This document shows, piece by piece, positions 1 to 64,000 of a stretch of 64,000 bases of DNA. The DNA is taken from the NCBI RefSeq assembly GCF_013141915.1, contig NZ_SROX01000017.1, forward strand, positions 62,001 to 126,000, in the 5' to 3' direction. The notes beneath the pieces were generated by a model. The model saw only the letters and a program-made list of their open reading frames with translations, was not told where the DNA came from and made no database searches. The stretch is from Cupriavidus necator (lineage in GTDB: Bacteria; Pseudomonadota; Gammaproteobacteria; Burkholderiales; Burkholderiaceae). Position numbers and translations under genes: made by a program. Each line of letters starts with the position of its first letter. Position 1 is the first letter of the stretch.

Positions 1-1183
1 CCACGGTGGTAGCGATCACGCAATATGTGAAACCATGCGCTGGACTGCTGCTGTAGATCGCTGAGCCCAGCAGATCGCCGGCCCTTGCCGACAACGCGAG
101 CACGCCGTCCACCAGCATCATCAAGGTGCCTTGCAAGCCTGGCGGACACGACCGCATGGCAAGATCGAAGTATGCCGCGGTAGCTACACCGCCCATCAGC
201 CCGATCGGCGCTGCCAATGCAAGAGCGAGGTCGGCCGACTGAATGAATGCCAGCGGAATCATCTGTGGCACAGCGATGACCGTTCCCCACCACAGCAACT
301 TGTTCAGCGCGACTTTCTTGCACAGGAAGCCATACAGCAAGAAAGTCGGGATAAAGGCAGCGGCAAAGATCCCGTTATAGAACGAGTAAACCGAATCCGA
401 CGCATGCAGTTCATTGGCCAGGTAGAACTGCAAGGGCGTGGCCGAGCCTGGCGCAAAGTTCCACAGGAAGCAGATCAGCACCGCCGGATAAACGGCCTTA
501 TGCCTGACCAGCCGCCGGACGTTGCCAAGGAAATCCGCACCTCTGGCGGACGGCTTCTCATAGATATGGTCGAAGACGGAAACGGGCTTCCACAGCCCTA
601 GCCCGGCCACCAATAAAGCCGCCATCGCCACCAGCAGGAACGCTTCTCTTGCAGCAAGATGATCGGAGATGTACCCGGAAGCGAAGGCTCCCGCCACCAC
701 CGGGACGGAGCCGACCACGTTCAACAGAGCGCTGAGGCGGCCTGACATGCGCTTTTCCTGGCCCACCAGCGCGATCAACCCCTGAAAGGCCGCGGCGACG
801 AAGCGGGACGAGACCATCGCCAGCAGCATCCCGATCACCAGTCCCGCGTATGAGAAACCGGAAAATGCGATCCAGATGAATGCTGCCGCGGTTGCCGGAG
901 CAAAAATCAGGAAGAAGCCGCGATCCCGCAATCCCAGCGGGTCCCATTGGTCGCGCGCAAGGCCGAAAGCGAACGCAACATACACCGGGATGCCGGTCAC
1001 CAGTCGGAATACCGAGATCTGCGTCGCCGTCGCATTCAGCTGGTTCTTCAGTATGTACGAGGTCTGTATATCGACCAGGTAACCGGCCGGTGTCCCCAGG
1101 GCGATGCACAGGGTCAGGCAACCGAAGTACAGCAGGGTTCGGTCATTGTTCCCTGGACCATGACAACCTGAGGTGGCCAGCAT
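1..1183 (-). CDS. MFS-type transporter, 3' end cut by the window edge
   Basis: About 394 residues are visible and the frame is still open at base 1, so the C-terminus is missing. The protein is almost entirely hydrophobic helices separated by short charged loops, as in a 12-helix major facilitator carrier. A segment with SCPPGLQGTLMML near the end of the visible part, and a long FLWNFAPG helix, resemble the BT1/folate-biopterin branch of the MFS. That assignment is by eye only and the substrate is unknown. The start is taken at the ATG at 1183-1181, the first in this frame; no good Shine-Dalgarno sequence is visible, so a more upstream start is possible. It lies downstream of guaA on the same strand but about 480 bases away, so it is probably a separate transcription unit. 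Confidence 0.75.
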   Translation of the reverse strand, partial: MLATSGCHGPGNNDRTLLYFGCLTLCIALGTPAGYLVDIQTSYILKNQLNATATQISVFRLVTGIPVYVAFAFGLARDQWDPLGLRDRGFFLIFAPATAAAFIWIAFSGFSYAGLVIGMLLAMVSSRFVAAAFQGLIALVGQEKRMSGRLSALLNVVGSVPVVAGAFASGYISDHLAAREAFLLVAMAALLVAGLGLWKPVSVFDHIYEKPSARGADFLGNVRRLVRHKAVYPAVLICFLWNFAPGSATPLQFYLANELHASDSVYSFYNGIFAAAFIPTFLLYGFLCKKVALNKLLWWGTVIAVPQMIPLAFIQSADLALALAAPIGLMGGVATAAYFDLAMRSCPPGLQGTLMMLVDGVLALSARAGDLLGSAIYSSSPAHGFTYCVIATTV

Positions 1184-1663
1184 TTTCGTGGCTCGACAGC
1201 GAGACTGGTTCGGCGAGTTGCACGGCGGAATGGCGGTTCCGAAAATCGCCTCGAGCGACCTGCCCAAGCGGGCGTCTGCCCGGTCCGACGCTACTGTCAG
1301 AGTAGGCGAAAATGGGATGGAATGTCCCCAGGGTCTGCCTCATTGCTGATAGGGAATCTCCGGGGTCTTGTTCAGCCTGCCCTCAGGGCCAGCGCGCTGG
1401 GCTTGTGTTTCTCGATATTGAATGGCAGCAACGCCGCCGCGTGGCAGGCGCCTGGCGGCACTGGACGGTCGCGGCCGCCCTCGCCCCGCCAGGCCTGCCC
1501 TCCTCCGCTATCGCTCGGGATGAGTTTACGGGACCATGCCGTCAGTGCGGCGCATGCTGAAGTCCGATCAGATCGAAATCCGGTTGCCACAACGTATTTT
1601 CTGCTAATTCAACACGTTATGGCAGCTTCCGATAGCTGGCGATAGTCCCGGCAGGTCCCGGCT
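1184..1663. other. Gene-free interval between guaA and the MFS gene
   Basis: No reading frame here has a convincing start, composition or recognisable domain. The short open frames on both strands have the shuffled Arg/Pro/Ala composition of shadow frames. The interval should hold the end of the guaA transcript and the promoter of the MFS gene, but I see neither a clear T-tailed hairpin nor a clear -35/-10 pair. Confidence 0.5.
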
Positions 1664-3257
<1,594 letters not shown>

Positions 3258-3283
<26 letters not shown>

Positions 3284-3869
3284 GATGGGCCGATGGCGTG
3301 TCTTCCGGGATGGGCTCGGTCACGACTTCCGTGCCGGGGCCATAGCCCGGCGGCGGCGTGATGACCGGCTCGCGCCGGTATTCTGGGGTATTCGTTGGGC
3401 GCGCCGCGGGGGCAACGCCGGGTTCCTTCCTGCTTTCCTGCTCCTGCAGTGCGCGTTCCATCTTCCGTTGCTGTTCGCGCACGCGCACGCGCTTGGCCGC
3501 CGGGATCTGCACCACGGCAAAGAACAGCAGCACTACCGCCATGGTCGGCACCCAGATCTTGCCGGCGCCTTCCAGCGGCAGCTCCAGGAACACCATCCAG
3601 GCGATGATCAGCACCGCGCTGGCGAGGTTGACGTAGCCAGCCGTGCGGGCCACCGGCACCGTCAACTGGCCATTGAAGGCGGCCTGCCACAGCAGCACCG
3701 ACAGCCCCACCAGCGCCACGCCCAGCAGCTGACCGAACAGCGCCGGCTGTGGCTGCGGCAACTGCAGCGCGGCATACAGCGTGGTGAACGGGGACATCAG
3801 CAGCAGGATGCCAAGCAGCAGGTCCACCAGGGCATCGAAAAACAGCACGGCTCGCAGCAACACCTTCAT
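3258..3869 (-). CDS. Small four-helix membrane protein between guaB and guaA
   Basis: 203 aa, no family recognised. Four hydrophobic segments are visible at about residues 5-30, 44-66, 77-97 and 104-124. They are followed by a basic and glutamine-rich stretch ([20 protein letters not shown]) that may form a short coiled coil, and then a Pro-rich hydrophilic tail, presumably cytoplasmic. A strong GAGGAG ribosome binding site precedes the ATG at 3869. The gene overlaps the guaA start by 26 bases, so it is probably co-translated with GMP synthase. A role linked to purine metabolism is inferred only from position; it may be a passenger. Confidence 0.8.
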
Positions 3870-4046
3870 TGGCGCTCCTCGTCTTGGCCCCGGCCGGTGG
3901 TGCGGCGGGCATCAGGACAACGCCTGCATGGCGCGCGGCCAGGTTCGGATGGGATGGCGGGTCGGGCGCAAGCACGCGCTGGCGCGCCCTTGCCCCGATG
4001 CCGCGGCCACGCACCGCCTGCAGGGACGGTGCGCGGCTTCAGGGCA
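3870..4046 (-). other. guaB 3' spacer with a weak hairpin
   Basis: This 177-base spacer separates guaB from the membrane-protein gene on the same strand. A dyad near 4010-4031 (GCACCG and CGGTGC arms) could form a hairpin, but no T-run follows it on the minus strand. It may act as a processing site or partial terminator. No gene is seen. Confidence 0.3.
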
Positions 4047-5542
<1,496 letters not shown>

Positions 5543-5633
5543 CAGGAATGCGCGATTTGCTGATGCCCGGCAACGGCCTTTCCGAGGTGCCGTCTGCTAT
5601 GCTCGTTGTCTTTTTATCCGGGCACGGCGAAGT

Positions 5634-6593
5634 ATGGGAATCGGCGTATTGTGCGGGCTGCTGGCTGGCGCGTTCTGGGGCATGGTCTTCATCGCCCCCA
5701 AGCTGCTGCCCGTGTTTTCGCCGTGGGAACTGGCCATTGGCCGCTACCTGGCCTACGGGCTGGTGGCCTGCGTGGCCGCGCTGCCGCTGGTGCGCCGTAT
5801 CGCGCGCAAGCTGACCCGGGCCGACTGCGTGGCGCTGCTGCGCCAGGCCTTTACCGGCAACCTGCTCTACTACGTGCTGCTGGCCTTCGGCGTGCAACTG
5901 GCCGGGGTCGGCCCGACTTCGCTGATCATCGGCATCCTGCCGATCTCGGTCACCATCATGGGCCGGCGCGACCACGGCGCGGTGCCGCTGTCGCGGCTGC
6001 TGTGGCCGTTGCTGGTGGTGGCCGCCGGCATTGCCTGCATCAATATCGACCTGTTCGGCGGCGGCCAGAGCGCCCATGCGGCGGCGGCCGGCGCCGTGGC
6101 GCGGCCGGTGTGGCAAAAGCTGGCAGGGGTCTGTTGCGCCGCCGGCGCGCTGGTCTGCTGGACCCTCTATGCGGTCGATAACGCGCGCTACCTGCAGCGC
6201 AACCCGCATTACAGCGGCAATGAATGGTCGGCGCTGTACGGGCTGTCGACCGGCGCGGTGTCCGCGGTGCTGGCGGCGGTCGGCTGGATGCTGGTCGGCG
6301 AAACCCTGAGCGCCGCCGACAGCGGCCGCGACTGGCAGTGGTTCTGGATGGTCAACGCCGCGGTGGCGCTGGGCGCTTCGCTGATCGGCAACAACCTGTG
6401 GAATATCGCCAGCCGCCGCCTGCCGCTGACGCTATCGGGGCAGATGATCGTGTTCGAAACGCTGTTCGCACTGGCCTATGGCTTCGTCTTCGACCAGCGC
6501 TGGCCCCGGCCGCTGGAAATCGCCGCCATCGCGTTGCTGATGATCGGCGTGGCCTGGTCGGTGCGCTTGCACGCCACCGACAAGTCTGCGTAG
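5634..6593 (+). CDS. DMT-superfamily (EamA-type) transporter
   Basis: 319 aa inner-membrane protein with about ten hydrophobic helices arranged as two halves, typical of drug/metabolite exporters. The N-terminal GLLAGAFWGMVFIAPKLL matches the first EamA helix, and the second half ends with a FETLFALAYGFVF helix. The ATG at 5634 begins the hydrophobic region and is the first sensible start, because the frame stays open far upstream only as the shadow of guaB. It is divergent from guaB. The substrate cannot be deduced. Confidence 0.85.
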   Translation: MGIGVLCGLLAGAFWGMVFIAPKLLPVFSPWELAIGRYLAYGLVACVAALPLVRRIARKLTRADCVALLRQAFTGNLLYYVLLAFGVQLAGVGPTSLIIGILPISVTIMGRRDHGAVPLSRLLWPLLVVAAGIACINIDLFGGGQSAHAAAAGAVARPVWQKLAGVCCAAGALVCWTLYAVDNARYLQRNPHYSGNEWSALYGLSTGAVSAVLAAVGWMLVGETLSAADSGRDWQWFWMVNAAVALGASLIGNNLWNIASRRLPLTLSGQMIVFETLFALAYGFVFDQRWPRPLEIAAIALLMIGVAWSVRLHATDKSA

Positions 6594-6710
6594 ACTAGCG
6601 AACCATGGCGCGGGGGTCACACGCGCCGGCGGAAAAATACAACGCATTTATACAACGCATTCCAGGGTCAACCCGGCGCTACGCATTGCCTTGCAGGCGG
6701 GCGCCCCGCT

Positions 6711-6738
6711 ATTGCCGCGGCTGTCCTGCCGCGGCAAT
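6711..6738 (+). other. Strong GC hairpin upstream of the DUF4124 gene
   Basis: A perfect 11-bp inverted repeat (ATTGCCGCGGC and its complement, 6-base loop). No T-run follows on either strand. It sits between the DMT transporter stop and the DUF4124 start and may stabilise the upstream mRNA end or act as a Rho-assisted stop. Confidence 0.45.
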
Positions 6739-6779
6739 GGCCATGCAAGCAGCCGGCGGCCCGTGCTTCCAGAGCCACT

Positions 6780-7319
6780 TTGAGACGTCTCGCCATGCTT
6801 CGATCGTCCGCGCCGTGCCTGCTTGCCGCTGCCCTTGCCGCCAACCTGGCGGTGCCTGCGCCGGCCCTTGCCTACTGGCAGTGGCGCGACGCCAACGGGC
6901 ACATGGTCTACAGCGACGTGCCGCCGTCCGCCGCAGCGGCCAGGATCCTGCACGCGCCCGGGCGCCATGCCGGCGAATTCCAGCCCGCCCAGGCAGCAGC
7001 CCAGTCGGCGGACGTCGCCACGCCGGCTCCGTCCAAGGCATCGGCCAAGCCCGCCGTCGCCGCGCCGACACCCGAAGAAGCGTTCCAGAAGCGCCGCGAA
7101 GCCACCCTGAAAGCCGCCGCCGAAGACGCCCGCATGGAAACCGAGGCGGCCGAGCGCGCCGCCCGCTGCGCGCAATTGCGCAACTACGCCACCGGACTGC
7201 AACAGGGCATGCGCGCCGCGGTCGCCGGCCCGGATGGTTCGCTGCAGCACCTGAACAGCGAGCAACGCCAGGCGGAAATCCTCAAGACCAGCGCCAACCT
7301 CGAGAAACACTGCAGCTGA
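6780..7319 (+). CDS. DUF4124-domain periplasmic protein
   Basis: 179 aa. A signal peptide (hydrophobic core about residues 9-28, cleavage expected after APALA) is followed by YWQWRDANGHMVYSDVPP, the hallmark of DUF4124 proteins. The rest is Ala/Pro-rich and then highly charged and helical (about 95-179), ending in two cysteines in the last 50 residues. The function of the family is unknown; it is often found in betaproteobacterial cell envelopes. The start shown is a TTG that adds a basic n-region. The ATG at 6795 is an equally possible start and still leaves a full signal peptide. Confidence 0.8.
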   Translation: MRRLAMLRSSAPCLLAAALAANLAVPAPALAYWQWRDANGHMVYSDVPPSAAAARILHAPGRHAGEFQPAQAAAQSADVATPAPSKASAKPAVAAPTPEEAFQKRREATLKAAAEDARMETEAAERAARCAQLRNYATGLQQGMRAAVAGPDGSLQHLNSEQRQAEILKTSANLEKHCS

Positions 7320-7329
7320 AGCAACAAAA

Positions 7330-7350
7330 ACGGGGCCGCGTTGGCCCCGT
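7330..7350 (-). terminator. Intrinsic terminator downstream of rnfH
   Basis: An 8-bp GC-rich stem with a 5-base loop. On the minus strand it is followed directly by TTTTTG, so it ends the ratA-rnfH transcript. It lies in the gap between two convergent genes and may also slow transcription from the other side. Confidence 0.8.
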
Positions 7351-7373
7351 GTGCTTTGGCGGCGATGCGCGGC

Positions 7374-7721
7374 TCAGCTGCTGCCGCGCAACCATTTCTG
7401 GCCCTCGCGCGTGCCGCTGGCACGCTGCTTCTGGACCCGCTTGCGGCGAGCCTGCTTCGGATCCGCCGTCAACGGCCGGTAGACCTCGATGCGATCGCCG
7501 TCGCGCACCACCGTTTCCGGGGTCTTGAGCTTGCCGAAGATGCCCACCCTCATGGTGGCGGGGTCGACCTCCGGGCAAGCCTGCTGCAGCCCGGAGCCGA
7601 CGATCGCCGCGGCAATCGTGGTGCCCTCGGGGACGTCGATGTCTTTCAGGAATACGGCATCCGGCCGCGCGTAGCAGACCACGATATGCGCCGAGCCGGC
7701 GCTGCGTTCAGCTGGTGCCAT
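7374..7721 (-). CDS. rnfH: RnfH family protein (UPF0125, ubiquitin-like fold)
   Basis: About 115 aa from the ATG at 7721. The core HIVVCYARPDAVFLKDIDVPEG and the later GDRIEVYRPLTADPK are typical of the small beta-grasp RnfH/RatB family. The tail is very basic (KQARRKRVQKQR). The frame is open 12 codons further upstream, but the ATG at 7721 is preferred because it gives the family-like N-terminus and overlaps the ratA stop by 14 bases, implying coupling. In enterobacteria the same gene pair lies next to smpB. The molecular role is not established. Confidence 0.88.
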   Translation of the reverse strand: MAPAERSAGSAHIVVCYARPDAVFLKDIDVPEGTTIAAAIVGSGLQQACPEVDPATMRVGIFGKLKTPETVVRDGDRIEVYRPLTADPKQARRKRVQKQRASGTREGQKWLRGSS

Positions 7722-8145
7722 ACACCACCTCGGCACGCTTGACGAAGGCATCGACAAAGGTATTGGCGATCATGCTGAAGACCGGGCCAATGAGCTTTTC
7801 CAGCAGCAGGCTGGAAAACTCATAGTGCAGGTGGAACTCGATCTTGCAGGCGTCTTCGCGCAGCGGCGTAAAGCGCCATGAGCCGTTGAACGTCTTGAAC
7901 GGCCCGTCGGCAAAGGTCATGTCGATACGCGTGGGACGCTCCTGGGTATTGCGCGTATGGAAGAACTGCTGGATGCCCTTGAAGTGGATATGGATCTTGG
8001 CGTCGAGCATGGTCTCGGTCTGCTCGAACACCTCCACCCCGCCGCACCATGGCAGGAACTTGGGATAGTCCTCCACGCGGGTGACCAGGTCGTACATCTG
8101 CGCGGCGGAGTAACCGAGCAGGACGGATTTATGGACGTCTGCCAT
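7708..8145 (-). CDS. ratA: RatA / COQ10-like START-domain protein
   Basis: About 145 aa from MADVHKSVLL; the frame also allows an upstream ATG at 8172. The sequence YDLVTRVEDYPKFLPWCGG and the C-terminal AFVKRAEVVYG are diagnostic of the polyketide-cyclase/COQ10 lipid-binding family. Members bind ubiquinone or its precursors, and the E. coli homologue RatA was described as affecting 70S ribosome association. Neighbouring smpB and rnfH reproduce the arrangement known from other proteobacteria. I see nothing in the sequence that separates the ubiquinone role from the ribosome role. Confidence 0.88.
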   Translation of the reverse strand: MADVHKSVLLGYSAAQMYDLVTRVEDYPKFLPWCGGVEVFEQTETMLDAKIHIHFKGIQQFFHTRNTQERPTRIDMTFADGPFKTFNGSWRFTPLREDACKIEFHLHYEFSSLLLEKLIGPVFSMIANTFVDAFVKRAEVVYGTS

Positions 8146-8218
8146 GAATGGGGAAATCTGGCTTGCGGCCATGCCGCGCTCGGTGCGCGGCAGGCATGCG
8201 CCTGTGCCGGGGCTGGTT

Positions 8219-8227
8219 TGCTAGAAT
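8219..8227 (+). promoter_or_regulatory. Putative extended -10 promoter of smpB
   Basis: TG-C-TAGAAT is an extended -10 motif about 97 bases before the smpB ATG. No good -35 is present, which fits extended -10 promoters. The ratA start lies on the other side, so the interval is a divergent promoter region. Confidence 0.45.
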
Positions 8228-8323
8228 CCCGATTTTAGCCGACACGCGCGTTCCGCGGCATCCCGCCATGCGGCGCTGCAGCGAACCGGCCAGAATCCAC
8301 CCTACCGCACCCTACCCGCACGC

Positions 8324-8776
8324 ATGACCATTGCAGATAACAAGAAGGCCTTCTTCGACTATTTCATCGAGGAACGATACGAGGCCGGGATCGTGCTGGA
8401 AGGCTGGGAGGTCAAGGCGATCCGCGCCGGGCGGGTACAGATCAAGGAAGGCTACGTGGTGGTGCGCGACGCCGAGATGTTCCTGATCGGCGCCCATATC
8501 AGCCCGCTGCAAAGCGCCTCCACCCACGTCACGCCCGATCCGGTACGCACGCGCAAGCTGCTGCTCAAGGCCGACGAAATCAAGAAGCTGATCGGCAAGG
8601 TCGAACAGCGCGGCTACACGCTGGTGCCGCTGAACCTGCATTACACGCGCGGCCGCGTGAAATGCGAAATCGGCCTGGCCAAGGGCAAGAAGCAGTTCGA
8701 CAAGCGTGAGACCGAAAAGCAGCGCGACTGGCAGCGCGAGAAGGCCCGCATCATGAAGGGCGACACCAAGGGCTAA
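8324..8776 (+). CDS. smpB: SsrA (tmRNA)-binding protein SmpB
   Basis: 150 aa, the standard length. It binds tmRNA and brings it to stalled ribosomes for trans-translation. Family blocks are [25 protein letters not shown] near the N-terminus, the central INPLQSAST-like block, and the basic C-terminal tail [19 protein letters not shown] that follows the mRNA path on the ribosome. No strong Shine-Dalgarno sequence is seen before the ATG. The tmRNA gene itself is not in this window. Confidence 0.97.
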
Positions 8777-8800
8777 ACCTCCGGCCGCCGCCCTGCCGCA

Positions 8801-9730
8801 TCAAGCAGCCTTCTGCCCCTTCACGATCTGCAGCGCAGAAGCGATCATGCTGCTCATGTCGCCCATATTGCCCGGCACGATCAGCGTATTGCCCTGCTTG
8901 GCCAGGTTGCCGAACGCGGCCACGTACTCCTCGGCCACCTTCAGGTTGACCGCATCCATGCCGCCTTCGGTGCGGATCGCGTTGCCGATCTTCTGGATCG
9001 CCTGCGCATTGGCCTCGGCCACCGCCAGGATCGCGCTGGCTTCGCCCTGGGCCTTGTTGATGGCCGCCTGGCGCTCGCCCTCAGACTTCTGGATCGCCGC
9101 CTCGCGCGCGCCGGTGGCCAGGTTGATCTGCTCCTGGCGCTTGCCCTCGGAAGCCGCGATCAGCGCGCGCTTCTCGCGCTCGGCGGTGATCTGCGCCTGC
9201 ATCGCATGCAGGATTTCCTTGGGCGGGGTCAAGTCCTTGATCTCATAGCGCAGCACCTTCACGCCCCAGTTGGCGGCGGCCTCGTCCAGCGCATTGACCA
9301 CGCTGTGGTTGATGAACTCGCGCTCCTCGAAGGTCTTGTCCAGTTCGAGCTTGCCGATCACCGAACGCAGCGTGGTCTGCGACAGCTGCGTGATCGCCAC
9401 CACGAAATTGCTGGAACCGTACGACGCCTTCATCGGGTCGGTCACCTGGAAGTACAGCACGCCATCCACCTGCAGCTGCGTATTGTCCTTGGTAATGCAG
9501 ACCTGGCTGGGCACGTCCAGCGGGATTTCCTTGAGCACGTGCTTGTAGGCGACGCGATCGACGAACGGCACCACGATCGACAACCCGGGCGTCAGGGTGG
9601 CGTGATAGCGGCCCAGGCGCTCCAGCACCCAGGCATGCTGCTGCGGCACGATCTTGATGCCCTTGGCAATCAGCACGATAACGGCAATAAGGATGATCAG
9701 CGGCAACAGACCAAGCTGAAAAGCGAGCAT
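8801..9730 (-). CDS. SPFH/stomatin-like (QmcA/paraslipin type) membrane protein
   Basis: About 309 aa. One N-terminal transmembrane helix (residues 6-24) is followed by an SPFH domain (about 28-190, with VPQQHAWVLERLGRYH and PGLSIVVPFVDRV). A long Ala/Glu/Gln-rich coiled coil follows (about 175-255), then a C-terminal region with NTLIVPGNMG. This is the stomatin/slipin subclass rather than HflK/HflC. It probably oligomerises in the inner membrane. The ATG at 9730 follows a GGAG at 9 bases and gives a clean membrane anchor. The partner NfeD is encoded just upstream, the usual stomatin operon arrangement. Confidence 0.92.
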   Translation of the reverse strand: MLAFQLGLLPLIILIAVIVLIAKGIKIVPQQHAWVLERLGRYHATLTPGLSIVVPFVDRVAYKHVLKEIPLDVPSQVCITKDNTQLQVDGVLYFQVTDPMKASYGSSNFVVAITQLSQTTLRSVIGKLELDKTFEEREFINHSVVNALDEAAANWGVKVLRYEIKDLTPPKEILHAMQAQITAEREKRALIAASEGKRQEQINLATGAREAAIQKSEGERQAAINKAQGEASAILAVAEANAQAIQKIGNAIRTEGGMDAVNLKVAEEYVAAFGNLAKQGNTLIVPGNMGDMSSMIASALQIVKGQKAA

Positions 9731-9850
9731 GTAACGATTCTCCAGGCAGAACACATCGGTACGGCGCCGCCGGGCGGCGGCAGGCGGAACACACCGCGGC
9801 CGCAGCCGCGAGGCGCAAGAAGACGGGCAAGACCGGGCTGCAGCGGCGCT

Positions 9851-10285
9851 TCAGCGAGGCAATACCACCAGCGTGCTGCCGCGCACCGCGACGATGCGGT
9901 AGCGGCCCGGCGCCAGGGCGCGGTCAGGGGGGCAATCGGGCGCCAGCTCGACGGTCCAGTCCGCGCCGCGGTACGGCACGCGCGCGCGCCGGTTGGCGTC
10001 CCACGCGGGCACGTCGAGCTCCTCGCCGATATCGAGGTTGACGTTGGGATCGGCCGCGGCATTGCCGCGCCGCAGCTTGCCGAAGCGGGTGCGGCGCAGC
10101 CCGGCGATCAGCACCGTCGCGACCAGCGCCCCGATCAGTGCCTGCGCCGCCGGCGATGCACCGAGCAAGGCCGCCACCCCGGCGGCGGCGAAGCCCACCG
10201 CCACCATCAGCAGATAGAACGTGCCGGTGTTCAGTTCGACGATCACCAGCACCACCGCTGCCACGAACCAGATGTAATACGCCAT
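9851..10285 (-). CDS. NfeD-family membrane protein
   Basis: About 144 aa, a short NfeD protein. The N-terminal half has three to four hydrophobic helices (WFVAAVVLVIVELNTGTFYLLM and following). The C-terminal half forms the OB-fold soluble domain (about 80-144) with the closing RIVAVRGSTLVVLPR. Proteins of this class pair with SPFH proteins, and the SPFH gene lies 120 bases downstream on the same strand. The start at MAYYIWF (10285) is preferred; the upstream open codons are intergenic. Confidence 0.9.
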   Translation of the reverse strand: MAYYIWFVAAVVLVIVELNTGTFYLLMVAVGFAAAGVAALLGASPAAQALIGALVATVLIAGLRRTRFGKLRRGNAAADPNVNLDIGEELDVPAWDANRRARVPYRGADWTVELAPDCPPDRALAPGRYRIVAVRGSTLVVLPR

Positions 10286-10325
10286 CCAAGCTCCCGTTCG
10301 TCCAGGGACTTCCCGAAAAAGTAAA

Positions 10326-10358
10326 AACCCCGCAGCGCCGTTGAGCGTCTGCGGGGCT
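10326..10358 (-). terminator. Intrinsic terminator of ppsA
   Basis: An 8-bp stem CCCCGCAG/CTGCGGGG with a 13-base loop. It is followed on the minus strand by TTTTTAC. It separates ppsA from the nfeD gene downstream. Confidence 0.8.
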
Positions 10359-10437
10359 TTGCAACACCTGACGCAGGGCCGGTGCTTCCGCCGGCTGCCC
10401 GAAGGCGCCGGCAATCGTTATTGTGACGTCAAATGCC

Positions 10438-12822
<2,385 letters not shown>

Positions 12823-13113
12823 GAGAGCCTCAAAACAAAGTAGAAAACTGGTTGCGCATGCCCGGTATGTTCTTGGTGTTCTGTTCCCGGACGGATCGCT
12901 TGGCTAAGCAACCCCGAACTGGCGCTGCGGACCTGGCGCTACGGCTCTCATCGCGTAGCGCGCATTGTCGACAATCCCGGGTGCGCATTGTTGCGGGGGT
13001 GGCTACCCTGTGGAATTGCTTAGCGAAAAGATCGCCGCTATTCTACCGTGCTGCGCCGCACTTTTCTGCGGAAGATTGAATCTATTTATTGCGCCATCGC
13101 GTGCGCCATCCCC
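12823..13113. promoter_or_regulatory. Divergent ppsA/ppsR control region with nested dyads
   Basis: This 291-base interval holds several symmetric elements. They are a perfect 12-bp palindrome ATTGTCGACAAT (12964-12975), a direct repeat of GCGCATTGT (12960-12968 and 12983-12991), an 8-bp inverted repeat GCGCTACG/CGTAGCGC (12936-12961), and GCTAAGCAA/TTGCTTAGC arms about 105 bases apart (12903-12911 and 13016-13024). They look like operator sites for a regulator shared by the two divergent genes. Which protein binds is not shown by the sequence. Confidence 0.55.
13016..13044 (+). promoter_or_regulatory. Putative sigma70 promoter of ppsR
   Basis: TTGCTT at 13016-13021 and TATTCT at 13039-13044 are separated by 17 bases, an ideal spacing. 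Transcription would start near 13051, about 63 bases before the ppsR ATG. The -35 box overlaps one arm of the long-range TTGCTTAGC inverted repeat. Confidence 0.6.
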
Positions 13114-14031
13114 ATGTCCCAGCCAGAAGCGCCCGGAACGGCGACACCCGGGTCCCAGCCTGGAACGCAGCCCGCAACCCCTGCCGCACCCGCCACCCAG
13201 GCGGCCGAGCGCCCCGCGGTCCGCACCGTGTTCATCGTCTCGGATGGCACCGGCATCACTGCGGAGACGTTCAGCCATTCCATCCTGGCCCAATTCGAAA
13301 TGCGCTTCCGCAAGGTGCGCATGCCCTTCGTTGACACCCCGGAAAAGGCACATATTGCCGTCGGCAAGATCAACGAGGCATTCCATAGCGAAGGCGTGCC
13401 GCCGATCGTCTTCACCACGCTGGTCAACCAGGAAGCGAACAAGGCACTGCGCCGCGCCAAGGCGATGATCCTGGACATGTTCCAGACCTTCATCGAGCCG
13501 CTCGAGAAAGAACTTGGGCTGAAGTCCACGCATGCGATCGGCCGCTTCCACCAGAATGCGGACACCGAGGCCTACAAGAACCGGATCGAGGCGATCAACT
13601 TCTCGCTGGCACATGATGACGGCCAGTCACACAAGAACCTGGAAGAAGCCGATGTGATCCTGGTGGGCGTGTCGCGCAGCGGCAAGACCCCGACCAGCCT
13701 TTACCTGGCCATGCAGTACGGGCTGAAGGCGGCCAACTATCCGCTCATCCCCGACGACTTCGAGCGCGGCCGACTGCCGTCGGCGCTCTATGCGTTCAAG
13801 CCCAAGATCTTCGGCCTGTCGATCGATCCGCAGCGCCTGACCGAGATCCGCAACGAACGCCGCCCCGGCAGCAAGTACGCCGCGCTGGAAAACTGCCGCT
13901 ACGAAGTCAACGAGGCCGAGGCGATGATGCGCCGCGAAGGCATCAAGTGGCTGTCGTCGACGCACAAGTCGATCGAAGAGATCGCGACCACGATCCTGCA
14001 GGAGATCAAGGTCGATCGCGACAACTACTGA
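13114..14031 (+). CDS. ppsR: PEP synthase regulatory protein (kinase/pyrophosphorylase, DUF299)
   Basis: 305 aa from the ATG at 13114. It inactivates PEP synthase by ADP-dependent threonine phosphorylation and reactivates it by Pi-dependent dephosphorylation. An Ala/Pro/Thr-rich leader of about 30 residues precedes the conserved [20 protein letters not shown] block. The P-loop [12 protein letters not shown] is at about 180-192. The C-terminal part ends with the [13 protein letters not shown] block. An in-frame start 66 bases upstream exists, but it would fall at the predicted transcript start. It is divergent from its target ppsA. Confidence 0.95.
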
Positions 14032-14040
14032 AGCAATAAA

Positions 14041-14069
14041 AAAGCGGCCGCACAGGCCGCTTTCTCTTT
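14041..14069. terminator. Bidirectional terminator between ppsR and the trmH-like gene
   Basis: A 9-bp AAAGCGGCC/GGCCGCTTT stem with a 5-base loop. It is preceded by an A-run and followed by TCTCTTT, so it can end transcription from both convergent genes. Confidence 0.8.
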
Positions 14070-14084
14070 GGTCGCGCCGGCGCT

Positions 14085-14867
14085 TCAGCCGGCGCGCCGC
14101 TGGCGCACCGCCTCGAACAGGCAGATCGCGGTCGCCGCGGCCACGTTCAGCGATTCCATGCCGCCCGGCTGCGGAATGCCGACCTTGCGCGTGACATGCG
14201 CCATCCAGCCCTCGCTGACCCCTGCCCCTTCATTGCCCACCACCCACGCCACCGGTCCGCGCAGGTCGGTGTCGAACACGGCGGCCTCGGCGTGCGACGA
14301 GGTTGCCAGCAACGGCACCGCCAGGCGCGGCGCGAGCGCGTCGAGCGTGCAATGCTCGACGATATTCAGGTGGAAGTTCGCCCCCATGCCGGCGCGCAGG
14401 GTCTTGATCGACCATGCGAAAGCGCAGCCGGTGGCAAGGAAGGCATCGCGGATGCCCGCCGCGGCCGCGCTGCGCAGGATCGAGCCGACATTGCCGGCGT
14501 CCTGCACCCCGTCCAGGATGATGCAGTCCTGCTCGATGCGCGCCGGCAGGTGGCCCGCCGGGGTCTCGATCACCAGCATCAGGTCGATGCCGTTGACCAC
14601 GCCGCTGATCTGCGTAAACAGCGCATCGGCCAGCACCACCACGCGCTCGGCGTCGACCTGGGCCAGCAGCGGCGCCACTTCGGCATGGTCATAGTGGCGC
14701 TCCGACACCAGGCAGGTGACGGGCTGGCCGCGCGCGGCCACGTAGGCCTGCGCCAGGTGCACGCCGTCGAGCAGCGACTGGCCCGCCTTGCGGCGCTGGT
14801 GCGTGGAACCGGCAAGCGCCTTCAGGTGCTTGAACAGCGCGTTGTCGCGCGAGGTGACGTGCTTCAC
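14085..14867 (-). CDS. TrmH/SpoU-family RNA 2'-O-methyltransferase
   Basis: About 260 aa. An N-terminal RNA-binding substrate domain (about 1-95, with [17 protein letters not shown]) precedes the SPOUT knot with the three motifs: [29 protein letters not shown] and [19 protein letters not shown]. The start is taken as GTG at 14867, which overlaps the rnhB stop as GTGA and gives the family-like KHVTSRDN beginning. An ATG at 14897 would add ten unconserved residues. The target nucleotide, in rRNA or tRNA, cannot be told from sequence. It is the last gene of the superoperon. Confidence 0.9.
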
Positions 14868-15622
14868 GATGCTTCGGATGGCAAGGACGTGCCGCATTGC
14901 GCGGCCGGTAGCAAGGCGCCGGTGTTGGCAAGCGGCGTGACCTCGATGACTTCCGCCACGGCGCTCACCGCGGTAAACATCGGCCGCTGCGCCAGCGCCT
15001 CGCGCACGGGCGCGAACGAGCGGCGATGGTGCGGGGTCGCGCCGAACTCGGCCAGCGCGGCCATATGCTGCGGCGTGCCGTAGCCCACGTGCGAATCGAA
15101 GCCGTACTGCGGATAGGCCGCGTGCAGTTCCAACAGGGCGCGGTCGCGCGCCACCTTGGCCAGGATCGACGCGGCCGAGATCGCCTTGACCAGCGCATCG
15201 CCCTTGACGATGGCTTCGACCGGGAATGCCACCTGAGGGCAGCGGTTGCCATCGACCTGGACCAGGTCCGGCACCACGCCGCTGGCCGCCAGCCCCTGCA
15301 CGGCGCGCTGCATCGCCAGCATGCTGGCGTGCAGGATGTTGATGGTGTCGATTTCCTCGACCGTGGCGAAGGCGATATGCCAGCCCAGCGCGCGCTCGCA
15401 GATTTTCTCGTACAGCGCCTCGCGCTTGGCGGCGGTCAGGATCTTGGAATCGGCCAGGCCGCGGATCGGGCGCTTCGGGTCCAGCACCACCGCGGCGGCA
15501 TAGACCGGCCCGGCCAGCGGGCCACGGCCCGCTTCGTCGACGCCGCACAGGCGCTGGATCGCGGAAGCGGCCGGCGCCAGGTCCAGGCCCAGCTGCGGCG
15601 AGGCGGCATTTCGGCGCGCCAT
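14864..15622 (-). CDS. rnhB: Ribonuclease HII
   Basis: Removes ribonucleotides and RNA primers from RNA:DNA hybrids. About 252 aa from MARRNAASP. The metal-binding motif [20 protein letters not shown] carries the Asp29/Glu30 pair. Later blocks GLADSKIL and [14 protein letters not shown] contribute the other acidic residues. The ATG shares a base with the lpxB stop (TGATG), indicating translational coupling. The rnhB-after-lpxB order is conserved in proteobacteria. Confidence 0.97.
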
Positions 15623-16839
15623 CAGACCGTCCCCCGACTGTGCATCAGGTCCACCACCACATCGGCTGCCAGTTGCGCGGTATTGCACTTGAGCGTCTCG
15701 TGCATGCGGGTGAAATGCTCGTACAGGAAGGCGGTATTGCCTTCGTCATTGAGCTGCAGCAGGGTCTCACGGGCCAGGGCCTCGGGCGTGGCGTCGTCCT
15801 GCAGCAACTCGGGCACGACAAAGCGCCCTGAAAGGATATTAGGCAATCCCACGTAGGGCAGATAACCCTGTCGCTTCATGATCTGCGCGGTCAGCCAGGG
15901 CACCTTGTACGAGATCACCATCGGCTTCTTGTATAGCGCCGCTTCCAGCGTGGCGGTACCGCTGGCCAGCAGCACCACGTCGGCCGCTTCCATGGCCTGG
16001 TGCGATTTGCCGTCGACGATGGTCAGGCGCAGTTCGGGATACTGCGCGTGCAGGTCTTCGACGATGGCGCGCAGCGGCGCGCTCGCCGCCGGCAGCACGA
16101 ACGCCAGGTTCGGGTCCATGCGCTGCATGCGAGCCATCGCTGCGAAAAAGGTGGCGCCGAGGTTGCGCACCTCGGACTGGCGGCTGCCCGGCAGCACCGC
16201 CACCACGCGGTGCCCGGCGGGCAGTCCCAGCGCGGCGCGCGCACCGGCCACATCGGGCACCATCGGGATCACGTCGGCGAGCGGGTGGCCCACGTAGGTG
16301 GCTGGAATGCCGGCCTTGGCGTAGATCTCGGGCTCGAACGGGAACAGGCACAGGATGTGGTCGACCGCGCGCGCGATGGTGCGGATGCGACCGCCACGCC
16401 AGGCCCAGATCGACGGGCTGACGAAATGCACCACCGGAATGCCGGCGCGGCGCAGCGGCACTTCCAGGCCGAAATTGAAGTCCGGGGCGTCAACCCCGAT
16501 AAAGCACAGCGGCGGGTCGGCCAGCAGCCAGTCGCGCACCGCGCGCCGCGTGGCCAGGATCTCGCGCAGCGAGCCCAGCACCTCGACATAGCCGTTGACT
16601 GACAGCGTTTCCATCGGCCAGCGCGAGGTAAAGCCCTGCGCCATCATGCGCCTGCCGCCGATGCCGGCGTAGTCGACCACCTCGCCGGTCTCGGCCAGGC
16701 GGGCTTGCAGCCCGCCCATCATCAGCGAAGCCAGCAGGTCGCCCGAGGCCTCGCCGGCCACCATGGCGATGGTGCCGCGCTTGCCCGCGGCGCTACGGTT
16801 GCCCGCGGGCAAGTCTTTCCGAATCGCGGCGTCTGCCAT
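15622..16839 (-). CDS. lpxB: Lipid-A-disaccharide synthase
   Basis: Joins UDP-2,3-diacylglucosamine and lipid X into the lipid A disaccharide on the inner face of the cytoplasmic membrane (GT19 family). It is 405 aa. The N-terminal block [20 protein letters not shown], the central [15 protein letters not shown] and the C-terminal [14 protein letters not shown] are family signatures. The first 20 residues are an unconserved polar extension. It follows lpxA with a 12-base gap and is coupled to rnhB. Confidence 0.97.
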
Positions 16840-16851
16840 GTGGGTCCGGTC

Positions 16852-17655
16852 TCAGCGCACGATGCCGCGCTGGGTGGCGGCAAGGAACTCGACAAAGGCC
16901 TGCAGCGGCGCCGCGGTGCCGGCGTCCACCTGGGCCAGCAATGCGGAAATCTCGTTGCGGGCCTCGTCGAAGCTGAGGTCGGACTTGTAAAGCAGCTTGT
17001 AGGCCTGGCGCAGCGCGGCGATCTGGCCGGCGTCGAAGCCGCGGCGGCGCAGCCCTTCGACGTTGATGCCGTGCGGCGTGGCCTTGTTGCCGCTCTTGTC
17101 GCTGGCCGCGATCACGAACGGCGGCACATCCTGCACCAGCGCCGAGGCGCCGCCCAGCATCGCGTGGGCGCCGATGCGCACAAACTGGTGCACGCCGCTC
17201 ATGCCACCGAGGATGGCCCAGTCGCCCACCTCGACGTGGCCGGCAATCTGCGCGTTGCTGGAAAACACGGTGTGGTTGCCGACCATGCAGTCATGGGCGA
17301 TATGGACGTAGGCCATGATCCAGTTGTCGTTGCCGATGCTGGTCAGGCCGCGGTCCTGCACCGTGCCGGTGTGGATCGTGGTGAATTCGCGGATGGTGTT
17401 GCGGTCGCCGATCTCGAGCCGGGTCGGCTCGTTGCGGTATTTCATGTCCTGCGGCATGCCGCCGACCGACGCATAGGGACCGATCTGGTTGCCTTCGCCG
17501 ATCGTGGTATGGCCTTCGACCGTCGTATGCGAGCCGATCCGGGTGCCGCTGCCGACCCGCACGTTCGGACCGACGATGGAGAACGGGCCGACACTCACGT
17601 CGGCGGCCAGCTCTGCCTTCGGGTCGACCAGTGCGGTGGGGTGGATTTGCGTCAT
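16852..17655 (-). CDS. lpxA: UDP-N-acetylglucosamine O-acyltransferase
   Basis: First step of lipid A synthesis: transfers a hydroxyacyl chain from ACP to UDP-GlcNAc. It is 267 aa from [16 protein letters not shown]. The left-handed beta helix made of hexapeptide repeats spans about residues 1-185. The catalytic-histidine region is [13 protein letters not shown], and the C-terminal helical part includes [19 protein letters not shown]. It belongs to the lpxD-fabZ-lpxA-lpxB block. Confidence 0.98.
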
Positions 17656-17765
17656 GCGTACTGTCCTGTGGTGGGTCTGGTGAAGGATGGGCCAATGCGC
17701 CGGGCAAAGGTTCCCGTCCGGGCCGTCTGCCCCGAAAGCGCGGCGGCGCAGGGGCACGGCAGCCA

Positions 17766-17786
17766 GCCCGCGGCAGCGCCGCGGGC
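17766..17786 (-). other. Stable hairpin in the fabZ-lpxA spacer
   Basis: A perfect 9-bp all-GC stem (GCCCGCGGC and its complement) with a 3-base loop in the 142-base spacer, just after the fabZ stop on the minus strand. No T-run follows. It may protect or set the processing point of the upstream transcript. Confidence 0.45.
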
Positions 17787-17797
17787 CGTGCGCGGCC

Positions 17798-18247
17798 TCA
17801 CTCGGCCTGCTTCACGGTGCACATCAACTCCGCCTCGCAGGCCACCTTGTCGTCGACCGTGGCGAACGCCTTGAACTTCCAGATGCCGCGGATATAGCGC
17901 TCGACCGTCACGTTCATGTGCAGCTGGTCGCCCGGGTACACCACCTGCTTGAAGCGCGCGCCATCGATGCCGACGAAGTAGTACAGCGCCCCTTCCTTGC
18001 GCTCCATGTCGGCGCCAAAGGTCAGCAGGCCGGCCGACTGCGCCAGCGCTTCCAGGATCATCACGCCCGGCATCACCGGCTGCTCGGGGAAATGGCCCTG
18101 GAAGTACGGCTCGTTGATGGTGACGTTCTTCAGGGTCTTGATCCGCTTCTGCGCTTCGAACTCCAGCACGCGGTCGACCAGCAGGAACGGGTACCGGTGC
18201 GGCAGCAGCTTGAGGATCTTGCGGATATCGATTTCGGCCGCGCTCAT
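17798..18247 (-). CDS. fabZ: 3-hydroxyacyl-ACP dehydratase FabZ
   Basis: Dehydrates 3-hydroxyacyl-ACP in fatty acid elongation and competes with LpxA for hydroxymyristoyl-ACP. It is 149 aa with a hot-dog fold. The [16 protein letters not shown] motif holds the catalytic His, and [23 protein letters not shown] holds the catalytic Glu. A 12-base gap separates it from lpxD upstream. Confidence 0.98.
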
Positions 18248-18259
18248 GATGATTTCTCT

Positions 18260-19351
18260 TTAGTCTTGTGAGGGTTGGGACCCGGCGGCCTGGCCGCGCA
18301 GGCGGCGTTCCAGCGCCACCACCCGTTCGCGCAGCTTGCTCAGGCCGCGTACGATGGCTGCGTTGCGCTCCCACTCGCCGTGCGGCAGGAACGGGAACAC
18401 GCTGGTGAAGTGCCCGCCGGGCTTGGTAATGGATTTGGTGATCGAGGTGCCGCCCGACACCGTGGTGCGGTCGGCAATGGTCAGGTGGCCGGCAAAGTTG
18501 GCCGCACCGCCGATCACGCAGAAGCGCCCGATGCGCGTGCTGCCCGACACCGCCGCGCAGCCGGCGATCACCGTGTGAGCCCCGACCCGCACGTTGTGCG
18601 CGATCTGGACCTGGTTGTCGATCTTGCAGCCGTCCTCGATCACGGTGTCGGCCATCGCGCCGCGGTCGATCGCGGTATTGGCGCCGACCTCGACGTCATT
18701 GCCCAGCACCGCGCGCCCGGTTTGCGGGATCTTCACGTATTCCACGCCGGTCGCGCTGATGTCCGGCGCAAAGCCGAAGCCATCGGCGCCGATCACCACG
18801 CCGCTATGCAGGATGGCGCGCGCGCCGACCACGCAGTGGTGGTAGACCGATACGTTGGCATACAGCAGTGAATCGTCACCGATCTCGGCGTGCGCGCCGA
18901 CATAGCCGTTGGCCAGGATGCGCACGCGCTCGCCCAGGCGCGCGCCGGCTTCGATGACCACGTTGGGGCCGATGTAGCACGAGGCCGGCACCACCGCGTC
19001 GGGCGCCACGGTGGCGCGCGCATCGATGCCGGTGCGCGCATCGGTATTGGCGGCGCGGTCGAAACGCTGCGCCACGCGGGCAAAGCAGACGTAGGGATTG
19101 CGCGCCACCAGCCAGTTGCGGCCGTCGGCCTTGCCTTCGGCGCGCACGCGCTCGAGGTCGGCGGCCGAGACGATCACGGCGGCGGCCTTCGCATCGAGCG
19201 CCTGCTGCAGGTAGAGCGGGTTGGACAGGAACGAGAGCTCGTCCGGGCCGGCCTGGTCCAGGGGGGCCAGGCCAGTGATCGCCAGGTCGGGGTCACCCAC
19301 AACCTGCGCGCCGTTCTCGGTGGCGAGCTGACCCAGTGTGGGTGTCTGCAT
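18260..19351 (-). CDS. lpxD: UDP-3-O-(3-hydroxymyristoyl)glucosamine N-acyltransferase
   Basis: Third step of lipid A synthesis, N-acylating UDP-3-O-acylglucosamine. It is 363 aa. The N-terminal uridine-binding domain (about 1-105, TGLAPLDQAGPDELSFL) is followed by a long hexapeptide-repeat beta helix with the catalytic-region IAHNVRVGAHTVIAGC, and a C-terminal helix (KLRERVVALERRLRG). It sits between skp and fabZ, as in other proteobacteria. Confidence 0.98.
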   Translation of the reverse strand: MQTPTLGQLATENGAQVVGDPDLAITGLAPLDQAGPDELSFLSNPLYLQQALDAKAAAVIVSAADLERVRAEGKADGRNWLVARNPYVCFARVAQRFDRAANTDARTGIDARATVAPDAVVPASCYIGPNVVIEAGARLGERVRILANGYVGAHAEIGDDSLLYANVSVYHHCVVGARAILHSGVVIGADGFGFAPDISATGVEYVKIPQTGRAVLGNDVEVGANTAIDRGAMADTVIEDGCKIDNQVQIAHNVRVGAHTVIAGCAAVSGSTRIGRFCVIGGAANFAGHLTIADRTTVSGGTSITKSITKPGGHFTSVFPFLPHGEWERNAAIVRGLSKLRERVVALERRLRGQAAGSQPSQD

Positions 19352-19404
19352 GGCGGTACTTCCTGATGGAAAAACGAACGAAGAACGAACGAAACGGCGG
19401 CGGC

Positions 19405-19932
19405 TTACTTGCCGCCGGCGTTCAGCACCTTCATCACGTCGTCGGTGATATCGATGCGCGGATTCACGTACACGGCTTCCTGCACGATCAGGTCGTACTT
19501 GCGCTGTTCGGCGAGCTGGCGGATCACGCGGTTGGCGCGCTCCAGCACCTGGGCCAGCTCCTCGTTGCGGCGCTGGTTCAGGTCCTCGCGGAATTCGCGC
19601 TGCTTGCGCTGGAACTCGCGGTCCAGATCAGCCACTTCGCGCTGGCGGCGCTGGCGGTCGGAGTCGGCCAGCACGGCCGTGTCCTTGTCCAGCTTGTCAG
19701 CCATGCCCTTGATCTTCTGGGCCATGTCCTGCAGTTCGCGATCGCGCTTGGAGAACTCCTGCTCCAGCTTGACTTGCGCCGCCTTGGCCGGCTGCGAATC
19801 GCGCAGGATGCGTTCGGAATTGACCGCGGCGATGCGCGCTTCCTGGGCCGAGGCCGGCATCGCGGCGCAGATCGCCGCGGTAGCGAGCGCGGCGGCGCCC
19901 AGGGACTTGACCAGTTTGAATGTTGTAGTCAT
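19405..19932 (-). CDS. skp: OmpH/Skp periplasmic chaperone
   Basis: 175 aa. A signal peptide (about 1-30, cleaved after MPASA) precedes a beta-strand core (EARIAAVNSERILRDSQPAK) and two long charged coiled-coil arms (about 55-140) rich in Lys/Arg/Glu/Gln. This is the jellyfish architecture of Skp trimers that hold unfolded outer-membrane proteins for the BAM complex. The gene is directly downstream of bamA, its functional partner. Confidence 0.95.
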   Translation of the reverse strand: MTTTFKLVKSLGAAALATAAICAAMPASAQEARIAAVNSERILRDSQPAKAAQVKLEQEFSKRDRELQDMAQKIKGMADKLDKDTAVLADSDRQRRQREVADLDREFQRKQREFREDLNQRRNEELAQVLERANRVIRQLAEQRKYDLIVQEAVYVNPRIDITDDVMKVLNAGGK

Positions 19933-19954
19933 GAAAACAGATCCTTTTTCAGAA

Positions 19955-22264
19955 TCAGAATGCCGTGCCGATCTGGAACTGGAAGCGCTGGACCTTGTCG
20001 TTGTCGTCGCGCTTGAGCGGGAAGCCCATGCTGATCTTCAGCGGCCCGATTGGCGACAGCCACGACATGCCGAAGCCGGTCGAGTACTTCAGTTCGCTGA
20101 AGCTGAGCGGCTGGCCTTCCTGATAGACGTTACCGAAGTCAAAGAAGGTGAACAGGCGCAGCGTGCGGTCCACGCCGGAGCCCGGCAGCGGGAAGATGAA
20201 CTCGACGTTGCCGATCATCTTCGAGGCGCCGCCCACCGGGTTGCCGTTCTGGTCCTTGGGGCCGAGCGTGCTGGTCTGGTAGCCGCGCACCGAGCCGATA
20301 CCACCCGCGTAGAAGTACTTGAACACCGGGAACGGCGTGTTGCCGTAGCCGTGGCCGTAGGCGACTTCACCATTCAGCGCCAGGGTGAAAGCCTTCGAGA
20401 TCGGGTAGAAGTACTGCTGCTGCACGCTGGCGCGGTAATACTGCGTATCGCCGCCCGGCAGGCCGACTTCCAGGTTGGCCTGGGTGTACGGGCCCTTGGT
20501 CGGGACCAGCGCGCTGTCGCGGCGGTCGCGCGCCCAGCCGATCGTGAACGGGAAGTTGTTGATGCCGTCGCCCGAGCTCTTGCCGATCTTGTTGAGCCAG
20601 TCGGTGTACTGGGTCGGCGTGTTGACCGAGGTGTACACCTGGGTACGTTCGTAGCCGATGCCGAAGAACACGGTGTCGACTTCCGAGAACGGCACGCCGA
20701 ACTTGAAGCCGCCGCCAGCCGACACGATCTTGTAGTCCTGGTCGCCGGTGTAGTACAGCGGGCGCGAGGTACGGTAGTAGATATCGGTCGAGCGGCTGAT
20801 GCCGTCCACCGTGAAGTACGGGTCGTACTGCGTCAGCGCGATGGTACGGAACGACTTGGCGGTGTTCACGTCCAGGCCCAGGCTGGTGCCCGAGCCGAAC
20901 ACGTTGTCCTGGCGCAGGCCGGCCTGCAGCACCAGCTTGTCGGTGGACGAAAAGCCCACGCCAAGGCTGATCTGGCCAGTCGGCTTTTCGGTCACGTTGA
21001 CGTTGACATCGACCTGGTCGGGCGCGCCGGGCACGTCCTCGGTGGTGATGTTGGTGTCGGTGAAGTAGCCGGTACGGTTGATACGCGCCTGCGACTGCGT
21101 CAGCTTTTCGCTGTCGAACCACGAGCTTTCCATCTGGCGCATCTCGCGCCGCACCACTTCGTCGCGGGTCTTGCTGTTGCCCACCACGTTGACGCGGCGC
21201 ACGTAGACGCGGCGGCCCGGATCGACCATCAGGGTCAGCGCGACTTCACGCTTTTCCTTGTCGATCTGCGGTTGCGGGTTGATGGTGGTGAACGCGTAGC
21301 CATAGGTGCCGAGCAGGTCGGTAATGGCCTTGGTGCTCTGCGTCAGCTTCTCGGACGAGAAAATATCGCCCTTCTTCAGCTGCAGCAGCTTTTCCATTTC
21401 CTCCTGCTTGCCCAGCAGTTCGCCCGCCAGGCGCACCTCGGACACCTTGTACTGGTCGCCTTCCTTGATGTTCAGCGTCAGGAAGATGTCTTTCTTGTCG
21501 GGCGTGATGGAAACTTGGGTCGACTCGATCGCGAATTCCAGGTAGCCGCGGTTCAGGTAGTACGAGCGCAGCGCTTCCAGGTCGGCGGTCAGCTTCTGCT
21601 TCGAGTACAGGTCGTTCTTGGTGTACCACGACAGCCAGTTGGGGGTGGACAGCTGCATCTCGTCGCGCAGCGTGCTTTCCTTGAACGCCTTGTTGCCGAC
21701 GATATTGATCTGGCGGATCTTGGCGACCGGACCCTCGTCGACGTTGAACACCACCGAGACGCGGTTGCGGTCCACCGGCGTGATCGTGGTCTGCACGTCG
21801 GCGGCATAGTAGCCGCGCGCGACGTACTGGCGCTTGAGCTCCTGCTCGGCCTTGTCGATCAGTGCCTTGTCGTAGTAGCGGGCTTCGGCCACGCCGACCG
21901 CGCGCAGCGAGCGGCGCAGCGTGTCCTTGTCGAATTCCTTGATGCCGACGAACTCGAGCTGCGAAATCGCCGGACGCTCTTCGACCTGCACCACCAGCAC
22001 GCCTTCCTCGGCGCGGATCTGCACGTCCTTGAAGAAGCCGGTATTGTAGAGGGCACGGATCGCGTCGGCGCCCTTGTCATCGGTGAAGGTTTCACCGACC
22101 CGCACCGGCAGGTAGCCAAACACGGTACCCGGTTCGACGCGTTGCAGTCCCTCAACGCGGATGTCCCTGACGACGAACGGATCGGCAGCCCAGCCCGCCG
22201 GGCTCCAGGCTGCAATAACGGCACTCGCCAGCAAGCCCAGCGAAATGCGCTTATGTCTGATCAA
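19955..22264 (-). CDS. bamA: Outer membrane protein assembly factor BamA
   Basis: The Omp85 core of the BAM complex, inserting beta-barrel proteins into the outer membrane. About 769 aa. A signal peptide ends at GWAAD, followed by five POTRA domains (about 25-425) and a C-terminal 16-strand barrel with the [18 protein letters not shown] lid-lock region and terminal aromatic residue F (FQFQIGTAF). The start is taken as TTG at 22264, because AGAGGGG lies 7 bases upstream and the resulting N-terminus is a clean signal peptide. The upstream ATG at 22288 would put that ribosome binding site inside the gene. Confidence 0.96.
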
Positions 22265-22387
22265 TGTTGATCCCCTCTTTGATTCCATCCAGGATTGCGC
22301 TCCGATGCCTCATTGGACTGCGCCTGGCAAATGGCGTCCCCGGCGACGGTGTCCGACGACACCACCACCCCTTGCCGACACACGTTT

Positions 22388-23791
22388 CTAGCCGTTCGCC
22401 AGAAACATTCGGCTGACGTCATTGAACAAAGCGAGCGAAGTCAGGAGCAAGATGCAAGCAATGCCAACCTTCTGCAGCATTGCCTGCCAGTGGTCTGGGA
22501 CGGGCCGGCCAGTCAAAAATTCCACGCAATAATACAGCAAATGCCCCCCATCCAGAACCGGAATGGGTAACAAATTGAGTACGCCGAGACTAACGCTGAC
22601 CAGCGCCAGGAAGCCGACAAAGGCTTGTATGCCGAGGTTTGCGGCACGCCCGGCGTAGTCCGCCACGGTCAGCGGCCCGCTCAGGTTCTGCAGCGATGCC
22701 TGCCCCACCAGCATCTTGCCCAGCAGCTTGAGCGACAGCGCGCTGGTGTCCCAGACCTGCCCCACCGCGCGCGCCAGCGCCTGGTCCGGCCGGTAGCGCA
22801 CGGTCTCCATCTGCACCGCCTGGCTGAGCGCCGCGCCCAGCTTGCCCGAAGGCGCCGCGCTGGCGCCGCTCGCGTCCTTGGCGCCGTAGCGCGGCGCGGC
22901 GGTGTCGAGCGTGACCGGCACCTCCAGGCGCTGGCCGTTGCGCTCGATGCCGAGCGTCACGGCCTGCCCCGGCTGGCTGCGCACCGCCTTGATCAGGGCG
23001 CTGGCCTGCGTCAGCGGACTGCCCTGCCAGGCCACGATGCGGTCGCCCTTGCGCAGCCCGGCGCGCTCCGCCGCCGAATCCGGCAGCACCTCGGTGATCG
23101 TCACCGGTCCGCCCTTCAGGTTCAGGCCCAGCGTGGCCAGCGGATCCTGCTCGGGATTGCCGCCGGTATTTGGCAGGCGCGGCAGCGTGACATCGCGCTC
23201 GGCGCCGTCGGCACCGCGCACGTGCAGCACCGCGCGCGCATCGCCGAAACCTTCGGCAAACACCGCCATGCGCAGGTCGTTCCAGGAGCGGACCGGCTCG
23301 GTGTGGTCGTTGGCGGTCAGGGACAGCACCCGGTCGCCGTCGCGCACGCCGGCCTGCGCCGCCATGGTGCCGGCCGCAGGCGCCGCCACCACCGGCACGG
23401 GTTCGCGCATGCCGCCAGCGAACAGCGCGAAATACAGCACGATCGCCAGCGCGAAATTGGCCAGCGGACCGGCAGCGACGATCGCAAAGCGCTTGCCCAC
23501 CGGCTGGCGGTTGAAGGCGCGCGGCAGGTCGGCCGCGTCGATGGGGGCGTCGCGCGCGGGATCGAGCTCGCGCTCGTCGAGCATCTTGACGTAACCACCC
23601 AGCGGGATCGCCGCCACCGTCCACTCGGTGCGGTCGCGGCTTTTCGAGATCCAGCGCAGCAGCGGCCGCCCGAAGCCGATGGAAAAACGCAGCACCTTCA
23701 CGCCGCAGGCGCGCGCGGCCAGGTAGTGACCCATCTCGTGCACGTAGATCAGCACGCACAGGGCAACGATGAAAGCGAGTACGGTTTGCAT
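22388..23791 (-). CDS. rseP: Site-2 zinc metalloprotease RseP
   Basis: Intramembrane protease that cuts the anti-sigma factor RseA and clears signal peptides in the inner membrane. It is 467 aa. The zinc site H18-E19-x-x-H22 lies in the first helix, and the second motif LPIPVLDGGHLLYY is in a C-terminal helix. Two PDZ domains lie between them (about 120-215 and 215-320, the second with GLRKGDRIVAWQG). It sits between dxr and bamA as in most proteobacteria. Confidence 0.97.
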   Translation of the reverse strand: MQTVLAFIVALCVLIYVHEMGHYLAARACGVKVLRFSIGFGRPLLRWISKSRDRTEWTVAAIPLGGYVKMLDERELDPARDAPIDAADLPRAFNRQPVGKRFAIVAAGPLANFALAIVLYFALFAGGMREPVPVVAAPAAGTMAAQAGVRDGDRVLSLTANDHTEPVRSWNDLRMAVFAEGFGDARAVLHVRGADGAERDVTLPRLPNTGGNPEQDPLATLGLNLKGGPVTITEVLPDSAAERAGLRKGDRIVAWQGSPLTQASALIKAVRSQPGQAVTLGIERNGQRLEVPVTLDTAAPRYGAKDASGASAAPSGKLGAALSQAVQMETVRYRPDQALARAVGQVWDTSALSLKLLGKMLVGQASLQNLSGPLTVADYAGRAANLGIQAFVGFLALVSVSLGVLNLLPIPVLDGGHLLYYCVEFLTGRPVPDHWQAMLQKVGIACILLLTSLALFNDVSRMFLANG

Positions 23792-23894
23792 GGTGCGGGA
23801 CGTCGGTAAGATCGCTGGGGCGGCATGCGCGGTCCGCGGGAGACCGGCCGGCGCAGCCGCTATTGTCGCAGATGCGGCAGACCGGCCCGCCGCA

Positions 23895-25076
23895 TCAGCG
23901 GGCGGTGGCCCGTGCGGCTACGGCGACCCTGGCAGCCGCGCGCGCCAGCGCGTCGGCCGAGAGCACGGCCTCGAGCGTATCGGCGGATCCGCCCGGTGCT
24001 TGCTCCAGCACTTGTCGCACGATGCCGGCGATATCGGTAAAGCGTACCTGACCGGTTAAAAATGCCTCAACCGCTACCTCATTGGCGGCGTTGAGCACCG
24101 CCGGCGCCACTCCCGCCGCCCGCAACGCGTCGAAGGCCAATCCCAGGCACGGGAACCGCACCAGGTCCGGCTTCTCGAAATGCAGGCCGCCGGCGCTGGT
24201 CAGGTCGAGCGGAGTCACGCCCGCGTCGATCCGTTCCGGATAGGCCAGGCCATAGGCAATCGGCGTGCGCATGTCCGGGTTGCCCAGCTGCGCCAGCACC
24301 GAGCCATCGGCGTAGGCCACCATCGAATGCACGATGCTCTGCGGGTGGATCAGCACCTCGATACGCTCGGCCGGGGCGCCGAACAGCCAATGCGCCTCGA
24401 TCACCTCGAGGCCCTTGTTCATCATGGTGGCCGAATCCACCGAGATCTTGCGGCCCATGACCCAGTTGGGGTGGGCGCAGGCCTGGTCGGGCGAGATATC
24501 GTGCAGCGTGGCCGGATCGCGCGTGCGGAAGGGCCCGCCCGAGGCGGTCAGCAGCACCTTGGCCACGCCGCGCCCATAGCGCGGGTCGTCGGCGGGCAGG
24601 CACTGGAAGATGGCGTTGTGCTCGCTGTCGATCGGCAGCAGCGTGGCGCCATGCTCGCGCACCGCGTCCATGAAGATGCGGCCGGACATCACCAGCGCTT
24701 CCTTGTTGGCCAGCAGCACGCGCTTGCCCGCGCGCGCGGCCGCCAGCGTCGGGCGCAGGCCCGCCGCGCCGACGATCGCGGCCATCACCGCATCGACCTG
24801 CGCATCGGCAGCGATGGCTTCCAGCGCGGCTTCGCCGTAGCTGACCTCGGTGGCCACGCCCGCAGCGCGCAGCAGCGTTTCCAGCTCCTGCGCCGCCGCG
24901 GCCGTTCCCACCACGGCGCGCGCCGGGCGGAACTCGATGCACTGGTCGGCCAGCTTGCGCACCTGTCGGTGGGCGCTGAGCGCATGCGCCGCGTAACGGC
25001 CGGGATGGCGCCGGATCACGTCGAGCGTGCTTTCTCCGATGGAGCCGGTGGCGCCCAGGATGGTGATGCGATGCAT
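23895..25076 (-). CDS. dxr: 1-deoxy-D-xylulose 5-phosphate reductoisomerase
   Basis: Second step of the MEP isoprenoid pathway, NADPH-dependent. It is 393 aa from [17 protein letters not shown], which holds the nucleotide-binding loop. The metal and substrate motifs are [15 protein letters not shown] and [22 protein letters not shown]. The longer in-frame extension upstream is the shadow of cdsA and is rejected. It supplies precursors for undecaprenyl diphosphate made by UppS in the same operon. Confidence 0.98.
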
Positions 25077-25087
25077 GGCAGACGGCT

Positions 25088-25909
25088 TCAGAGAAAAATC
25101 AGCATCAGGGCGGCCAGCGGGAATACCGGCAGCAAGGCGTCGATGCGGTCCAGCACGCCACCGTGGCCAGGCAGCAGGCGGCTGCTGTCCTTCTTGCCGA
25201 CCTGGCGCTTGAGCAGGGATTCGAACAGGTCGCCGACCACGCTCGCCGCGACCAGCAGCGTGGTCAGCGCCGCGACGAAGCCGAGGCCGCCGCGGTCGCC
25301 CATCGCGGAAAACCAGGTCGGGGCAAAGGCGTGGGTGGCGGCCAGCGCGAGGCCGATCGCCAGCGCCAGCACCCAGCCGCCAATGGCGCCCTCCCAGGAC
25401 TTGCCCGGGCTGATCCCGGGCGCCAGCTTGCGCCGGCCGATCGCCTTGCCGGTGAAATACGCGCCGATATCGGCGGCCCATACCAGCACGGCGGCGGTCA
25501 GCAGCACGCCGATGCCGGCGCCGCGCAGGATCATGGTGGCATGGGCAAACGCGGGCAGCATCACCAGCCCCAGCACCACGCCCAGCGCCGTGAAGGCCGG
25601 GGTGGCGGTGCGCACGCCGCGCGCCAGCAGCATCACCGCCACGCCCCAGCACACTACCGCGGCCTCCAGCAGCCAAGTCGTGGCGTGGCGCAGCGGCAGG
25701 TCATGCCAGGCGATGGTGGCGATCAGGCAGGCCAGCGCATAGACATAGGGCCACGGCCCGCGCAGTCCGATCAGGCGGCCGAATTCCCAGCCGGCCAGCA
25801 GCACGATCACGCCGAGCAGTCCCGCCAGGCCCGCCGGCGGCGCCAGGAACAGGATCGGCAGGATCAGCAGCAACAGGCACAGGGCGGTGATGACGCGGGT
25901 GAGGAGCAT
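25088..25909 (-). CDS. cdsA: Phosphatidate cytidylyltransferase (housekeeping CdsA)
   Basis: Makes CDP-diacylglycerol from phosphatidate and CTP in the inner membrane. It is 273 aa with about eight hydrophobic helices. The CDP-DAG synthase signature lies in the C-terminal part: [31 protein letters not shown] and [15 protein letters not shown]. It lies between uppS and dxr. A second, divergent CdsA homologue is encoded at 60168-61130. Confidence 0.97.
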
Positions 25910-25945
25910 GCGCTGCGGTCCCGTGAAAGGTTGGAGTAGCCGGTC

Positions 25946-26716
25946 TCAGGCGGTACCCGAAAGTCCCGGCGCGACCAGCTGCGCGCTGGTGCGGCCGAAG
26001 CGGCGTTCGCGCTGGCGGTACGAGGCGAAGGCCTTGTCGAGTTCCGCGGCGTCGAAATCCGGCCAGTAGACGTCGGTGAAATACAGCTCGGAATAGGCGA
26101 GCTGCCACAGCAGGAAATTGCTGATGCGCTGTTCGCCGCCGGTACGGATGAACAGGTCCGGCTCCGGCGCATAGGCCATGGCCAGGTGCGGTGCCAGCAT
26201 CGATTCGTCGATGGTTTCGGGATCGAGCATGGGCGAGCGCGCCAGCATCTTGCGCATGGCCTGCAGCAGGTCCCAGCGCCCACCGTAGTTGGCGGCGATG
26301 GTGACGGTCAGGCCGGTATTGCCGGCGGTGCGCGCCTCGGCATCGCGGATCAGCCGCTGGATGCGCGGGCTGAAGCGGCTCAGGTCACCCACCACCCGCA
26401 GCCGGATGTTGTTGGCGTGCATCTTCACCACTTCGCGCCGCAGCGACATCATGAACAGCCGCATCAGGAACGTGACCTCGTCCGCCGGACGGCGCCAGTT
26501 CTCGGAGCTGAACGCGAACAGCGTCAGGTACTGCACGCCCCGGGCGGCGCAGGCTTCCACCACCGCGCGCACAGCGTCCAGCCCCCGGCTGTGTCCCGCC
26601 ACGCGCGGCAGATGCCGCTGGGTCGCCCAGCGGCCGTTGCCGTCCATGATGATGGCAAGGTGCCTGGGCACGTAGGAAGTATCGGGTACGGCAAGCGTCG
26701 AGCTGATGTGCTGCAT
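25946..26716 (-). CDS. uppS: Isoprenyl (undecaprenyl) diphosphate synthase
   Basis: Cis-prenyltransferase making the C55 carrier lipid for peptidoglycan and O-antigen. It is 256 aa. The catalytic Asp25 lies in [13 protein letters not shown]. Further family blocks are [24 protein letters not shown] and the C-terminal [27 protein letters not shown]. The first 17 residues are an unconserved leader. Confidence 0.97.
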
Positions 26717-26762
26717 GGGCGTGAGACGGTCGCTGACAGTCCCGGCAAGGCCGGGACGGGCG

Positions 26763-27323
26763 TCAGACCGTCATGATCTCCTTCTCTTTTTCGGCGACCA
26801 TCTTGTCGATCTCGGCCACGTACTTGTCGGTCAGTTTCTGCACCTCGTCCTGGCCGCGGCGCTCGTCGTCTTCGGAAATGGTCTTGTCCTTGACCAGCTT
26901 CTTGAACTGCTCGTTGGCATCGCGGCGCAGGTTGCGCACCGCCACCTTGGCACCCTCGGCCTCGCCCTTCACGACCTTGGTCAGCTCCTTGCGGCGCTCT
27001 TCGGTCAGTGCCGGCATCGGCACACGGATCACTTCGCCCATGGTGGCCGGATTCAGGCCAAGGTCGCAATCGCGGATCGCCTTCTCGACCGCGCCCACCA
27101 TTTTCTTTTCCCACGGCTGCACCGTGATGGTACGGGCATCGGCCAGGCCGATCGCCGCCACCTGGCTGATCGGCACCATCGAGCCGTAGTAATCCACCTG
27201 AACGTGGTCGAGCAGGCCGGTATGGGCACGGCCGGTGCGGATCTTAGCCAGATCGGCCTTGAAGGCATCGATCGACTTCTGCATTTTCTGCTCGGCGCTC
27301 TTCTTTGTGTCGGCGACGCTCAT
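26763..27323 (-). CDS. frr: Ribosome recycling factor
   Basis: 186 aa, the standard length. With EF-G it splits post-termination ribosomes. The tRNA-mimicking three-helix bundle begins at about residue 8. Hallmarks are [58 protein letters not shown], and the C-terminal [25 protein letters not shown] ribosome binding site precedes the ATG. Confidence 0.98.
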
Positions 27324-27350
27324 TTTTACCTCCGGAAATCAGCCAACCAA

Positions 27351-27370
27351 GATCCCCTCTGGTGGGGATC
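27351..27370 (-). other. Hairpin in the frr leader
   Basis: A 7-bp GATCCCC/GGGGATC stem with a 6-base loop in the pyrH-frr spacer. The minus-strand sequence after it is T/G-rich (TTGGTTGG) but not a proper T-run. It could be a weak attenuator or an mRNA stabiliser. Confidence 0.4.
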
Positions 27371-27438
27371 GAAAATGAATCATTCTACTCTTTGCCCGGC
27401 CGGATACCAGCGCCGCGGCGCGGCATCCGTTATCGGAC

Positions 27439-28149
27439 TCACACATGCACCAGGGTACCTTCGTCCTCGCCCAGGATGACGCGCTTGAGCGCGCCGGGCT
27501 TCACGATCGAGAACACCTTGATCGGCAGCTTCTGGTCGCGGCACAGCGCAAAGGCGGTGGCGTCCATCACCTGCAGGTTGCGCGAGATGGCCTCGTCGAA
27601 GCTGATGGTGGTGTAGCGCGTGGCGCTGGGATCCTTCTTCGGGTCGGCGGTGTACACGCCGTCGACCTTGGTCGCCTTCAGCACGATCTCGGCGCCGATC
27701 TCGGAGCCGCGCAGCGCGGCCGCGGTGTCGGTAGTGAAGAAGGGATTGCCGGTGCCGGCGGCGAAGATCACCACCTTGCCCTCTTCCAGCTGGCGGATCG
27801 CGCGCGGGCGGATATAGGGCTCGACCACCTGGTCCATGCGCAGCGCCGACTGCACGCGGCCTTCGATATTGGCGTGGCGCATTGCATCTTGCAGTGCCAG
27901 CGCGTTCATCATGGTGGCCAGCATGCCCATGTAGTCGGCGGTCGCGCGATCCATGCCGGCCGCGCCGCCCGCGACGCCGCGGAAGATATTGCCGCCGCCG
28001 ATCACCACCGCCACCTGCACGCCGAGCTTCACGATCTCGGCAATGTCGTTCACCATCGCCTCGATGGTGGAGCGGTTGATGCCGAAGGCATCGTCGCCCA
28101 TCAGGGCTTCACCGGACAGTTTCAGAAGGACGCGCTTGTAGGCTGGCAT
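27439..28149 (-). CDS. pyrH: Uridylate kinase
   Basis: Phosphorylates UMP to UDP (amino acid kinase fold, hexamer, normally GTP-activated and UTP-inhibited). It is 236 aa from [16 protein letters not shown]. Conserved blocks are [44 protein letters not shown] and [26 protein letters not shown] before the ATG is a good ribosome binding site and rules out the longer frame that opens upstream. Confidence 0.98.
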
Positions 28150-28421
28150 GTTCACCCTCGGAAGGAGCAGTTCGCTCGGTTGAGACGATACTGAGACGTA
28201 TGTTTTGGCACCGGCGGCACGGGTCATGGTGCCGCCGGCAGGAGAAAGCCGGTTTTCGGGGTGCCCCGGCCTGGACCGGACCACCGCGGAAACGGACTGT
28301 TGCAGTGCAACGGCGGCTGCGCCGCGCTGCACTACTTATGCAGAGGGGCACCTTGCGGCGCCCCTGCGGCATTATAGGCGCCCGGACCCGCCCCGACGGG
28401 CAGTCCGCGGCGCCCCGGACC
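28150..28421 (-). other. tsf-pyrH spacer with GC dyads
   Basis: This 272-base spacer holds no gene. A dyad near 28334-28360 (GAGGGGC and GCCCCT arms) can form a hairpin after the tsf stop on the minus strand, but lacks a T-run. Transcription probably continues partly into pyrH. Confidence 0.35.
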
Positions 28422-29300
28422 TCAGCCCTTCTGGGCAGCGGCCACCTGGGCGGCCACTTCAGCGGCGAAGTCGTCCTGCTTCTTCTCGATGCCTTCGCCC
28501 ACGACGTAGAGCGTGAAGCCCTTCACGGTCGTGTTGGCGGCCTTCAGCATCTGCTCGACGGTCTGCTTGTCGTTCTTCACGAACGGCTGGTTGAACAGCG
28601 AGACCTCCTTCAGGTACTTCTGCACCGAACCCTCGACCATCTTGGCGACGATCTCGGCCGGCTTGCCCGACTCGGCAGCCTTCTGCTCGGCGATGCTGCG
28701 CTCCTTGGCGATCAGGTCGGCGGGGACCTGCTCGGCCGACAGCGACACCGGCTTCATCGCGGCCACGTGCATGGCGACGTCCTTGGCGGCGGCTTCGTCG
28801 CCGTCGAACTCGACCATCACGCCGATGCGGGTGCCGTGCAGGTACGAAACCAGCTTGCCGCCATTGGCGTAGCGGACAAAGCGGCGGATCGTCAGGTTCT
28901 CGCCGATCTTGCCGATCAGCGCGGTACGGGTCGCTTCAACGCTGACGCCGTCGATTTCCAGCGCCGACAGCGCGGCCACGTCGGCCGGGTTCTGCTTGGC
29001 GATCAGTTCGGCGACCTTGGCCGAGAAGGCCAGGAAGTCGTCGTTCTTGGAGACGAAATCGGTCTCGCAGTTCAGTTCGACCAGCACGCCGGTGGTGCCG
29101 TCGATGAACGAAGCGACCACGCCTTCGGCGGTCACGCGCGAGGCGGCCTTGCTGGCCTTGTTGCCGAGCTTGACGCGCAGCAGCTCTTCGGCCTTGTTCA
29201 GGTCGCCGTCGGCCTCGGTCAGGGCCTTCTTGCATTCCATCATCGGCGCGTCGGTCTTCGCGCGCAGTTCTGCAACCATGCTTGCGGTAATTGCCGCCAT
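28422..29300 (-). CDS. tsf: Elongation factor Ts
   Basis: Nucleotide exchange factor for EF-Tu. It is 292 aa. The N-terminal UBA-like domain (about 1-55) includes [22 protein letters not shown], and the core contains [11 protein letters not shown] with the Phe that displaces the EF-Tu magnesium. The C-terminal dimerisation part has [16 protein letters not shown] strong AAGGAG precedes the ATG. It follows rpsB across a spacer with a terminator. Confidence 0.98.
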
Positions 29301-29420
29301 TTGTCACTCCTTGAATGGTTCGCGCCGGCTGCCGGCAGTCGCCCGCGGCACCCGGTCGGTGGGTCTACAGCGCACCCGCGGCAGATGCTGCCTGCGGCGG
29401 ATGACAACAATTCAACATTC

Positions 29421-29450
29421 AAAAAAAGGGGGCGCCAGATGTGCCCCCTT
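29421..29450 (-). terminator. Terminator/attenuator between rpsB and tsf
   Basis: An 8-bp stem (AAGGGGGC-type arms, 9-base loop) followed on the minus strand by an uninterrupted run of Ts. It should stop part of the rpsB transcripts before tsf. Because tsf shows no obvious strong promoter of its own, readthrough here would set the S2:EF-Ts ratio. Confidence 0.8.
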
Positions 29451-29591
29451 CTATTGCCCTTCCTGCCGGCTGCCGGCGTCCCCCGGCTTTGGCCTTGCGC
29501 GCAGCCCGCGGTGGCGGGCGGCAAGCGTTGCTTATCGGTCTGGTGACGATGCGCGCTAGGGTTTCCTTTCCGGCAGCGGGGCGCGGGGCGA

Positions 29592-30335
29592 TCAGCCTTC
29601 CTGCACTTCGACGAATTCGTCGTCGCCGCGGGCGGCTTCAACCACTTCCTGCACGGCGTTGGCACGGCCTTCCAGGATGGCGTCAGCCACGCCGCGCACG
29701 TACAGGGCCACGGCCTTGCTCGAGTCGTCGTTGCCCGGGATCACGTAATCGATGCCTTCCGGCGAGTGGTTGGTATCGACCACGCCGATCACGGGGATGC
29801 CCAGCTTGTTGGCTTCGGTCACGGCAATCTTGTGGTAGCCGACGTCGACCACGAAGATCGCGTCAGGCACGCCGCCCATGTCCTTGATGCCGCCGATCGA
29901 CTTCTCCAGCTTCATCATCTCGCGCTCGAACATCAGCGCTTCCTTCTTGCTCATGGTTTCCAGCGCGCCGGCTTCCTTGGCGGCTTCCATGTCCTTCAGG
30001 CGCTTGATCGAGATCTTGACCGTCTTGAAGTTGGTCAGCATGCCGCCGAGCCAGCGGGCGTCGACGTAGGGCATGCCGGCACGGCCAGCTTCTTCAGCCA
30101 GGATTTCGCGCGATTGGCGCTTGGTGCCCACGAAAAGGATGGTGCCGCGATTGGCCGCCAGCTGACGCACGTACTTCATGGCGTCCTGGAACATCGGCAG
30201 CGTCTTTTCGAGGTTGATGATGTGGATCTTGTTGCGATGGCCGAAGATGAAGGGGGCCATCTTCGGGTTCCAGAAGCGGGTCTGGTGGCCGAAGTGGCAA
30301 CCGGCTTCCAGCATTTCGCGCATGGTCACGGACAT
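29592..30335 (-). CDS. rpsB: 30S ribosomal protein S2
   Basis: 247 aa. Family blocks are [22 protein letters not shown] at the N-terminus, IIDLEKT-type [21 protein letters not shown], and [47 protein letters not shown]. The start at MSVTMREM (30335) is supported by GGAG 8 bases upstream; the 28 extra in-frame codons upstream fall in the leader hairpin. It is the first gene of the long minus-strand superoperon. Confidence 0.98.
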
Positions 30336-30362
30336 GTAAATCTCCAAAGGGTTAGGTCTGAA

Positions 30363-30407
30363 GCCCGCCCCGACATTCCTGAAAAGGAACACCCCGGATA
30401 GGCGGGC
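30363..30407 (-). promoter_or_regulatory. Structured rpsB leader element
   Basis: A nested hairpin in the 5' untranslated RNA of rpsB. The outer 7-bp stem GCCCGCC/GGCGGGC (30363-30369 with 30401-30407) encloses a CCG/CGG helix and an inner TTCC/GGAA stem with a 6-base loop. It lies between the promoter and the ribosome binding site, about 30 bases before the ATG. S2 is known to repress its own translation through the leader in gammaproteobacteria; a similar role here is inference. Confidence 0.5.
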
Positions 30408-30492
30408 CAGCGATTTCAAGCGGCAGGAAAGGCCCTGCCAAATAACTGAACCGGGCGGCGCAATTGCTGCGACGCAACCAGATCAGCCCGCT

Positions 30493-30522
30493 ATTGTAGC
30501 AACAAAAGTGCCGCCGGCTCAA
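30493..30522 (-). promoter_or_regulatory. Putative sigma70 promoter of the rpsB superoperon
   Basis: On the minus strand TTGAGC (30522-30517) and TACAAT (30498-30493) are separated by 18 bases. This predicts transcription start near 30486 and a leader of about 150 bases. Together with the map promoter it makes 30336-30672 a divergent control region with no other gene. Confidence 0.6.
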
Positions 30523-30597
30523 GCCGGCCCCGGCCTCTCCCGCCTCTGGCGCCCTCGTCCCCGGCGGCCGGAACAGGCTGCGATCCGGCCTCGATGG

Positions 30598-30606
30598 TGC
30601 GATAAT
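30598..30606 (+). promoter_or_regulatory. Putative extended -10 promoter of map
   Basis: TG-C-GATAAT is an extended -10 motif about 66 bases before the map ATG. No clear -35 is found at the standard distance. Confidence 0.4.
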
Positions 30607-30672
30607 CCCACTTTGATCCTTCGATTCCGGCGTGGCCAGTGGCCACGTCATCACTTTTTCTGGCGACGCAGC

Positions 30673-31491
30673 ATGAGCATTTACCTGAACACCGCCGAAG
30701 ACATCGCCCACATGCGCGTGGCTTGCCGCCTTGCCTCCGAAGTCCTCGACTACATCACGCCCTTCGTGCAACCCGGCGTCACTACCGGCGAACTCGACCG
30801 CCTGTGCCACGCCTACATGCGCGACGTGCAGGGCACGGTGCCGGCGCCGCTGAATTATGCGCCTCCGGGCTACCCGCCCTTCCCCGGCGCGATCTGCACT
30901 TCGGTCAACGACGTGATCTGCCACGGCATTCCGGGCGAGCGCGTGCTCAAGAGCGGCGACGCCATTAACCTGGACATCACCGTCATCACCAAGGACGGGT
31001 ACTACGGCGACACCAGCCGCATGTTCATCGTCGGCGAGGGCTCGATCCTGGCCAAGCGCCTGGCGCAGGTGACGTATGAATGCATGTGGAAGGGCATCGC
31101 GCAAGTGCGCCATGGTGCGCGCCTCGGCGATATCGGCCATGCCATCCAGGTGCATGCGGAAGCCGCCGGCTACAGCGTGGTGCGCGAGTACTGCGGCCAT
31201 GGCATCGGCAAGAACTTCCATGAGGACCCGCAGATCCTGCACTATGGCCGCCCCGGCACCGGCGCCGAGATCAAAGCTGGCATGATCTTCACGGTGGAGC
31301 CGATGATCAACGCCGGCAAGCGCGAGATCCGCACCATGCCCGACCAGTGGACCGTAAAGACCCGCGACCGCAGCCTGTCGGCGCAGTGGGAGCACACGGT
31401 GCTGGTCACCGAGACCGGCTACGAGGTGCTGACGGTGTCCGCCGGCACCCCGGCGCCGCCGGCGTTCATTACCGATTCCGTGGCGGCCTGA
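30673..31491 (+). CDS. map: Methionine aminopeptidase, type I
   Basis: Removes the N-terminal Met from nascent proteins. It is 272 aa in a pita-bread fold. Metal ligands lie in GDAINLDITV (Asp), GDTSRMF (Asp), YCGHGIGKNFHE (His), MIFTVEPMI (Glu) and QWEHTVLVTE (Glu). The start is the ATG at 30673. The pairing with rpsB in divergent orientation is common in proteobacteria. A terminator follows, so glnD probably has some independent expression. Confidence 0.98.
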   Translation: MSIYLNTAEDIAHMRVACRLASEVLDYITPFVQPGVTTGELDRLCHAYMRDVQGTVPAPLNYAPPGYPPFPGAICTSVNDVICHGIPGERVLKSGDAINLDITVITKDGYYGDTSRMFIVGEGSILAKRLAQVTYECMWKGIAQVRHGARLGDIGHAIQVHAEAAGYSVVREYCGHGIGKNFHEDPQILHYGRPGTGAEIKAGMIFTVEPMINAGKREIRTMPDQWTVKTRDRSLSAQWEHTVLVTETGYEVLTVSAGTPAPPAFITDSVAA

Positions 31492-31506
31492 TGCCGCACC
31501 GAAGCC

Positions 31507-31535
31507 AGGGCGCCTGACCGGGCGCCCTTCTTTTT
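31507..31535 (+). terminator. Intrinsic terminator after map
   Basis: An 8-bp AGGGCGCC/GGCGCCCT stem with a 6-base loop, followed by TCTTTTT. It is close to the glnD start, so any glnD promoter must overlap it or lie within map. Confidence 0.75.
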
Positions 31536-31541
31536 CCAGCC

Positions 31542-34151
31542 GTGCCCACGAACCATCCCGCCACCTCCATGGACACCACGCCGGAACTGCTGCTGGCCGC
31601 GCGCGTGCGCGACCAGCTCAAAGCCGACAAGCAGGCGCTGTTTGCGGACTTCAACGCCAGCGCCAACGCCGCCACGCTGACCACGCGGCTGCGCCGCGCC
31701 GTCGATGGCGCGCTGAGCGAGGCATGGCGCGGGCTGGCCATGCCCGCGGACGCGGCGCTGGTGGCGGTGGGCGGCTACGGCCGCGGCGAACTGTTCCCGT
31801 ATTCGGACGTCGACGTGCTGCTGTTGCTGCCGGCCGAGCCCGACCGCGACACCGCCGGCAAGCTGGAACGCTTTATCGGACTGTGCTGGGACCTGGGGCT
31901 GGAAATCGGCTCGGCCGTGCGCACGGTGGACGACTGCATCCGCGAATCGCGCCAGGACGTGACCATCCAGACCTCGTTGCTGGAAGCACGGCTGCTGACC
32001 GGCAACCGCAAGCTGTTCGAGGCGCTGCGCAGCCGCTACCAGGCCAACCTGGACCCGGCTGCGTTCTTCCAGGCCAAGCTGCTGGAAATGCGCCAGCGCC
32101 ACGCCAAGTACCAGGACACGCCCTATGCGCTCGAGCCCAACTGCAAGGAAAGCCCGGGGGGCCTGCGCGACCTGCAGGTGATCCTGTGGATGACCAAGGC
32201 CGCGGGCCTCGGCGACAGCTGGAAGGAATTGTTCGAGAAGGGCCTGCTGACGCGCCGCGAGGCCCAGGAACTGGCCCGCAACGAGCGCCTGCTGAAGATC
32301 ATCCGCGCGCGCCTGCACCTGGTGGCCGGGCGCCGCCAGGACGTGCTGGTGTTCGACCTGCAGACCGCGCTGGCCGAGTCCTTCGGCTACCGCCAGAACA
32401 ACAACAAGCGCGCCAGCGAACAGCTGATGCGCCGCTATTACTGGGCCGCCAAGGCGGTCACGCAGCTCAACAGCGTGCTGCTGCTCAATATCGAGGCCAT
32501 GCTGTTCCCGAGCGAGTCGCAGGTGACGCGCGTGCTCAACGAACGCTTCGTCGAGCGCCAGGGCATGCTGGAGATCACCAGCGATGACGTGTACGAGCGC
32601 GACCCGCACGCCATCCTCGAAACCTTCCTGCTGTACCAGCGCACCCCCGGCGTGAAGGGCCTCGCGCCGCGCACGCTGCGCGGGCTGTACAACGCGCGCA
32701 CGGTGATGAATGTGCACTGGCGCAACGACGCCGAGAACCGCCGCCTGTTCCTGGCCATCATGCAGGAGCCGCAGGGCATCACCCACGCGCTGCGACTGAT
32801 GAACCAGACCAGCGTGCTGGGCCGCTACCTGATCAACTTCCGCCGCATCGTCGGCCAGATGCAGCACGACCTGTTCCACGTCTATACGGTGGACCAGCAC
32901 ATCCTGATGGTGGTGCGCAACATGCGCCGTTTCGCCATCGTCGAGCACACCCACGAGTTCCCGTTCTGCAGCCAGCTGATGGCCAGTTTCGACAAGCCCT
33001 GGGTGCTGTGGGTGGCGGCGCTGTTCCATGACATCGCCAAGGGCCGCGGCGGCGACCATTCCCGGCTCGGCACCGTCGATGCGCGCCGCTTCTGCAAGCA
33101 GCACGGCATTGCGCGCGAAGATGCCGACCTGATCTGCTGGCTGGTCGAGCACCACCTCACCATGAGCCACGTCGCGCAGAAGCAGGACCTGACCGATCCG
33201 GACGTGGTCCACGCCTTTGCCGAAGTGGTCGGCAGCGAACGCTACCTGACCGCGCTCTACCTGCTGACCGTGGCCGATATCCGCGGCACCAGCCCCAAGG
33301 TGTGGAATGCCTGGAAGGGCAAGCTGCTGGAAGACCTGTACCACATCACGCTGCGCGTGCTGGGCGGCGCGCGCGTCGATTCGCATTCGCTCTGGTCGCA
33401 GCGCAAGGCAGACACCATCTCGGAACTGCGCCTGAAAGCCTTCGACCCGGCGCTGGGCAAGTCGCTGTGGGCGCAGCTGGACGTGGCCTTCTTCCTGCGC
33501 CACGATTCGCACGATATCGCCTGGCTGACGCGCCACCTGTACAACAAGGTGGACAGCCCCGTGCCGGTGGTCAAGGCGCGCGTGTCGCCTGCCGGCGAAG
33601 GCTTGCAGGTGGCGGTGTACATCAAGGACCAGCCCGACCTGTTCGCGCGCATCTGCGGCTACTTCGAGCGCAAGGCGTTCTCGATCCAGGACGCCAAGAT
33701 CCACACCACGCGCCACGGCTATGCGCTGGACACGTTCCAGGTCACCGATCCCGGCATGGCCGGCGACGGCGGCAACTATCGCGACATCATCGCGCTGGTG
33801 GAGCACGAGCTGTGCGAGCGGCTGCGCCTGCAAGGCGCGCTGCCCGAGCCCACGCAGGGACGGCTGTCGCGCCAATCGCGTAGCTTCCCGATCAAGCCGC
33901 GCGTCGACCTGCGCCCGGACGAGCGCGGGCAGTATTACCTGCTGTCGCTGTCCGCCAACGACCGCACCGGCCTGCTGTACGCCATCGCCCGCGTACTGGC
34001 ACGGCATCGCGTGTCCGTGCACACGGCACGCATCAACACCCTGGGCGAACGCGTCGAAGACGTGTTCCTGGTCGACGGCAGCCGCCTGGCCGCCGACAAC
34101 CGATTGCAGATTCAGCTTGAACAGGACTTGCTCGCCGCCCTCGCGATCTGA
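31542..34151 (+). CDS. glnD: Bifunctional uridylyltransferase/uridylyl-removing enzyme
   Basis: Senses glutamine and modifies PII proteins, controlling nitrogen assimilation. About 869 aa from a GTG at 31542; the ATG at 31569 (MDTTPELLL) is an alternative with no clear advantage. The nucleotidyltransferase motif [20 protein letters not shown] is at about residues 76-95. An HD domain carries [17 protein letters not shown] near 500. Two C-terminal ACT domains follow (about 690-770 and 800-869; the second has [19 protein letters not shown]). The map-glnD neighbourhood matches other betaproteobacteria. Confidence 0.97.
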
Positions 34152-34173
34152 GGCGGCGGGCCAGCATCAACCT

Positions 34174-36024
34174 ATGACCGACAGCAATTCGCCGAAGCGC
34201 AAGACGCTAGGCATCAAGGCCGCCAGCGATACCGGCACGGCCGCGCGCAAGACCGGCACCCGCCCCGTGCGCGTGTCCGACCTGAACCGCAAGCGCGTAC
34301 AGGCCGTTTCCGAAGGGATCAAGCGCGCCCAGCATCGTGCCGGCGGCAAGACCGGCAGCGGCGCGGCCCAGGGCGAAGCGCAGGGCCAGCCGCGCAAGCC
34401 GCGCCCGCCGCGCCCCGCTGACGCCGAACGCCAGGCACGCCCGCGCCGCCCCGAAGGTGGCGAGGCGCGCCCCCGCCGTTTCGGCGATGACGACAACCGT
34501 CCGCGCCGCTATGGCGACGATCGCGGCGAAGCCCGTCCGCGCCGTTTCGAAGGCGGCGAAGCGCGCCCGCCGCGACGTTTCGGCGACGACGACAACCGTC
34601 CGCGCCGCACTGGCGACGATCGCGGCGAAGCCCGTCCGCGCCGCTTCGAAGGCGGCGAAGCGCGCCCGCCGCGACGCTTTGGCAACGACGACAACCGTCC
34701 GCGCCGCACCGGCGACGATCGCGGCGAAGCCCGTCCGCGCCGCTTCGAAGGCGACGAAGCGCGCCCGCCGCGACGCTTTGGCAACGACGACAACCGTCCG
34801 CGCCGTTTCGAAGGTAGCGAGTCGCGCCCGCCCCGACGTTTCGGCGAGGACGACAACCGCCCGCGTCGCACTGGCGACGACCGCGGGGAAGCCCGTCCGC
34901 GCCGTTTCGAAGGCGCCGACTCGCGCCCGCCGCGCCGCTTTGGCGAGGACGACAACCGCCCTCGCCGCACTGGCGACGACCGCGGAGAGGCGCGTCCGCG
35001 CCGCTTCGAAGGCGCCGAGTCGCGCCCGCCGCGCCGCTTCGGCGATGACGACAACCGCCCGCGCCGCTTCGAGGGCGACGACAGGCGCCCTCGCCCCGCG
35101 CCGTCGGGCGAGCGCCGCCGCGAGGGCACGGCCCCGGCACGCCGCTTCAGCGACACCGCCGACCGCATCCGCCCCGCTGGTCCGGCCCGCCCGCAAGCGC
35201 CGGCTCCGCGCCGCGACACAGCACCGGCGCAGCGCGACGAATCCAGCCACGACGATGGCCTGGTGCGCCTGTCCAAGCGCATGTCCGAGCTTGGCCTGTG
35301 CTCGCGCCGCGAGGCCGACGAATGGATCCCACGCGGCTGGGTGCTGGTCGACGGCAAGCCCGTGACCGAACTGGGCAGCCGCATCCGCCCCGACGCCGAG
35401 ATCGAGATCCTGCAGGAAGCGCGCTCCGAGCAAGGCGAGCGCGTCACCGTGCTGCTGAACAAGCCGGTGGGCTATGTTTCCGGGCAGGCCGAGGACGGCT
35501 ACGAGCCCGCCGCGGCACTGTTTACCCCCGAGAACCAGTGGGAAGGCGATCCCACGCGCAAGCGTTTTGCGCCGTGGCAGCGCAAGAACCTGGCACCCGC
35601 GGGCCGCCTCGACATCGACTCGACCGGGCTGCTGGTGCTGACGCAGGACGGCCGCGTCGCGCGCACGCTGATCGGCGAGGATTCGAATGTCGAGAAAGAA
35701 TACCTGGTGCGCGTGGTCTGGCACTCGCCGCAAGGTCCGGTCGAGCGCAACATCAGCGCGGAATTCCCCGCCGATGACCTGGAACTGCTGCGCCACGGCC
35801 TGTCGCTCGACGGCGTCCCGCTCAAGCCCGCCAAGGTCAGCTGGCAGAACGAAGAGCAGTTGCGCTTCGTGCTGCGTGAAGGCCGCAAGCGCCAGATCCG
35901 CCGCATGTGCGAACAGGTGGGGCTGCAGGTGGTGGGCCTCAAGCGCGTGCGCATGGGGCGTGTGGTGCTGGGGGACCTGCCGCCGGGCAAGTGGCGGTTC
36001 CTGGGGCAGTTCGAGAAGTTCTGA
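34174..36024 (+). CDS. rluB: 23S rRNA pseudouridine synthase RluB with long repetitive basic arm
   Basis: 616 aa, about twice a typical RluB. The C-terminal part is standard: an S4 RNA-binding domain from about residue 363 ([20 protein letters not shown]) and the synthase fold with catalytic Asp in [14 protein letters not shown] near 478, ending [11 protein letters not shown]. It should make the pseudouridine in helix 89 of 23S rRNA. The first 350 residues are disordered and charged. Residues about 90-310 are six or more tandem copies of a roughly 33-residue unit built from [25 protein letters not shown] and TGDDRGEA. The arm resembles an RGG-type RNA-binding tail. It lies 22 bases after glnD. 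Confidence 0.92.
34438..35110 (+). repeat. Tandem approx. 99-bp coding repeat in rluB
   Basis: Six to seven near-identical units of about 99 bases in frame. Each encodes an Arg-rich/acidic/Gly unit with small variations (GGEA, GDEA, GSES, GADS, GAES; DDD, NDD, EDD). DNA identity between units is high enough to allow slippage or recombination, so copy number may vary between strains. Confidence 0.85.
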
Positions 36025-36028
36025 TGTG

Positions 36029-36058
36029 AAAAAGCGGCCGGGATGGCCGCTTTTTTTT
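36029..36058 (+). terminator. Intrinsic terminator after rluB
   Basis: An 11-bp AAAAAGCGGCC/GGCCGCTTTTT stem with a 5-base loop, continued by a T-run. It ends the glnD-rluB transcript. Confidence 0.88.
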
Positions 36059-36109
36059 GAGGGGTCGTGGCAAGTCAGTCGCCACAACCTCATCCCGTAC
36101 CGATTGCGT

Positions 36110-36139
36110 GCTCCCTCTCCCGCGAGCGGGAGAGGGAGC
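36110..36139. repeat. REP-like palindrome, copy A
   Basis: CTCCCTCTCCCG and its complement form a 12-bp perfect stem with a 4-base loop, between the convergent rluB and def genes. The core recurs at 47451, 51319 and 51402, always between genes. Confidence 0.7.
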
Positions 36140-36155
36140 CAACCATCGCCAGGCG

Positions 36156-36689
36156 TCAATCGTCGCTGTTCGCCGGCAGCTCGGGAAACAGCACCTCGGT
36201 AAACCCGAACTGCCGGAAATCCCTGATCCGCATCGGATAGAGAATGCCCTGCAAATGGTCGCACTCATGCTGCACCACGCGCGCATGGAAGCCTTCGGCC
36301 ACGCGTTCGATGCGGTTGCCCATCAGGTCGTAGCCGCTGTACTTCAGCCGCAGGTGCCGCGGTACCACGCCGCGCACCCCCGGCACCGACAGGCAACCCT
36401 CCCAGCCGTCTTCCATCTCGTCTGACGCCATGTCCAGCAACGGGTTGATCAGCACGGTCTTGGGCACGGTGGGCGCGTCCGGATAGCGCGGGTTGCGGTC
36501 AAAGCCGAAGATCACCACCTGCAGGTCCACGCCGATCTGCGGCGCCGCCAGGCCCGCGCCGCTGGCGTGGTCCATGGTGTCGAACATGTCTTCGATCAGC
36601 GTGCGCAGCTCCGGCGTGTTGAAGCGCTCCACCGGCCGCGCCACCTGCAGCAGGCGCGGATCGCCCATCTTGAGAATCTCGCGGATCAT
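36156..36689 (-). CDS. def: Peptide deformylase
   Basis: Removes the formyl group from nascent N-termini; iron or zinc enzyme. It is 177 aa. All three motifs are intact: GAGLAAPQ (44-51), EGCLS with ligand Cys99, and HECDH (141-145) with two His ligands and catalytic Glu. It lies 14 bases after ligA on the same strand. No fmt gene is adjacent, unlike the common def-fmt pair, so this may be one of several deformylases in the genome. Confidence 0.96.
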
Positions 36690-36703
36690 GTCGTGTCCCC
36701 CGG

Positions 36704-38845
<2,142 letters not shown>

Positions 38846-40165
38846 CTAGTGGCTGAACAGGCGCAGCGCCACCGACGACCCGGCCGGCATGCCGCGCGCT
38901 TCCAGCTTGTTGTACAGCGTTTCAAGCTGGCTGAAGATGGCGACGAACGAGGCTTCGGTCAGCGGCCGCATATTGTCGTCGACCAGTTGCGCGCCCATGC
39001 GCTGGGCCAGCGTGTGGCCGTACTCGCACACCGTCTTGAACGGCCTGGCGGCCTGGTCGGCCACCGGCACGTCGAGCAGCAGTGTGATCTGGCGGCCGGC
39101 CTTGACGGTCAGGTCGTCGCGCAGGAAGTTGGTGTCGCCGAACTGGAGCGTGAACAGCGGGCGCTGCACGCCCTCGGCATTGGCCTGGTAGCGGATAAAG
39201 CGGGTGCCGTCGCGCGACAGCACCAGCCCGTCCTGCGTCGCCACGTTCTGCACATAGGCCGCCGACCACGGCGCGCCGTCGGAGATCACATTGACGCCCA
39301 GCTGCACGTCGCAACCGGCGGCAAAGCTATCCAGCTCGCGCGCGTTGGCCACGGTCTCGGCCATGTCCGGCAGGTCGGCGGAGGCGTCGAGCGACTCCGC
39401 CAGCGACTCCACCGCGGTGACGAATTCCGAGAACTCCAGCGCGTTGAGCGGGCCGCCGCGGTTGGCCAGCTGCACGCCGACCTGAAGGTCTTCGTACTGA
39501 TGGCCGGCGGTGACGGGTTCCCAGGCGTTGGCTTCGGCGCGCAGGCCTTCGATATGGACCGGCTTGGTGCCGGCGCGGCGCAGCCGGCCGGTCAGCGGCA
39601 GGATGCGGTCGCCGGAGGCCTTGCGCTCCAGGTGCAGCGGCACGATGCAGTCGATCAGCGGATCGACCACCGCCGGTGCGGGCTGGCCATCCGGTACTGC
39701 CGCGACCGGAGCCGGAGCCGGAGCGGGGACAGGCGCGGGCGCCGGTGCCGGCGTCAGCTCGGCTTCGGCCTCGTCGGCTTCAGGCGCATGCGACGCGGCC
39801 GCGACGGCGACTTCCTCGGCGACGGCTTCGTCGGCATCGGCCGTGCTTGCGGCGGCGGCAGCGGCCGCGGCGGCGTGGTTGTTGTCACTGACCGCCGTGG
39901 CGCCGGCCCTGGCCGGCGCCTGCGACAGCGTGGGCTCGCGCCGCGGCGGCTGTTCGGCGGTGGCTTCGTGCAGGCGCGCGGCGGTCTCCGGCGCGGTGCT
40001 CTGGCCGACCACCGGCTCGCGCATCGGCGCCACGTCGTCTTCCGGGCTCAGCGCCCGCGGGCGGCGCGCCTTGCGGATCTGCCACTGGTTGTAGCCGAAC
40101 ACCAGTACCACGAAAACCAGGCCCGCGACGATCAGCGCGGTCTGCAGGTCCATGTTGAGCTTCAT
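38846..40165 (-). CDS. zipA: Cell division protein ZipA-like
   Basis: 439 aa. A single N-terminal membrane anchor (about 6-24, TALIVAGLVFVVLVFGY) is followed by a basic stretch (QIRKARRPR), a long Ala/Pro/Glu-rich disordered linker (about 35-190) and a C-terminal FtsZ-binding domain (about 200-439, with HQYEDLQVGVQLANRGG and TLAQRMGAQLVDDN). It ties the FtsZ ring to the membrane. The zipA-ligA order next to smc is the same as in other proteobacteria. Start M1 or M5 (MDLQTAL) are both possible. Confidence 0.93.
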   Translation of the reverse strand: MKLNMDLQTALIVAGLVFVVLVFGYNQWQIRKARRPRALSPEDDVAPMREPVVGQSTAPETAARLHEATAEQPPRREPTLSQAPARAGATAVSDNNHAAAAAAAAASTADADEAVAEEVAVAAASHAPEADEAEAELTPAPAPAPVPAPAPAPVAAVPDGQPAPAVVDPLIDCIVPLHLERKASGDRILPLTGRLRRAGTKPVHIEGLRAEANAWEPVTAGHQYEDLQVGVQLANRGGPLNALEFSEFVTAVESLAESLDASADLPDMAETVANARELDSFAAGCDVQLGVNVISDGAPWSAAYVQNVATQDGLVLSRDGTRFIRYQANAEGVQRPLFTLQFGDTNFLRDDLTVKAGRQITLLLDVPVADQAARPFKTVCEYGHTLAQRMGAQLVDDNMRPLTEASFVAIFSQLETLYNKLEARGMPAGSSVALRLFSH

Positions 40166-40271
40166 GCTGCAATCTCCAAAGCGCCCATATTGATCACAGC
40201 ACGGTGGTGTCGGTTGCCCGCAGCATGCGCGGACGTGCGCCGCCCCGCTGCGCGGGGCTCCTGCCTACTGC

Positions 40272-43200
40272 TCATGCTGCCTCCGCCATCGAAACCGCCG
40301 CGTCCATATCCACGGCCACGATCCGCGAAACGCCTTGCTCCTGCATGGTCACGCCAATGAGTTGATGAGCCATTTCCATGGCGATCTTGTTATGTGAGAT
40401 GAAAACGAATTGGGTCTTGTCCGACATGCGCGCCACCATATTGGCGTAGCGCTCGGTGTTGGCGTCGTCCAGCGGCGCGTCGACCTCGTCCAGCAGGCAG
40501 AACGGCGCCGGGTTCAGCTGGAACATGGCAAACACCAGCGCGATCGCAGTCAGCGCTTTTTCGCCGCCCGACAGCAGGTGGATGGTCGAGTTCTTCTTGC
40601 CCGGCGGCTGCGCCATCACCTGCACGCCGGCGTCGAGGATCTCCTCGCCGGTCATGATCAGGCGCGCCTGGCCACCGCCGAACAGCGACGGGAACAGCTC
40701 GCCGAAATGATGGTTGACCTGGTCGAAGGTGCCCTGCAGCAGCGCGCGGGTCTCCTGGTCGATCTTGGCGATCGCGTCCTCGAGCGTGCCGATGGCATCG
40801 TTCAGGTCGGCCGACTGCGCGTCGAGGAAGGTCTTGCGCTCGCGCGCCGCGGCCAGCTCGTCGAGCGCGGCCATGTTGACCGGGCCCAGCGCGTTGATGG
40901 CGTTGTTGATGCGCGTGACTTCGCCCTGCAGGTACGACGGCTTCAGGTCGCCGGTCAGCTTGTCGGCCAGCGCGGCCTCGTCCACCTCGGCCGTGGCCAG
41001 TTGCTCGCTGAACTGCTCCTGGTTCAGGCGCGCGGCCTGTTCCTTGAGCTGCAGCTCGGTGATGCGGTCGCGCAGCGGCTGCAGGCTGCGTTCGGCGGCC
41101 AGGCGCTGCTCGTCGTGCTGGCGCAGCTGGGCCGACAGCGCATCGAGCTCGGTACGCGCGATGGTGAGCTTTTCTTCCTTCTCGGCGCGGCGTTCCAGCG
41201 CTTCCTGCAGGCCGGTATGCGCGGTCTGCTCGTTGATGGTCTCGAGCTCGGCGCGGGCGTTCTCGAGCGATTCGGCGATACGCTCGGCCTGGTCGGCGGC
41301 CACCTGGATATTGCGGCGCAGTTCGTCGATGCGGCTGGCCAGGTTGCGCTCGGCAAACAGCGCTTCCTGCGCGGCGCGCTCCAGGTCGCGCAATTGGTGG
41401 CGCGCGCCCGAGAGCTTGCTGTCCAGCGCCTCGAAGGCCATCTGCTGGTCTTCATGGGTGGCCTGCATTTCGGCCAGCGCGGCGTCGTGCTGTTCGAAGC
41501 TGGCTTCGGATTCGGCACGGATCGCACGCTGCTCGTCGATCTGCGCGTGGATCTCTTCCAGTTCCTCGCGGATCTGGCCGCTGCGGGCGGCATAGCGTTC
41601 CATCGCCTGCGACAGCTTGAGCACGTCCATCTGCAGCGCATGCACGCGGCGGGTGGCCTGCTCGGCGCGGGCGCGGGCCTCGCCCAAACCCTGGCTGGCC
41701 TGCGTGTAGGCCGCTTCGGCGCGCACCGCGTCGGTCTTGGCCTGGTCGGACAGCAGCAACTGCGCGCGCGCCTGCTTCTGCAGGTTTTCGATTTCCTGCT
41801 CGCGCGCCAGCATGCCGGCCTGCTCGGAATCGGCGGCGTAGATCTGGATAGCGTTGCGGCCCACCAGATGACCCTCGGCCACCACGAACGAGGCGCCATC
41901 CGGCAGCGTGTTGCGCGCGGCCAGCGCCTGCGCCATGTCGGTGGCGACATAGACATCGGCCAGCCAGTCCTGCATCACCGCGCGGATGCCGGGCTCGGTG
42001 ATCTGCACCAGCGCCATCAGCGGGCGCAGGCCGGCGGGCGTTTCCAGCGGACGGGCCGCGGCCGGCGGCGAGTAGAACGCCAGCTTGGCCGGCGGCGCGT
42101 CCGACAGGAAGGCCTTGACCCAGTCAAGGTTCGACACTTCCAGCGCGGCCAGTTTTTCGCGCAGCACGGATTCGAGCGCGTTTTCCCAGCCCGGCTCGAT
42201 ATGGACCTTCTTCCACAGGCGCGGCAGCTCGGCCAGCTCATGCCGGGCCAGCCACGGCTGCACCTTGCCGTCGGTCTGCACGTTTTCCTGCAGCTGGCGC
42301 AGCGCCGCCAGGCGGGCCTCGAGCGTGGCAATGGCGGCGGCTTCGCTGTGCACGCGCGCCTGCGCGGCGCGGCGCGCTTCATCCAGGCGCGGCACGCTGT
42401 CTTCGGCATCGGCCAGCACGGCCTGGGCTTCCTCGACCAGCGCCTCCTGCTCGGCCAGTTCGGCGCGGGCCTGCTCCAGGCGGGTTTCGTCGGGACGGTC
42501 CAGGCCCTTGTCTTCCGCCGACAGCCGTTCGCGGCGCTGTTCCAGCTGCTGCAGCATCTGGTCGGCGCTGCGCTGCTGCGCGGCTTCCAGCTTCAGCGCC
42601 TGCTCGGCCTGCATGATGCCGGCGCGCTGCTCGTTGAGCAGCTGCTGGGCGTCGCGCCATTGCGCTTCCAGCGTCGGCAGTTCGTCGTTCTGCTGGGCCA
42701 CGGCCTCTTGCGCCTCGACCGTGCGGCCTTCGGCCACGGCGAGGTTTTCCTCGGCCTGCGCGAGTTCGTCGGTGGCCTGTTCCGCCTTGCCCTGCCACTG
42801 CTCGCGCTGGGTGGTCAGTGCCGCGATCTGGGCCTGCACGCGGTTGCGCGATTCCACCACGTAGCGGATCTCGGCTTCCAGCTTGCTGACTTCGGCATTG
42901 GCCTCGTACAGCGAGCCTTGCGCGGCGTGCATGCCGTCGGACGCGGCATAGTGCGCCGCGCGCAAGGTTTCAAGCTCGGCCTCGACGTGGCGCAGCTGCG
43001 CGGTCTGCGCTTCCAGGTCGATCTGGGCCTGCTCGATGGCGCGCTGGTGGCGTTCCTGCTCCTGCTGGGCCTCGCGCTTGCGCAGCAGCCACAGCAGGTG
43101 CTGCTTTTCTTCGCCGTCGGCCTGCAGCGTCTTGAAGCGCTGCGCCACTTCGGCCTGGCCTTCGAGCTTTTCGAGGTTGCTGCCGAGTTCGCGCAGGATG

Positions 43201-43787
43201 TCTTCGACGCGGGTCAGGTTTTCGCGGGTATCGGACAGCCGGTTCTCGGTCTCGCGGCGACGTTCCTTGTACTTGGACACGCCCGCCGCCTCTTCCAGGA
43301 AGATGCGCATGTCATCGGGCTTGGCCTCGATGATGCGCGAGATCATGCCCTGGCCGATGATGGCGTAGGCGCGCGGGCCCAGGCCGGTGCCGAGGAAAAT
43401 GTCCTGGATGTCGCGCCGGCGCACCGGCTGGTTGTTGATGTAGTAGGACGAGGTGCCGTCGCGAGTCAGCACGCGCTTGACCGCGACTTCGGCGTACTGG
43501 CTCCACTGGCCGGCGGCGCGGCCTTCGGCATTGTCGAACACCAGTTCGACGCTGGCGCGGCCGGCCTGCTTGCGCGCGGTGGAGCCGTTAAAGATGACGT
43601 CCTGCATGGATTCGCCACGCAGCTCGGAGGCACGTGACTCGCCCAGCACCCAGCGCACCGCGTCGATGATGTTGGATTTGCCGCAGCCGTTGGGACCGAC
43701 GATGCCGACCAGTTGGCCTGGCACCTGGAAATTGGTGGGATCGACGAATGACTTGAAGCCCGCCAGCTTGATCGAGGATAGTCGCAC
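40272..43787 (-). CDS. smc: Chromosome segregation protein SMC
   Basis: About 1171 aa. Condensin ATPase with a hinge. The N-terminal Walker A is GPNGCGKSNIIDAVRWVLGE. Two long coiled-coil arms (about 160-500 and 660-1010) flank a hinge near 510-640. The C-terminal LLSGGEKALTAIALVFAMF signature and CLLDEVDAPLDDAN Walker B complete the ATPase head. I chose the GTG at 43787 because the protein then begins RLSSIKLAGFKSFVDPTNF, as in relatives. A GTG at 43811 would add eight residues. No scpA/scpB is adjacent. Confidence 0.96.
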   Translation of the reverse strand: MRLSSIKLAGFKSFVDPTNFQVPGQLVGIVGPNGCGKSNIIDAVRWVLGESRASELRGESMQDVIFNGSTARKQAGRASVELVFDNAEGRAAGQWSQYAEVAVKRVLTRDGTSSYYINNQPVRRRDIQDIFLGTGLGPRAYAIIGQGMISRIIEAKPDDMRIFLEEAAGVSKYKERRRETENRLSDTRENLTRVEDILRELGSNLEKLEGQAEVAQRFKTLQADGEEKQHLLWLLRKREAQQEQERHQRAIEQAQIDLEAQTAQLRHVEAELETLRAAHYAASDGMHAAQGSLYEANAEVSKLEAEIRYVVESRNRVQAQIAALTTQREQWQGKAEQATDELAQAEENLAVAEGRTVEAQEAVAQQNDELPTLEAQWRDAQQLLNEQRAGIMQAEQALKLEAAQQRSADQMLQQLEQRRERLSAEDKGLDRPDETRLEQARAELAEQEALVEEAQAVLADAEDSVPRLDEARRAAQARVHSEAAAIATLEARLAALRQLQENVQTDGKVQPWLARHELAELPRLWKKVHIEPGWENALESVLREKLAALEVSNLDWVKAFLSDAPPAKLAFYSPPAAARPLETPAGLRPLMALVQITEPGIRAVMQDWLADVYVATDMAQALAARNTLPDGASFVVAEGHLVGRNAIQIYAADSEQAGMLAREQEIENLQKQARAQLLLSDQAKTDAVRAEAAYTQASQGLGEARARAEQATRRVHALQMDVLKLSQAMERYAARSGQIREELEEIHAQIDEQRAIRAESEASFEQHDAALAEMQATHEDQQMAFEALDSKLSGARHQLRDLERAAQEALFAERNLASRIDELRRNIQVAADQAERIAESLENARAELETINEQTAHTGLQEALERRAEKEEKLTIARTELDALSAQLRQHDEQRLAAERSLQPLRDRITELQLKEQAARLNQEQFSEQLATAEVDEAALADKLTGDLKPSYLQGEVTRINNAINALGPVNMAALDELAAARERKTFLDAQSADLNDAIGTLEDAIAKIDQETRALLQGTFDQVNHHFGELFPSLFGGGQARLIMTGEEILDAGVQVMAQPPGKKNSTIHLLSGGEKALTAIALVFAMFQLNPAPFCLLDEVDAPLDDANTERYANMVARMSDKTQFVFISHNKIAMEMAHQLIGVTMQEQGVSRIVAVDMDAAVSMAEAA

Positions 43788-44216
43788 GGTTTCTCGTGTG
43801 GTATCGGCCACTCCGGCATGAGCGCGGCGGCGGCCTGGTATCGGGGCTATTGCACTATTCAGGAAAGCCAGGCTGCGCGGGAGCCGGCCCGGCGTGACGC
43901 CAGCACCTCAAAACACCCCTCCAGCCCGAGAATTGGGGCTAATCATACCATCGCAGATGCCTTCGCCGGCCCGTTTGGGGGTGGTCCGGAGTACGGGTCG
44001 GCGCGTCGATTTCCCTTGCATTTCCGCCCCTTACAAGCCATTCCGCAAGCACTTTGGCAGGCCCGGCATGCGCTGTCGGCCGCCGCCGATGCGCGGCGGC
44101 TGGGAAACTAATCAGGGTAAATGCTAGTCTCTGCTCTGTCGGCGTGACTCGGGATGCCCTCGGAGCCGCGCACCATGAACGCCCCTCGCGCCTATGGCCA
44201 ACCAGGAGGACAGAGC
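43788..44216. other. Divergent interval between smc and the ferritin-like gene
   Basis: This 429-base interval contains only shadow open frames. On the minus strand a TATGAT at about 43945-43950 could be an smc -10 element, without a good -35. On the plus side the AGGAGG at 44203-44208 is the ribosome binding site of the ferritin-like gene. I see no other feature. Confidence 0.4.
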
Positions 44217-45044
44217 ATGAGTGAACCGTCAGCGGCCGCCCGGCCGTGGTCTGTCAGCGACATCAACTACGAGGCGATCGACGTCGAACGCGTGCGCGGC
44301 GATCGCGACCTGTTCTACCTGCTGGTGTCGGCCTCGTTCATCGAGAGCGGCTCCGACACCTATGCCGGCAACCTCGCCACCTACTACGCCGGCGAGCCGG
44401 ACGCGGCCGGCTGGCTGGCCGAGCACTGGGAAGCCGAGGAACTGCAGCACGGGCTGGCGCTGCGGCGCTATGTCGAGCAGGTCTGGCCCGAATTCGACTG
44501 GGCGCGCGGCTATGCGCGCTTCTTCGACGAGTACAGCAAGACCTGCTCGATCGACCAGTTCGAGCCCACCGAGGCGCTGGAGATGGCGGCCCGCTGCGTG
44601 GTGGAGACCGGCACCGCGGCCTACTACCGCGCGCTCGAGCAGGCCAGCGACGAACCGGTGCTGCGCGACCTGACGCGGCGCATCTCCAACGACGAGGTGC
44701 GGCACTACAAGCACTTCTTCCGCTTCTTCAACCGCTTCGCCGCAGCCGAGCGCGTGGGCCGGCTGCGCGTGCTGGGCGCCCTGGCGCGCCGGCTGCTGGA
44801 GATCAAGAACGAGGACGCGGCGATCGCGCTGCGCAATGTGCTGCGCATGGAACGCGGCGTCGAGTCGGTCTCGGAGGCGGAAGTGCGCGCGCTCAATACG
44901 CGCGTGTCAGGCGTGATCCGCCGCAACATCCCCATCGAGATGACGGTGAAGATGCTGCTGCGGCCGCTGCACCTGCACCGCGGCGTCGAGCTTGCGGTGC
45001 GGGCGCCGCTGGTGGCGATGGTGTCGCGGGTCATGCTGCACTGA
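44217..45044 (+). CDS. Ferritin-like diiron-carboxylate protein of unknown function
   Basis: 275 aa. A complete four-helix diiron ligand set can be read: Glu43, Glu75-x-x-His78 (EELQHGL), Glu130 and Glu160-x-x-His163 ([11 protein letters not shown]). This is the pattern of ferritin-like oxidases and hydroxylases. The C-terminal 70 residues are basic and partly amphipathic ([21 protein letters not shown]) and may touch membrane or a partner. A perfect AGGAGG 8 bases before the ATG at 44217 decides the start over the in-frame ATG at 44154. Substrate unknown; iron storage is less likely because there is only one ligand set and a non-ferritin length. Confidence 0.85.
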
Positions 45045-45055
45045 CCCGCGCCGGG

Positions 45056-46021
45056 CTAAGGGCAAGCCGCCGCCTCGGCGCCGGCCGCCGCGGGCGCGGC
45101 GCGGCTGCGGTGCACCAGCCCGGACAAGGCCCCGGCCGCGATGATGCACAGGCCGCCCGCAGCCTCCTTCCAGCTCAGCATTTCGGTCGCCAGCCACCAC
45201 GACGACACCGCGGCGATAACGATCTCGAACAGCATCAGCAGCGACACGCGGTTGGCCGGCAGCCGCTGCAGCCCGTACTGGACCACCGAGTTGCTGACCA
45301 CCAGCACCGCCGCCAGCCCCAGCACCAGCATGGCCGCGCTGACCTGCGCACCGGGGACGATGGCCACCGACGGGCCATCGAGCAGCAGCGCGGCGGGCAC
45401 GCCCACCACGGTGCAGCCGAGATAGACCACCACCGTGCGCACGCGTGCGTCGGTGTCCGGAAAGCGCTGTCCGGCGCGGCGCGACAGCACGTTGTTGACG
45501 GCAAAGCCCATGCCGCCGATCAGCCCCGACCATTCCGCGGCGGAGCCCGGCAGCGGCACGCCGACCGCGGGGGTCCACAGCATCAGCCCGGCGCCGAACA
45601 GCGCCAGCCCCACCAGCGACAGGCCGGCTGCGGACAAGCGCTCGCCCAGGAACAGCCGCGCGAACAGCGCGGTCCAGACCGGGGTCAGGTAGAACAGCAG
45701 CAGCACGCGCATCACATGCCCGTTGACGCTGCCCCAGACAAAGCCGGCGTTGGTCACGCCCGCCGCCAGGCCGATCGCGACGAACAACCAGTGCGGCCGC
45801 AGTCCGGTCAGGTGGCGGCGGAAGGCCAGCAGCGACAGCACCGCCGCGACCGCGCTGACCAGCGCCGCGGCATGCATGCCGCCCAGGCCCCAGCCGGCCA
45901 GCACACGGTATGGGAACCAGGCGATGCCCCACACCGAGGCGCCGATCAGGATGGAAAGCGATGCCTTGACCGCATGCCGGTCGGCCGGCGCCAGCGGCGC
46001 CGTCACGATATTTGTGCTCAT
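45056..46021 (-). CDS. DMT-superfamily (EamA-type) transporter
   Basis: 321 aa with ten hydrophobic helices in two EamA halves (ILIGASVWGIAWFPYRVLAG at the start of the first; LLMLFEIVIAAVSSWWLATE in the second). It is an inner-membrane exporter or permease of unknown substrate. The start is MSTNIVTAPL (46021); the frame extends further upstream without support. It ends 12 bases from the convergent ferritin-like gene and is divergent from dapC. Confidence 0.87.
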   Translation of the reverse strand: MSTNIVTAPLAPADRHAVKASLSILIGASVWGIAWFPYRVLAGWGLGGMHAAALVSAVAAVLSLLAFRRHLTGLRPHWLFVAIGLAAGVTNAGFVWGSVNGHVMRVLLLFYLTPVWTALFARLFLGERLSAAGLSLVGLALFGAGLMLWTPAVGVPLPGSAAEWSGLIGGMGFAVNNVLSRRAGQRFPDTDARVRTVVVYLGCTVVGVPAALLLDGPSVAIVPGAQVSAAMLVLGLAAVLVVSNSVVQYGLQRLPANRVSLLMLFEIVIAAVSSWWLATEMLSWKEAAGGLCIIAAGALSGLVHRSRAAPAAAGAEAAACP

Positions 46022-46190
46022 AAAGGGAATCGGTGCGAGGCGAGCCGGCCGCCCGCCAGGCGCGGCAGGCAGCGTCCGGACGGCGCCGGCGGCATCACCA
46101 TGGCGTGATGCCCGCCATCCGTGCCGGCCCAACCTCGCCAAAGACCGCCTGGCGGGCCGGGAGCGCGCACGGAATCCCGCGCCGTTCCTC

Positions 46191-46196
46191 TATAAT
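46191..46196 (+). promoter_or_regulatory. Putative dapC -10 element
   Basis: A perfect TATAAT lies 31 bases before the dapC GTG. No good -35 sits at 16-18 bases, so activator help or an imperfect -35 is likely. Confidence 0.5.
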
Positions 46197-46226
46197 GCGT
46201 CGTTTTAACCGGCCCCGACTGACACC

Positions 46227-47426
46227 GTGAATCCGCGCCTCGACCTGCTCCAGCCCTACCCGTTCGAGAAACTGCGGGTGCTCTTTGCGCAAGTAAAGGC
46301 GGCCGACAAGCCGGCCATCAGCTTCGGCATCGGCGAACCCAAGCATCCGACGCCTGCCTTCATCAAGCAAGCGCTGGCAGAGTCGCTTGCGGGGCTGGCG
46401 AATTATCCCACAACGGCCGGTTCCGAGGCACTGCGGCAGTGCATCGCGAGCTGGCTGGAGCGCCGCTACGGCCTGCCCACGGTCAACGCCGCCACCGAAG
46501 TGCTGCCCGTGACCGGCTCGCGCGAGGCGCTCTTCGCCTTTGCCCAGACCGTGGTCGACGGCACCCGGCCGGGCGCGCTGGTGCTGTGCCCCAACCCGTT
46601 CTACCAGATCTATGAAGGCGCGGCGCTGCTGGCCGGCGCGACCCCGGTGTTCGCCAACAGCGACCCGGCCCGCAATTTCGCGCCGGCGTTCGACCGCATT
46701 GCCGACGCGGTCTGGCAGAAGGTGCAGTTGCTCTTTGTCTGCACGCCCGGCAACCCGACCGGTGCGGTGCTGTCGCTGGAAGACTGGCAGCAGCTGTTTG
46801 CGCTGTCCGACCGCTATGGCTTCGTGATCGCCTCGGACGAGTGCTATTCCGAAATCTATTTCGACGAAGGCCGCGCGCCGCTGGGTGCGCTGGAGGCCGC
46901 GCACAAGCTCGGCCGCGGCTTTGAGCGGCTGGTGATGTTCTCGAGCCTGTCCAAGCGCTCCAACGTGCCGGGCCTGCGCTCGGGCTTCGTCGCGGGCGAC
47001 GCCGCGCTGCTCAAGCAGTTCCTGCTCTACCGCACCTACCACGGCGGCGCCATGAACCCGGCGGTGCAGAGCGCCAGCATTGCCGCGTGGAACGACGAGT
47101 CGCATGTGCGCGAGAACCGCGCCGCCTATGTGCGCAAGTTCAGCGAAGTCACGCCGATGCTGGCCGAGGTGCTCGACGTGGCGCTGCCCGATGCCGGCTT
47201 CTACCTGTGGGCCGACGTTTCCCGCACCGGCCTCTCCGATACGGAATTCGCCGCGCGGCTGCTGGCGGAGCAGAACGTCACCGTGCTGCCCGGCAGCTAC
47301 CTGGCCCGCGAGGCCGATGGCATCAATCCCGGCGCCAACCGCGTGCGCATGGCGCTGGTGGCTACGCCCGAGGAATGCCTGGAGGGAGCGCGACGGATCG
47401 TGGAATTTTGCAAATCGCTGGCCTGA
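46227..47426 (+). CDS. dapC: N-succinyldiaminopimelate aminotransferase
   Basis: PLP enzyme of the succinylase branch of lysine/DAP synthesis, class I/II aminotransferase fold. It is 399 aa with a GTG start. The PLP lysine is in FSSLSKRSNVPGLRSG. Other family blocks are TPGNPTGAVLS and DECYSEIYFDEG, and the C-terminal GANRVRMALVA holds the substrate Arg. It lies directly ahead of dapD and near dapE, which fixes the substrate with good confidence. Confidence 0.93.
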   Translation: MNPRLDLLQPYPFEKLRVLFAQVKAADKPAISFGIGEPKHPTPAFIKQALAESLAGLANYPTTAGSEALRQCIASWLERRYGLPTVNAATEVLPVTGSREALFAFAQTVVDGTRPGALVLCPNPFYQIYEGAALLAGATPVFANSDPARNFAPAFDRIADAVWQKVQLLFVCTPGNPTGAVLSLEDWQQLFALSDRYGFVIASDECYSEIYFDEGRAPLGALEAAHKLGRGFERLVMFSSLSKRSNVPGLRSGFVAGDAALLKQFLLYRTYHGGAMNPAVQSASIAAWNDESHVRENRAAYVRKFSEVTPMLAEVLDVALPDAGFYLWADVSRTGLSDTEFAARLLAEQNVTVLPGSYLAREADGINPGANRVRMALVATPEECLEGARRIVEFCKSLA

Positions 47427-47450
47427 GGCTTTGGCCTTGGCCACTGTTTG

Positions 47451-47481
47451 CTCCCCTCTCCCGCTAAGGGGAGAGGGAGAA
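47451..47481. repeat. REP-like palindrome, copy B
   Basis: An imperfect palindrome CTCCCCTCTCCC ... GGGGAGAGGGAG in the 99-base dapC-dapD spacer. It is related to copies at 36110, 51319 and 51402. It would fold in the dapC-dapD mRNA. Confidence 0.6.
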
Positions 47482-47525
47482 CACAATTGGCCGAATATCA
47501 ACATTCACCACCTGAGAAACCAAAC

Positions 47526-48353
<828 letters not shown>

Positions 48354-48361
48354 GCGCGCCT

Positions 48362-48408
48362 GGCGCAGCCCGCACCGGCTGCGCCGCCCCGGGGCCGGGC
48401 CCCGGGGC
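48362..48408 (+). terminator. Tandem GC hairpins after dapD
   Basis: Two consecutive 9-bp stems: GGCGCAGCC/GGCTGCGCC (48362-48385) and GCCCCGGGG/CCCCGGGGC (48386-48408). No T-run follows, so they may rather pause polymerase or protect the dapC-dapD 3' end. Confidence 0.45.
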
Positions 48409-48444
48409 AGTCTTGCCGCTGCCCCCCGCCTGGCCAGGCTGAAC

Positions 48445-48828
48445 ATGCCCTCCCTCCGCAAGCGACTCATGGCCCTGGACCCCACCACCGTCAGCACCGT
48501 GCTCTCCCTGCTGCCCACCATTCTCGAGCAGGCCAACAAGACCCTCGAGAAGCTGAAGAAGAACAAGCGCAAGGACGGTACCCCCGAAGGCGCGGTGGCC
48601 GACGCGCGCGATCCCGCGGCCCGCATCGCCGAGCTGGAAGCCGTGGTGGTGCAGCAGGCCGAGGCCGTCAAGCTGCTGGCCGAGCAGCACGCCATCACCA
48701 TCGATGCGCTGCGCAAGGAAGCTGCCCGGCTCGACCGCCGCCTGCGCCTGATGACCGCGGTGGCGATGGGCGGCGTGGCGCTGGGCCTGGGCGGCCTGGT
48801 GATCGCGCTGAACCTGCTGTTGCGCTGA
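48445..48828 (+). CDS. Small coiled-coil protein with C-terminal membrane helix
   Basis: 127 aa, no family recognised. The N-terminal amphipathic stretch (LLPTILEQANKTLEKLKKNK) is followed by a heptad-like helix (about 53-92, ARIAELEAVVVQQAEAVKLL) and a single C-terminal transmembrane helix (about 102-126) ending in LLR, so it is probably tail-anchored with a cytosolic body. The start could also be the ATG at 48469 (MALDPTT). It lies inside the dap block on the same strand; a role there is not evident. Confidence 0.75.
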   Translation: MPSLRKRLMALDPTTVSTVLSLLPTILEQANKTLEKLKKNKRKDGTPEGAVADARDPAARIAELEAVVVQQAEAVKLLAEQHAITIDALRKEAARLDRRLRLMTAVAMGGVALGLGGLVIALNLLLR

Positions 48829-48855
48829 ATTTCTCGCCTTTCCTCAAGACTTGCC

Positions 48856-50375
<1,520 letters not shown>

Positions 50376-50398
50376 TTATTTCCGAAAGAACACCCTCC

Positions 50399-51292
50399 AT
50401 GGCAACGCCCTCTCCCCTGCGCACCGTGCGCGACCTGCTGCGCCTGGCCGTGTCGCGCTTTACCGCCGCGCGCCTGTCCTTCGGCCACGGCAGCGCCAAC
50501 GCCTATGACGAGGCGGCCTACCTGGTGCTGCATACGCTGAACCTGCCGCTCGATACGCTCGACCCCTTCCTTGATGCGCGCCTGCTGCCCGACGAAGTCG
50601 AAGCGGTGCTGAAGGTCATCGACCGCCGCGTCAACGAGCGCGTGCCGGCCGCCTACATCACGCACGAAGCCTACATGCACGGCCTGCGCTTCTACGTCGA
50701 CTCGCGCGTGATCGTGCCGCGCAGCTTTATCGGCGAACTGCTGCAGGAAGGGCTGGAGCCGTGGGTCGGCGAGACCGACAGCATCGGCCCGGTGCTGGAG
50801 CTGTGCACCGGCTCCGGCTGCCTGCCGATCGTGGTGGCGCACGTCTGGCCGCATGCGAAGATCGACGCCGTCGACATCTCGCCCGACGCGCTCGCCGTGG
50901 CCCGCCGCAATGTGGCCGACTACAAGCTGGACGACCGCATCCGGCTCTATGAAGGCGACCTGTACGCGCCGTTGCCGCACGGCGCCACCTACGACGTGAT
51001 CCTGACCAACCCGCCCTACGTCAATGAAGGCTCGATGCAGGCGCTGCCGCCGGAATACCTGGCCGAGCCGCGCATCGCCCTGGCCGGCGGCGACGACGGC
51101 ATGGATGTGGTGCGGCGGATCATCGCCGGCGCCAAGGCGCGGCTGAATCCGGGCGGCGTGCTGGTGGTGGAGATCGGCAACGAGCATGCCAACGTGGAGG
51201 CCGCCTTCCCGGAGCTGGAGATCGTGTGGCTGCCGGTCAGCGCGGGCGATGAGCAGGTGTTTTTGCTGACGTACGACGCGCTGCCCGGGTGA
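50399..51292 (+). CDS. prmB: 50S ribosomal protein L3 glutamine methyltransferase
   Basis: 297 aa SAM-dependent protein methyltransferase. The N-terminal helical part (about 1-100) is followed by a Rossmann core with LELCTGSGCLPIV and the N5-glutamine motif LTNPPYVNEG. The HGSANAYDEAAYLVLH block distinguishes PrmB from PrmC. The ATG at 50399 fits the family N-terminus. It closes the dap operon. Confidence 0.94.
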   Translation: MATPSPLRTVRDLLRLAVSRFTAARLSFGHGSANAYDEAAYLVLHTLNLPLDTLDPFLDARLLPDEVEAVLKVIDRRVNERVPAAYITHEAYMHGLRFYVDSRVIVPRSFIGELLQEGLEPWVGETDSIGPVLELCTGSGCLPIVVAHVWPHAKIDAVDISPDALAVARRNVADYKLDDRIRLYEGDLYAPLPHGATYDVILTNPPYVNEGSMQALPPEYLAEPRIALAGGDDGMDVVRRIIAGAKARLNPGGVLVVEIGNEHANVEAAFPELEIVWLPVSAGDEQVFLLTYDALPG

Positions 51293-51318
51293 TGCGGTAA
51301 ATCCCGCGACGGCTTGCT

Positions 51319-51358
51319 CCCCTCTCCCGCTTGCGGGAGAGGGGCTGGGGGAGAGGGC
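51319..51358 (+). repeat. REP-like palindrome, copy C
   Basis: CCCCTCTCCCGC and its complement form a nearly perfect stem with a 2-base centre, followed by a CTGGGGGAGAGGGC tail. It faces copy D across about 43 bases as an inverted pair. Confidence 0.7.
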
Positions 51359-51401
51359 AGGCGCCAGGCATACCACTGGCCTGCGCTTCGTGGATATTCC
51401 C

Positions 51402-51440
51402 GCCCTCTCCCCAACCCTCTCCCGCAAGCGGGCGAGGGAG
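51402..51440 (-). repeat. REP-like palindrome, copy D (inverted relative to C)
   Basis: Read on the minus strand this is the same element as copy C, including the tail, with a few mismatches. C and D form a head-to-head doublet in the 264-base prmB-MFS spacer. Nothing else is seen there. Confidence 0.7.
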
Positions 51441-51556
51441 CACCCCATCAGCGCGGATACGCTAAGCCCGCGCAATCTGGGCGAACACCGGCCAACCGTT
51501 GATCCGGCAACGCGCGCAGGCCCTACACTCGCTGCAGAGATAGCGCCACTGACGCC

Positions 51557-52828
51557 GTGACCCCCAGCAATATCCCCCCTTCCGGATCGCCTCCCGGCGC
51601 CAGCGCCCTGCCCGCGCGCGCCCCGGCGACGTATGCCGTGCGCGGCATCGCCATCCTGACCTTCGCGTTCGCGCTCAGCCAGTTCTTCCGCTCGTGCCTG
51701 GCGGTGATGGCACCCGAGTTGCAGCACGATTTCGGCTTGTCGCCGGCGGGCTTCGGCGCGCTGTCCTCTTCGTTCTTCCTGGCCTTCGCCGTGGCGCAGA
51801 TCCCGGTGGGCATCGCCTTCGACCGCTATGGCGTAGGCCGGCCGACCGCGCTGCTGCTGGCGGTGGGCGCGCTGTCGTCGATCGTATTCGTGCTGGCGCC
51901 CAACGGCACCGCCGCCACGCTGGCGCAGGTCGGCCTGGGGCTGGCGTGCGCGCCGGTGTTCATGGGCCTGCTGCATTTCGCCTCGGAGCAGCTGTCCGAA
52001 CGCGACTACACGCGCGTGGTCAGCCGCTCCAACGCCACCGGCATGATTGGCTCGCTGTGCGCGACCGCGCCGCTGGGCTGGGCCATCTCGCTGGTCGGCT
52101 GGCGCCCGTCGATGGCGGTGTCGGCGCTCGGCATGGTCGCGGCCTGCTATGGCGTGTGGCGCTGCGTGCGCGACCAGGGCCATGCCGAGGCCCGCAGCGC
52201 GTCGTGGCCGGCGATGCTGTCGGAAAGCCTGCAACTGCTGAAGCTGGCGCCGCTGTGGACGCTGATCCCGGTATGCGTGGCGATGGCCGCCGGCACTGCG
52301 TTCCGCAATGCCTGGAGCGGCCCCTACCTGGCCGACGTGTTCAGCCTGGGCTCGGCGCCGCGCGGCGTGGCGCTGACGCTGCTGAGCCTGGCCGGCTTCC
52401 TGACCGCCTTCCTGCTGCCGGTGCTGGTGCGGCGCGGCACGCTCAAGACCACCATCATCGGCTGGTCGTGCCTTGCCATGGCCGGGGCGATCCTCCTGGC
52501 GCTGTGGCCCGACCACGGCATCGGCTATGGCGTGGCGATGATGGCGCTGCTGTCGACCATCGGCATGCTGCATCCGCTGGTGATGGCACAGGGCCGCGGC
52601 CTGATCCCGCCGGCGCAGCGCGGGCGCGGGCTGGGACTGCTCAATACCTTCGTGTTCCTGGGCTCGGCGCTGACCTCGTGGGCCTTCGGCCTGATCGCCA
52701 ATGCCGGCCATGTGCGCGGCTGGCCGCTGCCGTCCACCTATGCGGCCATCTTCGTGTCGGCGGCGGTGCTGATCGCGGCCGCGCTGGTGCCCTACTGCTT
52801 CAGCCCGCCGCATCCCACCCGCCATTAG
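51557..52828 (+). CDS. Major facilitator superfamily transporter
   Basis: 423 aa, GTG start. A 25-residue Pro/Ala-rich cytosolic leader precedes 12 hydrophobic helices. The MFS loop motif appears as GIAFDRYGVGRPTALLL between helices 2 and 3, and the central loop is near residues 210-225. The substrate is unknown. It is followed by a Bug receptor gene but with a 156-base gap, so co-transcription is uncertain. Confidence 0.88.
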   Translation: MTPSNIPPSGSPPGASALPARAPATYAVRGIAILTFAFALSQFFRSCLAVMAPELQHDFGLSPAGFGALSSSFFLAFAVAQIPVGIAFDRYGVGRPTALLLAVGALSSIVFVLAPNGTAATLAQVGLGLACAPVFMGLLHFASEQLSERDYTRVVSRSNATGMIGSLCATAPLGWAISLVGWRPSMAVSALGMVAACYGVWRCVRDQGHAEARSASWPAMLSESLQLLKLAPLWTLIPVCVAMAAGTAFRNAWSGPYLADVFSLGSAPRGVALTLLSLAGFLTAFLLPVLVRRGTLKTTIIGWSCLAMAGAILLALWPDHGIGYGVAMMALLSTIGMLHPLVMAQGRGLIPPAQRGRGLGLLNTFVFLGSALTSWAFGLIANAGHVRGWPLPSTYAAIFVSAAVLIAAALVPYCFSPPHPTRH

Positions 52829-52984
52829 CCGCACTCGCTTTGCCTGCAAAAAGCCAGACTTATCGATTTAAGAATTCCGCTGGCGGGCTGACGCGTTTAC
52901 CGTTTGTGACACCAACGTCCCAGCCGGATCCGGCGCCAAGGGACAACGGCTGCGCCAGCGGCCGGCAAACGAGGAGACCGCCTG

Positions 52985-53983
52985 ATGCCATCCCCATCCC
53001 GCCCCGAGCGGGGCCGCCGCGCATGGCTTGCCGCCATGCTGGCCACGACGGCCGCCATCGCCCTGCCGGGCACCGCTCACGCCGAAACCTGGCCGGCGCG
53101 CCCGATCCAGCTGCTGATCCCCTACCCACCGGGCGGCAGCGCCGACCTGCTGGCGCGCCCGGTTGCCGCGAAGCTGCAAGAGCGCCTGGGCCAGCCCGTG
53201 GTGCTGGACTACCGGCCGGGCGCCGGCGGCACCATCGCCAGCCAGGCACTGGCGCGGGCCAAGCCCGACGGCTACACGCTGATCATGGTACTCGCCGCCC
53301 ATGCCATCAATGCCAGCCTCTACCCCAAGCTGCCCTATGACACGCGCAAAGACTTCGCCCCGGTATCGCTGGTGGCCAACCTGCCGATGATCCTGGCCGG
53401 CAGCCCGTCGCTGCAGGCCACCAACGTGAAGGAGCTGATCGCCGAGGCCAAGGCCGCGCCGGGCAAGCTGACCTTTGCCTCGGCGGGCAACGGCAATACC
53501 GGCCACCTGGCGGGCGAGTTGTTCGATTCCGTGGCGGGCATCAAGATGACCCATGTGCCGTACAAGGGCAGCGCGCAGGTCGTCACGGCGATGCTGTCGG
53601 GCGAGGTCCAGCTGACCTTCGACAGCATCTCCACCACGCTGCCCCACGTAAAAAGCGGCAAGCTGCGCGCACTGGCCGTGACCGGCAGCCAGCGCGCCGC
53701 GGTCGCGCCCGAAGTGCCGACGCTGGCCGAGGCCGGCGTGCCGGGCATCAGCATCACCGGCTGGTATGCGATGCTGGCACCGGCCGGCACGCCGCAGCCC
53801 GTGATCGACCGGCTCAGCACCGAGATTGCCACCGTGCTGCGCCAGCTCGAGCTGAAGGCGACGCTGGCCGCCAGCGGCTATGAACCGGTGGGCTCGACCC
53901 CCGCCGCGCTGCGCACCCATATCGACGCCGAGATCAACCGCTGGAGCAAGGTGGTGAAGGACTCCGGCGCACAGATCCAGTAA
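52985..53983 (+). CDS. Bug/TctC-family extracytoplasmic solute receptor
   Basis: 332 aa. A signal peptide (about 1-36, cleaved after TAHA) is followed by WPARPIQLLIPYPPGGSADLLARP, the classic Bug beginning, then GAGGTIASQALARAKPDGYTL and the VPYKGSAQVVTAMLSGEVQL block. The family binds small carboxylates in the periplasm and is strongly expanded in Cupriavidus and Bordetella. GAGGAG precedes the ATG. No TctA/TctB membrane genes are nearby, so it is an orphan receptor. It is close to the acyl-CoA ligase gene, which hints at a carboxylic-acid ligand. Confidence 0.93.
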   Translation: MPSPSRPERGRRAWLAAMLATTAAIALPGTAHAETWPARPIQLLIPYPPGGSADLLARPVAAKLQERLGQPVVLDYRPGAGGTIASQALARAKPDGYTLIMVLAAHAINASLYPKLPYDTRKDFAPVSLVANLPMILAGSPSLQATNVKELIAEAKAAPGKLTFASAGNGNTGHLAGELFDSVAGIKMTHVPYKGSAQVVTAMLSGEVQLTFDSISTTLPHVKSGKLRALAVTGSQRAAVAPEVPTLAEAGVPGISITGWYAMLAPAGTPQPVIDRLSTEIATVLRQLELKATLAASGYEPVGSTPAALRTHIDAEINRWSKVVKDSGAQIQ

Positions 53984-54048
53984 GGCCTGCTGCCCTACCA
54001 CCGCTGCCCCGGGTGCCGCAGGACGGCACCCGCATTCCCTTGCCGAAC

Positions 54049-55599
54049 ATGACCCAACCGACTCCGCTCCAACGCCCCTTCACCACCATGTCCGTGCTGG
54101 TGCGCGAACACGCCGCGCAGCGCCCCGCGCAGCGCGCGCTGATGCATGGCGAGCGCGTGCTCGACTATGCCGGACTCGACGCCGCCATGGACCGCATTGC
54201 CGCGGCGCTGGCGCGCGACGGGGTGCGGCCCGGCGAAGCCATCGCCATCTGCGCGGCCTCGTCGATCGAATACGCCGCGGTGTACCTGGGCGCGGTGCGC
54301 GCCGGCGTGGTGGTCGCGCCGCTGGCGCCGTCGTCCACGCCGGACAGCCTGGCCGGCATGATCGCCGACGCCGGCGCGCGCATCCTGTTCAGCGACGCCA
54401 GCGTGGCGGACATGCTCGCGCCGGTGCGGGACAGGCTGGCCAGCACGCCGGTGGTCACGCTCGACGGCAGCGAGGCGGGCCGGCCGTACGAGGACTGGCT
54501 GGCGCCCCCCGGCATGCCGGGGGCGGAAGCCGAAATCCGCCCGGAGATGCCGCTCAACATCATCTATTCGTCGGGCACCACCGGCACGCCCAAGGGCATC
54601 GTGCAGTCGCACGCGATGCGCTGGGCGCATGTGTCGCGCGGCGCCGCCACCGGCTATGGGACCGAGGCCGTCACGCTGCTGTCCACGCCGCTGTATTCCA
54701 ACACCACGCTGGCCAGCTTCTTCCCCACCATCGGCCTGGGCGGCACCGCCATCCTGATGGCGAAGTTCGATGCGGGCCAGTACCTGGCGCTGGCGCAGCG
54801 GCATCGCGTCACGCATACCATGCTGGTGCCGGTGCAGTACCAGCGCCTGCTGGCGCATCCGGAATTCGATCGCCACGACCTGTCGTCGTTCCGGCACAAG
54901 TTCTGCACCAGCGCGCCGTGCAGCCCGGCCCTGAAGGCCGAGGTGCTGCGGCGCTGGCCCGGCGCGCTGACCGAGCTGTACGGCATGACCGAAGGCGGCG
55001 GCGGCTGCCTGCTGTTCGCCGACCAGTTCCCCGACAAGCTGCATACCGTGGGGCGACCCGCCACCGGCGCCGACGTGCGCATCATCGACGAAGCCGGCCG
55101 CGAGCTGCCGCCGGGCAGCACCGGCGAAGTGGTGGGCCGCTCGGCGGCGATGATGAACGGCTACCACAACCAGCCCGAAAAGACCGCCGAGACCGAATGG
55201 CATGACGCGCAGGGCCAGCGCTTTATCCGCACCGGCGATATCGGCCGCTTCGACGAAGACGGCTTCCTGGTGCTGCTGGACCGCAAGAAGGACATGATCA
55301 TCTCGGGCGGCTTCAACCTCTACCCGAGCGACCTGGAGGCGGTGGTACGCGAGCACCCGGCGGTGGCCGAAGTGTCGGTGGTGGGGGTGCCGTCGGAGCG
55401 CTGGGGCGAGACCCCGGTGGCCTTTGTCGCGCTGCGCGCCGACAGCGGCGCCAGTGCGCAGGAGGTGCTGGCGTGGGCCAACGAACGCCTGGGCAAGACC
55501 CAGCGGCTGGCGGCGATCCACCAGGTGGAGAGCCTGCCGCGCAGCGCCATCGGCAAGGTGCTCAAGCGCGAACTGCGCGACCGCATCAGCGCGGCCTGA
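54049..55599 (+). CDS. AMP-dependent acyl-CoA synthetase/ligase
   Basis: 516 aa from MTQPTPLQRP (a GTG frame opens 12 codons earlier). The ANL motifs are complete: P-loop IIYSSGTTGTPKGIV, YGMTEGGGG, RTGDIGRFDEDGFL and the C-terminal catalytic Lys in PRSAIGKVLKREL. It activates a carboxylic acid to its CoA thioester through an acyl-AMP. The substrate cannot be read from sequence. The Bug receptor just upstream may import it. Confidence 0.93.
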   Translation: MTQPTPLQRPFTTMSVLVREHAAQRPAQRALMHGERVLDYAGLDAAMDRIAAALARDGVRPGEAIAICAASSIEYAAVYLGAVRAGVVVAPLAPSSTPDSLAGMIADAGARILFSDASVADMLAPVRDRLASTPVVTLDGSEAGRPYEDWLAPPGMPGAEAEIRPEMPLNIIYSSGTTGTPKGIVQSHAMRWAHVSRGAATGYGTEAVTLLSTPLYSNTTLASFFPTIGLGGTAILMAKFDAGQYLALAQRHRVTHTMLVPVQYQRLLAHPEFDRHDLSSFRHKFCTSAPCSPALKAEVLRRWPGALTELYGMTEGGGGCLLFADQFPDKLHTVGRPATGADVRIIDEAGRELPPGSTGEVVGRSAAMMNGYHNQPEKTAETEWHDAQGQRFIRTGDIGRFDEDGFLVLLDRKKDMIISGGFNLYPSDLEAVVREHPAVAEVSVVGVPSERWGETPVAFVALRADSGASAQEVLAWANERLGKTQRLAAIHQVESLPRSAIGKVLKRELRDRISAA

Positions 55600-55642
55600 C
55601 GCGCTGTGCCAGGCGCCCACGCAAGAAAACGCGCGGGGGTGC

Positions 55643-55671
55643 TTGCGCAATCGTAAAGGCCTCTCTATAAT
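55643..55671 (+). promoter_or_regulatory. Sigma70 promoter of the tRNA-Val gene
   Basis: TTGCGC and TATAAT separated by 17 bases, with the -10 ending 13 bases before the mature tRNA. The strong match fits a stable RNA promoter. Confidence 0.8.
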
Positions 55672-55684
55672 TCGCGCCTTCGCT

Positions 55685-55761
55685 AGGCTCGTAGCTCAGC
55701 TGGTTAGAGCACCACCTTGACATGGTGGGGGTCGTTGGTTCGAGTCCAATCGAGCCTACCA
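55685..55761 (+). tRNA. tRNA-Val (anticodon GAC)
   Basis: 77 bases including an encoded CCA. The acceptor stem AGGCTCG pairs with CGAGCCT. The D arm is TAGCTCAGCTGGTTAGAGCA, the anticodon stem CCACC/GGTGG encloses the loop TTGACAT, and the T arm contains GGTTCGAGTCC. It reads GUC and GUU codons. No integrase or duplicated tRNA end is seen downstream. Confidence 0.97.
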
Positions 55762-55775
55762 ACGCACAACGGAAC

Positions 55776-55812
55776 ACGGACGGTACGCATCGCGCACCGT
55801 CCGTTTTTCTTT
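55776..55812 (+). terminator. Intrinsic terminator of the tRNA-Val gene
   Basis: A 9-bp ACGGACGGT/ACCGTCCGT stem followed by TTTTCTTTT. It makes the tRNA a monocistronic unit. Confidence 0.88.
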
Positions 55813-55824
55813 TCCGGGACCGCT

Positions 55825-56982
55825 TCAGGCGTCGATGCCGAACTCCGCCAGCACCGCCGCGGTATGCTGGCCCAGCACCGGCGCACTGCCGGCCGGCCGT
55901 TCCCTGCCCGCCATGCCCGGCAGGTTGGCCCATGGCACCTCGCCGATGCCCGCCAGCGGCAGCCGCCCGAACACCCCCGCCTGCGCGCACTGCGCGCTGT
56001 CCAGCAAATCGCGCGCATGGCCGACGCGCGCGAACAGCACATCGTGCTCGGTCAGCAGCGCCTCCCAGTGCGCCAGCGGCTGCGCAGCCAGTGCATGCGC
56101 GACGCGCCCGCTCAGTTCCGCCGCGCGCGGCAGCCGGCCGGCGCTGCGGTGCAGCGTGGTATCGGCAAGCCAGTCGTCGCAACCCAGCAGCCTGGCCAGC
56201 CGCATGAACATCGCGTCATTGAGCATGCTGAGGTAGAGCGCGCCATCGGCTGCCTGGAACAGGCCGGTCGGCGCGTTGGCCGCCGCCAGCTCGGCGTCGG
56301 GGAACATGGCGTCATCCACCATCAGGTAGGACTGCAGCGCGGCACTGGTCTCGAGCAGCGACAGCCGCACATGGCGGCCGCGGCCGCTGCGCGCGGCCTT
56401 GTACAACGCCGCAGCCGCATGCTGCGACGCATACAGCCCGGTGGCCAGGTCGATCAGGAAAAAGGCAATGCGGCGCGGCTGGCCCGCGGCATCGCGGTTC
56501 AGGTGCATCAGACCGCTGTAGGCCTGCATGGTGGTGTCCACCGCCGGCCGGTTCGCCAGCGGCCCCGCATGGCCGTAGCCCGAGATCGAGACATAGACCA
56601 GCGCCGGGTTGTGCGCGGCCAGGGCCTCGTAGCCCACCCCCATGCGCTCGGCCACGCCAGGGCGGAAATTCTGGATCACCACGTCGGCGCGCTGCGCCAG
56701 CCGGCCGATGGCGGCGCGGCCCTCGGCGCTGCGCGCATCCAGCACCACGCTCTCCTTGCCGGCGTTGCAGGCCACCGCGATCGCGGTCTGGCCGGCGCGG
56801 ATGCGCCCCATCTGGCGCGACCAGTCGCCCTCCGGCGGCTCCACCTTGATCACGCGCGCGCCCTGCTGGCGCAGGATCAGCCCGCAGTACGGGCCGGCGA
56901 TGCCCTGGCTCAGGTCGAGCACGGTCAGGCCATCGAACATGGCATCGTCGATGGCGTCCATCGCCGCGAGTGCATCGTGCAT
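55825..56982 (-). CDS. CaiB/BaiF family (class III) CoA-transferase
   Basis: 385 aa. The N-terminal LTVLDLSQGIAGPYCGLILRQQGARVIKVEPPEGD is the family signature, followed by DVVIQNFRPGVAERMGVGYE and the catalytic Asp in RPAVDTTMQAYSGLM. It moves CoA between carboxylic acids or their thioesters. It is the distal gene of a three-gene set (Bug receptor, oxidoreductase, CoA-transferase), 13 bases after the oxidoreductase. Substrate unknown. Confidence 0.93.
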   Translation of the reverse strand: MHDALAAMDAIDDAMFDGLTVLDLSQGIAGPYCGLILRQQGARVIKVEPPEGDWSRQMGRIRAGQTAIAVACNAGKESVVLDARSAEGRAAIGRLAQRADVVIQNFRPGVAERMGVGYEALAAHNPALVYVSISGYGHAGPLANRPAVDTTMQAYSGLMHLNRDAAGQPRRIAFFLIDLATGLYASQHAAAALYKAARSGRGRHVRLSLLETSAALQSYLMVDDAMFPDAELAAANAPTGLFQAADGALYLSMLNDAMFMRLARLLGCDDWLADTTLHRSAGRLPRAAELSGRVAHALAAQPLAHWEALLTEHDVLFARVGHARDLLDSAQCAQAGVFGRLPLAGIGEVPWANLPGMAGRERPAGSAPVLGQHTAAVLAEFGIDA

Positions 56983-56995
56983 GGGTTGGCTCCGT

Positions 56996-58024
56996 TCAGA
57001 TATCCAGCATGACCTTGCCGATGGCGCGGCGCGACATCGTGGTGTCGACCGCGTTCAGCCAGTCGCTCAAGGCAAAGTGCTGCAGCACCGGCGGCGCCAG
57101 CCTGCCGCTGGCCGCGGCCTGCATGATCTCGCCCACCATGGCCTGCACGCGCGGCGCAAAGCGGCGGCGCTCATCGGTGAGGCCCCAGCCGATGTAATAG
57201 CCGTAGTTGAAACCGATCAGCGCCAGGTTCTTCACCAGCAGCAGGTTGGCCGGCACCGAGGGGATGCGGCCGCTGGCATAGCCGATCGACAGCAGCCGCG
57301 CGCCCGGCGCCGCGCAGCGCAGCGAGGCGTCGAACAGGTCGCCGCCGACCGGGTCGAACACCACGTCGGCGCCGCCGGCCGGGCACAGCGCCTTGACCGC
57401 GGCGGCCAGCGTGTCAGGATCCGGCTCCAGCGCGTGCGCGGCGCCATTGCGCAGCGCCGCCTCGCGCTTGGCCGCGGTGCTGGCGGTGGCGATCACGCGC
57501 GCGCCCATGAGCCGGCCGACCTGCACCGCCGCCGTGCCCAGCGCGCCGCTGGCGCCATGGACCAGCATGGTGTCGCCGGGCTGCAGCGCCGCGCGCCACG
57601 CCAGCGCGGCCCACACCGTGCCATAGGTGATCGGCAGCGCCGCGGCGTGCGCCAGCGGCAGTCCGTCGGGGACGGGATAGACGGTCTCGGCGGTCGCCAC
57701 CGCTTCCTCGGCGATGCCGCCCCAGTCCAGCGCCGCGGCCACGCGCTGGCCCGGGCGCAGTTGCGTGACGTCGGGCGCCACTTCGATGATCTCGCCCGCG
57801 GCCTCGGTGCCCGGGGTGAATGGCAGCGGCGGCTTGCGCTGGTACTTGCCGGACACGAACAGGCTCAGCGCGAAGCCCACGCCGGCGTGCCGCACGCGGA
57901 TGCGCACCTGGCCCGGCGCCAGCGGCCGGCGCGCGATCCGTTGCAGCGCCAGCTCGCTCCAGTGGCACCAGCGCGAGCAGACCAGCCCCAGGTACTCGTC
58001 GGCTTGCATCGGCATCCCCGTCAT
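56996..58024 (-). CDS. Zinc-independent MDR family quinone-oxidoreductase-like enzyme
   Basis: 342 aa from MTGMPMQADEYL, whose ATG overlaps the upstream Bug gene stop as ATGA. The GroES-like domain (about 1-125, FTPGTEAAGEIIEVAPDVTQLRPGQRV) precedes the NADPH Rossmann domain with LVHGASGALGTAAVQVGRLMGARV. The catalytic and structural zinc Cys sets of alcohol dehydrogenases are absent, as in QorA-type NADPH:quinone reductases and enoyl reductases. Coupled with the CoA-transferase it may reduce an enoyl-CoA, which is inference. Confidence 0.92.
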   Translation of the reverse strand: MTGMPMQADEYLGLVCSRWCHWSELALQRIARRPLAPGQVRIRVRHAGVGFALSLFVSGKYQRKPPLPFTPGTEAAGEIIEVAPDVTQLRPGQRVAAALDWGGIAEEAVATAETVYPVPDGLPLAHAAALPITYGTVWAALAWRAALQPGDTMLVHGASGALGTAAVQVGRLMGARVIATASTAAKREAALRNGAAHALEPDPDTLAAAVKALCPAGGADVVFDPVGGDLFDASLRCAAPGARLLSIGYASGRIPSVPANLLLVKNLALIGFNYGYYIGWGLTDERRRFAPRVQAMVGEIMQAAASGRLAPPVLQHFALSDWLNAVDTTMSRRAIGKVMLDI

Positions 58025-59028
58025 TCGAGCGTGATGCCGACATCGCGGATGATGCGGCTCCATTTGTCGCGGTCGTTCTTCATCACCGTGGCGAAGGCCT
58101 CCGGCGTGCCGCCGACCGGCACCAGGTTCAGGTCCTGCATTTTCTTCGCGATCTCGGGCAGGCGCACGATGCGCGCCACCTCGCGCGACAGCGCTTCGAC
58201 CCGCGCGCGGGGCACGCCGGCCGGGAACAGCAGCCCCATCCACGCATCCGGCTCGAACCCCTGGTAGCCGGCTTCGCGGAAGGTCGGCACCCGGGGCAGC
58301 AAGGCCGAGCGCTCGGCGCCGGCAATCGCCACCGGCACCAGCTTGCCGCCCTGCAGCAGCGGCATCGCCGTGCCCACGGCAATAAAGCCGAGCTTCACAT
58401 GGCCGGCCGCCAGGTCAGTGGCCAGCGGCGCGCCGCCCTTGTAGGCCACGTGCTCCATCTGCAGGCCGGCCTCGCGCTTGAGCAGTTCGCCCAGGATATG
58501 CCCGGTGGTGCCGGCACCGTAGGAGCCGTAGGGATACTTGCCGGGGTTGGCCTTGAGCAGCGCCACCACCTCCGGCAGCGTGCGCGCGGGGAAGTCGGGC
58601 GACACTGCCAGGATGGTCGACGAGATCGCCACCTCGCTGACCGGCGTGAAATCCGCGATCGGGTCATAGCCGATGCCGCGGTACAGCGACGGGTTCTGCA
58701 CGTGCGCGGTGAAGGTCAGCAGCGCGGTGTATCCATCCCTGGCTGCCCTGGCGACGTACTTGGTGCCGGTGGTGGTGCCGGCGCCAGGCTTGTTGTCGAC
58801 GATCACTGGCTGGCCCCAGCTCCTGGTCAGCTCCTGGCCGATCAGCCGCGCCACGGCGTCGTTGACGTTGCCCGCCACCGACGGCACCACGATGGTCAGC
58901 GGCCGCGACGGATAGGGTTCGCCAGAGGCGGGATCGGCGGCCACGGCGGCGGCCGGCATGACGGTGGGAATGGCAGCCAGCAACATGGCGGCCATGGCTG
59001 CGCGCAGCCCTGGCAAACGGTATGGCAT
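58021..59028 (-). CDS. Bug/TctC-family extracytoplasmic solute receptor
   Basis: 335 aa. A signal peptide (about 1-31) is followed by YPSRPLTIVVPSVAGNVNDAVAR, GAGTTTGTKYVARAARDGYTALL and the MEHVAYKGGAPLATDLAAGHVKLGF block. It is divergent from the LysR gene and translationally coupled (ATGA) to the oxidoreductase. The ligand is probably the acid handled by the downstream enzymes. The second Bug protein in this window (52985) is related but clearly not a recent duplicate. Confidence 0.93.
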   Translation of the reverse strand: MPYRLPGLRAAMAAMLLAAIPTVMPAAAVAADPASGEPYPSRPLTIVVPSVAGNVNDAVARLIGQELTRSWGQPVIVDNKPGAGTTTGTKYVARAARDGYTALLTFTAHVQNPSLYRGIGYDPIADFTPVSEVAISSTILAVSPDFPARTLPEVVALLKANPGKYPYGSYGAGTTGHILGELLKREAGLQMEHVAYKGGAPLATDLAAGHVKLGFIAVGTAMPLLQGGKLVPVAIAGAERSALLPRVPTFREAGYQGFEPDAWMGLLFPAGVPRARVEALSREVARIVRLPEIAKKMQDLNLVPVGGTPEAFATVMKNDRDKWSRIIRDVGITLE

Positions 59029-59255
59029 CGCTTTGTCTCCTATCCTGGGTCCCTTCTGTAGTGCCCGCCGCAGGTTCCACTGCCGTGCGTTGCGCGAGGG
59101 ATGCCACGCAGTCTAGGCCAGCGTCCGCGCCGGCGCGATTCCCGCGCGGCGCGAACCGAGTCCTGCCGGGCATGGCGCCGCGCCAAGACCCGCGTGCCCG
59201 GCGCGCGCGGTGCGCGGCGCTACAATGGCCTGCACCACCCAGCGCCGCCACGCCC

Positions 59256-60155
59256 ATGCGATTCGAGGATCTAGAAGCCTTCCTGGTCGTGATCGACCAG
59301 GGCAACCTGCACCGCGCCGCCGAAACCCTGGGCATGACCCAGTCCGGCCTGTCCAAGACGCTGGCGCGGCTGGAAGGCGAAGCCGGCATGCCCTTGTTCG
59401 AGCGCACCCCGCGCGGGCTGGTGCCGACCGGCGCGGGCCGCACCCTGGCGGCGCATGCGCGCCGCATCTCGCTGGCCGCCGGCGACCTGCGCAACGAGCT
59501 GGCCGAACAGCGCGCCGCGCGCGCGGGCACGGTGCGCCTGGGCGCCATCCCGTACCTGCTGCCGTCGCTGCTGTCGCCGCTGCTGGCGCGCTTTTTCCTG
59601 AGCCGCCCGCTGGCCACGTTCTCGATCGAGACCCATTTGAGCGCGCGCCTGATGGCGATGCTGCAGAACGGCGAAGCCGACCTGATCCTGGGCGCGCGTC
59701 CCGCCAGCCTGCCGGCGGACATTGCCTGGCTGCCGCTCGGGCCGCTCAGCATGCAGATCGTGTGCCGCAGTGCCCACCCGCGCCGCGACGGTTTTCGGAC
59801 GCTGGCGGACCTCGCAGGCGAACGCTGGGTGGTGCCGGCCAGTTCGCTGTACCTGCGCCAGTGGCTGGAAGAACGGTTTACCGCGGTCGGGCTGCCGCCG
59901 CCGCGCGTGGCGGTGGAAAGCACGGCGTCTCCGGTCGCCTTCGGCGAGTTGCTGCGGCACTCGGACCTGCTCGGCATCATGCCGCCGCGCATGCTGCGCC
60001 AGGCCGAAGGCCAGGGACTGGCCGCGATCGAAGCCCCGGGCATGTCGTGGCAGCACGAACTGGCCGTGCTGTGGCGCGCGGACGGCTACCTGTCGCCGAT
60101 CTGCCAGGACTTCCGCGATGCGGTGGTGGCGTGGTGCGAAGAGATGGCGTTGTGA
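59256..60155 (+). CDS. LysR-family transcriptional regulator
   Basis: 299 aa from MRFEDLEAFLVVIDQGNLHRAAETLGMTQSGLSKTLARLEGEAGMPLFERT, an intact winged helix-turn-helix. The effector domain (about 90-299) has the usual two lobes. It is divergent from the Bug-oxidoreductase-CoA-transferase genes, the classical LysR arrangement, so it probably controls them in response to the imported acid. The 227-base interval 59029-59255 should hold the operator; I did not find an unambiguous T-N11-A palindrome. Confidence 0.95.
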   Translation: MRFEDLEAFLVVIDQGNLHRAAETLGMTQSGLSKTLARLEGEAGMPLFERTPRGLVPTGAGRTLAAHARRISLAAGDLRNELAEQRAARAGTVRLGAIPYLLPSLLSPLLARFFLSRPLATFSIETHLSARLMAMLQNGEADLILGARPASLPADIAWLPLGPLSMQIVCRSAHPRRDGFRTLADLAGERWVVPASSLYLRQWLEERFTAVGLPPPRVAVESTASPVAFGELLRHSDLLGIMPPRMLRQAEGQGLAAIEAPGMSWQHELAVLWRADGYLSPICQDFRDAVVAWCEEMAL

Positions 60156-60167
60156 GCCCTGGGCGTC

Positions 60168-61130
60168 TCAGGGCACCCACCAGTAGCGCGTGACATGGAA
60201 GAACACCGGCGCGGCGAACACCACCGAGTCAAGCCGGTCGAGCATGCCGCCGTGGCCCTGGATCATGTGGCCCCAGTCCTTGATGCCGCGGTCGCGCTTG
60301 ATCGCCGACATCACCAGCCCGCCAAGGAAGCCCATCAGCGCGATCACCAGCGCGATCGCGCCGGCCTGCCATGGCGAGAACGGCGTGATCCACCACAGCG
60401 CCGCGCCCAGCGCGGTGGCGCTGGCGACGCCGCCGACAAAACCCTCGACGGTTTTCGACGGCGACAGCAGCGGCGCGATCTTGCGCTTGCCGCACAGCTT
60501 GCCCCACACGTACTGCAGCACGTCGCTGCCCTGCACCACGATCACCAGGAACGCGATCAGCAGCAGGTTGCGCCCGTCGAAGCCCGGGATCGGCAGCGTC
60601 AGCAGCGCCGGCACGTGCGAGATGCAGAACACGCACACCATCACCGCCCACTGCACCCCGGCGCAACGCTCGAGGAAGCGCGTGGTCTCGGCCGACAGCG
60701 CCGCCAGGATCGGCAGGATCAGGAAGGCGTAGACCGGGATCAGGATCGAGAACATGCCGTACCAGCCGATATAGACCAGCACGTACTGCAGCGGCAGGAA
60801 CACGAAGAACGCGGCGACGATGGCGCGATGGTCGCCGCGTCGCGTGGTGGTGATGGTGACGAACTCGCGCAGCGCGAAGAACGACAGCAGGTAGAACAGC
60901 ACGATCACCGCGGTGCGCCCCAGCGCGAAGGCGGCGCCCATGATGCCGATCATCCACCACCAGGCCCACACGCGCTGCCCCAGGTTGTCGATTACCGCGT
61001 GCCGGCCGCCGCCCGCCACGCGCCAGCGTAGCAGCGCGGTCACGGTCGAGGCCAGCAGCAGCACGCCGAACAGGCCGCCAAACAGCAGCCAGGTCTCGCG
61101 GCTCCAATGCAGGGTGGGCATGGCGTTCAT
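60168..61130 (-). CDS. Second phosphatidate cytidylyltransferase (CdsA homologue)
   Basis: 320 aa with about eight to nine hydrophobic helices and the CDP-DAG synthase signature SPSKTVEGFVGGV and SAIKRDRGIKDWGHMIQGHGGMLDRLDS near the end. It is longer at the N-terminus and clearly different from the housekeeping CdsA at 25088. The ATG at 61130 overlaps the plsC-like stop by four bases (ATGA). It should make CDP-diacylglycerol for the lipid pathway of this cluster. The extension of the frame beyond 61130 is a shadow. Confidence 0.93.
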   Translation of the reverse strand: MNAMPTLHWSRETWLLFGGLFGVLLLASTVTALLRWRVAGGGRHAVIDNLGQRVWAWWWMIGIMGAAFALGRTAVIVLFYLLSFFALREFVTITTTRRGDHRAIVAAFFVFLPLQYVLVYIGWYGMFSILIPVYAFLILPILAALSAETTRFLERCAGVQWAVMVCVFCISHVPALLTLPIPGFDGRNLLLIAFLVIVVQGSDVLQYVWGKLCGKRKIAPLLSPSKTVEGFVGGVASATALGAALWWITPFSPWQAGAIALVIALMGFLGGLVMSAIKRDRGIKDWGHMIQGHGGMLDRLDSVVFAAPVFFHVTRYWWVP

Positions 61131-61753
61131 TCCAGTTCCGGGGCAAGCGCGAGCAGGCCGTCGCGGCAGCGCGCAAGGAACGCTTCCTTGCTGTCGTCGT
61201 CTGCCAGCCGCAGGGGCTGGCCGAAGGTCACAGTGCACAGCAGCGGCACCGGCACCACTTCGCCCTTGGGCATCACGCGGTTCAGGTTGTCGATCCACAC
61301 TGGCACGAATTCGACCTGCGGGCAGGCCCGCGCCAGATGGTAGATGCCGCTCTTGAGCGGCAGCAGGCGCGCGTCGGTGGTGTTGCGCGTGCCTTCGGGA
61401 AACAGGATCAGCGAGTCGCCCGCCGCCAGGCCGGCCCGCATCAGCGCGATCGGGTCGCTGCCCGGGTCGCTGCGGGTGCGGTCGATCAACAGCGCGCGGA
61501 ACACGTCGCGGCCGATAAAGCGCCGCAGCGGCGATGTCTCCCAGTAATCGGCGCCGGCCACCGGCCGCGTGACCGTGCGCAGGTCGGGCGGCAGGCAGCC
61601 CCAGATCAACACGAAATCGCCATGGCTGCTGTGGTTGGCAAAGTAGACGCGCTGCACCGCGGCCGGGATGCAGCCCTGCCAGTTGGCGCGCATGCCGGTC
61701 AGCAGCCGGGCGAAGACGATAATCGCGCGTGCGGTGGCACGGGCAAGCCACAT
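61127..61753 (-). CDS. PlsC-type 1-acyl-glycerol-3-phosphate acyltransferase
   Basis: 208 aa. The acyltransferase motifs are present: NHSSHGD (H-x4-D), the IGRDVFR block, and FPEGTRNTTD, followed by the VEFVPVWIDNLNR region. An N-terminal amphipathic helix probably binds the membrane. It produces phosphatidate, the substrate of the CdsA homologue translated directly after it. It is shorter than housekeeping PlsC proteins, so it is probably a paralogue. Confidence 0.92.
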   Translation of the reverse strand: MWLARATARAIIVFARLLTGMRANWQGCIPAAVQRVYFANHSSHGDFVLIWGCLPPDLRTVTRPVAGADYWETSPLRRFIGRDVFRALLIDRTRSDPGSDPIALMRAGLAAGDSLILFPEGTRNTTDARLLPLKSGIYHLARACPQVEFVPVWIDNLNRVMPKGEVVPVPLLCTVTFGQPLRLADDDSKEAFLARCRDGLLALAPELE

Positions 61754-61759
61754 GGTTGT

Positions 61760-62203
61760 TTACCTCAGGATCAGGGTCAGCAAGGCCAGCGCCAGCTGGC
61801 ACACGGTCAGCGCGGCGCTCGCGCGCACCAGCCGCAGCGCGCCGCGGGCGCGTTCGGACAGCGGGCGTGCGGCGCGCGCGGCGGGCATCCAGCCCAGTTC
61901 AAGCAACGCGCCATCGAGCCCGGCCAGGTCGGGCTGGGCCGGCACGCCGCCGGCAAGCGCGCCGAACAGGCGGCGGTCGATCGCGACACGCAACAGCAGC
62001 CAGAGCTGGGGCAGCGCCAGCAGCAGGGCCAGCGCCGCCGGCCAGCGCGAGATTGCGGTGCCCGCGCCCAGCCACGCCGCCAGCATGGCGAACGCCAGTC
62101 CCGCCGCGCCTACCCACGCGGCACCCGCGAGCGCCCCCGTCACCGCGTGAGCGATCCAGTTGTCGGTGCGGTGCGACAACGCTGCGTCGTGGTCAGCGGC
62201 CAT
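61760..62203 (-). CDS. Small membrane protein of the lipid cluster
   Basis: 147 aa, no family recognised. Two hydrophobic segments near the N-terminus (about 17-46 and 53-76) and one at the extreme C-terminus (about 127-147) flank a polar part with GLDGALLELGWMP. It starts at MAADHDA (62203), overlapping the phosphatase stop by 11 bases, and ends 6 bases before plsC. Its place inside a fully coupled lipid operon suggests a subunit or partner role. Confidence 0.8.
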   Translation of the reverse strand: MAADHDAALSHRTDNWIAHAVTGALAGAAWVGAAGLAFAMLAAWLGAGTAISRWPAALALLLALPQLWLLLRVAIDRRLFGALAGGVPAQPDLAGLDGALLELGWMPAARAARPLSERARGALRLVRASAALTVCQLALALLTLILR

Positions 62204-63569
62204 CGCCAGGCTCCTGCGTGGCCGCACGGTCCAGCCAGCGCTGCAGCGCGTCGGCATGTTCACGGCCCAGCACCACGGCGGGCCGATGCCGGCGCAGCAC
62301 CGCCAGCGCGGCGCCGGCGTCGCGCAGGCCTTGCTGTCGTGCCAGCCACGCTGCCGCCACCAGCGCGCTGCGCGAATAGCCCAGCGCGCAGCTGACCAGC
62401 ACGCGGCGCCCCTGCCGCTGCCAGGTGTCGAGTTGCGTCACGGCTTGTTCGAGCTGCTGCGGCGTAGGCACGGTCAGGTCCAGCACCGGCACGCAGCGAT
62501 ATGCCAGGCCCGGCCCGCTGGCCGCGCGCGGCAGCTCGGCGCTGAGGTCAAGCACCGCATCCGCGCCGAGCGCGCGCAGCTCGGCCCGCGTCGGGAAGCG
62601 GCCCACCCAGAGGTCCGGCGCGATCGCGCTGGCCTGCGGCGCGCGCCGCGTCCACCAGCGCGAATTGAGGAAGGCCCCCAGCAGGTAAGGCGCCAGCACC
62701 CAACGTGCGCCCGGCGCCATGGCGCCGTCGCCGTCCTTCTGGAACCACGCCGGCGCGGCCAGCGCGTAGATGCGGGCCACGCAGGCCAGCGCCAGCGCGG
62801 CCCACAGCAGCAGGAAGGCCAGCGTCACCGCCCCGCCCACCGCCAGCACCGCGCACAGCAGCGCCACCAGCGCACCCACGCCGTAGCGGCGCGCCAGCTG
62901 GCGCGTGCGTGCATCCGGCACACCCGCCGCGGCCACAGGCAGCCGCATCGGCAACAGGTAAACGCACAGCCAGCCCACCAGCGCGCCGGTGGGCACGTCG
63001 ATCAGGTGATGCTGCCAGGTGGTCAGCACCGAGATCCCGATCAGCGCAAACCAGCCGTGCAGCATCCAGCGCCAGCCGCCGCGCAGATGCGCGGCAAAGG
63101 CGACCCACAGGATCACCAGCAGGCTGATATGCAGCGACGGTGCCTGGTTGAACGGCAGGTCGAAGCCGCCCAGCAGCGTGAACAGCCGGCCCGGCAGGCC
63201 GTCGGCATCGGGCCGCGCAAAGCTGAAGCGCAGCGGGAAGGCGATAAAGCACGCCACCGACACCAGTTGCGCCAGCACCAGCCGCTTGACATGCGTGATC
63301 AGCGCCGCGCGGCTGCGCCACAGGAAGAACGAGATGCCGTACAGCAGGTCGATCGACCAGTACGGCACGATGGTCCAGGGCAGGAACGGAATGCCCCGCT
63401 CCCATTCGAAGTAGAACGACGGCACGTCGGCGCGCTGGCTTGCCAGCCAGTTGGCCAGGCCATAGCTGGAGAAGAAGAACGCGCCGGCCAGCGCCAGCAG
63501 CACGCAGGCCAGGCCCCACGGCCGCTGCGACTGCGCACCGGCCTCGGCCAGCGTCGGCACCGTGCTCAT
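62193..63569 (-). CDS. PAP2-like / dual-specificity phosphatase fusion
   Basis: 458 aa with two phosphatase modules. The N-terminal two-thirds is a six- to eight-helix membrane part with PAP2-type motifs NQAPSLHIS and TTWQHHLIDVPTGA, the catalytic His sites of lipid phosphate phosphatases. The C-terminal domain (about 320-458) has the Cys-x5-Arg loop VSCALGYSRSA of dual-specificity (tyrosine-type) phosphatases, with Ser in place of the usual His before Cys. It starts at MSTVPTLAEAG (63569), coupled as ATGA to the methyltransferase. It may dephosphorylate lipid head groups such as phosphatidylglycerol- or inositol-phosphates. Confidence 0.9.
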   Translation of the reverse strand: MSTVPTLAEAGAQSQRPWGLACVLLALAGAFFFSSYGLANWLASQRADVPSFYFEWERGIPFLPWTIVPYWSIDLLYGISFFLWRSRAALITHVKRLVLAQLVSVACFIAFPLRFSFARPDADGLPGRLFTLLGGFDLPFNQAPSLHISLLVILWVAFAAHLRGGWRWMLHGWFALIGISVLTTWQHHLIDVPTGALVGWLCVYLLPMRLPVAAAGVPDARTRQLARRYGVGALVALLCAVLAVGGAVTLAFLLLWAALALACVARIYALAAPAWFQKDGDGAMAPGARWVLAPYLLGAFLNSRWWTRRAPQASAIAPDLWVGRFPTRAELRALGADAVLDLSAELPRAASGPGLAYRCVPVLDLTVPTPQQLEQAVTQLDTWQRQGRRVLVSCALGYSRSALVAAAWLARQQGLRDAGAALAVLRRHRPAVVLGREHADALQRWLDRAATQEPGDGR

Positions 63570-64000
63570 GCGCCGCGCCTGCGCGCCAGGCTGACGGTGA
63601 AGATGCCCCACGGGTCGATGCGCTGCGTCACCTTGTCGAAGCCCGCGGCCCGCACCAGTTCATCCATCTCGGCCTGCGAACGTCGGCGCATCACCCACGC
63701 CGCGCCGGCGCGGTGGCTGGTCAGCGCGCGCGCGATAAACTCCAGCTGCGGATGCCAGGGCTGGCCGGTGTAGACCAGGTAGCCGCCCGGCGGCACCGCG
63801 CGCGCCAGGCCCTCGAGCGAGCGGCGCACCATGGCGTTGTCGGGGAACAGTTCGTACAGGCCGGACACCACTGCCAGCGTCGGTGCCGGCGCCAGCGCGG
63901 CCAGGCTGGCGCCGTCGAAGGCATCGCCCTGCTCGAAGCGGGCCACGCCCTGCAGGCCCTTGGCGGCGATCAGCGCGCGCCCCTGCTCCACGTTCAGCGC
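63566..64000 (-). CDS. SAM-dependent methyltransferase, 5' end outside the window
   Basis: The last 144 residues of a larger protein; the frame is open at base 64000 and the internal GTG at 63991 is not a convincing start. Visible are the second half of a class I fold: FEQGDAFDG, the PTLAVVSGLYELFPDN strand and GGYLVYTGQPWHPQLE, and a C-terminal RRRSQAEMDELVRAAGF block. In related operons this gene is often a hydrolase-methyltransferase fusion; that cannot be checked here. It is the first visible gene of the coupled lipid cluster. Confidence 0.85.
   Translation of the reverse strand, partial: ALNVEQGRALIAAKGLQGVARFEQGDAFDGASLAALAPAPTLAVVSGLYELFPDNAMVRRSLEGLARAVPPGGYLVYTGQPWHPQLEFIARALTSHRAGAAWVMRRRSQAEMDELVRAAGFDKVTQRIDPWGIFTVSLARRRGA

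Follow-up and report, generated by a model that had tools for sequence, protein, structure and literature searches.

A probable phospholipid cluster of Cupriavidus necator with the gene order of Pseudomonas Arc1

Background

At the end of a 64,000-nt stretch of the Cupriavidus necator genome (the window), closely packed genes combine phospholipid-synthesis enzymes with a methyltransferase, a PAP2-DSP fusion and a membrane protein of no family. The question is whether they serve a dedicated lipid pathway, as originally predicted from the sequence, and whether such a cluster has been met elsewhere.

Results

An apparent six-gene operon

The analysis confirms five minus-strand genes at 60168-64000, which are the end of an apparent six-gene operon, with gene A and most of gene B lying beyond 64000 (Table 1). 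The methyltransferase cut by the window edge is a partial Methyltransf_20 by Pfam, and extension past 64000 found the whole of B (589 aa) and then, 4 bp upstream of it, A (208 aa). From A to F the order is CDP-alcohol phosphatidyltransferase, hydrolase/methyltransferase, PAP2-DSP, 147-aa membrane protein, PlsC and CdsA-like protein. The prediction that the genes are joined by ATGA overlaps or gaps of at most 6 bases holds for B/C (63566-63569, 4 bp), for E/F (61127-61130) and for the 6-bp D-E gap (61754-61759), but not for C/D, which overlap by 11 bp (62193-62203) without ATGA.

Table 1. Features of the cluster in window numbering
Feature	Position	Strand	Remark or evidence
Gene A, CDP-alcohol phosphatidyltransferase family (YnbA type), 208 aa	65340-65966 (beyond window)		Upstream of B
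Gene B, alpha/beta hydrolase + Methyltransf_20 (YnbC type), 589 aa	63566-65335 (whole)	-	C-terminal 144 aa at 63566..64000
Gene C, PAP2-DSP fusion (E. coli YnbD type), 458 aa	62193..63569	-	Pfam, AlphaFold2, conserved residues
PAP2 domain of C, residues 97-206	62952..63281	-	PAP2 and PAP2_3 profile matches
DSP domain of C, residues 329-445, Cys394-x5-Arg400	62235..62585	-	Pfam DSPc, E 9.1e-15
Gene D, 147-aa membrane protein, no family	61760..62203	-	Profile, PDB and fold searches
Gene E, PlsC-type acyltransferase, 208 aa	61127..61753	-	Pfam PF01553, E 1.7e-14
Gene F, CdsA-like CTP_transf_1 (E. coli YnbB type), 320 aa, last gene of apparent operon, PA2536 position	60168..61130	-	Pfam PF01148, E 1.5e-67

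Conservation of the arrangement

Among the best 80 of 508 relatives, the order A-B-C-D-E-F is kept in 64 of the 80 named loci, with 10 more having E-F divergent, so that the arrangement is not due to chance. Residue counts are based on 124 loci, collected through matches to B or D or through the primer search, with one best match per locus; rows below 25 bits or 70% coverage were dropped, which left 122 A, 123 B, 118 C, 115 D, 117 E and 118 F. Several genomes are present twice via two collections, and the 85% non-redundant sets (46 A, 61 C) therefore give the fairer counts.

Parts of the cluster also occur separately. Among 15 A loci without B, A, PlsC and the CdsA-like gene stand alone as an A-E-F cassette in 12, and A adjoins F in 13, one of these with shortened A and F frames. 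In two of the 15 (L199, L208) no E or F lies near A; in L200 E is missing and the A and F frames are both short; and farther along L209 the B profile finds a partial match of 82 bits. The first genome scan scored, per genome, at most nine candidates for D, seven for A and five for B, so absence of D, A or B there is not proof.

Genes B, E and F

The original assignments of PlsC and a second CdsA both stand. E matches PF01553 and keeps HX4D in 116 of 117 rows (one row unread there) and PEGTR in all 117, and the genome has two PF01148 proteins, the other one lying in the window at about 25097-25900, which makes F indeed the second. Overproduced YnbB, the E. coli homologue of F, raises the glycolipid MPIase and cannot replace CdsA, according to the available part of PMC6362211; this points F to a different lipid. 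The hydrolase half of B resembles monoacylglycerol lipases and, weakly, lysophospholipase L2. PADLOC returned nothing for the cluster genes except weak methyltransferase matches to B (mad2 4e-6, MTase_II 0.005).

A variant transferase

Gene A belongs to the CDP-alcohol phosphatidyltransferase family by solved PDB relatives and by profile PF01066, which matches 21 of 21 members at E <= 1 and Cupriavidus A with 22.9 bits against a cut-off of 22. The family consensus D1xxD2GxxAR...GxxxD3xxxD4 is nevertheless broken by Asn at D1 and D3, residues 73 and 94 of A. This Asn-Asp-Asn-Asp signature is present in 122 of 122 rows and 46 of 46 non-redundant relatives, while the three other family members in the same genome have all four Asp (DDDD). 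A search with A over 398 genomes, a less biased test than the 124-locus set, gave the signature in 30 of 30 loci returned; in the overlapping set of loci without B it was found in 14 of 15, the exception (L199) having Ala at D1. All 122 rows have V, I, M or L directly after D4.

The best PDB match is M. tuberculosis PgsA1, a PIP synthase (6h53), aligning with positions 8-195 of the A profile at E 2e-9. In the part of the PgsA1 work available (PMC6506517), D68, D71, D89 and D93 bind two metals and D4 is said to be followed by K or R in every case, whereas A has Asn at D1 and D3 and a hydrophobic residue after D4. With two of the four metal-ligand Asp, A may be a slow transferase, an altered one, or none. 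Among NCBIfam models, archaetidylinositol-phosphate synthase fits A best (E 7.9e-17), although the 61.7 bits fall well short of its cut-off of 180; the PgsA model is absent for Cupriavidus A at E <= 0.01 and is weaker for E. coli YnbA (3.2e-7). The idea that the likely product is an inositol lipid, with inositol-1-phosphate synthase supplied locally, was rejected on the lack of any PF01658 match in the genome and on the hydrophobic residue after D4. No description of the signature was found in the open-licence literature searched, and as read from the alignments A is new in having Asn, fixed in its relatives, in place of two of the four metal-binding Asp.

The PAP2-DSP fusion and the 147-aa protein

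The predicted fusion of C is real, with DSPc and PAP2 both found by Pfam (PAP2 under its cut-off) and an AlphaFold2 model of pLDDT 91.2. The DSP half has the DSPc profile and the predicted Cys-x5-Arg motif as C394-x5-R400, which is kept, together with D364, by its position presumably the general acid, in 117 of 118 aligned rows, the remaining row being a gap. Dual-specificity phosphatases of the PDB match it, including PTPMT1, a PGP phosphatase.

The PAP2 half is less regular. At E <= 1 all 30 trimmed members are matched by both PAP2 and PAP2_3, with Cupriavidus C under both Pfam cut-offs, and PAP2_C matches 5 of 30 weakly. These profiles were also weighed for an AUR1/SMS-type lipid phosphotransferase, a kind having the PAP2-type triad but no C1 motif. 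In standard PAP2 proteins motif C3 reads SR-x5-H-x3-D, and motifs C1 and C2 have the consensus below. Where C1 is K-x6-RP and C2 is SGH (PMC5798408), our protein has Pro112 at the C1 Lys position, placed by spacing (118 of 118), and R, K, H or Q then Pro at the C1 Arg (118 of 118); its C2 is PSLH147, with SLH in 117 rows and SMH in 1. Its C3 is S180-V181-x5-H187-x3-D191, the Arg position being Val in 116 rows, Ile in 1 and Thr in 1, and H147, H187 and D191 are kept in all 118. As aligned, it is a PAP2 domain without two standard phosphate-binding residues. The original proposal of a dedicated lipid pathway with a PAP2-DSP fusion is supported, but with these departures its "membrane phosphatase" is not secure for the PAP2 half. 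Fold searches with the whole of C were filled by dual-specificity phosphatases, and the only matches to a sequence profile of the PAP2 half were PLPP1/PLPP2, none better than E 0.012. From the distribution of loop charges, the DSP is predicted to be cytosolic and the PAP2 site periplasmic.

D was predicted as a three-segment membrane protein, in agreement with its AlphaFold2 model of three long helices and one short (pLDDT 94.1), and its conserved residues are R72, D76, F80, D97, R113 and R118. Pfam gave no family common to more than 2 of 46 members at E <= 1 and no credible match for Cupriavidus D; single members matched unrelated families, the best being DUF4118 (4e-4, 1 of 46). No PDB relative was found by sequence, Foldseek gave no match at E <= 0.001, and the best VIA-align score (Z 10.2, rmsd 3.1, 129 residues) is below the value of about 13 advised for helical bundles. 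A clear K+R excess, which would orient D in the membrane, is absent from the loops that carry its conserved charges. The suggestion that D could be a missing transferase was dropped: transferase-family gene A, just beyond the window, would fill that role, while D matches no enzyme family and has no counterpart next to ynb in E. coli.

D matches occur in 25 of 398 genomes, all 25 of which also have the cluster, and C is present in 115 of the 116 loci having D, the exception being a Burkholderia locus (L092). On long enough loci, C without D is seen in L003 and L045; in L045 the frame after C looks D-like by eye. Two loci (L051, L052) have neither gene at the cluster, and in one genome (G241) C and D lie together about 43 kb from A-B-E-F.

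Relation to Arc1 and Ynb

In Pseudomonas aeruginosa, antagonism resistance cluster 1 (Arc1, PA2541-36, arc1A-F) is a Gac/Rsm-controlled defence, induced on danger, that protects against T6SS attack, and its authors regard five of the six genes as phospholipid-related (PMC8926400, eLife 2022). A P. aeruginosa-group genome (G440) has exact matches to 3 of 4 PA2541 and 2 of 4 PA2536 published deletion-primer segments. Those of PA2541 fall at both ends of A and about 1 kb farther along, inside B; those of PA2536 fall at the E/F junction and about 0.8 kb ahead of it. Since 3 of the 8 segments are unmatched, the genome may belong to a close relative and not to P. aeruginosa itself. The locus so marked is A-B-C-D-E-F, and identities with Cupriavidus are 56 (A), 68 (B), 54 (C), 40 (D, over 86 aa), 57 (E) and 69% (F). 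With all six genes homologous and agreeing in order and strand, and the tie to Arc1 given by 5 of 8 primer segments, the Cupriavidus cluster is, judged from its genes, not unrecorded, having the gene order of PA2541-36. Earlier assignment of a cluster with this composition, which would count against the original proposal, is partly the case: a role has been assigned in print, but not a product. Our searches found no product, substrate or activity for A, B, C, D or E.

Loss of Arc1 left survival of P. aeruginosa under heat, peroxide, salt and detergent unchanged (PMC8926400), and a large membrane change is therefore not suggested. In the parts available of three further sources, PA2541 is listed with a known RsmA site (PMC4066749), Arc1-3 are again given as Gac/Rsm targets (PMC11888443), and PA2541 is among the genes with SNPs in a phage-resistant strain (PMC9603957). 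VipB is present in 19 of the 27 genomes with PF12147 and in 69 of the 371 without it (Fisher p 3e-8; own genome included), an association uncorrected for kinship or genome size, so that the T6SS link is only suggestive.

The E. coli genes ynbA, B, C and D are homologues of A, F, B and C (A 45%, B 61% identity), all four of which are together in Cupriavidus. No paper linking ynb with arc1 was found in the open-licence literature searched.

Discussion

We consider it probable that Cupriavidus has an orthologue of the Arc1/Ynb cluster, of which the genes studied are the last five, and that this cluster makes and tailors a dedicated phospholipid. From family membership, E would acylate a lysophosphatidate-type lipid, F would convert phosphatidate to CDP-diacylglycerol, and A, as a variant CDP-alcohol phosphatidyltransferase, would use the latter. 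A would attach a head group, probably not inositol-phosphate, to the CDP-diacylglycerol made by E and F, and A-E-F would then serve a single special phospholipid as its own supply route. B and the cytosolic DSP of C may trim or methylate the product or dephosphorylate its head group, while the PAP2 of C may act on the product, or pass on its head group, at the periplasmic face, with D as a putative partner of C. The A-E-F cassettes without C have no adjoining dedicated phosphatase, which weakens the idea that the DSP finishes A's product. Further counterpoints to this model are that E. coli keeps A, F, B and C with no adjoining D or E, and that L092 has D without C.

More tentatively, and with the odds somewhat against it, A may represent a new class of CDP-alcohol phosphatidyltransferase, with two of the four metal-ligand Asp fixed as Asn and mostly with its own A-E-F cassette, making an undescribed phospholipid, possibly even in E. 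coli K-12, which B and the C-D modules would tailor on both inner-membrane faces as a shield against bacterial attack.

A plain top-up of PG under membrane attack, with A as a second PGP synthase and C as PGP phosphatase, seems unlikely to us. According to its authors, Arc1 includes four genes significantly homologous to enzymes needed for PG synthesis (PMC8926400), and the PTPMT1 match of the DSP agrees with this; yet A differs at D1 and D3 from three canonical family members in its own genome and is closer to the archaetidylinositol-phosphate synthase model than to PgsA, and B and D are left unexplained. We find it improbable that B hydrolyses damaged lipid and E reacylates it, mending membranes hit by phospholipase toxins. 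The lipase-like half of B and the PlsC-like E would suit such repair, as would the one Arc1 gene passing the threefold cut-off for defence against Tle3, but one Arc1 gene likewise exceeded the cut-off for the pore former ColA, and the defect of strains lacking Arc1 was relieved by no single-toxin mutation of the attacker, unlike that of Arc3 with Tle3 (PMC8926400); moreover, repair needs neither A nor F, and A-E-F is a stand-alone part. Most improbable is the route to MPIase or a similar GlcNAc-PP-diacylglycerol lipid, with F as backup enzyme and its neighbours supporting, which is published for E. coli YnbB (PMC6362211, PMC7018664, in the parts available) but in which ynbB deletion made no significant change to MPIase (PMC6362211) and which accounts for neither A, adjoining F in most loci without B, nor the methyltransferase, the DSP and the Gac/Rsm control.

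A dedicated phospholipid remains our preferred reading. Arc1 is a named defence cluster with no product given in the literature found, and even in the best-studied bacterium most of the ynbA-D genes await characterisation; with Arc1 and Ynb treated as one system, the question can be asked in E. coli K-12. What is new here is the Asn signature of A, the A-E-F cassette, the confinement of D to cluster genomes and its pairing with C, and the PAP2 departures with the predicted topology. The signature, the stand-alone cassette and the C-D pairing give three testable predictions about a lipid of which the literature found has no description.

Comparison with known systems

According to the available part of PMC9246714, the inositol-lipid cluster BT_1522-1526 of B. 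thetaiotaomicron, a comparable gene set, joins a CDP-alcohol transferase with a phosphatase and an AUR1-like synthase, and includes a membrane protein whose loss altered no inositol lipid. It differs in that BT_1523 has the canonical DX2DGX2AR...GX3DX3D where Cupriavidus A is Asn-substituted, and in having its own inositol-phosphate synthase, of the kind not matched in the Cupriavidus genome. The ynb genes of E. coli K-12 differ in their order, A-F-B-C, with neither D nor E adjoining. Arc1 is like the Cupriavidus cluster in all six genes and their order; its Gac/Rsm control and T6SS defence have been shown in Pseudomonas, whereas the Cupriavidus copy is known from its genes, and by analogy it may have the same anti-T6SS role.

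Gene layout of the cluster

The five minus-strand genes of the original prediction do exist at their predicted places, and the reading past position 64000 shows that the gene cut there is B, with gene A upstream of it, so that the cluster has six genes, lettered A to F along the transcript. The junctions are largely as described, with 4-bp ATGA overlaps at B/C and E/F and a gap of 6 bp between D and E, while C and D overlap by 11 bp rather than by an ATGA. Full-length B (589 aa) joins an alpha/beta hydrolase to a Methyltransf_20 domain, and gene A, 4 bp upstream, encodes a 208-aa protein of the CDP-alcohol phosphatidyltransferase family (22.9 bits against PF01066, with a cut-off of 22). Protein comparisons, with 96% identity for B, place the genome near Cupriavidus necator. 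It is this upstream gene that supplies the missing enzyme, a role for which the 147-aa membrane protein D had been suggested.

Putative metal site and acceptor of gene A

In M. tuberculosis PgsA1, two metals are reported to be bound by the four Asp of the superfamily motif D1xxD2GxxAR...GxxxD3xxxD4 (PMC6506517). Unlike PgsA1, gene A has Asn at D1 and D3, its motif positions being Asn-Asp-Asn-Asp in all 122 rows (all 46 once made non-redundant at 85%) and again at 14 of the 15 A loci without B, the other one (L199) having Ala at D1. The three other family members of the Cupriavidus genome have Asp at all four positions. At the residue after D4, the alignment in PMC6506517 has K or R without exception, and all 122 rows of A have V, I, M or L. 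The closest named model for A is archaetidylinositol-phosphate synthase, with a score far below the cut-off. We infer from the sequence that the metal site of gene A may be altered and that the enzyme may use an acceptor different from inositol-phosphate. Distant A proteins at five loci (L207, L208, L209, L210 and L211) have Asn at D1 and D3 and have lost the Arg of 'AR' (N-L-[LF]-DGMVA-[IVM]-E type); their genomes give no PF12147 match, and the A-E-F cassette is found in four of the five, with A alone in L208.

Genes B to F

The nearest relatives of the hydrolase half of B are monoacylglycerol lipases, and Ser117, Asp232 and His262, which we take by motif to be the candidate hydrolase residues, are kept in 123 of 123 rows. 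For C, the PAP2-DSP fusion, the DSP half is ordinary both by sequence and by predicted fold, with PTPMT1 among the tied best fold matches (3rgq, Z 18.1, 143 residues, 2.0 A). The PAP2 active site usually faces outward; taken with the helix ends of the model and the K+R excess in alternate loops, this predicts a topology of C in which the PAP2 site lies outside and the DSP domain inside. In the PAP2 half, H147, H187 and D191 are kept in 118 of 118 rows, and the Lys of motif C1 is replaced by Pro in all of them and the Arg of C3 by Val in 116 (Ile and Thr in the other two). Since sphingomyelin synthases are likewise without C1 (PMC5798408), head-group transfer by this half is possible by analogy. 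Family and fold searches with D returned no family and no clear fold match; in its model the conserved charges cluster at one end of the long helices, and the loop charges favour neither side of the membrane. The family motifs are kept in E (PlsC) and F (CdsA-like). MPIase is reported to increase on overproduction of E. coli YnbB, a protein that cannot replace CdsA (PMC6362211; review PMC7018664).

Side features in the window and at single compared loci
Feature	Where	Coordinates	Strand	Remark
CTP_transf_1 (CdsA) protein	window	25097-25900	-	only one besides F in the genome; presumably the housekeeping CdsA
tRNA-Ala (ARAGORN)	window	59163-59244	-	
tRNA-Ala (ARAGORN)	window	62305-62389	-	wholly within gene C; probably spurious, in GC-rich coding sequence
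Split gene C	L062 (Cupriavidus)	6522-7810	+	across two reading frames; apparently a broken or misread copy
Open frame, 720 codons	L049	7999-10158	+	between B and C; in one genome alone

Spread, gene order and modules

PF12147 (gene B) is found in 27 of 398 genomes sampled across the phylum, and the D profile matches 25 of the 398, every one among these 27. Gene A (E <= 1e-15) is present in 42, namely all 27 with B and 15 without it, and 12 of these 15 have A, E and F side by side; A-E-F thus acts like a core cassette to which B and C-D are added. At 115 of 124 loci C and D occur together; C is without D at six (four ending at a contig edge, and L003 and L045), D without C at one, and neither is found at two, in one of which (genome G241) the C-D pair is intact about 43 kb away. 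The sole D without C is at L092 (Burkholderia latens), where D directly follows B and no C is found at the locus.

Among the 80 best named loci, out of 508 relatives, 64 share the order A-B-C-D-E-F; in 10 of these 80 (Burkholderia, Trinickia, Paraburkholderia) E-F lies divergent before A-B-C-D, and the remainder are five loci ending at a contig edge and L092. All six genes are in order at 35 of 43 loci read, a set picked by B or D matches with the own cluster and E. coli counted in, the exceptions being L003, L021 (a short locus), L045, L046, L050, L051, L052 and L066. Within the genus the cluster is patchy, since the window's D as query is present in 15 of 23 other genomes. The T6SS protein VipB is commoner in genomes with the cluster (19 of 27 vs 69 of 371 in the phylum sample, kinship ignored).

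Comparison with known clusters

The Bacteroides inositol-lipid cluster illustrates the possible working of such a gene set, and is described with a canonical motif and an inositol-phosphate synthase (PMC9246714); the motif is absent from Cupriavidus gene A, and no such synthase was found in the Cupriavidus genome. In E. coli K-12, ynbA, ynbB, ynbC and ynbD are homologous to A, F, B and C respectively, with identities of 45% for A and 61% for B. In P. aeruginosa, PA2541-36 are named arc1A-F, one of three Gac/Rsm-controlled clusters; arc1 and its sister clusters are reported to protect against Burkholderia thailandensis T6SS attack, and five of the six arc1 genes to appear phospholipid-related (PMC8926400, eLife 2022). 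A text search of the main text of that paper finds no mention of ynbA. For PA2541, a known RsmA site is listed (PMC4066749).

The Arc1 names were tied to sequence via primer segments printed in PMC8926400. One segment matched 1 of 25 genomes of its genus, and at the locus there five of eight segments are exact: the PA2541 primers match at either end of gene A and some 1 kb further on, in B, and the PA2536 primers match at the E/F junction and roughly 0.8 kb before that point. The gene order at this locus is A-B-C-D-E-F, with 56, 68, 54, 40 (over 86 aa), 57 and 69% identity to the Cupriavidus proteins A to F. By sequence, the Cupriavidus cluster is the Arc1/Ynb cluster, a type already known and named, and the original idea of a dedicated modified-phospholipid pathway holds in part. 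What is new and worth testing in this known type is the Asn signature of gene A, the A-E-F cassette and the link between D and C.
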